A model generated the notes under the pieces. That model was not told the origin of the DNA, ran no database searches, and saw only the letters and a program-made list of their open reading frames with translations. Positions 1 to 64,000 of a stretch of 64,000 nt of DNA are shown in pieces. The DNA is taken from positions 868,001 to 932,000 of the forward strand of contig JASBRY010000009.1 of assembly GCA_030149165.1 (NCBI GenBank), read 5' to 3'. Position 1 is the stretch's first letter; each line of letters begins with the position of its first letter. This DNA is from Phycisphaerales bacterium. GTDB taxonomy: Bacteria > Planctomycetota > Phycisphaerae > Phycisphaerales > UBA1924. Made by a program: the position numbers and the translations under genes.

Positions 1-2
1 AT

Positions 3-1478
3 CGGAGACGGGATGCGATCGAGTCTGATAGTTGGCTGCGACAGGTGGCTTTGACTGAGGAAGGCGTGGATCGTGGGCGTTACCGCGAGCACGATCGGGT
101 GGGGCATACGGGAATCGAAGCGGCGATGGAGCATCGCTTGCGTGGATTGCGTGGATTGCGGACAGAGCATCTACAGACGCGCGGCGTGAGTGAGATCCCT
201 CCCGATCCGGGTCAGGATGTGACGCTGACGATTGATATGGCGCTGCAGGCGCGGATTCGCGCGGTGCTTGATCCATCGGTGGGGTTGACGAGGGTGCAGC
301 CTTGGCATGAAAACGAGTACATGGCGCTGGGGACGGAGCTTGACGCGGCGGCGGTGGTGCTCGAGGTCGCGACGGGGGAGATACTCGCGATGGTGTCGAC
401 TCCTGTCGCGCCGAGGGATGGGGATTGGGGTCGGTTGGGGCTCACAAGTGATGACGCGGTTGCGCGTTTTCTTGAGGAGCGTTCGCCTTATGTGAATCGC
501 GCGATTAGTAAGCCGTACCAGCCGGGATCGGTGGCGAAGGCGTTGGTGCTGTGCGGCGCGAGCAAGCTTGGGATGTACGCGGAGGGTGAGCGGATCGAGG
601 CGACGGGCTCGTTGTATCCGGATCAGCCGACGATGTTGCGGTCTTGGATCTTCCGCAAGTATCCTGGGATGACGCATTACGATCAGTTGGGGAGGCATCC
701 CGATGGTGCGGATGCGTTGATGGTGTCTTCTAATGTGTTCTTCTTCACGCTTGGTCAGCGGCTGGGTCCAATGGGGATCGACGAGGTGTACTCGATGTTC
801 GGGGTTGGGGTTCCGATCGAGCTTGGGATTGGTTCGTCATGGGCGGGATCGACTGGGGTGTTTGATGGTGAGGGTGGGACGCTCCCGATCAGTCCTGAGG
901 ATGCGATCCAGATGGGGATCGGTCAGGGACCGATTACCTGGACACCTTTGCACGCGGCAGATTCGTACGCGACGATTGCACGCGGTGGGTTCATGATGAA
1001 ACCGAGGGTGATCCGTGGTGGTGGGATGCCTGAGGTGACGAATATTGGGGTGCCGGGTTGGGCGATCCGCGACACGCTCAAGGGGTTGTTCGAGGTGGTG
1101 AACAACTCGGAGTTCGGGACAGGGGAGCATGTGACTTATGACATGCTGCGCGATCCGGTGTTCAATGTTGAAGGAGTTGATGTGTGGGGGAAGACGGGGA
1201 CGGCGACTTCATCGCCGTTGGTGATGGATCCTGATGGGGATGGTCCGATGAAGGCGCGGGTCGTCCGCAAGGGGGATCACTCGTGGTATGTGACGCTTGT
1301 GGGGCGCGAGGGCGCGGCGCCAGAGTACGCGGTCGCGGTGGTGGTGGATTATGGTGGATCGGGGGCGCGGGTTTCGGGGGCGATCAACAATCAGGTGATC
1401 CGGGCGCTGGTGGATGAGGGGTATCTGCCGGATGTTGATGGTGATGGTGGGGATTCGGTAGCGGGGGTGGGGCCTTGA
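3..1478 (+). CDS. Penicillin-binding protein 2-type transpeptidase (5' partial)
   Basis: Class B penicillin-binding protein that cross-links peptidoglycan in the periplasm. The reading frame is open to the left window edge, so the membrane anchor and most of the N-terminal dimerisation domain lie outside; the GTG at 45 is not a credible start. The transpeptidase domain is complete: the SxxK motif reads SVAK with the acylated Ser encoded at 528-530, followed by an SSN motif (about 728-736) and a KTGTAT motif (about 1192-1209). Insertions rich in Gly and Asp near the end look lineage-specific. It runs directly into rodA with a TTGA start/stop overlap, the usual pairing of PBP2 with RodA in the elongation machinery. 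By that context PBP2 (mrdA) is more likely than PBP3 (ftsI), but the missing N-terminus prevents a firm choice. Confidence 0.9.
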   Translation, partial: RRRDAIESDSWLRQVALTEEGVDRGRYREHDRVGHTGIEAAMEHRLRGLRGLRTEHLQTRGVSEIPPDPGQDVTLTIDMALQARIRAVLDPSVGLTRVQPWHENEYMALGTELDAAAVVLEVATGEILAMVSTPVAPRDGDWGRLGLTSDDAVARFLEERSPYVNRAISKPYQPGSVAKALVLCGASKLGMYAEGERIEATGSLYPDQPTMLRSWIFRKYPGMTHYDQLGRHPDGADALMVSSNVFFFTLGQRLGPMGIDEVYSMFGVGVPIELGIGSSWAGSTGVFDGEGGTLPISPEDAIQMGIGQGPITWTPLHAADSYATIARGGFMMKPRVIRGGGMPEVTNIGVPGWAIRDTLKGLFEVVNNSEFGTGEHVTYDMLRDPVFNVEGVDVWGKTGTATSSPLVMDPDGDGPMKARVVRKGDHSWYVTLVGREGAAPEYAVAVVVDYGGSGARVSGAINNQVIRALVDEGYLPDVDGDGGDSVAGVGP

Positions 1479-2800
1479 GTACTTACACGAGAGATCCGGT
1501 TTGGGTGCGCGCGATCCGTGGAGCGGGGTGGAGTGATCAATCCGTATGGAGCGCGGTGAAGTTCATGAACGCGGCATGGTTCACGCTCATCGCTTCGCTT
1601 GTGCTGACACTGATCGGGATCTACTCGATTGACCTCGCGGAGGGGAGCGTGGGGGCGGCTTCGTCGAGTGGCGGGGGACTCGCGGCGGAAGCGATGAAGC
1701 AGGTGGTGTTCCTGATTGTGGGGTTGATGGCGTGTGTGGTGATCGCGCTGCCTCACTACAAGGTGGTGGGGTTGTTTTCTGTATTGATGTATCTGGTGGG
1801 GTTGGGGCTGTTGATTTTCTTGTTGGTTCCCGGCGTTCCGAGTTGGTTGGTGACTCCGCGGAACGGAGCGAAGGCGTGGATCAATCTTGGGGTTGCGGAC
1901 TTCCAACCATCGGAAGTGATGAAGATCGCGTTTGTGCTGTTGGTGGCGCGGTACATGCGGTATCGCTCGGCGCATCGGCAGTTCAAGGGGTTGATTGTGC
2001 CTGGGATTATCGCGGCGATCCCGGTGGGGTTGATCACGCTGCAGCCGGATTTGGGGACGGCGAGTTTGTTTGTTCCTGCGTTGTTTGCGATGCTGATCGC
2101 GGCGGGGGCTCGGCTGCGGCATCTGACATTGATTGTGGTGTGCGCGGCGCTGGCGGCGCCGGCGGCGTATCCGATGCTGCGTCCACACCAGAAGGCGCGG
2201 TTGGTGGGGATTGTGAAGCAGTTTCAGGGGGATGATTCGGGCTCGCATGACATCAACTACCAGAGCACACGGGCGCAGACGCTGATTGGTGCGGGGCAGT
2301 TGACGGGGATTGATGAGCCCGCGGCGAGGGCGATCGTGCGGTACAACGCGCTCCCAGAGGATCACAACGACATGGTGTTTGCGGTCGTGGTGGATCGGTT
2401 TGGGTTTGTGGGTGGGGTGTTCGTGCTGTGCATGTACGGGATGTGGATCGGGGGGGCGCTGCTGGTCGCGGCGAGTTGTCGCGATCCGCTCGGACGGATG
2501 ATCGCGGTGGGGATTCCCGCTTTTATTGCGGCGCAGGTGCTTATTAATGTGGGGATGAACCTCGGGATGCTCCCGATCATCGGGATCACGCTACCCTTTG
2601 TGAGTTATGGCGGGTCGAGTTTGCTGACCTGCTGGGTGATGACGGGACTGATTGTCAATGTCGCGCTGCACCGACCTAGACCGCCTTACAGGGCTTCATT
2701 TGAGTACGCGGATGACGATGGACCACCAGGAAACAGCATGCAACCAACGAGGCCTTATGGACGAGCAGCGGGATTCTCGGGGCGCGCGATCACACGATAA
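1475..2800 (+). CDS. rodA: Rod-shape-determining protein RodA (SEDS glycosyltransferase)
   Basis: SEDS-family peptidoglycan polymerase of the inner membrane, working with the PBP2-type transpeptidase encoded just upstream. The 441-residue product has about ten hydrophobic segments and the family landmarks: an FQPSEVMK segment near residue 145, LQPDLGTA near 190, PEDHNDMVFAVV near 293 and a C-terminal FVSYGGSSLL near 370. The start is TTG at 1475, overlapping the TGA of the preceding gene; no better start lies nearby. The 3' end overlaps the probable start of rsmG. FtsW is the alternative within the family; the adjacent PBP and absence of other division genes favour RodA. Confidence 0.9.
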   Translation: MSTYTRDPVWVRAIRGAGWSDQSVWSAVKFMNAAWFTLIASLVLTLIGIYSIDLAEGSVGAASSSGGGLAAEAMKQVVFLIVGLMACVVIALPHYKVVGLFSVLMYLVGLGLLIFLLVPGVPSWLVTPRNGAKAWINLGVADFQPSEVMKIAFVLLVARYMRYRSAHRQFKGLIVPGIIAAIPVGLITLQPDLGTASLFVPALFAMLIAAGARLRHLTLIVVCAALAAPAAYPMLRPHQKARLVGIVKQFQGDDSGSHDINYQSTRAQTLIGAGQLTGIDEPAARAIVRYNALPEDHNDMVFAVVVDRFGFVGGVFVLCMYGMWIGGALLVAASCRDPLGRMIAVGIPAFIAAQVLINVGMNLGMLPIIGITLPFVSYGGSSLLTCWVMTGLIVNVALHRPRPPYRASFEYADDDGPPGNSMQPTRPYGRAAGFSGRAITR

Positions 2801-3578
2801 AAAACATGGGGATCCGATCGCCTTTGCGGAGAATCTGCCGGCGCTGGTTCCCAGCGATGCGTGGATTGCGCGGACGCGGGAGTTCGGGATCGAGCTGGAG
2901 GCTCGAGAGATCGAGCTGCTCGGGAAGTACCTCGCGGCGCTGATGGATGTGAACACGCGGACGAACCTGACTGCTATTCGGGATGCGGAGCAGGCATGGG
3001 ATCGGCATATCTTTGATGCGCTCACACTGGTGGGGGTTCTGCAGGAGCTTCCTGAGTCGGATGGGCGCCGGAAGGTGATTGATGTGGGGTCTGGTGGGGG
3101 ATTGCCTGGGGTGCCTTTGGCGATCGTGATGGGGGATGTGGACTTTGTGCTGCTTGATGCGACGAAGAAGAAAACGGATTTCATTGCAAGGTGCGCTCAG
3201 TGGTTGGGGCTTGAGAACCTGTCGGTGATCAATGGTCGCGCGGAGGGTGTGGGTCAGGACAAGGCGCATCGCGGGATGTACGACGGGGCGATGGCGCGTG
3301 CTGTTGGGAAGGTCGCGATGATCGCGGAGCTGACGGTCCCGATGGTCAAGGTGGGGGGCTTGGTGGTGCTGACCAAGGGGGAGCAGGCGGAGGAGGAGCT
3401 CAAGCAGGCGAAGAAGGCGCTGCACATGCTGCACACGCATCATGTGGGGACGGTGGAGACGCCGACGGGTCGTGTGGTTGTTTTGGAGAAGCAGCGGACG
3501 ACGCCGAGGATGTATCCGAGGCGGGATGGGGAACCGAAGCGGTCGCCGCTTGGAGTGAGTGATACTGGAAGAAGATGA
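2757..3578 (+). CDS. rsmG: 16S rRNA (guanine527-N7)-methyltransferase RsmG
   Basis: SAM-dependent methyltransferase that modifies G527 of 16S rRNA. The core shows the glycine-rich SAM loop (VIDVGSGGGLPGVPLAI), a following acidic LLDATKKKTDF strand and the VINGRAEG and ARAVG segments typical of GidB/RsmG. The frame opens at 2652, but the first 35 codons lie inside rodA; ATG 2757, with GAGG a few bases upstream, is preferred and gives 273 residues, still a little longer than usual because of an N-terminal extension and a basic C-terminal tail (RRDGEPKRSP). It overlaps rodA by 44 nt, suggesting translational coupling. ATG 2712 or 2718 are alternative starts. Confidence 0.88.
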   Translation: MDEQRDSRGARSHDKKHGDPIAFAENLPALVPSDAWIARTREFGIELEAREIELLGKYLAALMDVNTRTNLTAIRDAEQAWDRHIFDALTLVGVLQELPESDGRRKVIDVGSGGGLPGVPLAIVMGDVDFVLLDATKKKTDFIARCAQWLGLENLSVINGRAEGVGQDKAHRGMYDGAMARAVGKVAMIAELTVPMVKVGGLVVLTKGEQAEEELKQAKKALHMLHTHHVGTVETPTGRVVVLEKQRTTPRMYPRRDGEPKRSPLGVSDTGRR

Positions 3579-3612
3579 TCCTTTTGAGAAGGGTTGATGT
3601 TGGAGGCTGTGC

Positions 3613-4218
3613 ATGTTTGGGTTTCAACAGAAACGCAATTTGACCCTAGAAGAGAAACTGCAGTTGCTTGAAGAGGTTGGAGTAGTACTTAAGCCAGGGC
3701 GATCAATCGAGGAATTGCTAGGGAGTTACAGTCGGCAAGAATATGAGGAAGAGGGCTTTGGAACTCTTCTCTTTGTGTTGTCTGACGAAGTTCAAATAGG
3801 TCCCGACGCAGGTGCGTCGTATACGAGGCAACTTTTTTCATTCGATACTGAATGCATCGAAGATAACGGTGATTACGCAAGATTCGCGACTCGATTTGCT
3901 GAGATGTTTCAGGATGAGTTTGAGATCAGTTCTATTGAGGACAAGGTAGATTGGGAATCAAAGACTGCTTATTTAAGCTTCGAGTGCCAAGGGAAGCAGT
4001 ACGCAATTGATCCTGAGCTTGATAATGATTGGTTTGATCCCAAAGTGCTTGGCTTGTTCATTCAGGTCTCTGAGGACATGAACTCAAGAAAGAAAATTGG
4101 TTGTGCAATTCCAGATGGCCAGTCCGTTCGACTTTGTGTAATGACCCCAAGTCAGATGAAGGCATTTAGCAAACTGACCGGATTGCAGATGCGTGTATTG
4201 ACTACCCGGGATTTGTAG
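3613..4218 (+). CDS. Hypothetical protein, AT-rich orphan
   Basis: I do not recognise a family. The 201-residue protein is acidic, soluble, without signal peptide or membrane segment. It starts with a basic MFGFQQKRN stretch, has a helical Leu/Glu-rich part (TLEEKLQLLEEVGVVLKPG, about 11-29) and a mixed alpha/beta remainder. Its codons are visibly more AT-rich than those of rsmG before it and the DinG-type gene after it (many agt, gaa, ttt, att), which suggests late acquisition or low expression. Position between two housekeeping genes on the same strand, 9 nt before the helicase start, means it is probably cotranscribed. Start ATG 3613 follows a TTGGAGG purine stretch at about 3600-3606. Confidence 0.75.
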   Translation: MFGFQQKRNLTLEEKLQLLEEVGVVLKPGRSIEELLGSYSRQEYEEEGFGTLLFVLSDEVQIGPDAGASYTRQLFSFDTECIEDNGDYARFATRFAEMFQDEFEISSIEDKVDWESKTAYLSFECQGKQYAIDPELDNDWFDPKVLGLFIQVSEDMNSRKKIGCAIPDGQSVRLCVMTPSQMKAFSKLTGLQMRVLTTRDL

Positions 4219-4227
4219 GAGTGCCTG

Positions 4228-6303
4228 TTGGACTCAATTGACTTCATCTTGGGATCAGAAGGTCCGATCGCGGAGCGGTTGGGGGAGGGGTATGAGCCTC
4301 GCGATGAGCAGCTGACGATGGCGGGGGCGGTGGATCGCGCGATGGAGTCGCGGGGGCATTTGTTTGTGGAGGCGGGGACGGGGGTCGGGAAGAGCTTTGC
4401 GTATCTGGTGCCTGCGATTGTGCGGGCGATGCGTGAGCGGACGAAGATTGTGATTGCGACGAACACGATCGCGCTGCAGGAGCAGCTGGTGAAGAAGGAC
4501 ATCCCGCTGCTGCTCGATGCGCTGGCGGGGCTGAGTGGGGAAGACGAGGATGAGGAGCGTCCGATCAAGGCGGTGCTGGTCAAGGGGCGCGGGAACTACA
4601 TGTCGATCCGTCGGCTGCGTCTCGCGAGTGAGCGGCGGAACAAACTGTTTTCGGATGGTCCGTCGCGGCGGTCGCTCGATGTGATCGAGGACTGGGCGTA
4701 CGGGACGGATGATGGGACGCTGAGCACGCTGCCTCCGGTGGAGCGGATGGGGGTGTGGAGCAGTGTTCAGTCGGATTCGACGAACTGCATGGGGCGCAAG
4801 TGTCCGCATCACGCGGATTGCTTCTATCAGGAAGCGCGGAGGGACATGGAGGATGCGGATCTGCTGATCTGCAACCATGCGTTGTTCTTCTCGGATCTGG
4901 CGCTGCGGATGCAGGGCACGGGGTTTCTTCCGGAGTATGACCATGTGGTGCTCGACGAGGCGCACGGCGTTGAGGACGCGGCGGCGGACCACTTCGGATT
5001 GTCACTAAGTGAAGGACGAGTGAACTTCCTGCTTCGTCAGTTGTATCAGGAGCAGACGCAGCGGGGGTATCTGGCGCAGTTGTCATTGGTGACGGGGGAT
5101 ATTGAACCGGTCGAGAAGGCGATCAAGCTCGTGCGCGAGGCGCAGCGGTGCAGTGAGGCGTTCTTTGATGCGCTCAATCGCAAGATGGTGAGCGGGGAGC
5201 TGGTCAATGGGCGCGTGCGGGCGCCTGGGATTGTGCCCAATGTGCTCAGCGATGCGATGAATGATCTGTATCTGCGGCTCAAGCGGTTGCGGGATGATGT
5301 GACGAATGAACCAGATCGGTTTGAGTTGAACGCGTTCGCGGTGCGTGCCAAGGAGATCGCGGATCAAGCGGAGACACTGATCGAGCAGACGGCTGAGAAA
5401 TGTGTGTACTGGATCGAGACTTCGGGACAGCCTGGACGCGGTGGTGTGCGGGTGACCTTGGCGTGCAGTCCGACGGAAGTGGCGCCATTGCTCAAAGTGC
5501 ATCTGTTCGGGACGGATGCATCGGTGGTGCTCACTTCGGCTACGCTGACCACGCGGGAGGTGGAAGCGGACGAGACTCCGGAGCATGCGGAGACGGCGTT
5601 TATGCATGCGCTGACGCGGCTTGGGGGCGAGGGGGCGAGCACGCTGCAGCTTGGGAGTCCGTTTGAGTATGTGTCGCAGGTCGAGGTGTTTGTGGACACG
5701 AGTGTGCCGACTCCGAAACGGGGTTCGGTGAATATGAACGGGGAGAGCTTCGAGGATGCGATCGCGTCGCGGATTCATGATCATGTGGTCGCGACGGACG
5801 GCGGGGCGTTTGTGCTGTTTACGAGTTTCAAGCTGTTGTATCAGACGGCGCAGGAGCTGCGGCGACCCTTTGAATCGATGGGGTACGGCGTGTGGGTGCA
5901 GGGGAAGGATGGGCCGCGCACGCAGATCCTGGAGGAGTTCAGGGAGCATGATCGTGGGGTGCTGTTTGGTGCTTCGAGTTTCTGGCAGGGGGTGGATGTG
6001 CGCGGCGATCGTTTGCGAAATGTGATTATTACGCGGTTGCCCTTTGAGCCGCCTGATCGTCCGATTGTGGAGGCGCGGAATGAGTTGATCCGCGAGCGCG
6101 GGGGTGATCCGTTTCGGGATGATTCGCTGCCGAGGGCGGTGATCCGGTTCAAACAGGGATTCGGGAGGTTGATCCGTTCGAGTAGTGATCGCGGGCGCGT
6201 GGTGGTGCTTGATCCGCGGATCGTGACGACGGGGTACGGGCGCGCGTTTCAGAAGGCAATTCCTGGCGGGGTGGAGTTGGTGAAGCTAGGGACTGGTGTG
6301 TAG
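4228..6303 (+). CDS. dinG: ATP-dependent DNA helicase, DinG/XPD family
   Basis: Superfamily 2 helicase of the XPD/DinG type, expected to unwind DNA 5' to 3' in repair. Walker A is AGTGVGKS at residues 49-56; the DEAH box is at 243-246. Four cysteines (187, 192, 198, 215, the last in LICNHALF) match the position of the iron-sulfur cluster of this family. Motif VI region near the C-terminus reads QGFGRLIRSSSDRGRV. Length 691 is normal. Start is TTG 4228, chosen because TAGGAG lies at 4215-4220 with standard spacing; the first clear homology begins soon after. It lies 9 nt after the AT-rich orphan. Confidence 0.9.
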   Translation: MDSIDFILGSEGPIAERLGEGYEPRDEQLTMAGAVDRAMESRGHLFVEAGTGVGKSFAYLVPAIVRAMRERTKIVIATNTIALQEQLVKKDIPLLLDALAGLSGEDEDEERPIKAVLVKGRGNYMSIRRLRLASERRNKLFSDGPSRRSLDVIEDWAYGTDDGTLSTLPPVERMGVWSSVQSDSTNCMGRKCPHHADCFYQEARRDMEDADLLICNHALFFSDLALRMQGTGFLPEYDHVVLDEAHGVEDAAADHFGLSLSEGRVNFLLRQLYQEQTQRGYLAQLSLVTGDIEPVEKAIKLVREAQRCSEAFFDALNRKMVSGELVNGRVRAPGIVPNVLSDAMNDLYLRLKRLRDDVTNEPDRFELNAFAVRAKEIADQAETLIEQTAEKCVYWIETSGQPGRGGVRVTLACSPTEVAPLLKVHLFGTDASVVLTSATLTTREVEADETPEHAETAFMHALTRLGGEGASTLQLGSPFEYVSQVEVFVDTSVPTPKRGSVNMNGESFEDAIASRIHDHVVATDGGAFVLFTSFKLLYQTAQELRRPFESMGYGVWVQGKDGPRTQILEEFREHDRGVLFGASSFWQGVDVRGDRLRNVIITRLPFEPPDRPIVEARNELIRERGGDPFRDDSLPRAVIRFKQGFGRLIRSSSDRGRVVVLDPRIVTTGYGRAFQKAIPGGVELVKLGTGV

Positions 6304-6367
6304 ATTGTTTTTGATTTCGCGCAAGTTGATCGGATGAGCAACGACTATGGGTTGAAAGGGGATTGAC

Positions 6368-7990
6368 ATGAGTTCATATCCGCAACCGATAGTGTCTGAG
6401 TCCGGGTTTATTGATGATTTGACGGCGTTGAAGATGTACGCGAAGCGTGGGGATCCGAGCGCGTTTGATGTGCTTGCTCGCCGGTATCAGAATATGGTGC
6501 TCGCGACATGCCGGCGTGTGCTTCGCAATGAAACGGACGCGGAGGACGCAGCGCAGGACACATTCCTGAAGTTGGCGCGGCACGCGGGATCGATCCGATC
6601 ACACGCGGGGGCGTGGCTCCACGCGGCGGCGATGGGGTGCTCGATCGATTTGATGCGCCGCGCAGAATCGCGACGCAAAGCGGAGCGCGCGGCGGGGATC
6701 AAGGGGGCGAGCGTTCGTGCTGATGGCGCTGAGGAGTATGCGCTGTGGAGTGAGATCGAACCGATGCTTGATGAAGCGATCGCGGCGCTTGATGTTGCGG
6801 ATCGTGAGCTGATTGTTGGACGGTTCCTGTGTGATCGATCGCAGCGAGAGATGGCGAGGGAGCTCGGGGTCAGTGATGGGACGCTGCAGAGACGGACAAC
6901 CAAGGCGCTCAATCGTTTGCAGAAGAACCTGGTTGCGAAGGGGCTTGTCGTTGGTGGTGTCGGCGTGCTGAGCACGGCTCTGGGATACGCAACAACAATT
7001 CATGGGAGTTCGGTGCTTGCGGGATCGATCTCGAAGATTGGGTTGGTAGGTATTGCTGGGAACTCGTCGAGGTCAGTGTTGTTGAGTAAGGGGGTGCTGC
7101 TGGGTGGTGCAGCGGTGATGCTTGCTGGAGTGTTGTCGGTTGCGGTGATGAACTCGGGGAGTGGTCGTAGTGGTGGCGGATTGGGAGGGGTGTTTGGGAT
7201 TGGGGGTTCACAGGTTGAACCTGGTCCTGAGCGTCCGAGTGGGACGATCGGGCCGTTTGAGATTGTCTCGGCGGGAGAGCGTGGGTCGTTTGATCGAGGG
7301 GTGTGGATTACGGAGGATTCGTTCGTGATCAATCACGGGGTTCATCCGGAGTTTGGGGAGGTGAATAGCTCTCGGCTCAAGATTCTGAGTATGGGGCCAT
7401 CCGATGAGGATGATGGGGTGGTGCTGATTTCTGCACGCGTCGAGCAGGTTCTTCCGCTTGGGGTGAAGTATGGTCGATTCAAGCGTGGTCAGCGTGTGGA
7501 GATGAGTGCTGAGTTTGATGATGTTGGTCGATTGGTGATCAAGCCTTTAACGGAGGGGGTGCAGCTTGGTCGGAATGAACCGAAGTGGTTTGGGGTGCGT
7601 CCTCCGAAGGGGTGGGCGGAGCATGGTCGGGTTCCCGATGATGCGGGGGTGTTTGGATTGAATGGGCCTTGGACAGAGGCGGAGCGGATTCCGTTTACGA
7701 TCACGAATCGTGAGATCAAGTTTGGGGCTCAGAGCTGGACGGCGGCGAACTATCGCATCATCGAATGGACTCCGATGGATGGGTACTCGCGCGTGCTCTC
7801 GGTGTACGCGACGGGGCGTGATCCACGCTTGATCGGGACACGGTTCCGGCTGTTGTTGCGTGAGGATGAAGAGGGATATTCGATCGCGTACTTCATACCT
7901 GGATCGACGCAGAGTGATCAGTGGCCGAACTCGTTTGAGTACAGCGCTGAGAATCCGGTGCAGATTGTCACGATTTCGGGGGACGATTGA
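6368..7990 (+). CDS. ECF-type sigma factor with transmembrane segments and C-terminal extension
   Basis: An extracytoplasmic-function-like sigma-70 factor occupies the first 195 residues: region 2 about 25-100 (DAEDAAQDTFLKLARH) and region 4 about 135-195 (DRELIVGRFLCDRSQREMARELGVSD, a helix-turn-helix). Then come two hydrophobic segments, about 198-220 and 237-262, a Gly/Ser-rich linker, and a roughly 265-residue beta-rich C-terminal part with no family I can name. The expected topology puts the C-terminal part back on the cytoplasmic side if both segments span, or outside if only one does. Normal ECF factors are about 180-200 residues, so two thirds of this protein is extra. No anti-sigma gene lies alongside, so the extension may take over control (inference). 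Its TGA overlaps the ATG of the pseudopilin gene downstream. Confidence 0.82.
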   Translation: MSSYPQPIVSESGFIDDLTALKMYAKRGDPSAFDVLARRYQNMVLATCRRVLRNETDAEDAAQDTFLKLARHAGSIRSHAGAWLHAAAMGCSIDLMRRAESRRKAERAAGIKGASVRADGAEEYALWSEIEPMLDEAIAALDVADRELIVGRFLCDRSQREMARELGVSDGTLQRRTTKALNRLQKNLVAKGLVVGGVGVLSTALGYATTIHGSSVLAGSISKIGLVGIAGNSSRSVLLSKGVLLGGAAVMLAGVLSVAVMNSGSGRSGGGLGGVFGIGGSQVEPGPERPSGTIGPFEIVSAGERGSFDRGVWITEDSFVINHGVHPEFGEVNSSRLKILSMGPSDEDDGVVLISARVEQVLPLGVKYGRFKRGQRVEMSAEFDDVGRLVIKPLTEGVQLGRNEPKWFGVRPPKGWAEHGRVPDDAGVFGLNGPWTEAERIPFTITNREIKFGAQSWTAANYRIIEWTPMDGYSRVLSVYATGRDPRLIGTRFRLLLREDEEGYSIAYFIPGSTQSDQWPNSFEYSAENPVQIVTISGDD

Positions 7991-8766
7991 TGTGTGCTTC
8001 ACAGAGACAAGGATTCACGCTCATCGAGATGTTAATCACGATCGGGATAGTCGCGGCGTTGCTGACATTGGCGATTCCCGCGCTCAAGCGCGCACGGGAT
8101 TCGGCGCGTCAGGCGCAGTGTCTGACGAATGCACGGCAGATCGCGGCATCGGTGAATGTGTTCTCTGGATCGAATCGGGATCGGTTCCCGGAGAATCGGA
8201 CGATAGTGAATGATGGCGAGTACATCACATGGCGCGGACGGTTTCAAGAAGAGGGGTATGTGTCGTCTGATGAGAGTTGGGGATGTCCATCGCATCCTGA
8301 TCCAGGACCGCGCTCTGAGCTTGGGTACAGCGAGGATGGATTGACTTGTGTTGGGGATGTGCATTCGAGTTATGCGATCAACGGGCATGTGTTGTGGCGA
8401 GCGGGGATCACGGATGATGGTGCAAGAAGGTCTGATACTGTGATCAGGAGGCCGAGTCATACGATCCTGATCGCGGAGACGAATCGTGCGTTTGCGAACT
8501 TGCGTGTGAGTAATCCGAACATCGCGAACTATTATGGGGATTATCCAGGGCCGTATGGGTACTGGCATGGTGGGGAGGCGGTGTACTCGTTTCAGGATGG
8601 GCACGCGGAGGTGATCGGGCTTTTGGATACTGGGAATCCGGATTGTCGCTGGCATAACGGGCGGGATCTGAGTGAGGATTTTTATGTGCCTCAGACGGCG
8701 GATGAGGTCCGGAGTCATGGTCATCCTGACTGGGAGTATCTGGTCCCGAGTCTGTATCTGCCTTGA
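7990..8766 (+). CDS. Prepilin-type (pseudopilin) H-X9-DG domain protein
   Basis: Secreted or membrane-anchored pseudopilin with a type IV prepilin leader: a short basic start, then GFTLIEMLITIGIVAALLTL, cleavage expected after the Gly, with Glu five residues on. Farther down, H-GGEAVYSFQ-DGH fits the H-X9-DG motif that accompanies these proteins in planctomycetes and related phyla. Several Cys (near residues 36, 92, 115, 218) may form disulfides. The start is ATG 7990, which shares a base with the sigma factor stop (TGATG), so both genes are very likely translated together. Function beyond assembly into a pseudopilus-like structure or surface display is unknown. Confidence 0.85.
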   Translation: MCASQRQGFTLIEMLITIGIVAALLTLAIPALKRARDSARQAQCLTNARQIAASVNVFSGSNRDRFPENRTIVNDGEYITWRGRFQEEGYVSSDESWGCPSHPDPGPRSELGYSEDGLTCVGDVHSSYAINGHVLWRAGITDDGARRSDTVIRRPSHTILIAETNRAFANLRVSNPNIANYYGDYPGPYGYWHGGEAVYSFQDGHAEVIGLLDTGNPDCRWHNGRDLSEDFYVPQTADEVRSHGHPDWEYLVPSLYLP

Positions 8767-8804
8767 AATGTTGTGGGGTGGGGGATTGTGGGGTCTGAGC
8801 GAGG

Positions 8805-8833
8805 TTGGCAAATGGGGGCTCCTCACCTATCGT
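8805..8833 (+). promoter_or_regulatory. Predicted sigma-70-type promoter for manB
   Basis: TTGGCA (8805-8810) and TATCGT (8828-8833) are separated by 17 bp and sit 41 bp upstream of the phosphomannomutase ATG, in the only gap between the pseudopilin gene and it. A GGAG at about 8862 serves as ribosome binding site. Confidence 0.5.
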
Positions 8834-8874
8834 CTGGGTTCACGCGATGGGGCGTGGATTGCGGAGATTGACCG

Positions 8875-10296
8875 ATGCTCGGACGGGTTTTTAAGGCGTA
8901 TGACATTCGTGGGACGTATCCGGATCTGCTGACGGATCGGATGGGTTGGCAGATCGGGTGTGGGTCGGCTCGGTTCTTGCTCGAGGATGCAGAGAACGAC
9001 GGCGAGTCGACTCCGATGATGCGCAATGTGGTCATTGGGCGTGATATGCGCAAGTCGTCTCCGACGCTTCGTGAGGAGCTGGTGCGTGGGTTGACGTGCT
9101 ATGACGCGAGCGTGATCGATCTGGGGTTGATTGATACGCCGATGATGTACTTCGCGATTAACTACCTGGATGCTTCGGGCGGTGTGGTGATCACGGCGTC
9201 ACACAATCCTCCTCAGTACAACGGGTTCAAGATTTCCAAGCGCAAGGCGAAGCCGGTCGGTGAGCAGACGGGATTGGATCTGGTTCGCAAGTACGCGGCG
9301 ATGGTTGATAAGAACGCGGAACCGAATCCAAGCGCGATTGTTGAGGAGCGGGACCTGTGGGGGCCTTACTCGAAGCATGTGCTCAAGTTCCTCGATCTGG
9401 GTGAGCACAGCGCGGACAATCCGATGAAGATCGTGGTCGATGCGTCCAACGGCATGGCGGGGATGATGTGTCCGAAGGTCTTCGGGAAGAACGGCGAGAA
9501 CGTTGAGGGTCTCGAGATCATCGAGATGAACTTTGACATCGAGTCGGGTGAGATGGCGCATGAGCCTAACCCATTGGTTGCGTCGAATCTTGAGCAGCTT
9601 CAGGCGGCGGTGATCGAGCAGGGGGCGGATCTGGGACTGTGCTTTGATGGGGATGCGGATCGGTGTGTCGCGGTTGATGAGAAGGGGCAGATTGTGCCTT
9701 GCGATCAGATGACGGCGCTGCTGGCTTCGTTCTTCCTGGAGCAGGAACCCGGCGCTTCGATCGTGTACGACCTGCGCTCGACCAAGGCGGTTGAGGAGGA
9801 GATCCTCAAGCACGGCGGGAAACCACTCCGCGGACGCGTGGGGCATGTGTTCATGAAGGCGCTGCTCGCGGAGAACAAGGCGATCTTTGGTGGCGAGCTT
9901 TCGGGGCACTTCTACTTCCGCAAGAACTTTAATGCGGACAGCGGCGCGATCGCGATGTGTACTTTCCTTTCGGTGCTCGCGAACAGTGATAAGAAGATGA
10001 GCGAGCTGATCAAGCCGATGGCGCGGTACAAGCAGTCGGGTGAGATCAACTTCGAGAACGAGGAGTCGCAGGAAGCGATCGAATCGGTCATGGAGTATTA
10101 CGCGGAGAAGTGCGAGATCGACGAGCTTGATGGGATCACGGTCGATTGCTTCGAGGATGAGGGCTGGTGGATGAATATCCGCATGTCCAACACGGAACCA
10201 CTGCTGCGTCTCAATGCCGAGGCGAAGGATCAGGAGACGCTTGATCGGATTCTCGCGGAGGTTTCACCGATGCTTGGGCATCGCGTGGCGCACTGA
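8875..10296 (+). CDS. manB: Phosphomannomutase/phosphoglucomutase
   Basis: Alpha-D-phosphohexomutase that interconverts hexose-1- and hexose-6-phosphates, supplying sugar nucleotides for polysaccharide and envelope synthesis. All family motifs are visible: FKAYDIRGTYP at the N-terminus, the phosphoserine loop TASHNP at 108-113, the metal-binding loop DGDADR at 258-263, a sugar-binding GGELSGH segment near 341, and the phosphate-binding MSNTEPLLRLN near the C-terminus. Length 473 is typical. Preceded by its own predicted promoter. Whether mannose or glucose phosphates are preferred cannot be read from sequence; bifunctional enzymes are common in this group. Confidence 0.92.
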   Translation: MLGRVFKAYDIRGTYPDLLTDRMGWQIGCGSARFLLEDAENDGESTPMMRNVVIGRDMRKSSPTLREELVRGLTCYDASVIDLGLIDTPMMYFAINYLDASGGVVITASHNPPQYNGFKISKRKAKPVGEQTGLDLVRKYAAMVDKNAEPNPSAIVEERDLWGPYSKHVLKFLDLGEHSADNPMKIVVDASNGMAGMMCPKVFGKNGENVEGLEIIEMNFDIESGEMAHEPNPLVASNLEQLQAAVIEQGADLGLCFDGDADRCVAVDEKGQIVPCDQMTALLASFFLEQEPGASIVYDLRSTKAVEEEILKHGGKPLRGRVGHVFMKALLAENKAIFGGELSGHFYFRKNFNADSGAIAMCTFLSVLANSDKKMSELIKPMARYKQSGEINFENEESQEAIESVMEYYAEKCEIDELDGITVDCFEDEGWWMNIRMSNTEPLLRLNAEAKDQETLDRILAEVSPMLGHRVAH

Positions 10297-10356
10297 TTGG
10301 CCTGCAGACGGCAAGTTGATGGTCAGATTGGCGAAAAAACGCCGATATGATCGTGT

Positions 10357-11949
10357 ATGAACCTATCCCAGTTCTTTGAGCATTGGTCGATTGTTGAGAA
10401 TCCTTTCCGAGGGGAGGAGGCTCGGCATGATTCGATCTTTGCGCGGATGGGGATTTCGAGCAGTGTGACGCGTCCTGTGCGGAGTGAGCCAGCGCCTGGG
10501 GAGGTGGAACTGACGAGGCAGGGGACCTCGAATACGCACTCGGACTTTGAGAAGATTCTGGGGGAGCTGCATCAGCCTTCGACTTCGATTGTGTTTGGGG
10601 AGAAGGGCGCGGGGAAGACGGCGATCCGTCTGCAGATCGCGGGACGCATCGGGAGACACAACGAGGACTTCCCTGATAACAAGGTGTTCATGATTCCGTA
10701 CGACGATCTGAACGCGATGCTGGATCACTATGCGGAGCGTGGGGGGAAGAAGGACAATCCGTTTTCGGGAGTGCGGCTGGTGGATCACATGGACGCGATG
10801 ATCTCGATCGGGGTGGGGCGGGTGCTCAACGCGATCCTCCCTGGTCCGACGGAACCACCTGCGGCGAATCTTGGGGAGAACGCGGGAAAGCAGGCGCGGA
10901 AGATGCCGGCGCTTATTCGGCGGGATTTGCTCTTGTTGCAATCGGTGTATGACACGAATGATCCGAGTGGGGCGCGGACGGCGCGGCTTCGGCAGCTCTT
11001 GAAGATGCCGGGCGGTGGGCACGGGGCGCTGACGGTCATCGGGATGTGGCTCGGGTGGATCCCGGCGGTGGCGTTGTTTGTGTGGTTGCAGTTCTATTCG
11101 GGATGGGACACGAGCGGGATTCTCTTTGGTGCTACTCAGGTTGGATCTGGTGTTTTGCTGCTGTTGTGGTTGTTGCTGCTTGGTAAGGCGCTGGTGCTGG
11201 ATCGGCTCGTGATCAATCGGATCGCGAGCAAGGTGCACAAGCAGCTTCGGATGGTGCCGCGTCCGGCGAGCGGGTTCTTGGGATCGCTGCGGCGGATGCC
11301 TGGGAGTGTGCTGGGATCGGGAGAGCTTCCGACGACGGATAGTGATGAGCAGCGGTACGCAATGTTCGGACGCTTAAGAAGAGTGATCGCGGAGTTTGGG
11401 TATACGGGGATCATGGTGGTGATTGATCGTGTGGATGAACCCACGCTGATCAATGGGGACAGCGATCGGATGCGGTCGCTGATCTGGCCGATGCTCAACA
11501 ACAAATTTTTGCAGCTTGATGGGGTGGGGCTCAAGATGCTGCTCCCGATCGAGCTCCGTCATGCGTTGTTCAAGGAATCGAGCGCATTCTTCCAGGAGGC
11601 GCGTCTGGACAAGCAGAACATGATCGAACGGCTCGCGTGGACTGGGGCGATGCTGTACGACTTGTGCAATGCTCGGTTGGCGGTTTGTCGGCCGGCGACT
11701 TCTCCGCCGCTGGCGCTGGTGGACTTGTTTACAGAGGATGTGACGCGTCAGGATGTGGTGGAGGCGCTGGGGGCGATGCAGCAGCCACGCGATGCGTTTA
11801 AGTTTATGTATAGATGTCTCAACGAGCACTGCGCGAGCGTGACGGCGGATGAGGGTTCGTGGCGCATCCCGCGGCATGTGCTCGATCAGGTGCGGCGTGA
11901 TGAGAGCGAGCGGGTGATGCAGCTACAGCGCGGGATTCGGCCGGCGTAG
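10357..11949 (+). CDS. Membrane-integrated P-loop NTPase (ExeA/KAP-like)
   Basis: 530-residue ATPase of uncertain family. The N-terminus (MNLSQFFEHWSIVENPFRG) resembles the 'ENPF' start of ExeA/GspA-type ATPases. Walker A is GEKGAGKTA at 81-89; Walker B is VVIDRVDE with Asp357 and acidic residues at 360-361. Between them, about residues 225-285, lie two strong hydrophobic segments separated by a short Gly/Ser/Thr loop. A membrane insertion between Walker A and B is the layout of KAP-family NTPases. A TATGAT lies only 5 bp before the ATG, without a good -35 element. No neighbouring gene points to a partner; role unknown. Similar P-loop proteins occur in many planctomycetes as far as I recall. 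Confidence 0.72.
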   Translation: MNLSQFFEHWSIVENPFRGEEARHDSIFARMGISSSVTRPVRSEPAPGEVELTRQGTSNTHSDFEKILGELHQPSTSIVFGEKGAGKTAIRLQIAGRIGRHNEDFPDNKVFMIPYDDLNAMLDHYAERGGKKDNPFSGVRLVDHMDAMISIGVGRVLNAILPGPTEPPAANLGENAGKQARKMPALIRRDLLLLQSVYDTNDPSGARTARLRQLLKMPGGGHGALTVIGMWLGWIPAVALFVWLQFYSGWDTSGILFGATQVGSGVLLLLWLLLLGKALVLDRLVINRIASKVHKQLRMVPRPASGFLGSLRRMPGSVLGSGELPTTDSDEQRYAMFGRLRRVIAEFGYTGIMVVIDRVDEPTLINGDSDRMRSLIWPMLNNKFLQLDGVGLKMLLPIELRHALFKESSAFFQEARLDKQNMIERLAWTGAMLYDLCNARLAVCRPATSPPLALVDLFTEDVTRQDVVEALGAMQQPRDAFKFMYRCLNEHCASVTADEGSWRIPRHVLDQVRRDESERVMQLQRGIRPA

Positions 11950-11952
11950 ATA

Positions 11953-12480
11953 CTAAAAGATTCTTGGATACTTCGTACCACACTCTGGGCATTTGAGTGG
12001 TCCAGTTTCCAGTCTGTGTTTGAGATACAGAACTGTGCCAACTGATTCATGGCCTTCAAGACTATATTCGCAGTTTCTACACTTATTTGAACGTGTGCGG
12101 GCTTCTTTCTTCAATCTTCGGTTGGAGATTAGAATCAGGCCAAAAAACATAATGAACAGCAGTCCGATGAACTCAATCTTTGCTGTACCGTTTCCTCGGA
12201 TTGTGAAGCCGACTAGATCTACCAACAGGTAGACTATGAACAATGATGTCGTGAAGTATGCTGCAAGGATTAGCTTCGTGCTCAGCGGTATGTTTTCGTA
12301 TTCAGGTGTAGGTTTGAAATAGTTTGGCTTAGAAGGATCTCTGCTGCTTAAGAGATAGTTGAAGTACTCCCATGCACCTGGTAGATAACCGTATGACTTG
12401 ATGGTCATTCGAATCACACGATCACGATCCAGTGAAGATACTTTTGAATCATCGCTGAGGGTGTAAGATTTCGTATTCAT
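11953..12480 (-). CDS. Zinc-ribbon membrane protein, hypothetical
   Basis: 175 residues, AT-richer than its neighbours. A polar N-terminal third is followed by two hydrophobic segments (about 68-92 and 102-120) and a cytoplasmic-looking tail with two cysteine pairs, CRNC...CPEC, forming a probable zinc ribbon (about 133-168). Such TM plus zinc-ribbon proteins are frequent orphans in planctomycetes. Its ATG overlaps the stop of the uvrD gene upstream by ATGA, so it should be translated from the same message. No function can be assigned. Confidence 0.75.
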   Translation of the reverse strand: MNTKSYTLSDDSKVSSLDRDRVIRMTIKSYGYLPGAWEYFNYLLSSRDPSKPNYFKPTPEYENIPLSTKLILAAYFTTSLFIVYLLVDLVGFTIRGNGTAKIEFIGLLFIMFFGLILISNRRLKKEARTRSNKCRNCEYSLEGHESVGTVLYLKHRLETGPLKCPECGTKYPRIF

Positions 12481-15068
12481 CGGATTCTTTTAAGGCGTGC
12501 GTATTCGAGGACGAGGGTCTTTCGTCCGACGGCTTTGAACTCGATGATGACGCGTGCGTTCTGGCCTGGGGTGGTTTTCATGACCACGCCTTCTCCGAAC
12601 TGGGGGTGGGAGACGGTGCATCCGACGGGGAACTGGTTGGTGTCGGCGCCTGATGAGGAGCGCGACGCGGCGGGGTTGATGCTCGGGCGCGGTGGGGCTT
12701 TGCGGCTCGGGTTGACGCGCGGCTGGACATTGGCGAGGCGTTTCTCTCGTGCGTCGTTGATTGCCTGGTGGTCTGGTTTGAACTGGGCGAAGGAGCCGGC
12801 GCGGAAGCGGTTGGAGGGTTTGTTGGTGAACGCGTCGTCGTACTCACCCATGCTGTCCATACCCCCCCCTCCAAAGTCGGCGTCGGCTTGGTCGGAGAAG
12901 ATGATGTTGTCGGAGCCGATCTCTTCGAGGAATCGGGATTTGATGGTGCGTTCGGTGATGCCTCGGACGGTTCTTCGTGCGGCGTTTGTAATGTGGAGGT
13001 GTTTCATCGAGCGCGTGATCCCGACGAAGGCGAGTCTTCGTTCTTCTTCGAGCTCGGCGATGGATTCATGGGCGCGGGAGTGGGGGAGGGTGCCTTCTTC
13101 GAGGGCGATCATCGCGACAGCGGGGAACTCGAGTCCCTTGCTCGCGTGGAGAGTCATGAGGGTGACGGCGCCCGATTCGTTGTCCACGGCGTCGGCATCG
13201 GCGATGAGGGCGATGGATTCCAGGTATGCTCGGACGAGGGCGAGGAGCGGCGGGACGGTCCCGACATTCCCGGCTTGCGCTTGCTCGGTGTCGGTGAAGG
13301 ACGCGGGGTCGTCGGCGGGGTCGTACTCACGCTCGAAGTCGCGCGCGGAGGTGATGAGCTCGTTGAGGTTGTCGAGGCGTTCCTCGTCGGACTCAGCGCC
13401 GGATGCTTTGGCTTGCTTGGTGTAGTGCGCTTCGAGGGTGGATTCGGTGATGATGCGCTCGACGAGGTCAGCGAGGGAGGTGGAGACGGATGCGCCCATG
13501 AATGAGCCTTCTCCGGTCCAGTCGTTGACCATTTCGGTGAATTTTTTGATCGCGTTGAGGGCGCGGTCGTTGAGTCCGAGTTCATGGGCGCGGTTGAGTC
13601 CTTCCCACAGCGTGATCCCGGCTCGGGCGCACGCGCCCTGGATCGTGTCGAGGGTGGTCTTTCCGATGCCTCTGGACGGGGTGTTGACGACACGCAGGAG
13701 CGAGACGGGGTCGGAGGGGTTGGCGACGACGCGGAGGTAGGCGATTGCGTTTTTGATTTCTTCGCGCTCGAAGAACGCGGTGCCGCGTGCGATTTTGTAG
13801 GGGATGGAGGACTGGCGCATCGCGTCTTCGAGGACGCGGGAGAGGGCGTTGGTGCGGTAGAAGACCGCCATGTCTTTCCAGGCGATGTTGTGGTCTTCGT
13901 TGAGCTGTCGGAACCAGTCGGCGACGAGCTCGGCTTCGTGTCGTTCGTCGTTGGTGGTGACGACGGTGATGGGTTCGCCGCCGGGTTTGGAGGTGAAGAG
14001 GGGTTTGTCTTTGCGTTTGGTGTTGTGCTTGATGAGTGTGTCGGCGGCTTTGAGGATCGGGTCGGTTGATCGGAAGTTTTCTCCGAGCATAATGACCTTG
14101 GCGCCTGGGAAGTTTTCTTCGAAGTCGAGGATGTTGGTGATGTCGGCGCCGCGCCAGCCGTAGATCGCTTGGTCGGGGTCTCCGACGACGCAGATATTCG
14201 GTTGATCAGGTTCGTCTTCCATTCCCGGGAGCGGCGGGGGAGCGGAGGCGAGGAGCGAGGCGATCTTGAACTGGACGGAGTTGGTGTCCTGGTATTCGTC
14301 GATGAGGAGGTAGCGCCAGCGGCTGTTGAGTTCTTGCTTGATGTCCTCGTGGGTCTCGAGCATTTTGGCGGTGTAGAGGAGGAGGTCGTCGAAATCGATC
14401 GCGCCGGCGCCGCGGAGGGTTTGCTCGTAGGCGAGGTAGATCTTGGCGACTTGCTTCGAGTAGTAGTCGAACGCGTTGGCTTCGTATTTCTTCGCGTCCA
14501 TCATCTCGTTCTTGGCGTTGGAGATGGTGGAGAGGACGGAGCGCGGCGGCCAGTTGCTGGCTTGGAGGTTCATCGCTTTGAGGACGCGTTTCATCGCGGC
14601 CATCTGGTCGGCGCTGTCGTAGATGGTGTAGTCGGGTTTGAGTCCGGGCATCTCGGCGCGTTCTGCGTAGCGGCGGAGTAGGCGGGCGCAGAGGGAGTGG
14701 AATGTGGTGATGGTGAGTCCACGGAGTCTGGGGTCGCGCGGGGCGTCTTCGTCGAGGGCGTTTGGGCCTGCGATCTGGAGGGCGACGCGTTCGCGCATTT
14801 CTCCCGCGGCTTTGTTGGTGAAGGTCAGCGCGAGGATCGACCAAGGCGGGGTGTTGTTGGCGACGAGGTGAGCGATTCTTCGCGTGATGACGCGGGTTTT
14901 GCCTGATCCCGCTGCGGCGAGGATCAGGAGTGGTCCCTCGGTGTGGAGGACGGCTTCACGCTGGGGTTCGGTGAGTCCATCGAGGACGCCTTGTCCGGGT
15001 GTGTCGGGCGCGTCGTCGGGGTCGGGCATGAAGTCCGGGATGTCGTCGATGGGAATCTCAGCAGGCAT
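12477..15068 (-). CDS. uvrD: ATP-dependent DNA helicase UvrD/PcrA
   Basis: Superfamily 1A 3'-5' helicase for nucleotide excision and mismatch repair and for removing stalled complexes. The Q-motif (LTEPQREAVLHTEGPLLIL) precedes Walker A AAAGSGKT at 51-58; motif II is DEYQDTN, motif III GDPDQAIYGWRGAD, motif V TLHASKGLEFPAV, and motif VI FVGITRSMKHLHI. The C-terminus carries the Tudor-like PcrA/UvrD end (VSHPQFGEGVVMKTTPGQNARVIIEF region), which in relatives contacts RNA polymerase. 863 residues is slightly long, because of an acidic Pro/Asp-rich N-terminal leader of about 30 residues and a disordered linker near 780-810. First gene of a two-gene unit with the zinc-ribbon membrane protein. Confidence 0.95.
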   Translation of the reverse strand: MPAEIPIDDIPDFMPDPDDAPDTPGQGVLDGLTEPQREAVLHTEGPLLILAAAGSGKTRVITRRIAHLVANNTPPWSILALTFTNKAAGEMRERVALQIAGPNALDEDAPRDPRLRGLTITTFHSLCARLLRRYAERAEMPGLKPDYTIYDSADQMAAMKRVLKAMNLQASNWPPRSVLSTISNAKNEMMDAKKYEANAFDYYSKQVAKIYLAYEQTLRGAGAIDFDDLLLYTAKMLETHEDIKQELNSRWRYLLIDEYQDTNSVQFKIASLLASAPPPLPGMEDEPDQPNICVVGDPDQAIYGWRGADITNILDFEENFPGAKVIMLGENFRSTDPILKAADTLIKHNTKRKDKPLFTSKPGGEPITVVTTNDERHEAELVADWFRQLNEDHNIAWKDMAVFYRTNALSRVLEDAMRQSSIPYKIARGTAFFEREEIKNAIAYLRVVANPSDPVSLLRVVNTPSRGIGKTTLDTIQGACARAGITLWEGLNRAHELGLNDRALNAIKKFTEMVNDWTGEGSFMGASVSTSLADLVERIITESTLEAHYTKQAKASGAESDEERLDNLNELITSARDFEREYDPADDPASFTDTEQAQAGNVGTVPPLLALVRAYLESIALIADADAVDNESGAVTLMTLHASKGLEFPAVAMIALEEGTLPHSRAHESIAELEEERRLAFVGITRSMKHLHITNAARRTVRGITERTIKSRFLEEIGSDNIIFSDQADADFGGGGMDSMGEYDDAFTNKPSNRFRAGSFAQFKPDHQAINDAREKRLANVQPRVNPSRKAPPRPSINPAASRSSSGADTNQFPVGCTVSHPQFGEGVVMKTTPGQNARVIIEFKAVGRKTLVLEYARLKRIR

Positions 15069-15140
15069 CTGTGAAGCGTAGGTTGGCGCTTCAGATTCGT
15101 GGTGATGTGCGTTGAGGAAACTCGACCTGAATCAGCGGCA

Positions 15141-16484
15141 TTATCCTGAACACGCGTCGGCGTAACTCGCAAGGAAACCACTGATATCGAGGAAGTTGAA
15201 TGAGCCGTCGTTGTTCCAGTCGAGCTGTGTGTCAAGGAATGCTGAGACATCGAGGAAGTTGAGATTTCCGTCTTGATTCAGATCGGGTCGGCAGTAGGGA
15301 TTCAGGATGTAGGCATGTCCCGAGACTGGGTTGGTAGTCAGAAGGTTTTCAGCGCCGGCGACGATGGTTTCGCCGTCGATGGCGAGTTTGTTGCCAATTG
15401 TGCTGCCTGCTACAAGTTCAGGTGGGAGCACTGTGTCGATGAGTTCATATGTCGATGCATCGAACACATAAACGACTCCTGAGTCTGGAGCGCTTCCCGT
15501 TTCGCGGCTCGCGCCCACAGCGATGACGCCATTTCCTATTGCTACGGAACTTCCGAAAAATCCATCGGTTGTAGGGTTGGGGCTTCCGAGGCGCATCAGT
15601 TGATTTCCATTTGTGGCGTCAAACACATAGACGGCACCAGCGGAGTCGCCGAAGGCGTCATCGGATCTTGCGCCGATGACGACGATGTTCCCATCGATAT
15701 CGACATCCCATCCGAACTGTGATGCGGGGTCTGGTGTGTTTGCGATCAAGAGCTCTGTAGGGAGTCCGGTCGCGACGCTGTAGACATAGGCTTCACCTGG
15801 GAACGGGGTCGTTGGTGATGAGTCTCCGGGCGCGCCGACAACGAAGTATGATTCGTTGATTGCGAGGGACGATCCGAAGCGGATATCACCTCTGAGTGGC
15901 GAGGGGGTGATCTTGAGGAGCTGTTTCATCGTAGAGTTGAGGAATGCATAGACCGCTCCACGGCTTCCATCGCTGTTGGATGTATTGGGAGCACTGATGA
16001 GTGAGATCACGCTGTTGATAGCAACTGATTCTCCAAACCAATCATTGTTTGCGGCATCCGAGGGTCCGACAAAGCGTGTTTGGGCGCCGGTCGAAGCGTT
16101 GAAGAAGTACGCAGCACCGGAGTTGGTTGGTCCGAAGTTGTGATACTGTGCGCCGACGAGGATGATGTTGCCATGGATCGCGACTGAGGCACCGAACTCA
16201 TCGGCGGGAGTGATGTTTGAACCTTCGAGTTGACGGATGAACGCGCCGGTGTTGGCGTTGTAGACATAGGCGAGTCCGCCGTTGATTGAAGCGGTGTCGT
16301 CAAGGCGGGCTCCGACTAATACAAGTCCACTGCCGATGTCAACGGAAGCGCCGAAGCGGTCGAAGTTTGTTGGGTTGGTGCTCGAAAGTTCTTGGCTGGA
16401 GTAGACAATCTGTGATTGGGCGTTGTGTGCGAAGAACGCGAGTGAGATTGTGGTGATCGCTTTGATGGTATTGGAAAAATTCAT
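15141..16484 (-). CDS. Secreted FG-GAP repeat protein with C-terminal GC-type dockerin
   Basis: 447 residues. A signal peptide (hydrophobic stretch to about residue 24) is followed by about seven FG-GAP/integrin-like beta-propeller repeats, each with a phrase such as FGASVAI.G..I.VGA, then a C-terminal domain starting CRPDLNQDG and ending in Cys-Ser-Gly, with two EF-hand-like D-x-N-x-D-G-x-x-N-F-L-D repeats. This matches the dockerin-like 'GC-type' end found on many exported proteins of Phycisphaerae; it begins and ends with Cys. The propeller probably makes extracellular contacts and the repeats may bind calcium. The number of repeats was read by eye. Confidence 0.85.
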   Translation of the reverse strand: MNFSNTIKAITTISLAFFAHNAQSQIVYSSQELSSTNPTNFDRFGASVDIGSGLVLVGARLDDTASINGGLAYVYNANTGAFIRQLEGSNITPADEFGASVAIHGNIILVGAQYHNFGPTNSGAAYFFNASTGAQTRFVGPSDAANNDWFGESVAINSVISLISAPNTSNSDGSRGAVYAFLNSTMKQLLKITPSPLRGDIRFGSSLAINESYFVVGAPGDSSPTTPFPGEAYVYSVATGLPTELLIANTPDPASQFGWDVDIDGNIVVIGARSDDAFGDSAGAVYVFDATNGNQLMRLGSPNPTTDGFFGSSVAIGNGVIAVGASRETGSAPDSGVVYVFDASTYELIDTVLPPELVAGSTIGNKLAIDGETIVAGAENLLTTNPVSGHAYILNPYCRPDLNQDGNLNFLDVSAFLDTQLDWNNDGSFNFLDISGFLASYADACSG

Positions 16485-16604
16485 GGGTTCCTCTCATCGA
16501 GATGCAGTAGTTACAGCTGGTACTCTATCGGACCTAGGTGAGGCATGCAAAGGAAAAATGGGCTTCAGATCGTCCAGCAGGCACAGTTTGAGAGGGAAGA
16601 TTGC

Positions 16605-18635
16605 TTATTTTGTAGCGCCGGTGCCCATCCCAGGTGGCATCATCGCGTGGGGGACATCCGCGGCTCGCGTCATCAGGATGATTCCTTCTGGGAGATCCTT
16701 GGCGACTTGCGAGATCACATCACCCTCGAGTCGGCGAGCGACATTTGATCGGCGTGATTTACCCATGATGAGTGTGTCGCAGCCGTAGGTAACGGTGTAG
16801 TCGAGGATCTCTTCGGGGATGGTGGTCGCGGTGACATAGATCGGTACGAAGGGGACTCCGGCTTCTTTGGCGAGCATCGCGGTGGTGCCGAGCGTTTCTT
16901 GTGCGGCGGTGTCGGTCTCGATGCGCGGGGCGCGGTCGGGTCCCATGTCCAGGACGCGGATCTGTCGGACGAAGATTGCCATGAGTGTTGCGTCGCGGCG
17001 CTTGGCGAGGTCGATCGCGTATTCGGATTGGTAGCGACCACGAGCGGCGAGCATGATCTTGGGTTTGCTTGGATTGATCTCGACTTTCTCGGAGAGGATC
17101 GACATCCATCCACCGCCGGGCGCTTCGATTGCCTTTCCGGTCGATGCGGGTTTGAGCGAGCGGATGGTGCGGATTCCGAGTGCCATCGCGACGAGTGTGC
17201 CGCTGAATGCGGTGGACACAGGTTGGGTGATCCCGATGGTGACGGTAATGGAGAGCAGGAAGAGTCCGAGCGCCCACATCGCGATGCGGACTGGGAGGGA
17301 GAGTTCGAGCTTGGTATTGATCGCGCTGGAGAGGACAGTGACGGTGATTGCGCCGGTAACTCCGAGCACATAAAGCGATGCGAGGACGGTGACATCCTGC
17401 TCGACCAGAATCACGGCGGCGGGGATGATGATCGAGATGATGAGACCGATGTACGGCACACCTGAGTAGTTGAGCCGTGTGAGCGATTGGGGGAGCTCTT
17501 TGTCCTGCGCCATCGCGTAGAACACGGAAACCATGGCCATGATCGCGGTGTTGGTGGCGCTAAGGAGCAAGAGTCCGAAGGTGATGCCTGCGATGTTTCC
17601 GAAGATTGTTCCGAAGCGCGGTCCGATGACATCGTTGGCTGTGTTCTCCGCGATCACGCGCATCGCAGCGTTGGTGTAGTTCCCGACTTGTCCACGATGG
17701 GCGGCGAGATCTTCGTACGCGTCGCGGGCGTTCGGTGAGAGAGATTCCACCTGTTCGTCGGTGAGGATGATTGGTCGCGAGGTGTCGTACTGGTCGTGGG
17801 TATCCGCCGGGAGGGTTTCGACAAAGCTCTGACGAGTCTCTGTCAGGCGCTGATCATCGGGGATGTGGATGTCTTGGAGTTGGGTCCCAGCGACGGTGAA
17901 AGTGAGACCGGCGAGGGCGAGTCCGAAGACGAGGTTGAGTCCGACGACCTCGATGGAGACGGGCCAAATGGTTTTTTTGGCTTCTTGCTCGACCGGTTTT
18001 TTCATCATGCCGGTCATATTCGCGACGGCTTCGACTCCGGCGAGCGCGAGACAGATCTTGGTGAAGTTGACCCACACATCTTGGGGTGGGCTGTTGCGGA
18101 TGTAGTCGAAGGAGATGGTCTCGATCCCACGAGCGAACGCGGGGATTGCGACGAGCGCCATGACGGCGGAGACTCCCAGCGCGACGAGAGCGATGAATAG
18201 GGCGAACTTTCCGGCACTTTCGGCGCCGAGCCAGTTCACGCCGCCGACAAGGATGATCGCGGTAACAGCGAGTGGTAGGACCAGATGGTGGGGGACATGG
18301 AAGTAGTGGAATGCTTCGATCGCGGAGATCGCGGCGGTCATGATATAGCCGGAGAGGAGAAGAGTTGATCCGATGACGGAGAGTGCGGGAGAGAGTTGGC
18401 GCGCGGCGGTGTAGACACCGCCGCCGTCAGGGAAGCAGCGGCAGATGTGGGTGTATGCCCACGACACGGCAAGCATGAGCAGACCGATCGCGGCGAGGTA
18501 GATGATCGAGGCGTGCGCGGTGTAAAGGAATGCGAGACCAAGGACATAGAGGCGTGAGGTGCCCCAGTCGCCGTAGAGCAGCGGACCTGCGTGGATCCAT
18601 CGGAGGTTGCGGGGTCGTGAGTCTGTGGTCAGCAT
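16605..18635 (-). CDS. APC-family amino acid permease with C-terminal universal stress domain
   Basis: 676 residues. The first ~480 carry about twelve membrane segments of the amino acid-polyamine-organocation superfamily, starting with the WIHAGPLLYGDWGTSR loop. A long hydrophilic insertion (about 260-325) lies between middle helices. After residue ~525 a soluble alpha/beta domain of the UspA type follows (PKIMLAARGRYQSEYAIDLA; later CDTLIMGKSRRSNVARRLEGDV, the nucleotide-loop region), likely cytoplasmic and regulatory. Substrate unknown. The promoter should be in the divergent gap shared with the kinase gene. Confidence 0.85.
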   Translation of the reverse strand: MLTTDSRPRNLRWIHAGPLLYGDWGTSRLYVLGLAFLYTAHASIIYLAAIGLLMLAVSWAYTHICRCFPDGGGVYTAARQLSPALSVIGSTLLLSGYIMTAAISAIEAFHYFHVPHHLVLPLAVTAIILVGGVNWLGAESAGKFALFIALVALGVSAVMALVAIPAFARGIETISFDYIRNSPPQDVWVNFTKICLALAGVEAVANMTGMMKKPVEQEAKKTIWPVSIEVVGLNLVFGLALAGLTFTVAGTQLQDIHIPDDQRLTETRQSFVETLPADTHDQYDTSRPIILTDEQVESLSPNARDAYEDLAAHRGQVGNYTNAAMRVIAENTANDVIGPRFGTIFGNIAGITFGLLLLSATNTAIMAMVSVFYAMAQDKELPQSLTRLNYSGVPYIGLIISIIIPAAVILVEQDVTVLASLYVLGVTGAITVTVLSSAINTKLELSLPVRIAMWALGLFLLSITVTIGITQPVSTAFSGTLVAMALGIRTIRSLKPASTGKAIEAPGGGWMSILSEKVEINPSKPKIMLAARGRYQSEYAIDLAKRRDATLMAIFVRQIRVLDMGPDRAPRIETDTAAQETLGTTAMLAKEAGVPFVPIYVTATTIPEEILDYTVTYGCDTLIMGKSRRSNVARRLEGDVISQVAKDLPEGIILMTRAADVPHAMMPPGMGTGATK

Positions 18636-18964
18636 AAATCGGTGGGCTCGCTCGCTTCTTGAAGCGTCAGTATACGACTATCGGGCGTAGTGCTAAGGGT
18701 CTGGGGAACGGAATCATAGGTTTTGTATGGAACTGGTTGATCCGTATCCAATTACCACTCGTATCTTGGTACAGTTGATGTCCCGGTTCTTGGACTCGTC
18801 AAGGATTGATCAGGGGCAATTACTCACTGGGGTATGATGCTCTTTTCGGACTGGTGTCTGCTGCCTACCCTCGTGTTGTGAACGGCTGCGGAAATGGTTG
18901 TGATGGCCGTGCTTGTGGAGTGTGCGATACGATCGCTTGAAGTATTGAATCAGATCAGTTGAAG
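18636..18964. other. Divergent intergenic region, transporter/kinase
   Basis: 329 bp between the minus-strand permease and the plus-strand kinase. It must hold both promoters. A TATGAT at 18833-18838 could be a -10 element for the kinase, but no good -35 is found at the right distance. I see no small gene, tRNA or clear hairpin here. Confidence 0.5.
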
Positions 18965-20365
18965 ATGTCTCAGAATCACGATGACAACTCGGTCCCTCGT
19001 TTGCTTGACGATTCCAATATCGGGAACACTCCGCTGTCTCCAGAGGACACCGCGCCGCTTGAGCCGGGCTCGACGGGTGCGGCGAGTGTCGAGGACTCTG
19101 AAAAATCAATCATGGCGGCGACGAAGTCTGGAACGAATTTGGACACGCTGATCGGTCGCTTGGTTATTGATCAGGGACTCGCGACGAGTGATGAGGTCAA
19201 GCACTGCAAGACCATGGCGCGGGGTGAGGGCGAAGGTCCTTCGGAGAAGTCGCTGGCGCATGTGCTGGTCGATAAAGAGTTCATCACCAAGCGTCAGCTT
19301 GCTCGATTGCGTGAAGCGATCGAAGCGGAGCGGTCTGGGAACAAGATCTCGGGATACAAGATCCTCGGGAAGCTCGGCGCCGGCGCGATGGCGACTGTTT
19401 ATAAAGCGAAGCAGGTGTCGCTGGATCGTTTGGTGGCGCTCAAGAAGCTTCCAGAGAAGTTCTCGCAGAATCCTCAGTTTATCGAGCGGTTCTTCGCTGA
19501 GGGACGCGCGGCGGCTCAGCTGAATCACCCCAATATTGTGCAGGCGTTTGATGTGGGTAATGAGGGTGACCTCTACTACTTCGTGATGGAGTATGTCGAG
19601 GGGCGCACGGTTCACGAGGACATCGTTGAGCATAAACGCTTCGATGAGCGGCAGGCGGTTGAGATCATCATCCAGGTTGCGGAAGCGCTGGAGCATGCGC
19701 ATCAGCGTGGATTGATTCACCGGGATGTGAAACCCAAGAACATCATGATCACCAAAGAGGGTGTGGTGAAGCTCGCGGACATGGGGCTCGCGCGTGGGAT
19801 CAGTGATGTGGAAGCCGCGGAAGCGGAGGCGGGTCGTGCGTTTGGTACGCCGTACTACATCTCTCCTGAGCAGATCCGAGGTGAGAAGGACATCGGACCT
19901 CCTGCGGATATTTACTCGCTCGGGACGACGCTGTATCACATGGTGACGGGCGCTGTGCCGTTTGAAGGGAAGAGTCCCAGCGCGGTGATGCACAAGCATC
20001 TCAAGAGCGAGCTTGTGCCGCCTGATCATGTGAATCCGAAACTCAGCGCGGGGATCAGCGAGGTCATCGAGATGATGATGGCGAAGAAGGTCCGTCATCG
20101 CTACCAGAACTGCACGGACCTGCTGATTGATCTTCGCGCGCTGAAGAACGGCGAGGTCCCTCCTATCGCGCATAAAGATGTGATGGATGAGGCGGATCTG
20201 ACGGCGCTCGCTCAGGCGGAGGCGGCGATCACGACCCCGATTCAAGAGAACACGGCGAAGAAGAACAGCAATGGGGTGGTGGATCGGCTGCTGTGGCCGC
20301 CGTTCTTGATCGTGCTGGCGCTGCTGCTGGGATCGCTGATTGGCAACTTGCTGATGGCGATGTGA
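18965..20365 (+). CDS. Membrane-anchored Ser/Thr protein kinase (PKN type)
   Basis: Hanks-type kinase, 466 residues. The N-terminal ~50 are disordered; residues about 57-122 form two helical repeats (LIGRLVIDQGLATSDEV; LAHVLVDKEFITKRQL) reminiscent of the N-terminal domains of GspE-like ATPases. The kinase domain has LGAGAMATVYKA as P-loop (about 136-148), ALKKL lysine near 160, HRDVKPKN from about 252, a DMG in place of DFG near 272, and GTPYYISPEQ as activation-segment end. A single C-terminal transmembrane helix (about 443-466) leaves almost nothing outside, so this kinase does not sense by a large external domain. Start uncertain: TTG 18959 and ATG 19111 are alternatives. It ends 4 bp from the convergent pyrD. 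Confidence 0.88.
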   Translation: MSQNHDDNSVPRLLDDSNIGNTPLSPEDTAPLEPGSTGAASVEDSEKSIMAATKSGTNLDTLIGRLVIDQGLATSDEVKHCKTMARGEGEGPSEKSLAHVLVDKEFITKRQLARLREAIEAERSGNKISGYKILGKLGAGAMATVYKAKQVSLDRLVALKKLPEKFSQNPQFIERFFAEGRAAAQLNHPNIVQAFDVGNEGDLYYFVMEYVEGRTVHEDIVEHKRFDERQAVEIIIQVAEALEHAHQRGLIHRDVKPKNIMITKEGVVKLADMGLARGISDVEAAEAEAGRAFGTPYYISPEQIRGEKDIGPPADIYSLGTTLYHMVTGAVPFEGKSPSAVMHKHLKSELVPPDHVNPKLSAGISEVIEMMMAKKVRHRYQNCTDLLIDLRALKNGEVPPIAHKDVMDEADLTALAQAEAAITTPIQENTAKKNSNGVVDRLLWPPFLIVLALLLGSLIGNLLMAM

Positions 20366-20369
20366 GCGC

Positions 20370-21329
20370 TTAGCTCAGTTGTACTTGTCCAATCAGATCT
20401 GTGATGGATGCGGCACTTTGCTTGGCGCACCACTTGTCGAGTCCCTTGACGACTTTGCGGGGGATGCTCAGGTCGGCGAAGTTTCCCGCACCGATCTGCA
20501 CGGCGGTTGCTCCAGCAAGGATGAACTCTGCGGCGTCTTCCCATTGGGTGACGCCTCCGGCGGCGATGATTGGGGTGTTGGTGTCTTTGGTGAGTTGTGA
20601 ATAGACGAGGTGCACGAGACGGACGGTGATGGGGTGGATCGCGGGTCCGGACATCCCGCCGGTGGTGTTGGCGAGGATGGGTTTGCGGGTGTGGACATCG
20701 ATCCCCATCGCGGGGACAGTATTGCAGAGGGTGAGTCCATCAGCGCCACAGTCCACAGCGACGCGCGCCAGATCGACGATGGTGTGTGGAGTCCCGACGG
20801 TGATGGGGGAGAGTTTGACGAAGAGCTTGGTGTTTGGGATCGATGCTCGTACGGCGTTGAGGAGGTCTTTGAGGGCCGCGGGATCGGCGCCGAACTCGAG
20901 TCCTGAGTGCACATTGGGGCACGAGACATTGAGCTCGATCGCTTGGAGTGCTTCGACAGCGTCCATTGCGGAGGCGATCTGCACATAGTCGTCGATGGAG
21001 TCGCCTGCGACGGATCCGATGATGTTGGTCTTGACGGATGCGATCTGCGGTGCGATGTCGCTCTTCCACGCGTCGAGTCCAGGATTGGCGAGTCCGATCG
21101 CGTTGAGCATCCCGGCTCGTGTCCAGGTGATGCGCGGGAATGGATTGCCTTCGCGTGGTTGGCGTGTGATGGATTTGGTGACGATCCCGCCGAGCGGAGA
21201 GAGGTCCATGACATCGCTCATCTCGTCGAGTGTTCCTGCGGTTCCCGATGCGAGCAGGATCGGCGATTGAAGTGCAATGCCGGAGAGGGAGGTCTGTAAT
21301 CGCGGACTCGGGGTGTATCCCATGCCCAT
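20370..21329 (-). CDS. pyrD: Dihydroorotate dehydrogenase, class 1
   Basis: FMN enzyme of pyrimidine synthesis, oxidising dihydroorotate to orotate. The active-site base is Cys137 in ELNVSCPN, which places it in cytosolic class 1 (class 2 has Ser). Other landmarks: SGTAG near 30, KSITRQPREGNP near 52-63 (the class 1B-type lysine segment), FVKLSP, and the FMN-phosphate end IIAAGGVTQWEDA plus GATAVQIGAG. 319 residues fits class 1B, which usually pairs with PyrK; no pyrK lies in this window. Start ATG 21329; ATG 21323 is equally possible. Confidence 0.92.
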   Translation of the reverse strand: MGMGYTPSPRLQTSLSGIALQSPILLASGTAGTLDEMSDVMDLSPLGGIVTKSITRQPREGNPFPRITWTRAGMLNAIGLANPGLDAWKSDIAPQIASVKTNIIGSVAGDSIDDYVQIASAMDAVEALQAIELNVSCPNVHSGLEFGADPAALKDLLNAVRASIPNTKLFVKLSPITVGTPHTIVDLARVAVDCGADGLTLCNTVPAMGIDVHTRKPILANTTGGMSGPAIHPITVRLVHLVYSQLTKDTNTPIIAAGGVTQWEDAAEFILAGATAVQIGAGNFADLSIPRKVVKGLDKWCAKQSAASITDLIGQVQLS

Positions 21330-21371
21330 ACAGTAGTCGAGCGGCCCTACAGTTGCTGGAGGGAATGGATG

Positions 21372-21378
21372 AAAGGAG
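21372..21378 (+). promoter_or_regulatory. Ribosome binding site deciding the TPR-YggX start
   Basis: AAAGGAG ends 7 nt before GTG 21386. The in-frame ATG 21365 lies upstream of this site and has none of its own, so the GTG is the more likely start. Confidence 0.6.
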
Positions 21379-21385
21379 CCACGCT

Positions 21386-22120
21386 GTGGATCTTGATACT
21401 CGGATCAATCAGTTTCAATCGCTTATCGAGTCGGACCCCGACAATGACATGGCGCATTTTTCGCTCGGGAATGCTTTGCTTCAGGCGGAGCGTCATGAGG
21501 AAGCCGCGGCTTCGTTTGTGCGCTGCACAGAGATTAATCCTGGGATGACCAAGGGGTACGAACTCGCTGGACGCGCGCTGATTGATGCGGGGAATGCGGA
21601 TCAGGCGCGAGAGGTGCTGACCAAAGGGTATGTCGAAGCGGTCACACGCGGTGACATGCTCCCCAAGAAAGCGATCGAGGGGATGCTCAAGGAGATCGAC
21701 GCACCGATCCCTGATGTGGTGCAGACCCCGACTGAGCCTGAAGACGCTGAGGATGGTGACTTCCGCTGCTCAAAGACTGGGAAGATGGGGCATCAGATGG
21801 CGCGTCCGCCGTTCCGCAACGGGATGGGTAAATGGATCCACGAGCATATCTCGAAGGAGACTTTCGACGAGTGGATCATGATGGGGACGAAGATCATCAA
21901 CGAGCTGCGCTTGGATCTCTCGCGCGATGAGCACGACGCGGCGTATGAGTACGCGATGCGTCTATATCTCGGATTGACCGATGAGATCTATCAATCGGTG
22001 ATGGATGGTGCTTCGCCTGCGATGCCTGACGCTCAGTTTAAGGGAGTGATCGAGGACATCATGGCGATGGGTGGGCATCTGGAGAGCGAGCAGGGAAACC
22101 TGCATACACGTGTTGAATGA
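21386..22120 (+). CDS. TPR domain fused to Fe(2+)-trafficking protein YggX-like domain
   Basis: 244 residues from GTG 21386. Residues 1-85 form about two tetratricopeptide repeats (AHFSLGNALLQAERHEEAAASFVRC; GYELAGRALIDAGNADQAREVL). Residues about 126-196 look like YggX: a Cys near the start (FRCSKTG, Cys128), then PPFRNGMGKWIHEHISK, ETFDEWIMMGTKIINELRLD and a helical EHDAAYEYAMRLYL, parallel to the family's YPGELGKRIYNEISKE, W..W, LINE..LN and EHRKLLEQEM. YggX of gamma-proteobacteria is a ~90-residue protein that protects iron-sulfur clusters. A second half of the C-terminal part (200-244) is unassigned. Divergent from pyrD with 56 bp between. Confidence 0.75.
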   Translation: MDLDTRINQFQSLIESDPDNDMAHFSLGNALLQAERHEEAAASFVRCTEINPGMTKGYELAGRALIDAGNADQAREVLTKGYVEAVTRGDMLPKKAIEGMLKEIDAPIPDVVQTPTEPEDAEDGDFRCSKTGKMGHQMARPPFRNGMGKWIHEHISKETFDEWIMMGTKIINELRLDLSRDEHDAAYEYAMRLYLGLTDEIYQSVMDGASPAMPDAQFKGVIEDIMAMGGHLESEQGNLHTRVE

Positions 22121-22138
22121 GCGGGATTGGTGATTTGA

Positions 22139-22489
22139 GTGGATCGTGAGCAGGATCAATCCGATGAGCGGTCTATGCACACCGATCCTTCAGTGAATCA
22201 GAACGCGCCGCTGAGTATTGTCGTTGATGACGAGTACGAGACTGATCGGGGGTGGTCCTATGTCGTCACGCTCTCATGGAAAGCTCGCGGTACAACGGAG
22301 CATGAGATCACGCTGAGTTGGGTAGATCACGACCAACTATCGGGTGGTTTGATGCCACCGAGTCGATTGGTGGAACGCGTTGCAAAGGTCGCAGCGACGG
22401 CGATGGGGGTCGATGATCTCCCGGCACGATTCGATGTGTCCTCGATGCGGCGCGCGATCCCTGAGTTTGAACGGCTTGTTCACAATTAA
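22139..22489 (+). CDS. Small hypothetical protein
   Basis: 116 residues from GTG 22139, 18 nt after the TPR-YggX stop and so probably cotranscribed. An acidic, polar leader is followed by an antiparallel-beta-looking part (LSIVVDDEYETDRGWSYVVTLSWK and HEITLSWVDHDQL) and a C-terminal helix region (SRLVERVAKVAATAMG). No signal peptide, membrane segment or known motif. ATG 22172 is an alternative start. Confidence 0.65.
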   Translation: MDREQDQSDERSMHTDPSVNQNAPLSIVVDDEYETDRGWSYVVTLSWKARGTTEHEITLSWVDHDQLSGGLMPPSRLVERVAKVAATAMGVDDLPARFDVSSMRRAIPEFERLVHN

Positions 22490-22673
22490 GTGTTTGTTAG
22501 CGATCTGAGTCGATTGGAGTTGACAATACACGCCTATTCATCGGCTTTTTATCGGATTTATGAAGAGATCTAGCTCAGGTGTGGTATTTGTATTGGAGTA
22601 CACTCACTGTTGCCGCTCGTTGGGGTACGGATGAATTTGTTGTGTACATAGTGCAAATAGAAAGAGTCTAGAA

Positions 22674-23585
22674 ATGAAAACTGTTGCTGCATTGTCATTG
22701 CTATCGATTACGACCGTGACCGCGTCAGCTGATTTTATCATGGCGATTGATTCAAACGCTGATCGAGTGTTGCTTCTTGATGCATTCGATGGGTCAGTTG
22801 TCAACGATAACTTTATTGATGTCGGCGCAGTTGCTTTGGCAGCGGGCGTTAGCTCCACACCGATTGAAGTGCTGGAGGTTGGAAATGAGTTTTGGGTCAG
22901 CGATCAAGTAGCTGATCGCATTTGGCGCTTCGGTCATAATGGACAGTTCTTGGGTGACATCGGATCTAATGGGGACCTCAACAATATCCGTGGCATGCAA
23001 CTTGTCGGTGACACCATGTACGTATCACAAGGATCAGCATCAGACAACTATAGTGAAGGACTGATGACCATTGATATCAATTCATTGTCGGTCACAGGTG
23101 TGCTTCTCGATCGTGATCCTGGTGATGTGAGTTATCAGGATATCATTCAGGTTGGGAATGAGTTGTATGTCACTAACTCTGATACAGGTAACGATGGTAT
23201 TGAGCGTTACTCGCTTGATGGGCAGTATCTAGGAAATCTCGTCAGTTCTGATGGTGTAACCGGTCTTGATTTTGGACAGCAGATGTTTGTTCGTGGAAAT
23301 GGCAATATTCTGGTCGGTGGATTCTCTGGACCTTCTGGTGTATATGAGTATGCTTCGGACGGGACTTTCATTGGTATAGCTGCTGGCTTGGATTTTGGTC
23401 CACGCGGTGCGATTGATCTTGGTAATGGTGAGATTCTTTGGGGAAATGGAACTTGGCTTCGGACTGATACCGACATCATCTTCGAGGGTGGTTCATTCCG
23501 ATACTTCACAAACACAAGTGTTCCAAGCCCGAGTGGGCTCGGCTTACTGGCATTGTGTGGGATGTGCTGGACTCGACGTCGTTAA
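22674..23585 (+). CDS. Secreted beta-propeller protein with PEP-CTERM-like tail
   Basis: 303 residues. A signal peptide ends near residue 19 (TVTASA/DF). The body has NHL/SMP-like propeller blades (DRIWRFGHNGQFLGDIGSNG; GIERYSLDGQYLGNLVSS; GVYEYASDGTFIGIAAG). The C-terminus is VPSPSG, a hydrophobic stretch and a basic RRR end, which is the layout of PEP-CTERM sorting signals, with PSPSG in place of PEP. Such proteins are processed by an exosortase and displayed or released at the surface; no exosortase gene is in this window. AT-richer than most neighbours. Followed by a strong terminator. Confidence 0.8.
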   Translation: MKTVAALSLLSITTVTASADFIMAIDSNADRVLLLDAFDGSVVNDNFIDVGAVALAAGVSSTPIEVLEVGNEFWVSDQVADRIWRFGHNGQFLGDIGSNGDLNNIRGMQLVGDTMYVSQGSASDNYSEGLMTIDINSLSVTGVLLDRDPGDVSYQDIIQVGNELYVTNSDTGNDGIERYSLDGQYLGNLVSSDGVTGLDFGQQMFVRGNGNILVGGFSGPSGVYEYASDGTFIGIAAGLDFGPRGAIDLGNGEILWGNGTWLRTDTDIIFEGGSFRYFTNTSVPSPSGLGLLALCGMCWTRRR

Positions 23586-23611
23586 GTATTATCTGTGATC
23601 TCATATAAAGT

Positions 23612-23642
23612 AACCGCACCTAGATCGGGTGCGGTTTTTTTT
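23612..23642 (+). terminator. Rho-independent terminator after the PEP-CTERM-like gene
   Basis: A 9-bp stem, AACCGCACC (23612-23620) with GGTGCGGTT (23628-23636), is followed by a run of T to 23642. Confidence 0.9.
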
Positions 23643-23707
23643 GATCCCATAGTGTGATTTGCATCGTATCCTGGAGTCTACAGTGTTGCATACCAAGTGG
23701 AGCATGC

Positions 23708-24538
23708 ATGGACCCCATTGAGATTCTGATACGAACCGCCTTGGGTGTTGTCGCAGGGCTTGTGGGTGGGCTCGCGGGTCTGGGTGGATCGATCATCATG
23801 CTCCCTGCGATGGCGATGATCTGGGGGTACACAATCAACGGCGAGGAAGACGAGTCGCAGACGCGGCATCATGTGTACATGGCGGCGGCGATGTGTGTCA
23901 ATGTCATCGTCGCGCTCTCATCGACACTCATGCACGCGAAGAAGAAGGCGGCACGCAAGGATGTGCTGATGTCACTCGTCCCCTCGATGACGGCGGGGAT
24001 GGTGGCTGGTGTATTGATGGCGGGAGAATCTCCGGGACGCTGGTCGCTGATCGCGTTTGCGGGGTTCATCTGGATGTACTGCGCGTACAACATCATCACG
24101 ACTGTGAAGAAGATCCCTGATCATCCGATTGATGCGGAGTCTCCGGCGCACTGGAAGATGATCGCGATCGGGATCTTTGTGGGTGGGGTTTCGGGGTATC
24201 TGGGGATCGGGGGTGGGATTCTGTTGGTGCCGTTGTTGCAGATTTCGGGTTTGCCGCTGCGTCATGCGATCGCTGGGAGCGCGGGGGTGATGTGGATCAG
24301 CTCGATCATCGGCGCTTCGATGAAGTTGTACACGCTACCCTCGATTACCTATCCCCATCCGAATGACTCGGTGCATCTGACGATCTCAGAAGCGATGGGG
24401 TTTGCGATCCCGATCGGGGTGGGGGCACTGATCGGCGCGTACCTTGGTGCGTGGATCGCGCACAAGATCAAGCTGCCTCACCTGAAACTGGTGATTGCGT
24501 TGATTCTTGCGGTGGCTTCGGTGCGGATGGTGATGTGA
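23708..24538 (+). CDS. TSUP/TauE-SafE family permease
   Basis: 276-residue inner membrane protein with eight or so hydrophobic segments and the duplicated glycine motif of the family: GLVGGLAGLGGSIIMLPAM near the N-terminus and GGVSGYLGIGGGILLVPLL in the second half. Relatives export sulfite, sulfoacetate or other organosulfonates; the substrate here is not known. ATG 23708 is chosen over 23654, because the earlier codons (MICIVSWSLQCC) do not look like family sequence and 23708 starts directly before the first membrane segment. Its stop abuts the stop of uvrB on the other strand with no base between. Confidence 0.85.
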   Translation: MDPIEILIRTALGVVAGLVGGLAGLGGSIIMLPAMAMIWGYTINGEEDESQTRHHVYMAAAMCVNVIVALSSTLMHAKKKAARKDVLMSLVPSMTAGMVAGVLMAGESPGRWSLIAFAGFIWMYCAYNIITTVKKIPDHPIDAESPAHWKMIAIGIFVGGVSGYLGIGGGILLVPLLQISGLPLRHAIAGSAGVMWISSIIGASMKLYTLPSITYPHPNDSVHLTISEAMGFAIPIGVGALIGAYLGAWIAHKIKLPHLKLVIALILAVASVRMVM

Positions 24539-26770
24539 TCACATTCTCCGGCCTTTGCCTCGTGTGCCGGGGGTGCCTTTGCTGCCTTGTCGTTTTTTGG
24601 TTTTGCCTCGCCCTTTGAGACCTTTGTTCATCACGGCTTCGATCTCGGAGCGACGCACGAGGAGTGGGTTCTCATCGTCCTCGTGTTGATCGAGGAGCTC
24701 TTTGACATGGAGCATCTGATCGCGGAGACGCGCGGCGTCCTCGAACTGGGTCGCTTCAGCGGCGATGAGCATGTCCGCTTGGAGCATTCCAACAAGGACC
24801 TCAGCGTCGATGAGTGTGTCGGTGACTTCCGCGGCGTGCTTGGCTGATCGTCGTGCTTCGAGCTCGCGGTCGATTCCAGTGCGGATGCTTTTGATGACGG
24901 TGGTGGGGGTGATGCCGTGCTCTTGGTTGTGGGCGAGTTGTTTCTCTCGGCGGCGCTGGGTCTCGGACATCGCTTGGTCCATCCCCTTGGTGACGCGATC
25001 GGCGTAGAGGATGACACGGGATTCGCTGTTGCGCGCGGCGCGTCCGATCTGCTGGATAAGCGAGGTCGCGGAGCGGAGGAACCCCTCTTTGTCAGCGTCG
25101 AGGATACAGACGAGCTGGACTTCAGGGAGGTCAAGGCCTTCTCGTAGGAGGTTGACTCCGACGAGGACATCAAACTCTCCGGCTCGCAGCGCGGTGAGAA
25201 TCTCGAGTCTGTCGAGGGTTTCGATCTCAGAGTGCAGGTAGCGAACACGGAGTCCCTGATCGCTGAGGTAGGTGGTGAGGTCTTCGCAGAGTCGTTTGGT
25301 GAGTGCGGTGATGAGGACGCGTCCGCCGTTGTCGACGACGGATTTGCACTGCTCCATGAGATCGGGGACTTGATTGGTCGCGGGACGGACCTCGATCTCT
25401 GGATCGAGCAGACCTGTTGGTCGGATGACCTGCTCGACGACTTCGCCTCCGGTGGCTTCGAGTTCGTAGGGTCCCGGCGTGGCGCTGACGAACATCATCT
25501 GCGGGACGAGGTTCTCGAACTCTTCGAAGCGGAGCGGTCGGTTATCGAGGCAGGAGGGGAGCCGGAATCCGTGGTCGACGAGGACTTGCTTGCGTGCTTT
25601 ATCGCCGTTGAACATGGCTTTGATTTGGGGGAGGGTGACATGGGATTCGTCGACGATGATGAGCCAATCCTTGAGATTGGTTCGGGTGACTCCGAAGCGT
25701 TGTGAGTCGTGCTCATGGTCGCGTCCGTCGTCTGGGAGATCGAGTGTGGATGGATCGACGCTGCCTGGTGCGTAGTCGAAGTAGTCGAGGAGGGTGAAGG
25801 GGCGTTCTCCGGGTTGTCGGCCGTCCATATAGCGGGAGTAGTTCTCGATCCCTTGGCAGTAACCGACCTCTTCGATCATCTCCATATCGTACTTGGTTCG
25901 TGCGAGCAAGCGCTGTGCTTCGAGGAGCTTGCCCTCGTGTCGGAGTTCCATGACGCGTGCGTCCATCTCCTCGCGGATGCTTTCGAGCACGGCGCTGAGT
26001 CGGTCCTCAGGCATCACATAGTGCACAGCGGGGAAGAGGAAATACTGCGATTCCTCGGCGAGGAGTTCTCCTGAAGTCGGGTTGATGAGTTCGATTTTGT
26101 CGATCTCGTCTCCGAAGAGCTCGATTCTCACAGCGAATTTTTCGTACGCGGGCCAGACCTCGATCGCGTCACCTCGCGAGCGGTAGTTGCCACGCTGGAA
26201 CTCGATCTCGGAGCGTTCATAACGCATCGCGTTGAGCGCGAGGAAGAGTTCGCGCCTTGGGAGTTCCATGCCTTGCATGAGCGTGTAGACGCGTTCGGAG
26301 TAGGCGCTTGGAGATCCCAATCCGAAGATGCAGGATACGGACGCAACGACCACGCAGTCTCGGCGTTGGAGCAGGTTGCTGGTGGCGGCGAGACGGAGCT
26401 GGTCGAGGTCGTCATTTCGGGAGCTGTCTTTCTCGATGTAGATGTCGCGTCCCGGGATGTACGCTTCGGGTTGGTAGTAGTCGTAGTAGGAAACAAAGTA
26501 GTTGACGGAGTTGTGGGGGAAGAACGCTTTGAACTCTTCGTAGAGCTGAGCGGCGAGGGTTTTGTTGTGGCTCAGGACGAGTGTGGGCTTGTTGGTGCGT
26601 GCGATGACATTGGCCATCGTGAAGGTCTTGCCGGTCCCGGTCGCGCCGAGTAGGCAGGTGCGTGGTTGACCTGAGTTGATGGACGCGACGAGCGCGTCGA
26701 TCGCTCCGGGTTGATCACCGGCTGGTTGAAAGTCGCTGACGACCTCGAATGGCTTGTTGAACATCTGCAT
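24539..26770 (-). CDS. uvrB: Excinuclease ABC subunit B
   Basis: Damage-verifying helicase of nucleotide excision repair, 743 residues. Walker A is GATGTGKT near 42-49; the beta-hairpin YYDYYQPEAYIP, motif II DESH (VDESHVTLPQ), the SATPGPYE segment and motifs V-VI (GVNLLREGLDLPE; QQIGRAARN) are all present. A UVR motif lies near the C-terminus (ATQFEDAARLRDQMLHVKELL). After it comes an extra tail of about 25 residues rich in Lys, Gly and Arg (KGRGKTKKRQGSKG), absent from E. coli UvrB. The neighbour upstream on the same strand is the YCII-like gene, 27 bp away. Confidence 0.97.
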   Translation of the reverse strand: MQMFNKPFEVVSDFQPAGDQPGAIDALVASINSGQPRTCLLGATGTGKTFTMANVIARTNKPTLVLSHNKTLAAQLYEEFKAFFPHNSVNYFVSYYDYYQPEAYIPGRDIYIEKDSSRNDDLDQLRLAATSNLLQRRDCVVVASVSCIFGLGSPSAYSERVYTLMQGMELPRRELFLALNAMRYERSEIEFQRGNYRSRGDAIEVWPAYEKFAVRIELFGDEIDKIELINPTSGELLAEESQYFLFPAVHYVMPEDRLSAVLESIREEMDARVMELRHEGKLLEAQRLLARTKYDMEMIEEVGYCQGIENYSRYMDGRQPGERPFTLLDYFDYAPGSVDPSTLDLPDDGRDHEHDSQRFGVTRTNLKDWLIIVDESHVTLPQIKAMFNGDKARKQVLVDHGFRLPSCLDNRPLRFEEFENLVPQMMFVSATPGPYELEATGGEVVEQVIRPTGLLDPEIEVRPATNQVPDLMEQCKSVVDNGGRVLITALTKRLCEDLTTYLSDQGLRVRYLHSEIETLDRLEILTALRAGEFDVLVGVNLLREGLDLPEVQLVCILDADKEGFLRSATSLIQQIGRAARNSESRVILYADRVTKGMDQAMSETQRRREKQLAHNQEHGITPTTVIKSIRTGIDRELEARRSAKHAAEVTDTLIDAEVLVGMLQADMLIAAEATQFEDAARLRDQMLHVKELLDQHEDDENPLLVRRSEIEAVMNKGLKGRGKTKKRQGSKGTPGTRGKGRRM

Positions 26771-26797
26771 CGGGAGATCGTATGCAGATTGGTTGGA

Positions 26798-27502
26798 TTA
26801 CTCGCGGAAAGTCGGGAGCTTTGCGGGCATCGCGCTGCCGTACCATTGATCGATGTTCCAGTTCTCTGGATCGCATCCAGAGTCTTTGAGGACTTGGTTT
26901 GCGTCCTCGGGCGTGGTGGCGTCGAGGAGGATGAGCCAATGGTCTTCTTTGACGCGTGTGTCCTCGTGTCCGATCAGGGTTCCGAGGAGCGCGATTCCCT
27001 CGACGCGGTTGGGTTCGTTTGTTTCGTCAATCGGTGCGGTTGCCCAGAAGTATCCTCGTCCTCTTCTTTCGCCGTCGTCGTTTGGATCCTCAGCTCGTCG
27101 TTGTTTCTCTTCGCGCTCTAAACGAGGGAGTTCCATGAGCTGATCATCTGTTTTGAGTTGCAAAGCTTGGAAAACGAAGATCCCGAGTTGTCCTGTGGGA
27201 TCGGTTCCGGCGTGCTTGAGTGCTTCATCGATGTCATCTGTAGCGAAGATCCACATGCCTCGCATGTCGTCCCAGGTTTGGGGTTGCCAATATGGTCCGG
27301 CGATCAGGAGATCGCCGTCCTCGGCCATTCGGGACATGTTGGAGAAATGTCCTTTGAATGCTTCTTGCTGCGTCTGTGCGTCGATGTCGGTCGCGGGGCC
27401 GGTGAGGATGTAGACGAAGGTGAAGGTCTGCATCTGGGGCGATGCGAAGACATTTGAAGAGATCCAAAGAACGGCGAGTGTGAGCAGTCGGATGATGTTC
27501 AT
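26798..27502 (-). CDS. Secreted YCII-like protein
   Basis: 234 residues. A signal peptide of about 20 residues (LLTLAVLWISSNVFA/SP) is followed by a YciI-like half (FTFVYILTGPA; GHFSNMSRMAEDGDLLIAGPYW; MWIFATDDIDEAL...DPTGQLG), a charged Arg/Glu linker, and a second half with similar elements (EGIALLGTLIGHED; WLILLDATTPEDANQVLKDSGCDPEN). It therefore looks like a tandem ferredoxin-fold, YCII-like duplicate. Cytosolic YCII proteins are common; a periplasmic version is less so. No catalytic role can be given. Confidence 0.75.
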   Translation of the reverse strand: MNIIRLLTLAVLWISSNVFASPQMQTFTFVYILTGPATDIDAQTQQEAFKGHFSNMSRMAEDGDLLIAGPYWQPQTWDDMRGMWIFATDDIDEALKHAGTDPTGQLGIFVFQALQLKTDDQLMELPRLEREEKQRRAEDPNDDGERRGRGYFWATAPIDETNEPNRVEGIALLGTLIGHEDTRVKEDHWLILLDATTPEDANQVLKDSGCDPENWNIDQWYGSAMPAKLPTFRE

Positions 27503-27545
27503 GCTGATTTTACTGGTGGCTTGAGATCAGGATGCGGCGGCTGAA

Positions 27546-30500
27546 TCAGTCAACAGACACTTTGGAGTCCTCTTCACGCATTGAAGCGAGCGCGGCTCGG
27601 AGAGCGCCGGAAGGCTTTGAGCTTTCCATTGATGCGGCCTCGGCGACAGGCTCTGTTGCTTGTTCTGCGGGGGGTTCTGATGGAGCGTCTTTGACGGCTT
27701 TGGTGTCGATCTCGCCGTCGTCTCCGACTTGGTCGAAGCGGACCTCGACGCGTTTGGAGACGCCTCGCTCTTGCATGGTGACGCCGAAGAGTTTGTCGGT
27801 CGCTTGCATGGTGCGTTTGTTGTGCGTGATGACGATGAATCGGCTCTGGAGCGCGAACAGATCGAGCGTGGAGCAGAAGCGACCGACATTCGCTTCGTCG
27901 AGCGCTGCGTCGACTTCGTCGAGCACGCAGAAGCAGGATGGTTTGCTGCGGAAGATCGCGAGGAGCATCGCGACAGCGGTCATGGTCTTCTCACCACCTG
28001 AGAGCTGGTTGATCGAACGCGGCTCCTTTCCTGGTGGTTTGGCGATGACTTCGATTCCGGACTCGAGGAGGTCGATCTCGTCGGTTTGGACTTTCTCGCC
28101 GTCCACTTCCTTGATGAGCGGCATGAGGCGGACCTCGGCGCGTCCACCACCGAAGAGTCTACGGAACATGCCGTTGCGTCCACCGAACTCGTCTTTGATG
28201 CGGTCGAAGACTTCACCGAAGCGGGCGCGGGACGCGACATTGAGTTTCTCGATGAGCGTCGCGAGCTTGATGCGTGCTTCGTCGATGTCGCGGACCTGGT
28301 TGATGAGGTCCTCGTTGCGTTGGGTGAGGTTGGATTCCTCGTCGATCGCGTTGAGGTTGACATTGCCGAGCTTCTTGATCTCGGTTTTGAGGACATGAAC
28401 GCTCGCGGTCATCGCGTTGACATCGATGCGTGCGACGCCTCCATCATCCATCATATGACGGTATTCGGGGTACTCGAAGACAAGATCGACCTCGAGGTCT
28501 TCGAGCGTTCGTTCCTCGATGGTCTCGCGTTTGACTTCTGTTTCGCGCCGTGCGGATTCGACGGCGTGCCAATCTCTGTTGAACGCCTCGGCTTGGTCGC
28601 GTGCTTGGGACATCGCGCTGCTCGCGGCATTGACCGCTTCCTCGGCGACGCGGACAACCTCGGCTTGCTCATGCATCGCGGATTCGAGAGATTCGATCAT
28701 CGCGTGCGCTTTGAGTTGCTCGTCGTGTGCTTCTTGGGCGACGCGTTTGTGCTCGTCGAGGTTGGCGCGGGCTCGCTCAATCATGGTCTGTGCTTGACTT
28801 GATGCACGCTCGATCTCGTCGCGGGAGCTGGTGAGCGCGGAGAGATGACGCGATTCGGATCGGACCTGCTCGTGTGCGGTTGACACAGCGATGCGAGCGG
28901 CGCTGGCGCGTTCGTTGACATCGTCGAGTGCTTGCTCGTACTGACCGATCCCGGCTTGCAGGGTCTCCAGTTCGGTGCGTTGTTCCTGCAGGAGGCGTTC
29001 GAGTTGCCCTGACTTGGTGACGAGTGCTTCGCGTCCGACGCGGGATTCCTCGAGTCTGTTCGCGTGGGTTTGCTGTTCGTCGATGCCTCGTTGTTGATCA
29101 CGCGTCAGACGCTCGGCTTCGGAACGGTGCGTGTCGAGCGTGTGCTCGGTGCGGACGCGTGACTCACGGAGCGCGGTGAGCTTCGAGTGGAGCTTGCTGC
29201 GCTGCTCTCCAAGATTCGCGGCGTCGTGGTCGACACGAGCAAGTTCCTGCTTGGCTCGATCGAGATCAATGCGGATAACCTCGACTTTGCTCGAAAGTTC
29301 GTGGAGCTCGCTCTGGCGTGCCAGGAGTCCATCGGATTCGCTCCCTGAGCGTGTCCCGGCACAGACGCGGCCGTCGGGTTCGATGACGACGCCTGCTCGG
29401 GTGACGAATCGGCAAGGGGTCGATGCGAGCGGTCCAGCGCCGAGGAGCATCGCGGAATCGAGGTCGCTCACGAGCAGGGAGTTTCCGAGCAAGCGATCGA
29501 GGAGCGAGTCCACGCGTGGGTCTTGGTCTCGGCTGGTCACGGTGTTTCGCAGGCGGATGACGCGGCCGTTGGTCGCGTCGGTGAGCCAACCCGGGATGGA
29601 GTTGGTGGGACTGGTGGTGTTGGTGAGCGGGAGGAAGGTGACGCGTCCTGGGAGTTGCGCGAGTTCTTCACGCGTAGGCATCGCGTCCATGGATTCGACG
29701 ACGAGAGCTTGGAGGGTGTCTTCGAGCGCGGCTTCGATGTTGGAAGCGTGCTCGGCGTTGGCTTCGATGAGTTCGGCGAGTGGGCCGATGACTCCGGAGA
29801 ATCCTTCACCACGATCTTGGATTTCGAGGACAGCGCGGACGGCTTCATCGAGTCCGACGCGTCCTTTGACCATCTCATCGAGCGTCGCGTGGCGTGTCTC
29901 GATGCGCACGCGTTCTTCGTCGAGGGTGTTGACGCGTTTGGCGAGATTGCCTCGCGAGGAGTCGAGGGATTCGACGCGTTGATCCAGTGCGGAGAGGGCG
30001 CTTTGGTCCTTCGCGATCTCGCTGTCAATGAGCGTGATTGCTTCTTCGGTATTGGATGCGAGCTGCTTTGATTCGCTGATTTTGTTGTCAAGTTCGCGGA
30101 GACGCTGGGTCAACTCGCTCACGCGTTCGGTGATGGACTCGATGCGCCGGTCATCGGACTCGATGCGTGCGACGAGGGTGGCGTGCTCACGCTCGACGGA
30201 CGCGACGACGGAGCGGGTCTCATCAATCTTCTGGCGATGCTCGTTGAGTTGACGCGAGGCATGCTCGCGTTGATCGCTGGTCTGCTTGAGGGTCTCTTCG
30301 GAGGTCGCGAGGGTTTCCTGGAGACCTTCGAGTGTGTCGTTGTGGGAGGTGATCTGGGCGTCGATCTCTTGGAGTCGGCCGCTGGATTCGGTGAGTCGGG
30401 TGGTTTCGGTTTCGACGAGGTGTGCCGCGTCTTCGATCGCTTTGTGCGTCATCTCCTGACGCTGGTTCGCGGACTCGGCTTGGTGACGCGCGTTGGTCAG

Positions 30501-31691
30501 TGCGTTTTCGGTTTCGCGGAGTGCTCGTCCGACGGTGAGTCGGTGTTCTTTCGCTTCGTTGTGCTGATCCTCGGCTTCTTCGAGCATCTGCTGTGTTTGC
30601 TGGCGCTCGGATTCGAGTGAGGCGATCTGCGAGGTCAGGCCTTCAAGGCGACGGCGGATGTCGTCGTACTGCTCGAAGCTCAGTGCGAGTCTTTGAGCGC
30701 GGTACTCGTCGTCGAGTTCTTTGAACCGACGCGCTTTGGCGGCTTGTCCCTTGACCATCCGCAAACGACGCTCGGTGGAATCGAGCTGTTCTTTGGTGAC
30801 CGCGAGGTTGGACTCGGCTTTGTCGAGCTTGCGCTGCGCTTCGACGCGGCGCTGTCGGTACTTGGCGATTCCCGCGGCTTCCTCGAAGATGACGCGGCGC
30901 TCCATCGGCGATGCGAGGAGCATGCGGTCCACCTTCCCCTGCTCGATGATCGAGTATGCGTCAGCGCCGATCCCTGTATCGAGGAAGAGGTCGCGGATGT
31001 CTTTGAGTCGCGCGAGCTTGCCGTTGATGAGGTACTGAGATTTACCGTCGCGGTAGAGGCGGCGCTGGACCTCGACCTGGTCCGCATCGATCGGGAGCGG
31101 ACGCGCGATGCGACGGCGCTCGGTGATGATGGACGCGGCTTCGGACTCACCCTCGCTCGCGGCACGGTCCGCGTCTTCGTCGCTGATGTGCTCGTCGTGT
31201 GCAGGGTGGTGTTCTTCGGTCTGCTCGGTGCCGTCTTCTTCGACTTCGACTGACTCGACTTCGACATCTTCGACGAGGACTTCGTGGGTGTCGGTCGGGG
31301 TGGTCTGCTCGTCGGCTTTCCCGGCGGCTTCGGTCAGGATTTGCGGGGACTTGGGGTTGTCGAAGGAGAGGGTGACGGAGGCCATTCCTGAGGGTTTGCG
31401 TCCTGCGGATCCGGCGAAGATGCAGTCGAGCATTTCTTTGCCGCGGAGGGATTTGGAGGAGCGTTCTCCGAGGACCCACTTGATCGCGTCGACGACATTG
31501 GACTTTCCGCAGCCGTTGGGACCCACGATGCCGGTGATCGGATCATCGAAGGTGAAGGTGGTTTTATCGGCGAAGGACTTGAATCCCGAGAGCGTGAGCT
31601 TTGTCAGTGCGAGACCTGAGCGGAGCGGTTGGGGGTCGCTCTGCGTGGGCGCGGTAGAATGGGATTCTTGTGTTGTGGTCATCGTCGTCAT
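27546..31691 (-). CDS. smc: Chromosome segregation protein SMC
   Basis: Structural maintenance of chromosomes ATPase that condenses and organises the nucleoid. Walker A GPNGCGKSN is at 57-65, the signature NQLSGGEKTMTAVAMLLAI and Walker B CFCVLDEVDAALD are near the C-terminus. Two long coiled coils flank a hinge (around 535-680; GVIGPLAELIEANAEHASNIEAAL). At 1381 residues it is about 200 longer than usual. Part of the excess is an acidic insertion at about 118-205 within the N-terminal head, rich in Glu/Asp/His and predicted to be disordered; a Pro/Ala/Glu-rich tail follows the C-terminal head. No scpA/scpB genes are nearby. Confidence 0.95.
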   Translation of the reverse strand: MTTMTTTQESHSTAPTQSDPQPLRSGLALTKLTLSGFKSFADKTTFTFDDPITGIVGPNGCGKSNVVDAIKWVLGERSSKSLRGKEMLDCIFAGSAGRKPSGMASVTLSFDNPKSPQILTEAAGKADEQTTPTDTHEVLVEDVEVESVEVEEDGTEQTEEHHPAHDEHISDEDADRAASEGESEAASIITERRRIARPLPIDADQVEVQRRLYRDGKSQYLINGKLARLKDIRDLFLDTGIGADAYSIIEQGKVDRMLLASPMERRVIFEEAAGIAKYRQRRVEAQRKLDKAESNLAVTKEQLDSTERRLRMVKGQAAKARRFKELDDEYRAQRLALSFEQYDDIRRRLEGLTSQIASLESERQQTQQMLEEAEDQHNEAKEHRLTVGRALRETENALTNARHQAESANQRQEMTHKAIEDAAHLVETETTRLTESSGRLQEIDAQITSHNDTLEGLQETLATSEETLKQTSDQREHASRQLNEHRQKIDETRSVVASVEREHATLVARIESDDRRIESITERVSELTQRLRELDNKISESKQLASNTEEAITLIDSEIAKDQSALSALDQRVESLDSSRGNLAKRVNTLDEERVRIETRHATLDEMVKGRVGLDEAVRAVLEIQDRGEGFSGVIGPLAELIEANAEHASNIEAALEDTLQALVVESMDAMPTREELAQLPGRVTFLPLTNTTSPTNSIPGWLTDATNGRVIRLRNTVTSRDQDPRVDSLLDRLLGNSLLVSDLDSAMLLGAGPLASTPCRFVTRAGVVIEPDGRVCAGTRSGSESDGLLARQSELHELSSKVEVIRIDLDRAKQELARVDHDAANLGEQRSKLHSKLTALRESRVRTEHTLDTHRSEAERLTRDQQRGIDEQQTHANRLEESRVGREALVTKSGQLERLLQEQRTELETLQAGIGQYEQALDDVNERASAARIAVSTAHEQVRSESRHLSALTSSRDEIERASSQAQTMIERARANLDEHKRVAQEAHDEQLKAHAMIESLESAMHEQAEVVRVAEEAVNAASSAMSQARDQAEAFNRDWHAVESARRETEVKRETIEERTLEDLEVDLVFEYPEYRHMMDDGGVARIDVNAMTASVHVLKTEIKKLGNVNLNAIDEESNLTQRNEDLINQVRDIDEARIKLATLIEKLNVASRARFGEVFDRIKDEFGGRNGMFRRLFGGGRAEVRLMPLIKEVDGEKVQTDEIDLLESGIEVIAKPPGKEPRSINQLSGGEKTMTAVAMLLAIFRSKPSCFCVLDEVDAALDEANVGRFCSTLDLFALQSRFIVITHNKRTMQATDKLFGVTMQERGVSKRVEVRFDQVGDDGEIDTKAVKDAPSEPPAEQATEPVAEAASMESSKPSGALRAALASMREEDSKVSVD

Positions 31692-31945
31692 GTCAGCGCA
31701 ACCTCCGTGTTGGCTGGCAACACATCACCAGTACAGCACTTACGAGCAAGTGCGTTCGATATGTCACCCCGGCTGATTGGGCTCCGCCCGCCGGTAATGG
31801 GAATCATATCGCATTTGGGGGTCCGATGCACGGATTGAAGTGCTGAAATCATTGGTTCCTATGCGATCAGGGAGGTTGTTTCTGGGTTGCCCGTGCTGCC
31901 TCGCGATGCTTACACTCATTCCTCACCCAAACGAGGAGCACCGAT
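31692..31945. other. Divergent gap smc/gcvH
   Basis: 254 bp holding the promoter for gcvH (annotated) and presumably one for smc on the other strand, which I could not locate. No gene or RNA seen. Confidence 0.4.
31887..31916 (+). promoter_or_regulatory. Predicted promoter for gcvH
   Basis: TTGCCC (31887-31892) and TACACT (31911-31916) are 18 bp apart, 29 bp before the start codon. A GAGGAG at 31933-31938 provides the ribosome binding site. Confidence 0.55.
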
Positions 31946-32323
31946 ATGTCCATCCCATCCGATCGCACTTACTCCGAAACCCACGAATGGCTCAAGGTCG
32001 ATGGCGATGTCCTGACCATCGGTCTGACCTCCTACGCGGTCGATCAGCTCACGGATGTGACCTTCGCGGAGATGCAGCCCGTTGGGACAGAGATCGGAGC
32101 GGGAGACTCGATTGGTGAGGTCGAATCGGTCAAGACCTCGTCGGATGTCTACTCGCCGGTTGGTGGGGAGATCATCGAGGTCAACGGCGAGGTTGAGTCG
32201 TCTCCTGAGATCCTCAACTCCGATCCGTTCGAAGCGGGATGGCTCGTGAAAATCAAGATCAGCGATCAGGGATCGCTTGGTGACGCGATGGACAGCGAGG
32301 CGTATTCCGCGTCGATCGCGTGA
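31946..32323 (+). CDS. gcvH: Glycine cleavage system H protein
   Basis: 125-residue lipoyl carrier protein shuttling the aminomethyl group between the P and T proteins of glycine cleavage. Lys63 in ESVKTSSD is the lipoylation site; the flanking TYSETHEWLKVDGD start and NSDPFEAGWLVKIK end match the family closely. The usual partners gcvT and gcvP are not in the window, so it is encoded alone. H proteins are also lipoate donors in some bacteria. Confidence 0.96.
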   Translation: MSIPSDRTYSETHEWLKVDGDVLTIGLTSYAVDQLTDVTFAEMQPVGTEIGAGDSIGEVESVKTSSDVYSPVGGEIIEVNGEVESSPEILNSDPFEAGWLVKIKISDQGSLGDAMDSEAYSASIA

Positions 32324-32363
32324 TTGATCGCAACTTCGACATCCAAACCCCCAATACTGTGAC

Positions 32364-33101
32364 ATGATCCGATGTAGTGATGTCCAGAAGACCTACGCGA
32401 GCGGCGGGCACAGTGTGCGTGCGTTGCGTGGGGTGAATCTGGAGATTGATGCTCCGGGGTTTTATGCCGTGATGGGACGGTCGGGATCGGGGAAGTCCAC
32501 GCTGCTCCATGTCCTCGCGGCGATGGATCCGTGTGATTCGGGTGAGGTCCATGTCTCGGGAGAACGCGTCGATCGGCTCAGCGAGCGGCAAGCGACCAAG
32601 TTCCGCAGGACCTCGATCGGTGTCATCTTCCAAGCGTTCAATCTGATCCCAACGATGACGGCTCTTGAGAACACGCTGCTCCCTGGACTGCTTGCGGGGG
32701 ATTCGAGCGGAAAACTCCAGGATCGTGCGATGGAGCTCTTGGATCGACTGGGGCTGGGGGATCGGACGACGCATCGTCCTCAGGCGCTTTCTGGTGGTGA
32801 GCAGCAGCGCGTCGCGATTGCGCGGGCGTTGTTGTATAGGCCACCGGTGGTGTTCGCGGATGAGCCGACGGGGAATCTGGACTCGGCTTCGAGCACGCTT
32901 GTGTGGAATGTCCTGCGTGAGATTGCGCATGAGCAGGAAGTGACCGTGCTGATGGTCACGCATGAGCCGGAGGCGGCGAGTTACTGCAAACGCGTGTTCG
33001 TGATGGGGGATGGGGTTGTCAAGGGCACAATCGATGCGGATGCGGAAGGGGGGCTCGATGCAGGCACTCTTGCGGCTCGCACGCAGCATCTGCTTGGGTA
33101 G
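32364..33101 (+). CDS. ABC transporter ATP-binding protein (LolD/MacB type)
   Basis: 245-residue ATPase of the type VII (mechanotransmission) group. Walker [10 protein letters not shown] is at 38-46, the signature [15 protein letters not shown] near 145, Walker [14 protein letters not shown] near 165 and the switch His in VTHEPE. Its reading frame overlaps the permease by 44 nt, so the two are made together. These exporters move lipoproteins (LolCDE), peptides or act on wall hydrolases (FtsEX). The substrate here is open. Confidence 0.9.
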
Positions 33102-35820
33102 ACCCTCGCGATTGATCCTGCTCTCGGCAGCGGTCTGTATGTCGGTGGTGCTCATCAGCGCCGTCGCGTGCGTAATGGGATCGATCAACGCGTCGTTCAC
33201 GAAGCAAATCGACACACAGGTCGGACTCGCGGAAGCGAGGGTCGTCGCGATCAAGGGATCGACGATGCCTGCATCGGTCGCGGATACGGTGCGTGAGTGG
33301 GACGGCGTGCAATCGGTGCTTCCCAGACTGCAGCAGACGTACTCCGTGCTCTCGACTCTCCCGACGGCGATGCCAATCGATGAGGATAATCCGGAGACTG
33401 AGTACAGCGTTGTGGATCAGGGGTACCTCACAAGTGTTTTTATCAATGGGGTCGATCCGAGCGCGGAGTTTGAGGCGCGTCCTGTGGAGCTGCTTGAGGG
33501 GCGATATCCGGAGAAGGACTTTGAGATCGTCCTCGATGCTCGTGCGGCGCAGCGGATGAGCTGGGTGTATTCGACGGATGAAGAGGGGTATCGCGCGACG
33601 AAGTTGTTTGATGATCCGATCGGGTATCACGATGATCCGAAGCCTTTCGTTGGTCAGCGTGTGATCGATGCGGATGAAGCGGAGCGTGTGAATCGTGCCG
33701 TTGGTCCTCGTGTAGGAGATCAGATCGAGATTGCTCGATTGCTGCGATCCAATGTGACGCTGACGCTTGTGGGAATCTCCAAGGCACCCCCGATGGGTGG
33801 TCGTCCGATGGGGTACACGACGATCGCGACGCTCGATTCGATTGCTCGCAAGAAGAATCAGATCACGGATCTGGAGATCAAGCTCGCGGAGGGCATCGAT
33901 CCGATGGAGTTCGTCGCGCAGTACGAAAACGCATTCGAGGGACGCGCGATCGTGCAGACCACACAACGAGTCACGGCGGGAGTGCAGCAGAATCTCGCGG
34001 CGGCGCAGCTGGGGTTCATGTTGATCTCGGTCATCACGCTGATCTCTGCGGCGTTCATCATCACGACTGGACTGACAACTGGTATCGCTGAACAGCAGCG
34101 CATGCTCGGAGTGCTGCGTTGTATCGGTGCGCATCGGCATCAGCTCGGGATCGCTCAGCTGCTTGTTGGATTGACTGTTTCGGGTATCGGAGCGATTGCG
34201 GGGCTACCGCTCGGGATCGCGCTTGCGTGGGTATTGGTGAGCATCTTTGAGCAGCAGCTCCCGGCGGGGTTGGTCGTGCCGCCGTTGAACTTGTCGCTGA
34301 CCTTGGTAGGGGCGCTGCTTGCGGGATTGAGCGGTGCGCTTTGGCCCGCATGGAGAGCGGCGCGGCTGTCTCCGATCCAAGCGATGGCGCAGCAGGCGCA
34401 ACCCACCAAACCAGTTCAGATTGGATTGGTCACGGTTGTTGGATTGCTCGGGATTCTGTATATGGGGAGCGTGGTGCTGTCTCCACTGAGTGGTCAGTCG
34501 TTCTTCTGGGTCTACATCACGACAGGACTCCCGGCGATGTTCCTGGGATACTTCCTCGCATCGGTCGCGGTGGTGGTCGTGATCGCGAAGCTGATCGGTC
34601 CGATGATTTCCAGAGCGTTCGGGCTTCCTGAGTCATTGTTGGTTCGGACGGTGCGTGCGACGCCGTATCGGCATGGGTTCACGGCTGGGGCGCTGATGAC
34701 GGGACTCGCGCTGCTCATAGGGATCTGGACCAACGGCACGGCGGCGATGCGCGACTGGATTAATCAGATCCAGTTCCCCGATGCGTTCGCGTACGGGCTT
34801 CCGATGACGGAGGAATCGATCGAGATCCTGAACAATCTTGATGTCGTCGAGCGGACCTGCGCGATCAATATGCTCGCGGTGGAGACCGATGCGTTCGGGG
34901 TCAAGGCGCTGCAGTCGTACAAGACCAACTACTTTGGGTTTGAGCCTGACGCGTTCTTTGACATGGTGCATGTGGAGTTTGTCCAAGGGGATCGGGAGAC
35001 GGCACTCGCAAAACTCAAGGAGGGTGGCAGCGTCATCGTCGCGCGGGAGTTCCTCGTTGCGAAGGGAATGGGAGTAGGGGACACATTTGTTTGTAAGGAT
35101 TCATCTGGGAATGAGCACAGCTTTGACGTGGTTGGTGTGGTGACTACGCCGGGGCTTGAACTGGTCTCGCAGTACTTTGATCTCGGCGAGAGCATGGTCC
35201 AGCAGGCGATCAGTTCGGTCTTTGGATCACGAGCGGACATGATCGAGCACTTTGGGATTCGTGAACCGATGCTGATCCAGCTCGATCTGGATGATTCGGT
35301 GGAGCCGAGAGTGGCGATCGAGGAAATCGAGCGGGCGCTGATCGGGACTGGGGTGCTCAATGTCGGCTCGGGAGCGCGGATCCGGAATCAGATCGAGACG
35401 GTGTTCGCGTCGTCCTTTGCGGTGATCTCGATCGTTGCGGTGGGCGCGATGCTCGTTGCGTGCTTTGGGGTCGCGAATCTGATTGTGGCGGAAGTGAGCG
35501 CGAGAAGATACGAGCTGGGAGTTCTGCGAGCGGTCGGCGCGTCGCGTGGTCAGTTGGTCCGCTTGATCTGTGGACAAGCACTGATCATCGCGCTCGCGGC
35601 GTGCGTGCTCGGAACGCTCTTGGGATTGCAAGCGGCTTGGGGTGGTCAGCATATCAATCGAGCGTTGGTGGGGATCGATCTGACGCTCCAGCCTCCGATG
35701 ATCCCGATCGTGTTGTCGTGGGGGGTTGCGATCGTGTTGACCTTGCTCGCGGCGGCTCCGAGTGCTGTCCGGCTCAACAAAGCCTCGGTCCGCGACCTGA
35801 TGAGCGCGACCAAAGGGTGA
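33058..35820 (+). CDS. Large FtsX-like ABC permease
   Basis: 920 residues from ATG 33058, which has an AAGGGGGG purine stretch just upstream; a longer frame from 33010 lies inside the ATPase gene and is not preferred. Layout: N-terminal membrane helix, a ~270-residue periplasmic MacB-like domain, three helices of a first FtsX module (AQLGFMLISVITLISAAF...), two further helices, another helix with a second periplasmic domain of ~230 residues, and a final three-helix FtsX module (FAVISIVAVGAMLVACFGVANL; EVSARRYELGVLRAVGASRGQL). It is thus a duplicated permease that can form a transporter without a second permease gene. Works with the ATPase encoded upstream. Confidence 0.88.
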   Translation: MQALLRLARSICLGRPSRLILLSAAVCMSVVLISAVACVMGSINASFTKQIDTQVGLAEARVVAIKGSTMPASVADTVREWDGVQSVLPRLQQTYSVLSTLPTAMPIDEDNPETEYSVVDQGYLTSVFINGVDPSAEFEARPVELLEGRYPEKDFEIVLDARAAQRMSWVYSTDEEGYRATKLFDDPIGYHDDPKPFVGQRVIDADEAERVNRAVGPRVGDQIEIARLLRSNVTLTLVGISKAPPMGGRPMGYTTIATLDSIARKKNQITDLEIKLAEGIDPMEFVAQYENAFEGRAIVQTTQRVTAGVQQNLAAAQLGFMLISVITLISAAFIITTGLTTGIAEQQRMLGVLRCIGAHRHQLGIAQLLVGLTVSGIGAIAGLPLGIALAWVLVSIFEQQLPAGLVVPPLNLSLTLVGALLAGLSGALWPAWRAARLSPIQAMAQQAQPTKPVQIGLVTVVGLLGILYMGSVVLSPLSGQSFFWVYITTGLPAMFLGYFLASVAVVVVIAKLIGPMISRAFGLPESLLVRTVRATPYRHGFTAGALMTGLALLIGIWTNGTAAMRDWINQIQFPDAFAYGLPMTEESIEILNNLDVVERTCAINMLAVETDAFGVKALQSYKTNYFGFEPDAFFDMVHVEFVQGDRETALAKLKEGGSVIVAREFLVAKGMGVGDTFVCKDSSGNEHSFDVVGVVTTPGLELVSQYFDLGESMVQQAISSVFGSRADMIEHFGIREPMLIQLDLDDSVEPRVAIEEIERALIGTGVLNVGSGARIRNQIETVFASSFAVISIVAVGAMLVACFGVANLIVAEVSARRYELGVLRAVGASRGQLVRLICGQALIIALAACVLGTLLGLQAAWGGQHINRALVGIDLTLQPPMIPIVLSWGVAIVLTLLAAAPSAVRLNKASVRDLMSATKG

Positions 35821-35970
35821 AGAAGAGTTAAATCGGGCAGACATTCGTCCGATATAGAGGAAGTTCGCTTGCTTTCTTGCTCAGCGGACGGTTCAATAGA
35901 ACATCCCTCACTGGGAACCACCTGCGGAGAGTAGCCGGGGTGGAATGTATGGACTTACAGGAGATTTGAC

Positions 35971-36741
35971 ATCGCTCGCAGACGCTTCTTTCGGCAACAA
36001 GGTCCCGTCACACGGACTCGTATCAATCACATGATCCGCCTTTCCCCGATCCGCTTGATCGGAGAGGACGGCGAACAACTCGGGGTGGTCGAAACACCCG
36101 ACGCGATGCGCATGGCGCAGCAAGCGGGACTCGACCTTGTGGAGGTCGTGCCTGACTCACGCCCGCCCGTGTGCAAGATCATGGACTACGGCAAGTACAA
36201 GTACGAACTCTCCAAGCGCGAGAACAAGTCCAAGTCTTCAGGCGCGGAAATGAAGGAAATCCGTTTGGGTCGATCCGTCAAGATCGATCCGCACGATGTG
36301 CAGATCCGTGTGGATCAGGCGCGCCGGTTCCTGATCTCTGGACACAAGGTCTCGATCACTCAGCGATTCCGTGGTCGTGAGATGATGCACAAGGAGCTTG
36401 GTGAGGAACGCTTGTTCCAGATCTGTCAGGACCTGAGTGATGTCGCGAAGATCGAGATGGCTCCGCGTACTGCTGGCCGTTCGATCTCAGTGGTCCTTGG
36501 ACCTGACAAGGCAAAGATCGAGTCGTACAAAGCGAAGCTCGCGAAAGAAGGCAAGCAAGCCGAGGAAGACCTCGCGAAACTTGAGGAAGAAGTCGCGGCA
36601 CAGAACGCTGAGATCGATGCTCAAGAGTCGCATGAGGATCAGGCTGAGGACAGCAAGGCGAAGAAGAAGTCCAAGGGGCCGAAGGACGATCGTGCTTCCA
36701 ATCCTGTGGACGACGAGATCGCGGACCTGCTGGGCGGGTAA
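35971..36741 (+). CDS. infC: Translation initiation factor IF-3 with probable AUC start codon
   Basis: IF-3 binds the 30S subunit, prevents 50S joining and checks the start codon. The family start (RTRINHMIRLSPIRLIGEDGEQ, compare RIN..IR..VRLI...GEQLG) is partly encoded upstream of the first ATG at 36031, so that ATG would cut the conserved RIN segment. Upstream, the frame is open to a stop at 35932 and has no ATG, GTG or TTG. An ATC at 35971 lies 7 nt after AGGAG (35959-35963), giving 256 residues beginning with ARRRFFRQQG. IF-3 genes in other bacteria use AUU or AUC starts as an autoregulatory device. The C-terminal domain (FRGREMMHKELG) is followed by an extra ~60-residue Glu/Lys-rich tail. 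rpmI and rplT, usual partners, do not follow. Confidence 0.93.
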   Translation: MARRRFFRQQGPVTRTRINHMIRLSPIRLIGEDGEQLGVVETPDAMRMAQQAGLDLVEVVPDSRPPVCKIMDYGKYKYELSKRENKSKSSGAEMKEIRLGRSVKIDPHDVQIRVDQARRFLISGHKVSITQRFRGREMMHKELGEERLFQICQDLSDVAKIEMAPRTAGRSISVVLGPDKAKIESYKAKLAKEGKQAEEDLAKLEEEVAAQNAEIDAQESHEDQAEDSKAKKKSKGPKDDRASNPVDDEIADLLGG

Positions 36742-36767
36742 TCGAGAACCAGTTTGAACACTTCAAG

Positions 36768-36795
36768 CCCCGTATGTCATGCATGCGGGGTTTTT
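36768..36795 (+). terminator. Terminator after infC
   Basis: CCCCG (36768-36772) pairs with CGGGG (36786-36790), with inner partial pairing, then TTTTT. It lies 26 bp after the infC stop and supports infC being the last gene of its unit. Confidence 0.75.
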
Positions 36796-36804
36796 CGTTG
36801 GGGA

Positions 36805-37272
36805 TCAGCCGTCGCGTTCGAGCAGGAGTTTCGTGAGTGCTTCTTGGAGTTCCGCGTGGAGTTGCTGGTCGTGTCCGTTCGCATCCGCGACACGCGCGTG
36901 TCCGAAGTCGTACGCTTCGAATGGTCCTTGCTTGCGGAGCGTGGGGTCTTCGGAGTCGAAGCGGGGGACGCAGTGGCCGTGGAGTTCGGGGACTTGGTTG
37001 CAGAGGACGAGGTAGTTGATGCGATTGGATCCGGTCACTTGCATGATCGCGTCGCCGAGCAATGTGAGGTCGGAGAAGAACTGTGCTCGCTGGTCGTGGT
37101 CGAGGTCGTTGGGTGACGCGACGACAGTGCGTGGGAGGAGCATGCAGCAGCCGTTGATGGGATCGGGCTGGTACTTGCCGAGGATCGCGTAGCCGGAGGG
37201 CATCTCACAGATGAGTTCGGGGTCGTTCCCGGCTTTGATCCGCTCGACACGGTTTGAGATAGGTCCGCTCAC
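36805..37272 (-). CDS. HIT family hydrolase-like protein
   Basis: 155 residues from GTG 37272, overlapping the uvrA stop as GTGA. The histidine-triad segment reads ELHGHCVPRF: compared with the H-x-H-W-H-x-x-P-R pattern of related HIT proteins, the first His is Glu, and the next two are kept, including the nucleophile position. HIT proteins hydrolyse or transfer nucleotides from phosphate-linked substrates such as dinucleoside polyphosphates. A longer frame upstream from 37416 is inside uvrA and is not used. Coupling to uvrA suggests coordinated expression rather than a shared reaction. Confidence 0.8.
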   Translation of the reverse strand: MSGPISNRVERIKAGNDPELICEMPSGYAILGKYQPDPINGCCMLLPRTVVASPNDLDHDQRAQFFSDLTLLGDAIMQVTGSNRINYLVLCNQVPELHGHCVPRFDSEDPTLRKQGPFEAYDFGHARVADANGHDQQLHAELQEALTKLLLERDG

Positions 37273-40200
37273 AGCATGCCTTTCAGGAGTGGTTTGAGAT
37301 ACTGGCCCGTGTAGCTCGCTTTGACTTTCGCGACTTCTTCTGGTGTGCCGGTTGCGAGGAGGGTGCCTCCCTTGTCGCCTCCCTCTGGTCCGAGGTCGAT
37401 GATCCAGTCGGCGCATTTGATGACATCGAGGTTGTGCTCGATGATGATGAGCGTGTTCCCGGCGTCGGCGAGTCGGTTGAGGACGCTAATCAGTTTGTTG
37501 ATGTCCTCGAAGTGGAGACCAGTGGTGGGTTCATCGAGGATGTAGAGGGTGTGTTCTGAACTTTGCGTGCCGTCGTATTTGGTGCCTTTCCCGAGCTCGG
37601 TCGCGAGCTTGACACGCTGTGCTTCACCGCCGGACAAGGTTGTTGAGGGTTGTCCGAGCGTGATGTATCCGAGTCCTACATCGCGGAGGCACTCGGTGAA
37701 ACGGAGGATCTTGGGATGGTTCTCGAAGAACTCGCACGAATCCTCGACGGTCATCGCGAGGACATCCGCGATGTTCTTCCCTCGATACAGCACTTCGAGG
37801 GTCTCGCGGTTGTAGCGTTTCCCGTTGCAGACCTCACACTCGACGAAGACATCGGGGAGGAAGTGCATCTCAATTTTTTTGGTCCCTTGTCCGGCGCATG
37901 CTTCGCAGCGACCGCCTCCTTTGTTGGACGCGACATTGAAGGAGAAGCGTCCTGGCTTGTATCCACGGATTTTGGATTCTTTGGTCGCGGTGAAGACCTT
38001 GCGGATCTCGTCGAAGATACCGGTATAGGTCGCGGGGTTGGAGCGGGGTGTGCGACCGATCGGGGATTGATCGACCTCGATGATGCGGTCGATGTGCTGG
38101 AGACCAGTGACGCGTGAGTGCTCACCCGGCTTGGTTTTGGATCCCATGACTTGTTTTTTGGCGACTTGCAGCAGGATCTGATTGACGAGCGTGGATTTCC
38201 CAGATCCAGAGACGCCGGTCACGCAGAGCATCCCTCCGATTGGGAAGGGGACATCAATGTTTTTGAGGTTGTTGTGACGAGCGCCCTTGACGGTCATTGC
38301 TTTCTTGAGATTCAACTCTCGGCGTTCTTTGGGCACCTCGATCTTCTTGCGACCTGCGAGGTAGTCTCCGGTCAGTGATGCCTTGGTGCTCGTGATGTCC
38401 TTGATGCTTCCTTGCGCGACGACGGTTCCGCCATGGACTCCGGGACCAGGTCCGATGTCCACGATGTGATCCGCGGCTCGGATCGTGTCCTCGTCGTGCT
38501 CAACCACAAGCACGGTATTCCCGATATCCGTGAGGTGACGGAGCGTGCGGATGAGTCGATCGTTGTCGCGTTGATGGAGTCCGATCGTGGGTTCGTCGAG
38601 GACATAGCACGCGCCGACGAGTCCCGATCCGACCTGGGTCGCGAGTCGGATGCGTTGTGCTTCTCCGCCGGAAAGCGTCGCGGTGCGACGATCGAGGGAG
38701 AGGTAATCGAGTCCGACGGATTCGAGGAACTTGAGTCGGTTGGTGATCTCACGCACGATCGCTTCGGCGATGACCTGCTGTTCTTTCGTGAGTTTGAGCG
38801 ACTCGATGTATTTGATCGCGTCGGTGATGTTGAGTCGCGCCAATTCGGAGATGTTGAGGATGGATCCGTCGTTGGTAGGGCGTCCGATGACTGTTTCGGA
38901 TCCCGCTTTGCTCATGTCCGCCTTGTGCGAGGATTCGACGGTGACATGGAGCGATGCTGTTTTGAGTCGATCGCCGCAGCAGTTGTGGCAGGTGACTTCT
39001 TGTTGGTACTGGTGGAGGTGATCCTTGACCCAACTGGATTCGGTTTTGTGGAACCACGAGTGGAGCATCGGGAAGACACCGTCCCATTGCTTGCGGTACT
39101 TGGTCTTTCCCTTGAGGTGTGCGTTGGCGTAGTCTGTGCCGTACATAAGGAGGTTATAGAGGTCGTCGGACATCGCTGAGAGGTGCATGGACTGGGGGAT
39201 CTCGAACGCCCTGCAGAACTTGCGGAGCATCCGTGGGTAGATCATCGCGCCTGGGCCGTTCTTCTTCCAAGGTTGGATCGCGTTGTTGAGGATCGCGACA
39301 TCCTTGTTGGGAACGACGAGGTCCTCAGCGAACTCAAGGATGACTCCAAGTCCGTGACACTCGGGGCACGCGCCGAAGGGGGAGTTGAACGAGAAGAGAC
39401 GGGGCGAGAGCTCCGAGAGGGAGATCTCCGGATGATCGGGGTCCGCGAAGTGCTCACTGAAGGCGTGGTCGGTCCACTGGTCGCGATTGTCCGTGTCGTT
39501 GACGGAGATCAGCACGGAACCCTCGGCGAGTCGCAGCGCGGCTTCGATGGATTCGACAAGTCGTTGTTGAGCGTCGGGTTTGATGACGATGCGATCGACG
39601 ACCGCTTCGATGGTGTGTTTTTTGTGGCGATGAAGCTTGAGTGGGTTCTCGTTGTCTTCCTTGAGGGTTTCTCGGAGGTCGACGAGGTCGCCGTTAACTC
39701 GGGCGCGCATCCAGCCGTGCTTGACGAAGTCTTCGAGGATGTCCTTGTGGAACCCCTTCTTGGCGCGAACGACCGGCGCGAGGACCATGAGTCTGGTGCC
39801 TTCACCGAAGTCCATGACATGGTCCACGATCTGGGTCGCGGAGGAGGACTCGATGGGTTTGCCTGATCGAGCGGTGACGGTGCCGTCTTTTTTGGTTTTG
39901 GTTGGTGCCCACGAACGAGGTGTGCCGCAGCGTGCGAAGAGCAGGCGGAGGTAGTCGTAGATTTCGGTCGTCGTCGCGACGGTAGAGCGTGGGTTGTGCG
40001 AGGCGCTGCGCTGCTCGATCGCGATGGTGGGGGGGATGCCTTCGATCTCTTCGATGTCTGGTTTTTTAAGCTGATCGAGGAACTGGCGCGCGTACGCCGA
40101 GAGCGACTCCATGTACTTGCGTTGACCCTCGGCGAAGATCGTGTCGAACGCGAGTGAGGACTTTCCTGATCCGGACAATCCTGTGATGATGACGAGCTGA

Positions 40201-40415
40201 TCGCGCGGGATGTCGATGTCGAGCGACTTGAGGTTGTGCTCTTTAGCGCCGCGGATGCGGATGTGCTTGTTGGGGTCGGTAGAAATCTTGGTTGATGGAG
40301 CCATCGATGATGATTTCGAGGAAGGCTTCTTCTTGGACACCATTTTCGTTGCTTTCTTGGACCCGGCTTTCTTTGGACCTGTCTTCTTGGTCGCTTTCTT
40401 CACGGCAGGAGTCAC
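37269..40415 (-). CDS. uvrA: Excinuclease ABC subunit A with Lys-rich N-terminal extension
   Basis: Damage-recognition ATPase of nucleotide excision repair, 1048 residues from GTG 40415. Two ABC modules are present: Walker A motifs GLSGSGKSSL and [10 protein letters not shown], signatures LSGGEAQRIRLATQ and LSGGEAQRVKLATE. Zinc modules include CEACAGQG...CEVCNGKRYN and CPECHGLG...CHNCCG. The GTG overlaps the stop of the small membrane protein gene by GTGA and is chosen for that; the frame reaches further up to 40640 but those codons lie inside the small gene. Before the first ABC strand (HIRIRGAKEHNLKSL) there is an extension of about 50 residues dominated by Lys, Ala and Ser (VKKATKKTGPKKAGSKKAT), like histone-H1-type tails. 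E. coli UvrA has 940 residues. Confidence 0.95.
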   Translation of the reverse strand: MTPAVKKATKKTGPKKAGSKKATKMVSKKKPSSKSSSMAPSTKISTDPNKHIRIRGAKEHNLKSLDIDIPRDQLVIITGLSGSGKSSLAFDTIFAEGQRKYMESLSAYARQFLDQLKKPDIEEIEGIPPTIAIEQRSASHNPRSTVATTTEIYDYLRLLFARCGTPRSWAPTKTKKDGTVTARSGKPIESSSATQIVDHVMDFGEGTRLMVLAPVVRAKKGFHKDILEDFVKHGWMRARVNGDLVDLRETLKEDNENPLKLHRHKKHTIEAVVDRIVIKPDAQQRLVESIEAALRLAEGSVLISVNDTDNRDQWTDHAFSEHFADPDHPEISLSELSPRLFSFNSPFGACPECHGLGVILEFAEDLVVPNKDVAILNNAIQPWKKNGPGAMIYPRMLRKFCRAFEIPQSMHLSAMSDDLYNLLMYGTDYANAHLKGKTKYRKQWDGVFPMLHSWFHKTESSWVKDHLHQYQQEVTCHNCCGDRLKTASLHVTVESSHKADMSKAGSETVIGRPTNDGSILNISELARLNITDAIKYIESLKLTKEQQVIAEAIVREITNRLKFLESVGLDYLSLDRRTATLSGGEAQRIRLATQVGSGLVGACYVLDEPTIGLHQRDNDRLIRTLRHLTDIGNTVLVVEHDEDTIRAADHIVDIGPGPGVHGGTVVAQGSIKDITSTKASLTGDYLAGRKKIEVPKERRELNLKKAMTVKGARHNNLKNIDVPFPIGGMLCVTGVSGSGKSTLVNQILLQVAKKQVMGSKTKPGEHSRVTGLQHIDRIIEVDQSPIGRTPRSNPATYTGIFDEIRKVFTATKESKIRGYKPGRFSFNVASNKGGGRCEACAGQGTKKIEMHFLPDVFVECEVCNGKRYNRETLEVLYRGKNIADVLAMTVEDSCEFFENHPKILRFTECLRDVGLGYITLGQPSTTLSGGEAQRVKLATELGKGTKYDGTQSSEHTLYILDEPTTGLHFEDINKLISVLNRLADAGNTLIIIEHNLDVIKCADWIIDLGPEGGDKGGTLLATGTPEEVAKVKASYTGQYLKPLLKGML

Positions 40416-40597
40416 GGTGTGGATTCCTGTGCGGGTTGGTTGGCCTGTTGTTGTGCGGCGTCTTGTTGCTCGCTTCGGTGTTTCTGGTACATGAAGAATC
40501 CCAGAAGGATGAATCCGATCGCGAGACCGGTGCAGTAGGAGCCCAGTTTGGAGCGGAAACTGCTCGGAGTTGAGTTTGGATTCTCGAATTTGCTCAT
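40412..40597 (-). CDS. Small single-span membrane protein upstream of uvrA
   Basis: 61 residues: a polar Ser/Asn/Pro-rich N-terminus, one hydrophobic helix (about 21-38, CTGLAIGFILLGFFMY) and a Gln-rich tail (EQQDAAQQQANQPAQ). Its TGA overlaps the GTG of uvrA, which is good evidence that it is a real translated gene. No family recognised. Confidence 0.65.
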   Translation of the reverse strand: MSKFENPNSTPSSFRSKLGSYCTGLAIGFILLGFFMYQKHRSEQQDAAQQQANQPAQESTP

Positions 40598-40854
40598 GTG
40601 ATGGGACTTTATCCGTATACCCGATCAAAACCCACCCCAAGATCGGGTGATGTCGAATTTCAGTATTGAAATCTGAGAATATCGGTCCCGAACAAGATGG
40701 TTGAAAGATTCCTCGAGGTTCTCTGGCGAGTCGTACACCTTTGTGGTTTCTTTGGATACCATTGCTCCACTAGGCACGGAGCGCCTTGGACAGATTCAAG
40801 AAGACTAGACGCCAAGGTCGGCAGGTCCGCGCACAGATTGCTGTGCATCGCTCC
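40598..40854. other. Divergent gap before the 3D-domain gene
   Basis: 257 bp between the uvrA unit (minus) and the 3D-domain gene (plus). TTG 40786 is a possible earlier start of the latter. I see no RNA gene. Confidence 0.4.
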
Positions 40855-41532
40855 ATGAAGAAACCAACTCCCATACAGGTCGTCAATATCCGCAGCCGCG
40901 CTCGCGCGATGGGTGTGTTTGATGGCGTGCTTTGGCTCGCGGCGTTGTCGCTCGTGGTGACCAGCGCGATCTGGACCAAAACGACCGGAGCGCTGCCGGC
41001 GCTTGTTGGTCTTGAACAACCCAAGCTGGTTGCACAGGTAGAGACTCCGATTGTTGAGATTGCTGAATCAGCAGATCTTGAAACACCGGTAGTAGAATCA
41101 CCGATCATCGAAGTTGTTGAATCCCAGCAGGTTCAGGACGAAAAACTTGTTGAAGAAGAGGTCATAGATCCGTCCTATCGCTACTTCGATGGGAAACTGG
41201 TGCGTCCTGCACGCGTGATCTACATGACCGTGACAGGATATTCTCCCGATGCTCGCTCGTGTGGTGAGTTCGCTGACGGCAAGACCGCGATTATGAAGTC
41301 GGTCTGGACCAACGGCATGAAGCTCGTCGCGGCGGATCCGAAAGTGCTCCCATACTGGTCGATGGTCTCGGTCCCTGGATACGCGGGATCGGAGATCGTT
41401 CCGGTGCTCGACTGCGGCGGAGCGATCAAGGGCAATCGTCTCGATTTGCTCTACCCAACCCACAACATGGCGCGACAGTGGGGCGTGCGTCAGGTACCGG
41501 TGACTGTTTGGGAATATGTCGACGAGCTCTGA
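40855..41532 (+). CDS. Membrane-anchored 3D-domain protein
   Basis: 225 residues from ATG 40855. A cytoplasmic basic start (KKPTPIQVVNIRSRARAMG) precedes one membrane segment (VLWLAALSLVVTSAIW, about 25-42), then a Glu/Val-rich linker of ~75 residues and a C-terminal 3D (Asp-Asp-Asp) double-psi beta-barrel: YMTVTGYSPD, KLVAADPKVLPYWSMVSVPGY, VLDCGGAIKGNRLDLLYP. The conserved Asp residues of the 3D family are visible. Such domains occur in lytic transglycosylase MltA and resuscitation-promoting proteins, so a wall-related periplasmic role is likely (inference). TTG 40786 would add 23 basic residues. Confidence 0.82.
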   Translation: MKKPTPIQVVNIRSRARAMGVFDGVLWLAALSLVVTSAIWTKTTGALPALVGLEQPKLVAQVETPIVEIAESADLETPVVESPIIEVVESQQVQDEKLVEEEVIDPSYRYFDGKLVRPARVIYMTVTGYSPDARSCGEFADGKTAIMKSVWTNGMKLVAADPKVLPYWSMVSVPGYAGSEIVPVLDCGGAIKGNRLDLLYPTHNMARQWGVRQVPVTVWEYVDEL

Positions 41533-41602
41533 GTCGCGCGAAACTGCAAACGAATCAAGTTGATCCACACAGGACGCGGTCGCGGTCCTAGAGTGCGTTC
41601 GC

Positions 41603-42517
41603 ATGATGTTTTCGCTCAATACCAACTCCATCCGCAGCGTCCTCAAACAAAGGGGAGCGCGTGCGATCTCGCCCGCGGATCTCCCGAAATACACGATGGA
41701 CCAGTTTGGTTTGCGTGCGATCAACTTCTCGACGGATCAACTCGCGGGACTCACTCCGAAAGACCTTGAGAAGATCCGCGACACTGGTGATCGTGTTGGA
41801 TGTTCGTGTTTGCTACTCAGTCAGTCTGACCCGCTCCCGCTTGGGGAAGTGAGGGGTGATGTGGCGCTCGAAGCGGTTGAGCGTATGACGCGAGTTGTGA
41901 AAGCGGCGTCACTCATGGGATGCAATGCGGTTTCGGTCGGGATCAAGTCCAAGGATTCTGACGAAGCGTTCGAGCAAGCGGTTGAGAGCATGAAGCATGT
42001 GCTGCAAGCCGCGGATCGAGCGGAGATCAATGTGCTGATCGCACCCTCGACTGGTTTGACTGAAGACACAGAACGATTGACTGATTTGCTCAAAGGGATC
42101 GGCGGGTTTCGGATCGGGACGATGCCGGACTTCGATACAGCAGCAAAGACTGGTGATGGGGTTTCGTACCTGAAGAAACTCACGCCGTATGCGTCGGTGG
42201 TCAATGCATCGACACTGGGATTCACGATTCCGGAATCAGAATCAGGTTCAAAGAAAGCAGATGAGAAAGAGGAAGAAACCGACGATGGATTGAGCGGTCT
42301 TGATGCTCTCGCGGCGGAGCTTGAGGGGATGCTGATGGAGGACGATCCGGTCCCAGTCCACGAGGGGTACGACCTTCCGCAACTGGTCGGAGCGATCGCG
42401 GCGGTGGGCTTCGATGGGACGATCTCGATCGATTATCAAGGGGATGGGGACGAAACACTCGGCGTTATGCACTCCAAAGAGGCAATCGAAGAGGCTCTCG
42501 CTGCACTCAAGGAATAA
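41603..42517 (+). CDS. TIM-barrel sugar phosphate isomerase/epimerase-like protein
   Basis: 304 residues with the xylose-isomerase-like/AP endonuclease 2 barrel layout: FSLNTNSIR at the start, LRAINFSTDQL, ASLMGCNAVSVGI, INVLIAPSTG (family usually has E-N-H here), FRIGTMPDFDTA, ASVVNASTLGFTI and GFDGTISIDYQGDGDE near the end. Metal-binding positions look only partly conserved, so it may not be an active isomerase. A charged insertion (about 213-250, rich in Glu/Asp) is inserted before the last strands. Substrate unknown. ATG 41606 is an alternative start. Confidence 0.75.
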   Translation: MMFSLNTNSIRSVLKQRGARAISPADLPKYTMDQFGLRAINFSTDQLAGLTPKDLEKIRDTGDRVGCSCLLLSQSDPLPLGEVRGDVALEAVERMTRVVKAASLMGCNAVSVGIKSKDSDEAFEQAVESMKHVLQAADRAEINVLIAPSTGLTEDTERLTDLLKGIGGFRIGTMPDFDTAAKTGDGVSYLKKLTPYASVVNASTLGFTIPESESGSKKADEKEEETDDGLSGLDALAAELEGMLMEDDPVPVHEGYDLPQLVGAIAAVGFDGTISIDYQGDGDETLGVMHSKEAIEEALAALKE

Positions 42518-42587
42518 ATCGTCTATGGTATGATCGGGTGTCACCCAGTCCGTTTGAATCGCACAGACCTCCAAGAGAGGACCGCTC

Positions 42588-43370
42588 GTGAGCACGCAGG
42601 CAACACAGACCAAGACCGCGCCCGCCGTCAAGGAATCCATCAACACGCTCGGGAAACCGACTCCAGTGCCAGCCAATCGACCCATCATCATCACCATTGA
42701 TGGTCCCGCCGGGACCGGGAAATCGACGGTGGCGCGGATGCTCGCGTCCAAGTTGGGATTGGACTTCTTGGATACAGGAGCGATGTACCGCGCCGCGGCC
42801 GCGATCATGATCGACAAGAAGTTCGATGAGGATCAGGTAGGGGAACTGGTGAGTGAAGTCATCGGTGCGGATCTGCACTTCGACTGGACTCAGGATCCGC
42901 CGACGATTCTTGCGTGGGACAATCCGATTGATCATCGCATCCGATCGCAAGAGGTCACTGATCTGGTGTCGCATGTCGCGACGCTCTCAGAGCTTCGACA
43001 GCACATGGTCCGCAAGCAGCGGATCATCTTTGCTCAGCATCCTCATCTGGTTACTGAGGGGCGCGATCAGGGATCGGTTGCGTTCCCGGATGCTCCGGTC
43101 AAGTTCTATCTGGATGCGGAGCCGATGATTCGTGCGCAGCGGAGGATCGATCAGCTCGGGATTGATCCCGAGACAATGTCGCTCGAGATGATGTGTGATC
43201 GGATCATCCAGCGGGACAAGATGGACTCAACGCGTGCGGACGGACCTCTGGTCTGTCCGGATGATGCGATACGGATCGATACTTCGGCGATGGAAATCGA
43301 GGAGGTAGTTGATCTGATGGCTAAGCATGTGATGGCGCGTGTTCAAGATCTGCCGGAGCTTGATTCGTAG
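42588..43370 (+). CDS. cmk: Cytidylate kinase
   Basis: CMP/dCMP kinase, 260 residues from GTG 42588, with AGAGAGGA just upstream as ribosome binding site. P-loop: DGPAGTGKSTVARML; then LDFLDTGAMYRA and EGRDQGSVAFPDAPVKFYLDA (family usually GRDIGTVVFP). The first ~30 residues are a polar extension before the core strand. Followed one base after its stop by the plsC-like gene, an arrangement seen in many bacteria. Confidence 0.93.
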   Translation: MSTQATQTKTAPAVKESINTLGKPTPVPANRPIIITIDGPAGTGKSTVARMLASKLGLDFLDTGAMYRAAAAIMIDKKFDEDQVGELVSEVIGADLHFDWTQDPPTILAWDNPIDHRIRSQEVTDLVSHVATLSELRQHMVRKQRIIFAQHPHLVTEGRDQGSVAFPDAPVKFYLDAEPMIRAQRRIDQLGIDPETMSLEMMCDRIIQRDKMDSTRADGPLVCPDDAIRIDTSAMEIEEVVDLMAKHVMARVQDLPELDS

Positions 43371-43371
43371 C

Positions 43372-44040
43372 ATGCTCGCTCGGTTCCGCTCCAAGCATCC
43401 GGGTTCATCGCTGCTGCATATCGCGTTCTTTAACCTGTGCCGTGGGATTGTGCACTTTGTGTTCATCGTGATCTATCGCGTGCGCCATCGCGGGATAGGT
43501 CGTGTGCCGAGGACTGGGGGGGTGCTTCTGGTCGCGAATCATCAGTCGTTCCTGGATCCGCCGTTGATTGGTGGGTGTTTGACGACGCGGGATACGGATT
43601 TCCTTGCTCGCGGCGGGTTGTTCAAGTTCAAGCCGTTCGCGTGGATTATCACGAAGCTCAACGCGACTCCGATCAAACAGGGTGCTGGTGATACAGGCGC
43701 GATCAAAGAGATCATCAAGCGTCTCAATGAGGGCAAAGCGGTCGTGGTGTTCCCAGAAGGATCACGCACGCCGGATGGAACGGTTCAGAAGTTTGAGCGT
43801 GGGATCTCTGTGCTGCTCAAGCGGGCGCACTGTGTGGTGGTCCCTGTAGGGATTGCGGGTGTCTTCGATGTTTGGCCTCGGCATCGCAAGTTGCCCAGAC
43901 TCTTCACACGTCCGGTCGCGGTTGTGTACGGCGAACCGATGCAGTCGGACGAGTTGCTTGAGTCTGGTCCCGATCACGCGATTGCACACCTGCAAGCGTG
44001 CATCGAACAACTGGTGGAAGAAGCGGAATCGATGCGGTAG
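43372..44040 (+). CDS. plsC: 1-acyl-sn-glycerol-3-phosphate acyltransferase (PlsC)
   Basis: Acyltransferase of phospholipid synthesis, 222 residues. The catalytic NHQSFLDP (H-x4-D) and the glycerol-phosphate-binding FPEGSRTPDG are both present. An N-terminal hydrophobic segment (LLHIAFFNLCRGIVHFVFIVIY) anchors it to the inner membrane. ATG 43372 begins one base after the cmk stop; the frame also extends upstream to 43339 inside cmk. Ends 8 bp from the convergent FlgI-like gene. Confidence 0.92.
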   Translation: MLARFRSKHPGSSLLHIAFFNLCRGIVHFVFIVIYRVRHRGIGRVPRTGGVLLVANHQSFLDPPLIGGCLTTRDTDFLARGGLFKFKPFAWIITKLNATPIKQGAGDTGAIKEIIKRLNEGKAVVVFPEGSRTPDGTVQKFERGISVLLKRAHCVVVPVGIAGVFDVWPRHRKLPRLFTRPVAVVYGEPMQSDELLESGPDHAIAHLQACIEQLVEEAESMR

Positions 44041-44048
44041 GAGCGCGC

Positions 44049-46139
44049 TTACTCGGCGCGTTGTTCGACAGGTTCTGATGAGCCGTTGTTGACAGGTTGG
44101 AGAAGTGATCCTTCTGGTGGTTCTTGTGCTGGAGGAGCAGGAGGATTGACCGGAACGAGCAATGAACGGCGTCTGGTGACAGGCGAGTTCTCGCGATCGA
44201 CAACCTGCTGACGCGGATCGTTTACTGGGACCATCGTGATGGAATCTTCAGGACCTTCTGGTCGGATCTCGATGTCTGGCTGCTCTGTGGATGCGAGCAG
44301 ATCCGCGAGCAGTTGGTCTTCTTCAGTCGTGAATCCGGCAACGATCCCGAGTTCTTGATACATCTCGTAGAGCGCTCCGACGACTCCTGAGTAGGAGAGT
44401 CCTAAGCCGCGATTAACTGAGCCTGGTGTGGGTTCTGTCGCGAGGAACTCGACGAGCGATGGAAGATCATCCGGGACATCGGAGTGGGTATAGGTCCGGC
44501 GTTTCTTGTCATCACGGTAGTACAAGCGGATCGGGTCTCCCGCGCTGTCCGATGCAAGCATCAAGCGGTCTGACCAAGCGGTCGCAAGCAGCGGTGTGTG
44601 CACAAACTGATCAGCACCAAAGAGCACGATGCGTGGTTCATTGTGCTGAGTGACATAGATCAACGGCTCACCAAACGGGACGGTGTCGAGAAAGAACTTC
44701 CCGGCGACGAGCTTTCTCGATACCCCACGGACAGGGTCTGCGGGGAGTTGGACTCGCGCAAGGACATCGATCTGTTGTTCAATACCTGAACCGCCTCGTT
44801 CACGATTGCTGAGACTGCGTGCGATCTGGCGCTTGCGAGCACTGATCGCGCGTTCCATGAGCCCTTCATATGCTTCGATCCGGACATTGAGGCGATCGGA
44901 TTCGAGGAGCTCGCGGAGGACCTTGTCAGGGATCAGTGAGTCTTCGATGCGTGCGAGCAGCGCGATCGAATCTGTACGCAAGCTCTCTGGTCCTTCCAAT
45001 GCGATTTTGGAGAGTGCATCCACACTCATCGGATCGCGGAGTCCGGCACCGGCGCGGAGGGCGGCGAGTCGTGGAGCCGCTTCTGGATGGTCATACAATG
45101 GGCGGATCTCGTTGAGTGCTCGTTCCCCGATTGCTTCTAGACACCAAGACATGTCGTTGGCGATGTAGGCATCTGTTTTCAATGCGGTCGCGTAGCGTTG
45201 CGCGTAGACCTCAGGGAATGATGGATCGATCGTGAGGTGTGAGATCAACTGAAGGAAGTCATCCCGGCGGTCTTGGTATCGTGAGGGGATCTGGACGACG
45301 ATCAATGATTCGTCGACGCCTCGCGCGGTTTTGAATCGATCGATGGTGTCTGCTGGGAACGCGGAGTTGATTGAACTGACCATCTGGCGAACGCGTTGGT
45401 GTGATGGGTTATCGAGGATGATCTGGATCTCGGTATCACCTGTGGTGTATCCGCCGTCGAGGATGCGTCCGATGTTGCGTGAGATGCCCCCCATCTGGAC
45501 GCCTGGTTCAGCGAATGGGTTGAGGAAGATTGGTCCCTTTGCCTTGCCGAGGACATGCGCCTGCTTGTCGTTGAACGATGCGGGAGGACCGACACGGAGT
45601 TCGGTGGTCCAGAGCTTGCCACCCTCGAGACTGGTCGCGTTGATCGCGCGGACATAAACATCGAAGCTGTCTCCGCTGCTTGATCCTGGAGGGACGGCGG
45701 CTTGGACAATGACCGCGGCTGTGTTGGGATCTTGAAGGAGTTCGCGAGGGCTTTTGCCGTAGAGCGGTGACTGAGGGTTGTCGTTGGCGACGCTGACGCC
45801 GCTGAGTCCCATCATGCGTTCGAGGTGTGCGGCGTACTGCTCGGGCATTGTGAGCCCGCCAGTGCCTTCCAGACCAACGACGAAGCCAATCCCTGAGACG
45901 AGTGTTGGGTTGTTTCCGAGGATGCGTGCTTCGGCGCCGATGGTTCCGCGCAGTACAGATGGGACCTGTCGTTCAATCTGTGGTGTAGAGATGCGCGCTT
46001 TGGGGACTGGTTCTTTCTTTCTGAATCGTCCACATCCCGGCATCAGTGTGCTTGACAGGATGAGCGCCGCGATGCAGACAGGCAATGCGATTCGTGTGAC
46101 GAAAGAGAGGCGATCAATGATCGGTTTTTGCAGGCTCAA
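44049..46139 (-). CDS. FlgI-like lipoprotein with HEAT-like repeats
   Basis: 696 residues. The N-terminus has a hydrophobic helix ending in LMPGC, a plausible though not ideal lipobox (Cys at 36). Residues about 70-310 resemble the flagellar P-ring protein FlgI: LVSGIGFVVGLEGTGGL, NTAAVIVQAAVPPGSSSGDSFDVYV, INATSLEGGKLWTTEL. Residues about 370-450 are alpha-helical HEAT-like repeats (VDALSKIALEGPESLRTDSIALLARIED). A beta-rich domain and a Pro-rich tail follow. No other flagellar gene is in the window; a flagellar P-ring would be a plain periplasmic secretory protein, not a lipoprotein of this size. It may be an envelope ring or scaffold protein derived from the FlgI fold (inference). Confidence 0.75.
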   Translation of the reverse strand: MSLQKPIIDRLSFVTRIALPVCIAALILSSTLMPGCGRFRKKEPVPKARISTPQIERQVPSVLRGTIGAEARILGNNPTLVSGIGFVVGLEGTGGLTMPEQYAAHLERMMGLSGVSVANDNPQSPLYGKSPRELLQDPNTAAVIVQAAVPPGSSSGDSFDVYVRAINATSLEGGKLWTTELRVGPPASFNDKQAHVLGKAKGPIFLNPFAEPGVQMGGISRNIGRILDGGYTTGDTEIQIILDNPSHQRVRQMVSSINSAFPADTIDRFKTARGVDESLIVVQIPSRYQDRRDDFLQLISHLTIDPSFPEVYAQRYATALKTDAYIANDMSWCLEAIGERALNEIRPLYDHPEAAPRLAALRAGAGLRDPMSVDALSKIALEGPESLRTDSIALLARIEDSLIPDKVLRELLESDRLNVRIEAYEGLMERAISARKRQIARSLSNRERGGSGIEQQIDVLARVQLPADPVRGVSRKLVAGKFFLDTVPFGEPLIYVTQHNEPRIVLFGADQFVHTPLLATAWSDRLMLASDSAGDPIRLYYRDDKKRRTYTHSDVPDDLPSLVEFLATEPTPGSVNRGLGLSYSGVVGALYEMYQELGIVAGFTTEEDQLLADLLASTEQPDIEIRPEGPEDSITMVPVNDPRQQVVDRENSPVTRRRSLLVPVNPPAPPAQEPPEGSLLQPVNNGSSEPVEQRAE

Positions 46140-47108
46140 TGGATGTCCCTTGTCTGGTTGCTAGTGCGTTGCGGTGTGACGACTTGCGTGCGCGCCGTTG
46201 GATGCTTTGGTGTGTCATAGAGACGCGCGTTGCCCCATGATGTGTGCTTCTATACGCACCTCAAAGCAGAGTGTATGCAGCGCTCTGAAATTGAGCAGCG
46301 AAGAATTCTGATCCGTATTTGAGCGATCACGCGCGTGTGCATGTGGAAAACTTCAATGCGCTGCGAGGATGTACTGAAAATCTTTGTTCGGTGGATGTAC
46401 TTTATCTGGATTCTCCGCAACATCTGGGGGCGCAGCGTTAAGCGTTTGCATTCTCATAGCTTTGGCCTTGATGCGATCGCGTCTTATGGCAAACAGCAAG
46501 TGTGAAGAGTTGAAACGAAATCAGTTTTTTGTCCGAATTCCCTCCGAAGTGGTTCCACAACACCTTGTGGCTCGCTATCATCAAGGCCCATCGCATCCGA
46601 TATATTGGGGTGTGACAGGAAAAACTGAAGATTTCCATCGTGGGAAGTCGAGAACTGGAGAGGACTTGGAATCAACCGACAGGATATCCACAGGACCCAC
46701 ATCCGACGGATCTTTGAAGTTGAACCCAATCTGAACACGACTCGGCAGCACGCTCACGGAAGTTTGGAAAATATTCAGTTTCTGTTTTTGTGAAGGTCGC
46801 TCGATTCCCTTTCGACCACTCGCGAAGACGGCACAGAGCACGCAGCGTCCCGGTGGGCAACCAGGGGTCTGCACGCTCAACCAGTGAGGCGTCCCCTTCG
46901 TTCCGGGGCACCTGAAAACATGCACCACGCTTGAGTGGTTAGGGATGATCCCCTAGCCGCAGAGAGTTGTCGTGCGTCATCTCGTTCTTGGATCGTGTGT
47001 GGACACGCGGCTCAGGGACACTTTCGGAGGCCGGGACATCGGAAGTCCCATCGAGATTGATTCAGTGAGACTGATTCAGTTTCGACAGACAAGACGGAGC
47101 AGAGCGTT
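46140..47108. other. Long intergenic region upstream of dcd
   Basis: 969 bp between divergent genes. Several open frames exist (for example 46384-46734 plus), but none shows family features or a ribosome binding site I trust. The stretch 46383-46800 is AT-richer and featureless to me. From about 46845 the sequence is rich in short perfect hairpins (separate entry). A further hairpin, CGTGT/ACACG, lies at 46994-47007, and GATTCAGTGAGACTGATTCAG at 47058-47078 contains a short direct repeat. Confidence 0.5.
46846..46956 (+). ncRNA. Candidate structured RNA or leader upstream of dcd
   Basis: Consecutive hairpins readable by eye: GGT/ACC with flanking CC/GG at 46849-46866; ACGCTCA (46873-46879) with TGAG and CGT (46885-46892, one bulged G); CCCC/GGGG around a TTCG-containing loop at 46893-46908; ACCAC (46924-46928) with GTGGT (46935-46939); TAGGG (46940-46944) with CCCTA (46951-46955). 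They lie 150-260 nt before dcd on the same strand. No known riboswitch consensus was recognised. Could be a leader or an independent RNA; strand is inferred from the downstream genes. Confidence 0.3.
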
Positions 47109-47681
47109 ATGCCAGTCCTTTGCGATACACAGATCGAAAAACTCGTGGACATCAAACCCTTCGAACGCGCCATCAAGCGTGAAGGCACAATCTCCTACGG
47201 CGTTTCCTCGTACGGTTACGATGTCCGCGTCGGGACCGAGTTCAAAATCTTCACCCCGACCCCGCCTTCTGGTGGTGTTGCGGTCGTCGATCCCAAAGCG
47301 TTCACTGATGATTTCATGGTGCGCGTCGATACCGCGGAGCGCGGGACTGACCATGTGATCATCCCTCCCAACAGCTTTGCGCTGTGCGAGACTGTGGAGT
47401 GGTTCGATATCCCTCGTGACATCCTTGTGCTGTGTGTTGGTAAGTCGACCTATGCACGCTGCGGATTGATCGTGAATGTCACGCCGCTGGAACCAGAGTG
47501 GCGCGGGAAGGTGACACTCGAGATCTCCAACACGACCCCGCTTCCGGCGAAGGTCTACGCGAACGAGGGGATCGCGCAGTTCGTGTTCCTCAAAGGCGAC
47601 GAGGTGTGTGCTCAGAGTTATGCGGATAAAGCCGGGAAGTATCAGGACCAGGGCGGACTGACACTGCCACGCGTCGACTGA
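47109..47681 (+). CDS. dcd: dCTP deaminase
   Basis: Homotrimeric enzyme turning dCTP into dUTP, the first step toward dTTP. 190 residues with the family's [15 protein letters not shown] start, [31 protein letters not shown] active-site region and [18 protein letters not shown] at 47096-47099 serves as ribosome binding site. Followed by nrdJ after 84 bp, so two dNTP-pool genes are adjacent and probably cotranscribed. Bifunctional deaminase/dUTPase is an alternative not excluded by sequence. Confidence 0.94.
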
Positions 47682-47765
47682 ATTTTGAATCAAGACTTTG
47701 TCCACGCAATCTGTTTTCCGCGTGATGTATTTCGTTGATAAAGACAACCCGAAAGAAAAATCTCC

Positions 47766-50700
47766 ATGAAAATCACCCGCAGATTCACCAAGGAAGGTAT
47801 GGACCCGTTTGCATCCACGGAGTGGACGACGCGAGCGAGTCGGATCACGAACCCGGACGGTTCGATTGTCTTTGAGATGCCTGATGCTGAGGTCCCGGTT
47901 GGGTTCTCGCAGCTCGCGACCGACATCATGGTGTCGAAATACTTCCGCAAAGCGGGGGTGCCTCAGCTTGAAGAGAAGTTCGCGCTCCCAGGACAGAGTG
48001 AGCAGCTCCGCGACGAGGACGGCTCGGTCACGATGGGACCTGAACGCTCGGCGCGTCAGGTGATCCATCGTCTCGCGGGATGCTGGCGTCACTGGGGCGA
48101 GACGCACAACTACTTCGATACCACTGAGGATGCGCAGGCGTTCTACGACGAGCTGGTGTACATGCTGGTCCACCAGATGTGCGCTCCCAACTCGCCTCAG
48201 TGGTTCAACACTGGTCTCAACTGGGCGTACGGCATCAGCGGTCCCGCGCAAGGTCACTGGGTTGTCAATCCCGAGACCGGACTCCCGGAACTCGCGGATG
48301 ATGCGTACACGCACCCACAACCCCACGCGTGCTTTATCCAGTCGATCGATGACTCGCTCGTCAATGAGGGCGGGATCATGGACCTTTGGATGCGCGAGGC
48401 GCGTCTGTTTAAGTACGGCTCGGGAACGGGCACCAACTTCTCGAACCTCCGCGCTGAGAACGAACTGCTCTCAGGGGGCGGCAAGTCGTCGGGTCTGATG
48501 TCGTGGTTGAAGATCGGCGATCGTGCCGCGGGCGCGATCAAGAGTGGGGGAACCACTCGACGCGCCGCGAAGATGGTGTGTCTGGATATGGATCACCCCG
48601 ACATCGAGTCCTTCGTGAACTGGAAGGTCCGTGAGGAGATCAAGGTCGCGGCGCTCGTTGAGGGGCTCAAAGCAATCCAGAACGAGAAGGCATCGGATCT
48701 GGACAGCGAAACCGTCGGCGAGACCGCGGCGCGTCTGGGGCTCAAGCTGGATTACGACTTCAACGGCGAGGCGTACGGCACGGTCGCGGGTCAGAACTCG
48801 AACAACTCGGTCCGGATTCCCGATGCGTTCTTTGATGCCGTGGATGCGGGTGATGCGTGGCAGACGACTTACCGCACGAGCGGCGAGGTCGCGAGCACGG
48901 TCGATGCGCGGAAGCTGTGGGACGATGTCGCGTACGCTGCGTGGCGCTGTGCGGACCCTGGGGTTCAGTACGATACGACGATCAATGCGTGGCACACCTG
49001 TCCGAACGCGGGGATGATCAACGCATCGAATCCGTGTAGTGAGTACATGTTCCTCGACAACACAGCATGCAACCTCGCTTCTTTGAATGTCATGAAGTTC
49101 TACGACGCGAATACACGCGAGTTCGACATCGAACGCTTTGAGCACGGCGTCGATCTGTGGACGATGGTCCTCGAGATCTCGGTCCTCATGGCGGCGTTCC
49201 CCTCCAAGGAAATCGCGGAACTGAGCTACAAGTACCGCACGACTGGACTCGGATACGCGAACCTCGGCGCGATGCTGATGCAAGCGGGGATCCCATACGA
49301 CTCGGAAGCGGGCACGGCGATCTGTGGTTGCTTGACCGCGATCCTGACGGGTCGTTCGTACAGAATGTCGGCGATGATGGCGCGTGAGCATGGGCCGTTC
49401 CCTGGATACGAACCAGAGCGTGACAACATGCTTCGTGTGATGCGCAACCACCGGCGCGCCGCGATGGGCGTGGCGCGTGACAGCGGCGAGTACGAAGAAC
49501 TCCGCATCACTCCGGTCCCGATCGATCACGATCTCATCCGCGATCACGGCGTGCCACTGGGGAACGCGATGGAGCTGCTGCACCACGCGACGACCGCGTG
49601 GGACGATGCGCTGGATCTCGGAGAGCTCTACGGCTACCGCAACGCACAGACGACGGTCATTGCGCCGACAGGGACCATTGGTCTGCTGATGGATTGTGAT
49701 ACCACAGGTGTTGAGCCGGACTTCGCGCTTGTGAAGTTCAAGAAGCTCGCGGGTGGCGGGTACTTTAAGATCGCAAATGCGTCGATCGATCCGGCACTGG
49801 AAGCACTCGGATACGACGAGACGCAACGCCGTGAGATGATCCAGTACATCCTTGGTACGCTGAACCTGCATGTCCCGATGCCATCGGATATCGAGGACAG
49901 CGTGGGTGTCTCGCTCGCGGCGTGGCTGACCGATCATGGTCTTGATGATGACGATCTGCAGAAGATCACCGATGCGCTCCCAAGCGTGTTCGAGATCGGG
50001 TTCGCGTTCAGCGCGTGGGCGCTGGGCGATGACACACTGCGTCACCTCGGCGTTGATCCAGAAGAAGCGAAGGCGGATCCGAGCTTCAATGCACTCAAGT
50101 TCCTTGGTCTGACAGGCAAGCAGATTGCTGAGTTGAATGAGCTCGTTTGTGGCACACAGACGATCGAAGGGGCTCCGCACCTCAAGGATGAGCACCTCGC
50201 GGTCTTCGATTGTGCAAGCACCTGCGGCGCCAAGGGCACGCGTTCGATCTCAGCGGGTGGTCACATCCGGATGATGGCGGCGGCGCAGCCATTCATCTCT
50301 GGAGCGATCTCCAAGACGATCAACCTGCCGCATGATGCGTCGGTGAAAGACATCCAGGATGCGTACCGGTTGTCGTGGGAACTGGGTCTCAAAGCGAACG
50401 CGCTGTATCGCGACGGCTGCAAGCTGAGTCAGCCGCTCAATGCGAAGAGCGATACAGAGACCGAGCTTGATGACGATGTGGTCATCGACGAGCTCGATCA
50501 GGCGGCGGCGCTTGATGAGATCGCGACGGATGTCGCGGAGCTTGCTGAGGCCGCGGGCGATGAGAATGTGCGTGTGGTGGTGAAGAAGGAGGTCGAGATC
50601 GTGCATCGTCCGATGCGTCGTCGTCTTCCGGAAACACGGAGATCACTGACGCACAAGTTCAACATCGCGGGTCACGAGGGGTACCTGACTGTCGGGTGCT

Positions 50701-51293
50701 ACGAGGACGGGAAGCCGGGCGAGTTGTTCATTACCATGGCGAAAGAAGGCTCGACCATCGGTGGGCTCATGGATTCGCTCGGGACCTCGACTTCTGTGGC
50801 GCTGCAGTACGGCGTGCCGCTCGAGTCGCTCGTCCGCAAGTTCACGCACCAGCGCTTTGAACCTGCGGGGATGACGACGAATCGTGATATCCCGTTTGCG
50901 AAATCACTGGTGGATTACATCTTCCGCTGGCTCGGGATGGAGTTCATCGATGGCTATCGCGAAGCGAATATCCCGGCTCGTGCGAATCCTGAGCCCAAGG
51001 AACAGGCCGACAAGCCAGATCCGGTTGTGAGACGGATCCCGGTGCAGGACATCGAACCCAAGGCGAAGGAAAGCAAACCTGAACCAACGATCATCAAAGC
51101 GGAACTGACAGAGACTCAGGTCGCCGCGAAGACGAGCGATGGGACACAGGTTGATGCACGCAGCGCGACGCTCTCAATGGCGCTCGATGCGGCGGGTGAT
51201 GCTCCGCCTTGCGACGTGTGCGGCACGATCACGGTTCGCAGCGGGACTTGTTACAAGTGTCTCAACTGCGGTGCTTCGATGGGCTGCAGCTGA
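47766..51293 (+). CDS. nrdJ: Vitamin B12-dependent (class II) ribonucleotide reductase
   Basis: Adenosylcobalamin-dependent NDP reductase, 1175 residues. Key parts: the N-terminal NSPQWFNTGLNW, the GSGTGTNFSNLRAENELLSGGG loop, NPCSEYMFLDNTACNLASLN with an active-site Cys and nearby residues, PTGTIGLLMDCDTTGVEPDFAL, and the C-terminal Cys cluster CDVCG...CYKCLNCGASMGC that resembles a zinc ribbon and supplies reducing thiols. No N-terminal ATP cone is evident. An internal Asp/Glu-rich linker lies near 895-940. No intein. The 84-bp gap upstream is too short for a cobalamin riboswitch. Confidence 0.96.
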   Translation: MKITRRFTKEGMDPFASTEWTTRASRITNPDGSIVFEMPDAEVPVGFSQLATDIMVSKYFRKAGVPQLEEKFALPGQSEQLRDEDGSVTMGPERSARQVIHRLAGCWRHWGETHNYFDTTEDAQAFYDELVYMLVHQMCAPNSPQWFNTGLNWAYGISGPAQGHWVVNPETGLPELADDAYTHPQPHACFIQSIDDSLVNEGGIMDLWMREARLFKYGSGTGTNFSNLRAENELLSGGGKSSGLMSWLKIGDRAAGAIKSGGTTRRAAKMVCLDMDHPDIESFVNWKVREEIKVAALVEGLKAIQNEKASDLDSETVGETAARLGLKLDYDFNGEAYGTVAGQNSNNSVRIPDAFFDAVDAGDAWQTTYRTSGEVASTVDARKLWDDVAYAAWRCADPGVQYDTTINAWHTCPNAGMINASNPCSEYMFLDNTACNLASLNVMKFYDANTREFDIERFEHGVDLWTMVLEISVLMAAFPSKEIAELSYKYRTTGLGYANLGAMLMQAGIPYDSEAGTAICGCLTAILTGRSYRMSAMMAREHGPFPGYEPERDNMLRVMRNHRRAAMGVARDSGEYEELRITPVPIDHDLIRDHGVPLGNAMELLHHATTAWDDALDLGELYGYRNAQTTVIAPTGTIGLLMDCDTTGVEPDFALVKFKKLAGGGYFKIANASIDPALEALGYDETQRREMIQYILGTLNLHVPMPSDIEDSVGVSLAAWLTDHGLDDDDLQKITDALPSVFEIGFAFSAWALGDDTLRHLGVDPEEAKADPSFNALKFLGLTGKQIAELNELVCGTQTIEGAPHLKDEHLAVFDCASTCGAKGTRSISAGGHIRMMAAAQPFISGAISKTINLPHDASVKDIQDAYRLSWELGLKANALYRDGCKLSQPLNAKSDTETELDDDVVIDELDQAAALDEIATDVAELAEAAGDENVRVVVKKEVEIVHRPMRRRLPETRRSLTHKFNIAGHEGYLTVGCYEDGKPGELFITMAKEGSTIGGLMDSLGTSTSVALQYGVPLESLVRKFTHQRFEPAGMTTNRDIPFAKSLVDYIFRWLGMEFIDGYREANIPARANPEPKEQADKPDPVVRRIPVQDIEPKAKESKPEPTIIKAELTETQVAAKTSDGTQVDARSATLSMALDAAGDAPPCDVCGTITVRSGTCYKCLNCGASMGCS

Positions 51294-51337
51294 GCAGGAT
51301 TGTTTAGGAAATGAAATCAAGGGTTGTGTTCGCGCCC

Positions 51338-51558
51338 GGTTCACGGTTGATAACGCGCGGCGGTCAGGATGACTGGTCGCATTCAGATAGGGATGGTCAG
51401 CAATCGAATGGAAATGAATGCTGCGGGTGTTGGTCACGGAGAGATCGGCACTCGAACCCCGGCAGACGGACGGCTCTTTGGAGCCATGGAGTAGTTGAAG
51501 CCGGATTGAGCTGATGAACTCGCAATCTCTGACCGCCGCGCGTTGTCAGCCGTGAACC
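51338..51558. repeat. Imperfect inverted repeat, 30-nt arms
   Basis: Arms 51338-51367 and 51529-51558 match in 28 of 30 positions when one is reverse-complemented. The arms begin with GGTTCACGG and end with GGCGGTCAG on the left side. The two differences place G opposite T of the left arm, which stay paired as G-U in plus-strand RNA. No target-site duplication is seen outside the arms. Confidence 0.85.
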
Positions 51559-51629
51559 ACCAAGCTTGTCTCTCTCCCAGAGACAGTGTCGTCCGGGCAA
51601 TCCCTGCCTCCAGCCCGGAGACACCCTTA

Positions 51630-51668
51630 CCCCCGGGCAAGCCCACCACGGCCCGGGGGTTTCTTGTT
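51630..51668 (+). terminator. Strong Rho-independent terminator
   Basis: CCCCCGGGC (51630-51638) pairs with GCCCGGGGG (51651-51659) over a 12-nt loop, followed by TTTCTTGTT. It closes the region after nrdJ and the candidate RNA, and precedes the CPBP gene by about 50 bp. Confidence 0.88.
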
Positions 51669-51713
51669 GAAACGAACCAATCATCGATCCCAACTCTGGT
51701 ATGGTGACACAGC

Positions 51714-52523
51714 ATGCATGAACGCGATGAACTAGATCAGTCGATCCGATGGGATATCGTGGTGGTGATCGCGTTGATATCGCTCGTTGGGGTGTTGGGA
51801 TTCAAGCTGCTGTGGATGATTGAGGGATACCGAGCCTCGATATTGAAACTCTCTCCCGATGTGATTCTGTCGATTCATCCGATCACACGGATGGTTTTGG
51901 TGGGGGTAGGGGTGCTGATCGTCTATCGGATGGCAAAGCGCGGACAGCAGAAGACAATGGGGCTGATGATCGGTTGGGGAAATGCGATCAAAGGGATCGG
52001 GATCGGGCTTACCTGTTCGCTTCCAATGTTGCTGCTGGGATTACTGAGTGATGAGTTTTCTCTTTACTGGCGCCAGATCGTCCACGGCTCGATCATGCCT
52101 GGACTGACGGAAGAGGTCTTCTATCGAGCGTTCATGTTCGGATTGCTCGTGCAAGTCGCACGCTGTCCGATGTGGACCACGGCGATTGTCACTGGGATCG
52201 TGTTCGGACTGGCGCATGTGGATATCACACCTGAAGAGGGGCAGACGATCATTGGTCAGCTCGGGTTCTGGATCGCGATGATCGCAGCGGGTGGGTTCAT
52301 GTATGCATGGATCTACTACGCATCGAACTGGAATCTATGGGTGGTGATCGCACTGCACGCCGGGATGAATCTGTGGTGGGATATGTTTGATCTGACGAGC
52401 ACGCCTTTGGGAGGATGGGGCGCGACGGGTGCTCGTGTTCTGAGTGTTGGATTGGTCGTGCTGTTTGTGATGTATTTCAAGGTGCTGGGATCACCTCAGC
52501 GATCTACCATCAAGCGTGAGTAA
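51714..52523 (+). CDS. CPBP family intramembrane glutamic protease
   Basis: 269-residue multi-span membrane protein (about eight segments) with the ABI/CAAX-protease motifs: TEEVFYRAF (E-E-x3-R) near residue 130, FGLAHVDITP with the motif 2 His, and HAGMNLWWD with the motif 3 His/Asn. Family members cleave within membranes or modify prenylated or peptide substrates; no bacteriocin genes are around. Its stop overlaps the following gene's GTG by 8 nt. Confidence 0.87.
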   Translation: MHERDELDQSIRWDIVVVIALISLVGVLGFKLLWMIEGYRASILKLSPDVILSIHPITRMVLVGVGVLIVYRMAKRGQQKTMGLMIGWGNAIKGIGIGLTCSLPMLLLGLLSDEFSLYWRQIVHGSIMPGLTEEVFYRAFMFGLLVQVARCPMWTTAIVTGIVFGLAHVDITPEEGQTIIGQLGFWIAMIAAGGFMYAWIYYASNWNLWVVIALHAGMNLWWDMFDLTSTPLGGWGATGARVLSVGLVVLFVMYFKVLGSPQRSTIKRE

Positions 52524-53331
52524 TACAGACAAAACCGATACAACGACTTGGGCTTCACTCTTAGCGGGATGGGTGCAGTTCGCGCAAGGTGCCGTGGCGC
52601 TCCCCGATGATGCGGTGGGAGATCGATGGAGAGCGTGCGTCGCGCCGTCGATTGGGTTGCATGCGATCGCGATGGCGCTTGCGGAACTCCATAAAGTCGA
52701 TCCAGATGAACGCCCGCTCGCGATGGACAAAGCGGAGCTGGGGATCAAGGAGCACGCGAAGGAGATCAATACGGCGTGGGCCGCCGAGCCGATGCCCGAA
52801 TCCCTGAAGGAGTTGATCGAGGACGCGAAATCCGCGTGGGAGGATTCGTTGCACGAGGGGGTCGTCTGGCGCTGCAAATCCGAGCGGTTCGTCACGCGCC
52901 ATCCCGGCGAGATCGGTCTTGCGATGCGAGAAGCGGGGTTTATGGGAGAGATCTTCGTCGCCGCGCCAGGGGTCGAGATGTTTAAGGATGCGCCGGTTGC
53001 GTGGTGCCGGGATCAGTCGGGGGGGATGCCGGACGAGCAGGTGGTGGAGTTTGTGGATGGATTTCTCGAGACCTGCACTGGGAAGGTGGAGCGTCCGGAG
53101 ATCATGCGTCCTTTGCATCAGGTGTATCGACAGATGGACTTCCTGTCAGGCGGGGTCCACGATCTGGTCGCGCCGGTGACTGGGGATCTTCCGGCTGGTC
53201 AGCCGTTGCTGGTTCCTGTGGTGGTGGGGGGTGAGGTGTGCTCTGTGTCGCTCCCGCCCAAATCGGGCAAGCCGATGGATCCGATCGAGGTAAAGTGGTC
53301 AACTATCGCGGCGGACGAGGCGGAAAACTAG
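52516..53331 (+). CDS. Hypothetical soluble protein
   Basis: 271 residues from GTG 52516, overlapping the CPBP gene end by 8 nt, so probably translationally coupled. Helical N-terminal half (LLAGWVQFAQGAVALPDDAVGDRW; IGLHAIAMALAELHKV), a mixed middle and a beta-rich C-terminus (GQPLLVPVVVGGEVCSVSLPP). No signal peptide, membrane helix or motif I know. Confidence 0.7.
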   Translation: MSNTDKTDTTTWASLLAGWVQFAQGAVALPDDAVGDRWRACVAPSIGLHAIAMALAELHKVDPDERPLAMDKAELGIKEHAKEINTAWAAEPMPESLKELIEDAKSAWEDSLHEGVVWRCKSERFVTRHPGEIGLAMREAGFMGEIFVAAPGVEMFKDAPVAWCRDQSGGMPDEQVVEFVDGFLETCTGKVERPEIMRPLHQVYRQMDFLSGGVHDLVAPVTGDLPAGQPLLVPVVVGGEVCSVSLPPKSGKPMDPIEVKWSTIAADEAEN

Positions 53332-53406
53332 ACCCTCGCTCAGCGGTGTCTAGGATGCGATTGACGGTATTTTGACTCGAAATCACACGGAAAGGACACC
53401 GTTTCA

Positions 53407-54375
53407 ATGGCAACCAAACGAGCGAAGATCTCCATCATTGGCGCCGGGAATGTTGGCGCCACCTGCGCCCACTGGGCGGCTCAGAAAGAACTCGGGGACA
53501 TCGTCCTCCTTGACATCCCTCGCGCCGATGCGCCGGATCAGCACATGCCGAAGGGCAAGATGATTGATCTAGGTTGCTGCGCTCCGATCGAGGGGTTCGA
53601 CTCGAACTTGACCGGCACCTTCGATTACAAAGACATCGCGGATTCGGATGTGGTGATCGTGACCGCAGGTATGCCTCGCAAGCCTGGGATGAGCCGAGAT
53701 GATCTGATTGAGGTCAATGTGAAGATCGTCAAGCAGGTCTCGGAGAACATCAAGCAGCACGCTCCGAACTCGATCGTGATCCTCGTGTCCAATCCGCTCG
53801 ACGCGATGGTATACACGGCATGGAAGGCGACTGGATTCCCAACCAACCGCATTGTGGGTCAAGCGGGCGCTCTGGACTGTGCACGCTTCCGCGCGTTCGT
53901 TGCGTGGGAACTTGGTGTGAGCGTTGAGGATGTCCAAGCGATGCTCCTGGGCGGGCACGGCGATGACATGGTCCCGTTCCCACGACTCACCAGCGTCCAC
54001 GGCATTCCGGTCTCAGATCTCATGAGCGAAGAAAAACTCCAAGCATGCGTCGATCGCGCCAAGGTCGGTGGTGGGGAGATCGTCAAGCTGATGGGGACCA
54101 GCGCGTTCTACGCTCCGGCACTCGGGACCATCCAGATGGCGGAAGCGATCATCAAAGACAAAAAGCGGATCATCCCATCGGCGGCGTACCTCGATGGTCA
54201 GTTCGGTCACAAGGGGCTGTTCGTTGGTGTCCCGGCACTGCTGGGCAAGGACGGCGTTGAGAAGATCGTCGAGTTCAAGCTCACTGACGAAGAGCAGAAG
54301 CTCTTCGATGAATCGGCATCGCATGTCGAGGATCTGGTCAAGATCGTCAAGGAGCGATTCCCAGAACTCGCATAA
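53407..54375 (+). CDS. mdh: Malate dehydrogenase
   Basis: NAD-dependent enzyme of the TCA cycle, 322 residues, of the LDH-like MDH group. NAD-binding IIGAGNVGATCAHW; the substrate Arg loop GMPRKPGMSRDDL; VSNPLDAMVYTAW; the catalytic His in LLGGHGDDMVP. The Arg in MPRKPGM fits malate/oxaloacetate rather than lactate. An AAGGA stretch lies about 11 nt before the ATG. Ends in a good terminator. Confidence 0.94.
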   Translation: MATKRAKISIIGAGNVGATCAHWAAQKELGDIVLLDIPRADAPDQHMPKGKMIDLGCCAPIEGFDSNLTGTFDYKDIADSDVVIVTAGMPRKPGMSRDDLIEVNVKIVKQVSENIKQHAPNSIVILVSNPLDAMVYTAWKATGFPTNRIVGQAGALDCARFRAFVAWELGVSVEDVQAMLLGGHGDDMVPFPRLTSVHGIPVSDLMSEEKLQACVDRAKVGGGEIVKLMGTSAFYAPALGTIQMAEAIIKDKKRIIPSAAYLDGQFGHKGLFVGVPALLGKDGVEKIVEFKLTDEEQKLFDESASHVEDLVKIVKERFPELA

Positions 54376-54396
54376 CTCATTTCAGTCAAACCTAAC

Positions 54397-54426
54397 AAAA
54401 AACCCCTGCAGTGTGTAGGGGTTTTT
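54397..54426 (+). terminator. Terminator after mdh
   Basis: AAAAAACCCCT (from about 54397) pairs with AGGGGTTTTT (54417-54426), loop GCAGTGTGT. The A/T flanks make it usable on both strands, so it may also serve the minus-strand gene that ends at 54446. Confidence 0.88.
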
Positions 54427-54445
54427 CATATGGATGATTGTTCCG

Positions 54446-54964
54446 TTATTTGTCGTCTGGTCGGGAATGTTCGTAGAGATCGCCCACGGCTTTGACATAC
54501 TTCCGTCGTTGTTTTGCTTCGTGCGCTGCTTTGAGACTCTCCGCGTCCTCGCCGAGCGAAGTCAGGAGTTGATAGCAGTACGGTGCCGATCCGAGCCAGC
54601 GTTTCCAGCGTGAGCGGAACATCCAGAACCCGATGGGGCACAGCACACCCGCGGTGATATAGAACGGCATCGTACGGATGGTCACGGCGAGCGCGAGTGA
54701 GCCGAGCGAGATCGCGAGGATGAGGAAGCCGTAGACGAACTGGGCGCCCTCGCTTTTGAGTTGTCGCTTGACCGCGTTGCGGTGATCGGAGATGCGAGTG
54801 ATCTCTGCTTCGGGATCGTCTCCGAGGAGCCAAGCGGATCCTGGATCATCGGGATCGAACTCAAGCTCTGGTTCGGGTTCGGGACGGAGTGCTTCACGGA
54901 CCGCATCGGGGTCGGCCCCCGGGAGCAGTTCCATCCTTTGCTTTGAGCGATCGGGCTCTTTCAT
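54446..54964 (-). CDS. Hypothetical two-span membrane protein
   Basis: 172 residues. A polar, Pro/Glu/Asp-rich N-terminus of about 70 residues is followed by two adjacent hydrophobic helices (about 74-96 and 100-116) and a charged C-terminal tail with a predicted helix (AAHEAKQRRKYVKAVGDLYEHS). Both ends should be cytoplasmic. No known family. Confidence 0.7.
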   Translation of the reverse strand: MKEPDRSKQRMELLPGADPDAVREALRPEPEPELEFDPDDPGSAWLLGDDPEAEITRISDHRNAVKRQLKSEGAQFVYGFLILAISLGSLALAVTIRTMPFYITAGVLCPIGFWMFRSRWKRWLGSAPYCYQLLTSLGEDAESLKAAHEAKQRRKYVKAVGDLYEHSRPDDK

Positions 54965-55153
54965 TGACTATCCCCACGCGAGAGCGTTTATCATTGTTCA
55001 TCATATATCAATACGCAGAATCGGTCTAATTCATTGATTATCAATAGGTTCTTCGCTGAAATCAGTTCTCAGGTTCATGCGTAGTATCATTTGGATTTCT
55101 TAATGCCGAGATTCAGGTCACCCTCTGCAGGTTCAGGAGCTGAGTCTTTGGAG

Positions 55154-55181
55154 TTAGGAACGAACCTGGCGCGTCTATACT
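55154..55181 (+). promoter_or_regulatory. Predicted promoter for the CpeT-FKBP gene
   Basis: TTAGGA (55154-55159), 16 bp, TATACT (55176-55181), 71 bp before the start codon. Farther up, a palindrome ATTGAT-T-ATCAAT at about 55034-55046 could be an operator. Confidence 0.4.
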
Positions 55182-55252
55182 GCATAAATGACAGAAGTCT
55201 GACCAGAAATGCCTGTACTTTATGGCTGCTCGATTCCGGAGGAAGAACGCTC

Positions 55253-56380
55253 ATGCGAAACAGTTTCATCATTGCATTCTCGGCATCACTCACCCTGTTG
55301 GGATCCACTCCCACGAAGGCTACGGAGTTCTCAGTTCGCTCAGTCGAGGTCGCTGCTTCGCCGATTGACCAGATTGCGGATCAACTGAGTGGAACTTGGG
55401 TAACCAATGCCCCTTTCCGCAGCATCGAGAACGAGGATGGGGGGACGACTGATCAGTACATGATGATGAGCATCGCGCCGGTCCAGATTGAAGGCATGGA
55501 AAACACCATGTACATCGAGAGTTCGCTCTCAGACTCTCCTTGGGATCCGTTCCGGCAGGCGATCTTCCAGCTTTACGAGTACAAAGGGAAGGTTCGGCTG
55601 CGGACCTATACCATCGCCGCCACTGAAGATTCTCTCGGATTGCTCGATGGGATGACTGCCGTTCCGGAGCTCTTTATTGGTGTTTCCAAAGACCAACTCA
55701 TCGCGACGCTCGATGTGGAGCTCGATTCGAGTGGTTCTGGATTCAGTGGATCAACCCCTTATCCATACCCCACAGGGGTTGGTGGCGCCGTTGAGATGAC
55801 CAGTTCGATTACTTTCGACGGAACCACGCTCACGACAGCGGATCGTGGATACGACGCGCAAGGGAATGTAGTCTGGGGTGCCGGAGAGGATTCATCTTAC
55901 CAGTTTGTTCAGACAGAGCCGTATGTGGTCGCGTCTGAACAGGAGAATGGGCTCATCATTCTGGATTACCCAGCGAGTCAGACAGACATGGTCGTGCAAG
56001 AAGGCGACGAGATGCAGGTGCATTACTACGGCTACCTCACCGATGGTTCGATCTTCGATACGAGCTACTCCAGAGGTGTGCCTTATGGATTCCGTTTCCC
56101 TCCTGGGAATCGTGCGATCGTTGGATGGGGAGAAGGCATGGTTGGTCTGAGTAAGGATGGGCGGCGCAAGCTGATCATCCCGTCTGATCTCGGATACGGT
56201 CCGAGCGGAAATCCGCGTGCTCAGATCCCAGGCGGCGCTACGCTGGTCTTTAATGTGCATCTTGCGGGACTGAATCGTCCTGAGCCGGCACCTGAATCAT
56301 CGATGGAGAATGAGGAAGAGGCTGGTCACGAGGGGCACGATCATGGACACGATGACCATGAGGGGCACGATCACGATTAA
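55253..56380 (+). CDS. Secreted CpeT-like domain fused to FKBP prolyl isomerase with His-rich tail
   Basis: 375 residues from ATG 55253, which follows GGAGGAAG with 7-nt spacing; a longer frame from 55091 contradicts the signal peptide position. Signal peptide about 1-24. Residues about 45-210 resemble the CpcT/CpeT family: LSGTWVTNAPFRS, MENTMYIESSLSDSPWDPFRQAIFQLY, TADRGYDAQGNVVWG. Residues about 227-335 are an FKBP-type peptidyl-prolyl isomerase (VHYYGYLTDGSIFDTSYSRG; IPSDLGYGPSG; IPGGATLVFNVHL). The last ~20 residues are His/Asp/Gly-rich (HEGHDHGHDDHEGHDHD), a likely metal-binding tail similar to SlyD. CpeT proteins are phycobilin lyases in cyanobacteria; outside them the role is unknown. 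Confidence 0.82.
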   Translation: MRNSFIIAFSASLTLLGSTPTKATEFSVRSVEVAASPIDQIADQLSGTWVTNAPFRSIENEDGGTTDQYMMMSIAPVQIEGMENTMYIESSLSDSPWDPFRQAIFQLYEYKGKVRLRTYTIAATEDSLGLLDGMTAVPELFIGVSKDQLIATLDVELDSSGSGFSGSTPYPYPTGVGGAVEMTSSITFDGTTLTTADRGYDAQGNVVWGAGEDSSYQFVQTEPYVVASEQENGLIILDYPASQTDMVVQEGDEMQVHYYGYLTDGSIFDTSYSRGVPYGFRFPPGNRAIVGWGEGMVGLSKDGRRKLIIPSDLGYGPSGNPRAQIPGGATLVFNVHLAGLNRPEPAPESSMENEEEAGHEGHDHGHDDHEGHDHD

Positions 56381-56478
56381 GTGTGTGATGTGTGTCACTG
56401 CATACGCTACTTTGACCTTCGATCATTCACGAGATCGCTCCTTGTAGACTCTCGCATTCTGGAATATGCGGCTTTGAA

Positions 56479-57927
56479 ATGCTGAAGCAACGACATCAGC
56501 TCTTTGTGACTTTGTTTGCGTGTACCGATGCGGTCTCCGCGGTTGGTGCATGCGCCGGCGCGTGGGCGATCCGGCATGCGCGGTATGGCGGATTCGATCA
56601 GACCATTCGTGTATATCTGCAAGAATCGCTGACTGTCTTAGTGGTTCCGGTTCTTGCGTTCACAATGTACGCGATCGGTTTGTATCGTCCACGACGAGAT
56701 CGTGCGTTGTGGGGAGAGGTCACGAAGGTCTTTCGTGCTTCGATTGTCGCGATGGTGATCGCGATCGCTTTGATTTGGGTGATCGGCGGACTGCAGACTC
56801 CCAAGGTCCAGACGGTCGGCCCTGTCGTCCCGACTGAGATCTTCACAGTCCCATTCCGTTTCCAGATTTTGATGCTGACGATTCTGCTGCCGACGGTGCT
56901 TTCGCTCCAGCGTGTCATGGTTCGGCTCGGACTGCGAGCGATTCGTCGGCGCGGACGCAATACGCGGCATGTTGCGATCCTCGGGGTTGGTCGGCTCGGT
57001 CAGATCGCGGCTCAGACACTCGAACGCAACGATTGGACTGGGATCCGCGTTGCGTACTTTATCAGCCATCACGAGCAATCGAATCGTGACGAGTGCATCG
57101 GAAAGCCCGTGTTTGGAGGGACGAAGCAGCTCGCAACAATTCTGGAACAGCATCCTGTGGACGCGATTTATCTCGCGATGCCCAATGCAAAAGCCGCGAA
57201 AGTTCCGCACTTGTTGCAGCGGCTTGAACGATTCGCGATCGATGTTCGTCTGATCCCTGATGTGCGTTTGAAGTATCTTCCGCAATCGATGGCGGTGTCC
57301 GAACTGGAGGGGATGCCGATCTTGAGTTATCGCGAGAACCCACTCTCTGGAGTGGGGGGTATGTTGAAGCGGTTGGTCGACATCGTGGGGTCCTTGGTCG
57401 GCTTGGTTCTTTTCGCGCCGATCATGATCGTGATTGCACTGATCATCCTCTGCACTTCAAAGGGTGGTGTCATCTTCCGGCAGAAGCGCGTGAGTCTGGG
57501 TGGTGATATCTTCTGGATTTACAAGTTTCGCACGATGGATGCAAACGCGGAATGCGATTCAAAGTGGACACAGGTTGACGATCCTCGGGTGACGCGTGTT
57601 GGTAGCTGGCTAAGGAAGACGAGCCTGGATGAGATCCCGCAGCTGTTCAATGTATTGATCGGAGAAATGTCGCTCGTGGGACCTCGTCCTGAGCGTCCTG
57701 AGTTGATTGATCGCTTCCGTGATGACTGGCGCGGGTACATGATCCGTCAGCATGTGAAAGCTGGAATGACCGGCTGGGCGCAGGTGAACGGCCTTCGCGG
57801 GAACACCAGTTTGAGGAAGCGTTTGCAATACGACCTGTTCTACATCCGGCACTGGTCGATCTGGTTCGATTTCAGAATCCTGCTGATGACGATCATGCGT
57901 GGATTTGTTCATCGCAATGCGTACTAA
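56479..57927 (+). CDS. Polyprenyl-phosphate hexose-1-phosphate transferase (WbaP/WcaJ type)
   Basis: Initiating glycosyltransferase for exopolysaccharide or O-antigen, 482 residues. Four N-terminal membrane helices, a Rossmann-like domain (ILGVGRLGQIAAQTLERN, about 168-190), a membrane re-entrant helix (KRLVDIVGSLVGLVLFAPIM) and the catalytic domain: YKFRTMDANAE, LRKTSLDEIPQLFNVLIGEMSLVGPRPERPE, KAGMTGWAQVNGLRG. Matches the 'undecaprenyl-phosphate glucose phosphotransferase' group. Surface polysaccharide genes do not surround it here. A phosphomannomutase earlier in the window could supply precursors. Confidence 0.93.
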   Translation: MLKQRHQLFVTLFACTDAVSAVGACAGAWAIRHARYGGFDQTIRVYLQESLTVLVVPVLAFTMYAIGLYRPRRDRALWGEVTKVFRASIVAMVIAIALIWVIGGLQTPKVQTVGPVVPTEIFTVPFRFQILMLTILLPTVLSLQRVMVRLGLRAIRRRGRNTRHVAILGVGRLGQIAAQTLERNDWTGIRVAYFISHHEQSNRDECIGKPVFGGTKQLATILEQHPVDAIYLAMPNAKAAKVPHLLQRLERFAIDVRLIPDVRLKYLPQSMAVSELEGMPILSYRENPLSGVGGMLKRLVDIVGSLVGLVLFAPIMIVIALIILCTSKGGVIFRQKRVSLGGDIFWIYKFRTMDANAECDSKWTQVDDPRVTRVGSWLRKTSLDEIPQLFNVLIGEMSLVGPRPERPELIDRFRDDWRGYMIRQHVKAGMTGWAQVNGLRGNTSLRKRLQYDLFYIRHWSIWFDFRILLMTIMRGFVHRNAY

Positions 57928-58245
57928 ACCCTAACAGAGCATTGAATTCGCGGAATTTGTACCGATGAGTCGGTCTGAGGGTTGCGATTTTTGTGTGAAA
58001 TCTGTATAACAGTTCCAAGGACATTGGGGGGTTCGTGTGGAACCCCTTGTCAACCCTGTCTACGAAACGCGCTCCACCCGCTATCTGATCATGTTCGGTC
58101 GATTTTACGGAACAATTTGGATCAGCTTGCGAATGGAGCATGTGGGACTATGACACACCACGCACAATGCGTGAAGAAACAACCAAGATTGAAGCATCTC
58201 CTACATAGGAACTTGCTCTCAATCTTCAAGCAGACGGAGGCCGTC
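57928..58245 (+). other. Promoter region and long leader of the pseudopilin gene
   Basis: 318 bp. After the promoter (separate entry) the expected transcript has a leader of about 229 nt. A perfect 7-bp hairpin, GGGGTTC (58028-58034) with GAACCCC (58040-58046), sits near its 5' end. AAGATTGA (58185-58192) and TCAATCTT (58219-58226) form an 8-bp stem just upstream of the ribosome binding site CGGAGG (58235-58240). Confidence 0.55.
57982..58010 (+). promoter_or_regulatory. Predicted promoter of the pseudopilin gene
   Basis: TTGCGA (57982-57987), 17-bp spacer, TATAAC (58005-58010). The best sigma-70-like match in the window and consistent with strong expression. Confidence 0.65.
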
Positions 58246-59358
58246 GTGGCAAGACGAAACAAGGCATTTACACTGATTGAACTTCTGGTGGTCATCGCGA
58301 TCATCGCTCTTCTCATCGGTATCCTCCTGCCCGCACTGGGACAGGCACGCCGATCCGCACAGAATGTTGTGGCGCAAGCAAACGCTCGCTCACTCAACAC
58401 TGGTGCAGCGAACTATGCGGGCGATTCTGATGACCGCATCTTCAGCTTCACTTGGCGTGGTGGTGAGCGTTACATCAACCTCAAGAACGGCAAAGAAAAA
58501 CTTGCTCCGAACGACACCGTTGCTGCAGCATGGCAGGCACAAAACATCCTCCAGCGTGCGACCGGTCGTTTGAAAGGACAGGGTGCATTCATTGCTCCTG
58601 AGCAGCGCCTTATGCACCGTCGTTACTCGCACCTCGTGCTTCTTGACTACCTGACTGACCGTCAGCCGGAACCGATCGCGGCTTCCCCGTTTGACAAGAA
58701 CCTGATTAACTGGCAAGAAAACCCACTCGAGTACATCGAGCCGGGCAACTCGTTCCCTTACGGTAATGGTCAGCCGGAAGAGCCTGGCTATGACACCGAC
58801 GGCAACTGGACCCCAACTGGTATCAAGCAGCTCTGGCCATTCGCTTCGACCTACCAAATGGTCCCATCGGCATGGAACACAGATGGTATCAATGGTGCGA
58901 ACACTTACACCCCAGTTGAAGATACCCCTCACCTCTTCCAAGCAATCCAAGCTGGTCCAACTCTCGGTCGTCGTAAGATGACCCAAGTGGCTCACCCATC
59001 GGGCAAAGTCATGTTGTTCGAAGAGTTCGACCGATTCTCCGATCCGGCTGGTCTGTACTTCGCCTATCCAGAAGCAAAAGCGAACCTCGCATTCTTCGAT
59101 GGATCCGTGCGTCAGGAAGAGACTCAGGACTCCAACGCGGGCTGGAACCCTCGTTCGCCTGATCAACCTTGGCTCCAGACCTATGTGCCGCTGGACACCT
59201 TCCCGCTTCCAAAGGGCGGATTGGGTGATCAGACCAAGTACTGCCAGCGTTACCGCTGGACACGCAACGGTCTCCAAGGCATCGACTTTGGTGGAGCGGA
59301 TGTCGGAACCCGTGGCAACCCTGAGATCATCGATCCAGAGTGCACCGAAGTGAACTGA
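58246..59358 (+). CDS. Major prepilin-type (pseudopilin) protein
   Basis: 370 residues from GTG 58246 after CGGAGG. Type IV prepilin leader: VARRNKAFTLIELLVVIAII, with cleavage expected before or near the Phe-Thr-Leu-Ile-Glu segment; the residue before Phe is Ala rather than the usual Gly. The C-terminal part keeps the FFDGSV core of the H-X9-DG motif, but Pro replaces the His (YPEAKANLAFFDG). Codon choice differs from most neighbours (many ctc, aac, acc, cgt), as in highly expressed genes. Good promoter, long leader and own terminator support a monocistronic, abundant product, perhaps a main surface or secretion-fibre subunit. Confidence 0.85.
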   Translation: MARRNKAFTLIELLVVIAIIALLIGILLPALGQARRSAQNVVAQANARSLNTGAANYAGDSDDRIFSFTWRGGERYINLKNGKEKLAPNDTVAAAWQAQNILQRATGRLKGQGAFIAPEQRLMHRRYSHLVLLDYLTDRQPEPIAASPFDKNLINWQENPLEYIEPGNSFPYGNGQPEEPGYDTDGNWTPTGIKQLWPFASTYQMVPSAWNTDGINGANTYTPVEDTPHLFQAIQAGPTLGRRKMTQVAHPSGKVMLFEEFDRFSDPAGLYFAYPEAKANLAFFDGSVRQEETQDSNAGWNPRSPDQPWLQTYVPLDTFPLPKGGLGDQTKYCQRYRWTRNGLQGIDFGGADVGTRGNPEIIDPECTEVN

Positions 59359-59382
59359 AGCTTTAGTTCAGATTGACACTAC

Positions 59383-59417
59383 AAAGCCCCGTCCATATGA
59401 CGGGGCTTTCTTTTTTT
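59383..59417 (+). terminator. Terminator after the pseudopilin gene
   Basis: AAAGCCCCGTC (59383-59393) pairs with GACGGGGCTTT (59399-59409) over CATAT, followed by CTTTTTTT. Confidence 0.95.
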
Positions 59418-59477
59418 GCGCGGCAAAGCCAACTCGATTCAAGAAACCACGAGTGATAGGAGCATGTATCACAGACC

Positions 59478-59509
59478 AAAGAAAACGCCTCCTTGATGAG
59501 AGAGGCGTT
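59478..59509 (-). terminator. Terminator of the minus-strand NfeD/ClpP-like gene
   Basis: AACGCCTC (59484-59491) pairs with GAGGCGTT (59502-59509). Read on the minus strand the hairpin is followed by TTTTCTTT, about 45 bp after the stop codon. Confidence 0.85.
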
Positions 59510-59553
59510 CAAAGAGCATTTTATCTTGGTACACGAACTATGTGCGAGTTCGT

Positions 59554-60870
59554 TTATGGTCCGAGTCGGCGGACTCGGCGGAGATCGGCGAGGTAGTCCT
59601 CGATCTGCTGTTCCCAGTAGACGACATCGATCGCGTTCTCATACCCATCAACGATGGATGGCATCTCCATCTCTTCTGCTTGCTCCATGATCCGCTTGTA
59701 AAGTCCGAGGTTCTTCTTGGCGCTCTGAAGAGAGGCACCTGCAAAGGTGATGTACTCGCTGTTTCCGAACTGAGCGATGTCAGTTTGGAAGGAGTTGATG
59801 GTTGCGTCGAGACGATCGCGGAGCCGTTTGCACTTCTTGGTATCGCGATCCGTGATCTCTGTTCCCATATCTCCGGCTGAGTCCCATTTCTCGATCCCCT
59901 GTGCCTTAGCGAAGTCTTCGAGCGACTTTGATTCGCTTTCGGTGACGATGCCATATTTCGCGGCTTGGGTCGTTGTGAGCGTAAGGACCGTGTTCGGGCC
60001 GTCGATGGTCTCGTAGCCTCTTGGCAGATTGTCTTTACTGTTGCTGAGTTTCCATTCGCCATGCTCTCTGTAGGCGTATACCTCGGCCTCTGAGAGCATC
60101 ATGGCTTGGACGAGGTATCTCGAGTGTCCGTTGGCTTCAGCGGCTGAGCCGAGCTTTGAGGCCATGATCGAGGTCATTTTCTTGTCCACCTCTGCCGAGC
60201 CCGTGGAGTTCATGGAATAGACGACCGCACCACCGAAGTCCGCTCCCGGCGCCATGGTGATGGTTTCGCACCAGAAGGATGGCCAGATCGAGGCGCTGAT
60301 CGCGTGCTCGATGAACATATGGAATCTGAGATCGTCTGAGAAGCGTTCCATGACCGCGACCATGTCTTGAGCGGCCCAGACCTCTCCACCTGGGGAGTTG
60401 ATGCGGAAGACGATGTCGGTCACGCCTTGTTCCACGGCCCATTCAAGTGAGTTTTTGACGGAGAGGGGGTAGATGTCCTGTCCAAAGGTGCCGGAGAGCG
60501 GGATCTCCATCAGGAGCTGATACCCCTCTCTTTTGAGCGCTTTGGTCTCTTTCGCGGCTTTCGAGCTGCTCTTTGGGATGCTCAGTGTGCTCGGCTGATC
60601 ATTGGTGACCTTGGGAGTGTCCGAGATCGGGGTACGCTCCACGGAGCGGACTTCGCGAGCGTTGAGCGTCATGCGTGTGCTGATGCCATGGATCTCGGTC
60701 TCGATCACAATGGTCCGACGATTCTCGGTGATGATGGTGCCTTCATAGGTCGTTCCATCTCGTAAGACGACGACATCAGCGAGCGAGGCGCTGGAAAGGC
60801 ACGCGAGAGCGGAGCCTGCGGCGATCGCGAGCAGTGCGGGACGAGAGAATCGTTTGGTACGGGGCATCAT
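59554..60870 (-). CDS. Secreted NfeD/ClpP-like serine protease with N-terminal Sm/SH3-like domain
   Basis: 438 residues from ATG 60870, preceded by GGAG. Signal peptide 1-31. Residues about 33-78 form a small beta barrel of the DGTTYEGTIITENRRTIVI type seen in many planctomycete exported proteins. Residues about 118-290 show the ClpP/crotonase fold of NfeD N-terminal proteases: VTDIVFRINSPGGEVWAAQDM, then HAISASIWPSFWCETITMAPGADFGGA where Ser192 or Ser194 would be the nucleophile, with a Lys (SAEVDKKM) downstream as possible dyad base. The C-terminal 130 residues are helical, coiled-coil-like. No membrane helix for an NfeD C-terminal part. Activity should be checked. Confidence 0.78.
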   Translation of the reverse strand: MMPRTKRFSRPALLAIAAGSALACLSSASLADVVVLRDGTTYEGTIITENRRTIVIETEIHGISTRMTLNAREVRSVERTPISDTPKVTNDQPSTLSIPKSSSKAAKETKALKREGYQLLMEIPLSGTFGQDIYPLSVKNSLEWAVEQGVTDIVFRINSPGGEVWAAQDMVAVMERFSDDLRFHMFIEHAISASIWPSFWCETITMAPGADFGGAVVYSMNSTGSAEVDKKMTSIMASKLGSAAEANGHSRYLVQAMMLSEAEVYAYREHGEWKLSNSKDNLPRGYETIDGPNTVLTLTTTQAAKYGIVTESESKSLEDFAKAQGIEKWDSAGDMGTEITDRDTKKCKRLRDRLDATINSFQTDIAQFGNSEYITFAGASLQSAKKNLGLYKRIMEQAEEMEMPSIVDGYENAIDVVYWEQQIEDYLADLRRVRRLGP

Positions 60871-60910
60871 CAATCTCCAATGAATGGGAGTCTGTTTGGT
60901 ATTGTCCATT

Positions 60911-60939
60911 AGTGTATCAAACTGTGAGAGATATGCCAA
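60911..60939 (-). promoter_or_regulatory. Predicted promoter of the NfeD/ClpP-like gene
   Basis: On the minus strand TTGGCA (60939-60934), 17-bp spacer, TACACT (60916-60911), about 40 bp before ATG 60870. Confidence 0.65.
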
Positions 60940-60963
60940 GATAGATTTGTGTGAGTCTACAGT

Positions 60964-62907
60964 TTGTGCGTGAAATCAAACTATCAAGTCATCGTGGTTG
61001 GGGGTGGTCATGCCGGGATCGAAGCGGCGTGGGCGGCTGCGAACATACTCGGGACCTCGAAGTCCGTTGCTCTAGTGACACTCGACGCTGAAAAAATAGG
61101 CGTTATGAGCTGTAATCCAGCAATTGGTGGACTCGCGAAGGGGCAACTTGTCCGCGAGATCGACGCGATGGGGGGGATGATGGGGATGGTCGCGGACGCG
61201 ACCGGGATTCAGTTCAAACTTCTGAACACTTCCAAAGGTGCCGCGGTTCATGGCCCTCGTTGTCAATCCGACAAACATGCATACGCACGCGTCGCGCAAC
61301 AATTCATCGCGTCGCGTCCTGAGATCGAGGTCGTTGAAGGCAGCGTTGAGGCGATCCTTACTGATGGTGAGCATTCGGATCTCGTTGCGACTGGAGTACG
61401 GATCGGTCTGAAGGACGGCGGGGAACTCGAACTGCACGCTCCATCCGTGATCCTGACCACTGGGACCTTCATGCACGGGATTATGCATCGTGGTCAGGAC
61501 ACGACCGAGGGTGGTCGTGTGGGGGAAGCCGCGACGAACAAGATTTCCGATGCGTTGCGTTCGCTTGGGTTTGAGCTGGGGAGATTGAAAACCGGTACTC
61601 CGCCTCGATTGGATATCCATTCGATTGATTGGGATGCGCTCCCTGTGCAGGATGGTGACGAGACACCGATGCCGTTCTCGGAGCTCACGCGTGATGGTTG
61701 GGAGATCGGGGGTCTTCAGTGTGACCAGTTCCCGCTGATTGAGCAGGTCTCTTGCCGACAGACGGCGACTGGACCTGGTTCACACGATGCGATCCGCGCC
61801 AATCTCGATCGGGCGCCGATCTTCACTGGACAGATCGGATCCGCTGGACCACGATACTGTCCGAGCATCGAGGACAAGGTCGTGCGCTTCGCGGAGCGCG
61901 ATCAGCACGGCGTGTATCTCGAACCTGAGTCCCATGAATCGGATTGGGTCTATTGCAATGGGATCTCGACGAGTCTTCCCGACGATGTGCAGGACACGAT
62001 TGTGCACTCGATGCCGGGATGTGAGCACGCGAAGATCCTTCAGTATGGGTACGCCGTTGAATACGACATGGTGCGTCCGCATCAGGTCTATGTGACGGGA
62101 CAGTCCCGATTGGTCGAGGGGTTTTATCTCGCGGGACAGATCAACGGCACGAGTGGATATGAAGAAGCCGCGGCGCAGGGATTGGTCGCGGGAATCAATG
62201 CGGCGATGCGCGCGCGTGGAGGTGGCGAGTTCTCGGTCGATCGCTCGCAGGCGTATATCGGTGTGTTGATGGACGATCTGGTGACCAAGACGCCGCGCGA
62301 GCCGTATCGGATGTTCACGAGCCGCGCGGAGTATCGCTTGATGCTGCGTTCGGATAATGCGCCGGATCGGTTGACCCCGATCGCGATGGAGTTGGGTCTG
62401 CTCGATCATCACGAGCTTGGATCGCTTCGCAAGGAGCGCTTCGCCGTGAGAAGAACCGCGATCGAGTTTGGACGATCGCTGATGGACTCAACGATGGACG
62501 GCAGCAAGACCATCGCGGATCGCATCCATGAGTCTGACTACAGCATTGAGCATCTGAAGCGAGCGATTCAATCGAAGATGGAAGCGGAGTTTGGAGTTGT
62601 GCATCCGGAGGTCTATCAGACGCTGCATGCTCAGAAGCGGTACGAGCCGTATATAGAACGGCAGAAGATCGAGATCCGCAGACACAACGAGATCGAGCAC
62701 AAACCGATCCCTGAGTGGATTGACTATGAGCTGATGGATTCACTCCGCAATGAAGCGCGTGCTGCGCTATCAAAGTACAGACCTTCAACATTCGGACAAG
62801 CATCGAGACTTGAGGGTGTGACTCCAGCGGATCTGACGCTGCTAAGTGTGCTTGTTAAGCGTGCTCGATTGAGCAGACGCGAAGCGGAAGCCGCGAACGC
62901 GGAATGA
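60964..62907 (+). CDS. mnmG: tRNA uridine-5-carboxymethylaminomethyl modification enzyme MnmG (GidA)
   Basis: FAD-dependent partner of MnmE in modifying U34 of tRNAs. 647 residues: VIVVGGGHAGIEAAWAA dinucleotide-binding start, CNPAIGGLAKGQLVREIDAMGG, GRLKTGTPPRLD, GPRYCPSIEDKVVRF, GYEEAAAQGLVAGINAA, FTSRAEYRLMLRSDNAPDRLTP, all diagnostic. The start is TTG 60964 or GTG 60970; neither has a clear ribosome binding site. mnmE is not in the window. Convergent with the UVR-motif gene, 16 bp apart. Confidence 0.96.
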   Translation: MCVKSNYQVIVVGGGHAGIEAAWAAANILGTSKSVALVTLDAEKIGVMSCNPAIGGLAKGQLVREIDAMGGMMGMVADATGIQFKLLNTSKGAAVHGPRCQSDKHAYARVAQQFIASRPEIEVVEGSVEAILTDGEHSDLVATGVRIGLKDGGELELHAPSVILTTGTFMHGIMHRGQDTTEGGRVGEAATNKISDALRSLGFELGRLKTGTPPRLDIHSIDWDALPVQDGDETPMPFSELTRDGWEIGGLQCDQFPLIEQVSCRQTATGPGSHDAIRANLDRAPIFTGQIGSAGPRYCPSIEDKVVRFAERDQHGVYLEPESHESDWVYCNGISTSLPDDVQDTIVHSMPGCEHAKILQYGYAVEYDMVRPHQVYVTGQSRLVEGFYLAGQINGTSGYEEAAAQGLVAGINAAMRARGGGEFSVDRSQAYIGVLMDDLVTKTPREPYRMFTSRAEYRLMLRSDNAPDRLTPIAMELGLLDHHELGSLRKERFAVRRTAIEFGRSLMDSTMDGSKTIADRIHESDYSIEHLKRAIQSKMEAEFGVVHPEVYQTLHAQKRYEPYIERQKIEIRRHNEIEHKPIPEWIDYELMDSLRNEARAALSKYRPSTFGQASRLEGVTPADLTLLSVLVKRARLSRREAEAANAE

Positions 62908-62923
62908 TTGAGACTGATGGTGT

Positions 62924-63718
62924 TCAGTTCCCGAGCATGCGGAGTTCGTCGCGGAGGATCGCCGCGAGTTCGAAGTTCTCTGACACGATCGCGGCTTCGA
63001 GCCGCTGACGGAGCTCGGCTTTCTGAGAGACTGGGAGTTTGGGGACCAAGCCGTCACGCATTTCGCGGAGCATCTCGACTTCTCCCGCTTCGTCGAAGAG
63101 TTCTTCTTGACCTGCAGATTGGTAATACATGCGGAGTGCTTCGAGTCCATCGTCGATCGCGTTGATCGCGGCTTTGTTTTCTTCGTGCTTCACTGCATGA
63201 CTCGCCAGTGCTCGCGCACGCATCATCATGACATAGGGGCGATGTCCCTCCATCGCGAGTTGATCGTCTTCTTCGATCGCGTGATCACGGAACATGTCCA
63301 GCACGCGGAGATTGCGTGAGGTGTCTCGCGCGACGCTCTCGAAGTCCTCAAGGACGAGCAGAGCGATGTACCGGTGGTAGTACTGCTGGGCTTCTTCTCG
63401 GAGTTGTCGGCAGTCCTCGGGATCGAGGAAGCGGATCTCGCCTTCGGAGTCCTCGTCGTCACCGCTCTCACTGAGCGCGAAGTCCGGATCACCTGATTGG
63501 GTGATTTGCTGGAGTCGGTTTTCTTGATATTCGAGGTAGGAGTCGCAGTCGTGGGGGCGCTGGCCGTCAGGACGCCCGTCGATCTTCATCTGGAGGAATC
63601 CGAGGTCGAGGCGGACCTGGATCCGAGGTTCGTGATCCTGTCCCTCGATGAGCCGAACGGAGATCTGTCCGGGCACAAATGGCCATTCTTCGAGCAGTTT
63701 GGAGATGTCTCTTTCCAC
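62924..63718 (-). CDS. UVR-motif protein
   Basis: 264 residues from GTG 63718, with AGGA 8 nt before it on the minus strand; the frame continues upstream to 63874 but without family features. The C-terminus has a clear UVR motif (RQRLEAAIVSENFELAAILRDELRML), the UvrB-UvrC interaction helix pair also found in McsA and Clp regulators. No zinc CxxC pairs as in McsA. The middle part is helical (about 110-220; CRQLREEAQQYYHRYIALLVLEDF). An acidic stretch (SGDDEDSEGE) splits the protein. Possible role in protein-protein contacts of repair or proteolysis; not proven. Confidence 0.8.
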   Translation of the reverse strand: MERDISKLLEEWPFVPGQISVRLIEGQDHEPRIQVRLDLGFLQMKIDGRPDGQRPHDCDSYLEYQENRLQQITQSGDPDFALSESGDDEDSEGEIRFLDPEDCRQLREEAQQYYHRYIALLVLEDFESVARDTSRNLRVLDMFRDHAIEEDDQLAMEGHRPYVMMMRARALASHAVKHEENKAAINAIDDGLEALRMYYQSAGQEELFDEAGEVEMLREMRDGLVPKLPVSQKAELRQRLEAAIVSENFELAAILRDELRMLGN

Positions 63719-64000
63719 ACAAAATCCTAGCTTCGCGAGGGGCGAATTTGAGAGTATGAAGGCATTATCGGGGGATGCCAATAAAATTCTAGAAAGGCCG
63801 ATCACTTTTCCAAAATACTGTCCGATCCCCCCAAACGGTCCAATCCGCAAGGATTTAGAGCCAGTTAAAATCAAAGAAAATGCCCGTGTTGAGGGGAAAA
63901 CCCTTTTATCCGATGGAACAGATCGTGTACGATGACGAACAGTGGGATGAGTGAGAGCTCATCTCGTTTCCGGCGGCGCTCGCCGCGGAAAGGATGGGTA
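63719..64000. other. Right window edge, non-coding
   Basis: 282 bp without a supported gene. Near the end are hairpins GATGAG/CTCATC (about 63947-63964) and a larger TTCCGGCGGCG/CGCCGCGGAA (about 63968-63990). They may be the start of a structured RNA or regulatory region that continues beyond the window. Confidence 0.35.

Follow-up and report, generated by a model that had tools for sequence, protein, structure and literature searches.

Where, then, does translation of infC begin, when the reading frame of initiation factor IF3 runs through its conserved N-terminal motif before any ATG is reached? This question is raised by a stretch of 64,000 nucleotides (hereafter the window, whose numbering is used below), carried by a planctomycete assembly of 2.84 Mb that is 94% complete. 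The nearest named relatives of its infC in the public genome collection are Phycisphaerales. An earlier note on this DNA had proposed that the gene starts at an AUC codon and that IF3 thereby represses its own synthesis, as in Escherichia coli.

The infC gene and its apparent start codon

The infC gene is single-copy in the genome and occupies 35971-36741 of the forward strand, with the stop codon TAA at 36739-36741, if it is read from the ATC at 35971. The resulting protein of 256 aa matches IF3_N (PF05198, E = 1.4e-30, from residue 18), IF3_C (PF00707) and TIGR00168 (184.5 bits, from residue 15), all well above the cut-offs. If the protein is begun at the first in-frame ATG (36031-36033), conserved positions are lost and the TIGR00168 score falls to 176.3 bits. 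The N-terminal motif RINHMIR, whose residues N, I and R are invariant across 14 diverse planctomycete IF3s, lies at 36019-36039 and begins upstream of that ATG, as the earlier note had said and as can be read directly from the coordinates. In the IF3 of the genus, R116, R129, R131, R133, R168, Y70 and Y75 of E. coli IF3 are retained, and the C-domain positions 99, 112 and 147, which are Arg in E. coli, are S, D and Q, respectively. Beyond IF3_C, the product extends by about 75 further residues, many of them charged (36510-36738); such C-terminal tails vary in sequence among the family relatives and are absent from several other planctomycetes.

The frame is closed upstream by a TAG at 35932-35934 and is open from there. 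It reads CCG GGG TGG AAT GTA TGG ACT TAC AGG AGA TTT GAC ATC(35971) GCT CGC AGA CGC after the stop and CGT ATC(36022) AAT CAC ATG(36031) across the motif. No ATG, GTG, TTG, CTG, ATT or ATA occurs in frame between the TAG and the ATG at 36031, and the only in-frame ATC codons before it are those at 35971 and 36022, the latter encoding the I of RIN. A Shine-Dalgarno (SD) sequence, AGGAG at 35959-35963, stands 7 nt before the ATC at 35971, and none is found in cacggactcgtatcaatcac, which directly precedes the ATG at 36031. Both the lack of the three usual start codons and the placement of the SD sequence agree with the earlier reading. As for the predicted mis-annotation, the mechanical list of open reading frames does begin infC at 36031, 20 codons short; for gene callers in general the loss of 20 residues is a prediction from the sequence, since those limited to ATG, GTG and TTG must start at or after 36031.

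An alignment of the upstream regions of relatives had been suggested in the earlier note, and it shows the non-canonical start to be conserved: an ATH codon with an SD sequence is present at codon -15 to -20 before RIN in 63 of 65 loci of the family and order, compared with 0.009 per locus expected from shuffled upstream sequence and with an SD-like stretch before 14.5% of internal in-frame ATH codons. Among 30 genomes of the genus, family and order (its own included), the homologous codon is ATC in 27, ATA in two and ATG in one, is preceded by an SD sequence in nearly all, and is followed in most by a sequence like I-A-R-R-R-F. Codon-type conservation starts at the ATC at 35971. Among 16 genus members, the third-position share of pairwise differences is 0.33 and 0.39 upstream of the ATC but rises to 0.59 over codons 2-17 and to 0.73 within the gene body, and the ATC itself is unchanged. 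In the genus alignment GGAG and ATC are both invariant; the invariance of the third base of the ATC was dropped as evidence, because the internal Ile codons are nearly all ATC too. In several relatives a stop lies 2 to 6 codons upstream of the ATC, which leaves no room for a much longer protein in them.

Based on homology, the placement of the SD sequence, order-wide conservation and codon-position statistics, the AUC at 35971-35973 is thus supported as the translation start of infC, as first proposed, with a probability of roughly 0.9 for actual initiation at this codon.

Start codons of infC in planctomycetes and other phyla

To survey the phylum, starts were called mechanically at 174 planctomycete loci as an in-frame candidate codon with an SD sequence at the usual spacing. 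The calls were ATC at 92 loci, ATT at 22, TTG at 13, ATA at 10, ATG at eight, GTG at three and CTG at two, with 24 uncalled, although the automatic caller sometimes picks an unrelated codon (e.g., L002, L022 and L166). Judged by these calls, planctomycete infC appears almost always to avoid AUG and to use AUC, AUU, AUA, UUG, GUG or CUG instead. Applied to named genomes of other phyla, the procedure, which relies on sequence and not on annotation, called ATA for Rhodobacterales, chiefly ATC for actinobacteria and either ATT or ATC for Firmicutes. E. coli infC, whose annotated start is an ATT behind GGAGG, served as a positive control. Together with the AUC start in Streptomyces (PMC5472188), these cases bear out the remark in the earlier note that infC uses non-AUG starts elsewhere. 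The AUC start is consequently one case of a non-AUG infC start, an arrangement that seems to be very common in bacteria.

Some loci depart from the usual pattern. In the planctomycete family f40 (L172, L180, L184, L201 and L207) a GTG start stands about 4 nt behind AGGAG, an unusually short distance, and L175 of the same family apparently lacks both GTG and any other usual start codon at its SD sequence. In two sister genomes of the family to which the window belongs, L024 and L108, the ATC has been lost and an ATG is found at codon -15/-16, with the SD sequence farther off. They are possibly natural revertants free of the control, and the ATG nearby indicates that a non-AUG start is not indispensable.

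Some of the uncalled loci form a group with an ACG. Behind a good SD sequence, ACG is the apparent start of infC in 18 planctomycete genomes of three orders (L036, L039, L042, L044, L301, L303-L309, L310-L312, L314, L316 and L317). In the class of L036 and L301 (which in the collection consists of a single order, that of G057), ACG with an SD sequence at the usual spacing is found in 12 of 13 genomes, the thirteenth, L302, apparently having TTG; L310-L312 (3/3) and L314, L316 and L317 belong to two further orders outside this class. In L305, L306 and L039 the 24 codons before the motif include no NTG or ATH, and the same holds for L303 between the motif and a stop located 18 codons before it. 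In L311 the stop lies inside the SD sequence, and only CCC ACG ACG ACG AAA AAG TTA GCC is left before the motif. L174, of the same genus as L314, has CTG at the matching place. ACG with an SD sequence was present in 17 of 17 loci scored, compared with 0.022 per locus expected after shuffling, a contrast that overstates the surprise somewhat because the test was made after the pattern had been seen. In one ACG lineage (G095), no Met tRNA was found in the roughly 10% of the genome covered. No report of an ACG-started infC was found in the open-access journal literature searched; PMC9845219 cites a paper, arXiv 2008.10758, on genes preferring non-AUG starts.

On a tree of 95 IF3 sequences, whose deep branches are poorly supported, the identity of the start codon changed at least 24 times; scoring ACG against all other codons gives at least five changes and scoring AUG in this way gives three, these being minimum numbers that cannot tell gain from loss. 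It is somewhat probable that selection in the Planctomycetota keeps the infC start mispaired at any base, that is, at the third (AUC, AUU and AUA), the first (UUG, GUG and CUG) or the second, where ACG would be a kind of infC start unreported in the papers searched. If this is true, an essential gene would be served by initiation in which the middle base is mismatched. Specialist attention is best directed to the ACG lineages.

Decoding, proposed feedback and alternative explanations

The 16S rRNA 3' end is GGATCACCTCCTTT, with an intact anti-SD, so that the AGGAG before the ATC is meaningful. The genome has 44 predicted tRNAs, of which 35 were read with ARAGORN; the nine unread, at 83-90 nt, have the size of tRNAs with a long arm. 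The anticodon CAT is found in three of the 35, and one of these three (L120) combines a GGG:CCC anticodon stem with the lack of a standard 1:72 pair, features that mark the initiator. It is the only tRNA with initiator features among those read, and its anticodon is CAU; consequently the AUC would be mispaired at the third base, and it is most likely read by the initiator tRNA in this way. For E. coli components it is established that IF3 discriminates against such pairs, Watson-Crick pairing being required at the first two bases and stronger pairs being preferred at the third (PMC10158994).

The AUC start of infC is best explained by an autoregulatory loop, by analogy with the AUU loop of E. 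coli. The AGGAG at 35959 would select the AUC at 35971, where the CAU initiator tRNA would pair with A and U, mispair at the third base and insert fMet. Owing to this mispair, IF3 would destabilise initiation complexes formed on the infC mRNA, so that plentiful IF3 would damp its own synthesis, and scarce free IF3 would allow more initiation on the AUC until its level is restored. The IF3 protein, the CAU initiator tRNA, the intact anti-SD and the near-general avoidance of AUG all fit such autoregulation, which we infer. Of the IF3 residues that serve in discrimination, R131, R133, R168 and Y75 are retained, but R99, R112 and R147 are replaced, and this replacement of E. coli C-domain arginines speaks against the loop. 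In addition, about three changes involving AUG against at least 24 changes of codon identity are as expected if 'not AUG' is the property that is kept.

Could the gene start elsewhere, or the AUC be read otherwise? The ATG at 36031 is the first standard start codon, and the matching Met is kept within the genus, as would be expected if the open frame before it were an untranslated leader. However, this ATG has no SD sequence, would cut off the conserved RINH, has no counterpart in many genomes of the order beyond this genus, and is preceded by the codon-type conservation that begins at 35971, so that it is very unlikely to be the start. Re-initiation after a short upstream peptide, MDLQEI*, is suggested by a frame of six codons (ATG at 35949, stop at 35967-35969) that overlaps the SD sequence and ends one base before the ATC. 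Yet this peptide is shared with no relative except the nearest, L009, and the missing conservation largely rules out such coupling, which we regard as hardly credible. A special initiator tRNA fully paired with the AUC is an exceedingly remote prospect, since initiator features occur only in the CAU tRNA (35 of 44 read) and the tRNA-Ile(GAT) has an elongator-type stem without them.

A different view would accept the AUC start but regard it as constitutively weak, lowering expression without any feedback by IF3. In its favor, some lineages have UUG or GUG starts, which according to PMC5472188 are canonical like ATG, i.e., not targets of repression by IF3. On the other hand, feedback is favored by the way in which near-cognate codons have replaced one another while AUG is rare, as well as by the loop established for E. 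coli (PMC5472188 and references therein), and we consider a merely weak start unlikely.

Upstream of infC, a -35-like element, TTGCTT (35869-35874, inside CTTGCTTT at 35868-35875), and a -10-like element, TTCAAT (35892-35897, inside TTCAATA at 35892-35898), lie on the forward strand with a spacer of 17 nt, and both are invariant in 17 of 17 genus loci. The pair is probably the infC promoter, and the position of the -10-like element would imply a leader of about 65 nt; a consensus promoter scan did not report the pair. An Rfam scan around infC returned no RNA family, and a structured leader RNA was rejected as a candidate, the stretch from the promoter-like element to the SD sequence being unconserved in the genus, which also argues against the upstream peptide.

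The gene upstream of infC encodes an FtsX-type permease and ends at 35820, while a gene for a HIT-domain protein and then a UvrA-like ORF follow downstream on the opposite strand. The infC-rpmI-rplT cluster of the E. coli type is absent. The infC gene is at C10:904013 and rplT, with rpmI before it, at C10:1361089, about 457 kb apart; rpmI and rplT adjoin each other at L091 1067-1875. Therefore, control of infC cannot spread to rpmI-rplT via a shared mRNA.

Comparison with known systems and implications

The AUC start of infC belongs to an already known kind. In E. coli, infC starts at AUU and is autoregulated by IF3 (PMC5472188); as in the window, it is an IF3 gene with a strong SD sequence, an AUH codon mispaired at the third base and RIN a few codons inside, but its start is AUU instead of AUC and it is followed by rpmI-rplT. 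Streptomyces infC, from another phylum and compared by its start codon alone, also starts at AUC, and it shares the same problem of annotation, being mis-annotated in most Streptomyces (PMC5472188). The GUC start of Streptomyces sigR is repressed by IF3, as tested with infC mutants (PMC5472188), and thus resembles the present proposal in using a start codon rejected by IF3 for regulation, although the target is other than IF3 itself. The start of Rhodobacterales infC likewise lies 17 codons before the motif, at a similar distance from its SD sequence and with the beginning I-A-R-R, but it is AUA (called from sequence, not annotation) instead of AUC.

The present analysis corrects the N-terminus of IF3, an essential protein, which in most of these genomes will be cut short by annotation that admits only ATG, GTG and TTG. 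If the feedback operates as proposed, a textbook autoregulatory loop would be extended to a phylum in which translation has seen little biochemical work. Moreover, planctomycete infC offers a natural series of first-, second- and third-base mismatches together with a few AUG revertants, and consequently what IF3 selects against on its own mRNA becomes testable.

Follow-up and report, generated by a model that had tools for sequence, protein, structure and literature searches.

The window analysed here, a 64,000-nt stretch of a Phycisphaerales genome, contains the gene for a class II ribonucleotide reductase, nrdJ, followed directly by a structured element. The element starts right after the nrdJ stop codon, and its 3' end, a G+C hairpin with a U tail, lies about 45 nt upstream of the next gene. 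The genes and parts of the locus are as follows, in window coordinates:

47766-51293, plus strand: nrdJ, class II (B12-dependent) ribonucleotide reductase (Pfam PF02867, PF08471 and PF12637), directly upstream of the element
51338-51367, plus strand: 5' arm of the closing helix P1, defined by complementarity and covariation
51389-51393, plus strand: AGGGA, a further ANGGA, not conserved in the alignment
51395-51425, plus strand: hairpin H1, with conserved ANGGA site 1 (ATGGA, 51408-51412)
51425-51453, plus strand: hairpin H2, GGGTGTTGGTC-ACGGAGA-GATCGGCACTC, with conserved ANGGA site 2 (ACGGA, 51436-51440)
51466-51470, plus strand: ACGGA, a further ANGGA, shared with the nearest relative only
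51472-51490, plus strand: hairpin H3 (GGCTC..GAGCC) and conserved ANGGA site 3 (ATGGA, 51486-51490)
51529-51558, plus strand: 3' arm of the closing helix P1, defined by complementarity and covariation
51567-51585, plus strand: 3' hairpin TGTCTCT-CTCCC-AGAGACA, from the predicted fold; sequence not conserved
51586-51624, plus strand: 3' hairpin with the C-rich loop CCCTGCCTCCA, kept in near relatives
51629-51668, plus strand: intrinsic terminator, a hairpin with a U-rich tail and the conserved loop CCCACCAC
51714-52523, plus strand: CPBP / Rce1-like protease gene (PF02517), the downstream neighbour

The P1 arms, of 30 nt each and 161 nt apart, are 93% complementary, and both imperfect positions form G-U pairs on the plus strand. 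These arms and their strand-specific wobble pairs had been described in the original prediction, and we recovered them together with the inner helices, the two 3' hairpins and the strong terminator that it had listed. The plus strand also folds better relative to its shuffles, with an energy of -179.4 kcal/mol (z -7.5) compared with -156 kcal/mol (z -4.5) for the minus strand; for both strands, none of 100 shuffles was as stable as the native sequence. In the minimum-energy fold of this sequence alone, only site 2 is fully open. Regarding coding potential, none of the three longest reading frames that cross the region matched Pfam, and 1-nt indels between relatives break the frames, so a small protein was rejected, in line with the earlier view that no convincing reading frame exists. 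The absence of a recognised RNA class was likewise borne out by Rfam, which gave no relevant match to the element at gathering or permissive thresholds (E up to 10). We also rejected tmRNA as its identity, since tmRNA was found elsewhere in the genome, and a tRNA-like T-arm on the minus strand, where ARAGORN finds none. Apart from the element, a sub-threshold match at G000:C10:52069-52244 spans the full 6S RNA model, scoring 34.5 bits where the cut-off is 46.4, and is probably a divergent 6S RNA.

A DNA search showed that the element is single copy in its own genome, the other significant matches being its own arms against each other, and 19 members of the genus, its own genome included, carry the same element directly 3' of nrdJ. 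An alignment of eight genomes has 73 consensus pairs, of which 27 are altered in both partners and still pair (0/500 shuffles), and this signal was destroyed by sliding the partners by 1-3 columns. The changes on both sides include 10 of the 19 consensus pairs of P1, in which 98% of cells are paired, 7 of the 11 pairs of the H2 stem, and 5 of the 7 consensus pairs of the penultimate 3' hairpin (51586-51624). Together, these results rule out a mobile element, and likewise a 3' UTR that lacks structure. The original prediction had left room for a miniature inverted-repeat transposable element, as the long near-perfect arms might suggest, but with a single copy in the search for dispersed ones, a fixed syntenic location across the genus and compensatory changes within the arms, we consider this explanation extremely improbable. 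The element is a conserved RNA and not a mobile element. The main proposal of the original prediction, a large structured RNA that is possibly the 3' UTR of nrdJ, is upheld by the covariation, the synteny, the plus-strand terminator and the lack of dispersed copies. Of all its segments, the terminator (51629-51668) is matched the most widely within the genus. A covariance model of the core gave nine matches, all of them behind nrdJ and confined to this genus and a single sister genus; hence, continuity across the order rests on synteny and motif and not on alignable homology.

In the alignment of 16 genomes of the genus, the columns of the core that never change cluster around three A-N-GGA motifs, in which N varies. 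At site 1, in H1 (A-[C/T]-GGA), the GGA is invariant and the A is present at 90% or more, and at site 2, in H2 (A-[C/T]-GGA), and site 3, after H3 (A-[A/C/T]-GGA), both the A and the GGA are invariant. Hairpin loops hold two of the conserved sites; the third is next to a stem. Besides, four relatives (L012, L013, L016 and L017) have rebuilt the H1 stem with other sequence around the same loop, such as GGCGGGC/GCCCGCC in L012 and GATGAA/TTCATC in L013. It seems, then, that the long P1 arms are a genus-level scaffold and that the functional part is the loops inside. The ANGGA count in this sequence alone has a P of about 0.03. By NMR, the ANGGAN hexaloop of a high-affinity RsmE site is contacted at the A and the GGA (PMC7652899), and Campylobacter jejuni CsrA pulls down AAGGA within hairpin loops (PMC4894983). 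The ANGGA loops of the element are thus of the type bound by CsrA, and we strongly infer CsrA binding.

Outside the genus, we analyzed the nrdJ-downstream regions of 39 genomes from the same family or order, comparing 256 patterns of the form XNYZW with dinucleotide shuffles as the baseline. ANGGA ranked first of the 256 (135 occurrences against 58.5 expected, z 10.5) among these genomes, which share ancestry and whose region 3' ends were set by script and a few by hand. Within the genus it ranked second (93 against 47.5 expected), and CNGGA, GNGGA and TNGGA were at or below expectation in nrdJ-downstream regions. Inside hairpin loops, ANGGA was found 37 times outside the genus (11.4 expected, z 9.0) and 24 times within it (7.7 expected, z 6.2), and the eight control motifs counted in hairpin loops all stayed below z 3. 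Among the outside-genus examples are GAGG-ACGGAT-CCTC (L070) and a region with five small ANGGA hairpins in 196 nt (L121). A set of 64 loci from named genomes, partly overlapping the 39-region set, gave 209 ANGGA against 98.4. When the order was divided by family, f1, f2, f4 and f5 were enriched (0/300 shuffles each), f3, with one genome, gave 9/300, and f6 showed no ANGGA enrichment; several Phycisphaerales have short nrdJ-downstream regions without ANGGA sites. Outside the genus, both sequence and shape diverge while ANGGA persists downstream of nrdJ. According to these sequence comparisons, many Phycisphaerales appear to encode a structured RNA bearing CsrA sites just after nrdJ. In several order families (L101-L104, L106, L118, L119, L122, L124 and L127), a block GGCGAGTGGATGGA(C/T)CC with ANGGA recurs after nrdJ, and this block may correspond to hairpin H1 throughout the order.

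The original prediction had offered a regulator of the B12-dependent reductase as one option. This is unsupported as the main role, since the order's common feature, ANGGA in hairpin loops, indicates CsrA rather than B12. As for controls, no enrichment was detected in four csrA-negative outgroup genomes, few and distant (5 ANGGA against 5.8), in eight outgroup genomes with one canonical CsrA only (6 against 7.6), or in three multi-csrA outgroups including Isosphaeraceae (3 against 2.9). In the element's own genome, ANGGA ranked 77th of 256 in 94 other 3' intergenic regions, drawn from 464 kb with crude gene calls; none of them had five or more, and its density was 4.4 per kb compared with 13.7 in the element. 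The 374 nt before the dCTP deaminase gene (window 46734-47108) contain four ANGGA, which equals the maximum among the 94 control regions; this stretch, next to a second gene of nucleotide metabolism, may be a CsrA target. We found csrA in all 61 order genomes searched, usually in two copies, so the order offers no contrast for a dependence of the enrichment on csrA. A dependence on the second, divergent CsrA paralogue was rejected as a rule, since f5, with mostly one CsrA, is enriched too.

The element also presents C-rich single strands, with CCUCC, noted by eye, before the terminator loop and CCCACC inside it (window 51586-51660, CCCACCAC). Possible pairing partners of these strands are Shine-Dalgarno sequences and the GGA loops. 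One could argue for another kind of structured sRNA or 3' UTR, whose GGA and C-rich loops would not bind CsrA but engage in RNA-RNA pairing, either among themselves or with Shine-Dalgarno sequences. The C-rich motifs are indeed conserved too, CCCACC being kept in 31 of the 39 regions outside the genus (10.6 expected), and CCCACC was absent from every other terminator loop in a sample of about 90 terminator-like sites of the own genome. Pairing, however, would not favour an A two bases before GGA with the intervening base left free, nor would it deplete CNGGA, GNGGA and TNGGA, and we regard this explanation as quite improbable.

To place the CsrA-type sites in their genomic context, we looked at csrA and its neighbours. 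The own genome has two csrA copies (L228:821-1207 and L229; C6:335723 and C5:11601), one of them within a fliW-csrA-flagellin cluster, whose fliW and flagellin were named from sequence alone. This copy keeps the VHR motif, the arginine of which (residue 44 in E. coli) binds RNA. The usual pair in Phycisphaerales is a canonical CsrA in fliW-csrA-flagellin and a divergent CsrA (MLVITRREGEEVVIGDPKNPIGVVRIASVKGERVRVAFDFPRDVEIHRREI) near a NifU-like gene. The start codon of the own flagellin is preceded by a hairpin, GCAATC-ACGGAG-GATTGC, which encloses the Shine-Dalgarno sequence. Its loop begins as that of H2 does (GGTC-ACGGAGA-GATC), and the two share their closing U-C/G-A pairs. All 20 csrA-linked flagellin starts detected by script have ANGGA at the Shine-Dalgarno sequence, in the form CAATC-A[A/C]GGAG-GATTG or a close variant (L228:1245-1268, L071-L099). 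This near-invariant hairpin is a strong candidate for a CsrA operator across the order. Because of its presence at 20 of 20 starts, CsrA very likely represses flagellin at the ANGGA hairpin in Phycisphaerales, by analogy with Bacillus and Campylobacter, and hairpins of this type occur several times over in the nrdJ element. A search of the own genome with the pattern TCACGGAGN{0,3}GAT gave 11 places, compared with 0 for the pattern read backwards, and some of these may be further CsrA sites.

We therefore favour, with a probability of roughly 0.6, that the element is a CsrA-binding decoy RNA that comes from the 3'-terminal part of the nrdJ transcript and titrates CsrA. The decoy would be either the nrdJ 3' UTR in its entirety or an sRNA that is released from it by processing or has its start close by. 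Together, the P1 helix and the terminator would form a stable scaffold presenting A-N-GGA in or beside hairpin loops, and CsrA dimers docking on these sites would lower the level of free CsrA. CsrA would thereby be withdrawn from mRNAs with their Shine-Dalgarno sequence in a similar hairpin, above all that of flagellin, so that transcription of nrdJ would raise the translation of flagellin and other CsrA targets. We know of no link between nrdJ transcription and motility. The direction of transcription, the structure, the CsrA-type sites, the presence of csrA and the matching flagellin target are supported by computation. CsrA binding and its stoichiometry, titration, derepression, the link to nrdJ expression and the state of the RNA, free or attached to nrdJ, are the steps of the decoy model that we infer. 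The capacity per RNA would be small, because only three sites are conserved here; E. coli CsrB has 22 GGA (PMC7652899).

Regarding the origin of the RNA, a search for sigma-70-like promoters found none for the element, so an independent sRNA is unsupported. In several relatives, besides, the element starts so near nrdJ that a promoter would fall inside the coding region, and both observations favour an origin from the 3' UTR. They also bear on a cis-acting role, by which CsrA bound to the nrdJ 3' UTR would set the decay or the yield of nrdJ mRNA without titration. Such a role would suit an element that lies directly after nrdJ at every locus examined, within tens of nt of the stop codon, with no promoter found and with few sites, like an mRNA target. 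We nevertheless hold it to be unlikely: known CsrA targets are mostly 5' leaders (PMC7652899), the several spaced hairpins, the stable scaffold and the element's own terminator are more sponge-like, and its counterparts in some relatives have up to 8 ANGGA.

The decoy reading can be set against known systems. CsrB/CsrC and RsmX/RsmY/RsmZ of Gammaproteobacteria share with the element ANGGA in hairpin loops, an intrinsic terminator, a comparable length and csrA in the genome. As in CsrA-sequestering sRNAs, several ANGGA motifs are displayed in loops and CsrA is encoded in the same genome; of the marks of a discrete transcript, the terminator is present and a promoter of the sigma-70-like type, the one searched for, was not found. 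In contrast to the gammaproteobacterial RNAs, the element has no similarity to the Rfam CsrB, CsrC or Rsm families, has only three conserved sites and a long closing helix, and lies after nrdJ with no promoter detected. Its host carries fliW, whereas Gammaproteobacteria are without it (PMC4682653, PMC7652899). The C. jejuni flaA mRNA, which titrates CsrA together with FliW (PMC4894983), is also a coding-transcript-linked RNA with AAGGA-type hairpin loops in a FliW and CsrA background, but there the main CsrA target itself carries the site, in its 5' leader, and here we find a separate multi-hairpin structure 3' of an unrelated metabolic gene. The hag leader and the CsrA-FliW-Hag circuit of B. 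subtilis have in common with our locus that fliW, csrA and flagellin are linked and that an ANGGA hairpin covers the Shine-Dalgarno sequence of flagellin, but no sponge RNA has been described for that circuit (PMC7366521). Judged by its motif content, the element resembles CsrB/RsmZ, outside those sequence families and in a FliW-bearing phylum.

Published surveys assign RNA sponges to Gammaproteobacteria and FliW to most other CsrA-bearing phyla, Planctomycetes included (PMC4682653), and describe sRNA mimicry and FliW as alternative, so far even mutually exclusive, controls of CsrA (PMC7366521). According to a 2020 review, it is yet to be determined whether any species uses FliW and sRNAs jointly (PMC7652899), and we found no CsrA sponge described for Planctomycetota in the open-access published papers searched. 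With a specific locus and specific bases in genomes that carry fliW, the question of FliW plus a sponge becomes testable. The search for a protein's binding motif in syntenic intergenic regions also offers a route to such RNAs when sequence similarity fails. If the element is a decoy, Phycisphaerales would control CsrA by both an RNA sponge and FliW, a combination that according to the reviews is undemonstrated in any species, and CsrA would be tied to an unexpected partner, ribonucleotide reductase. Tentatively, we suggest that Phycisphaerales may oppose CsrA in two ways at once, through FliW and through a dedicated sponge RNA at the tail of the ribonucleotide reductase transcript. This arrangement would couple dNTP synthesis to flagellin translation, and the RNA would have kept its function while nearly all of its sequence and architecture turned over.
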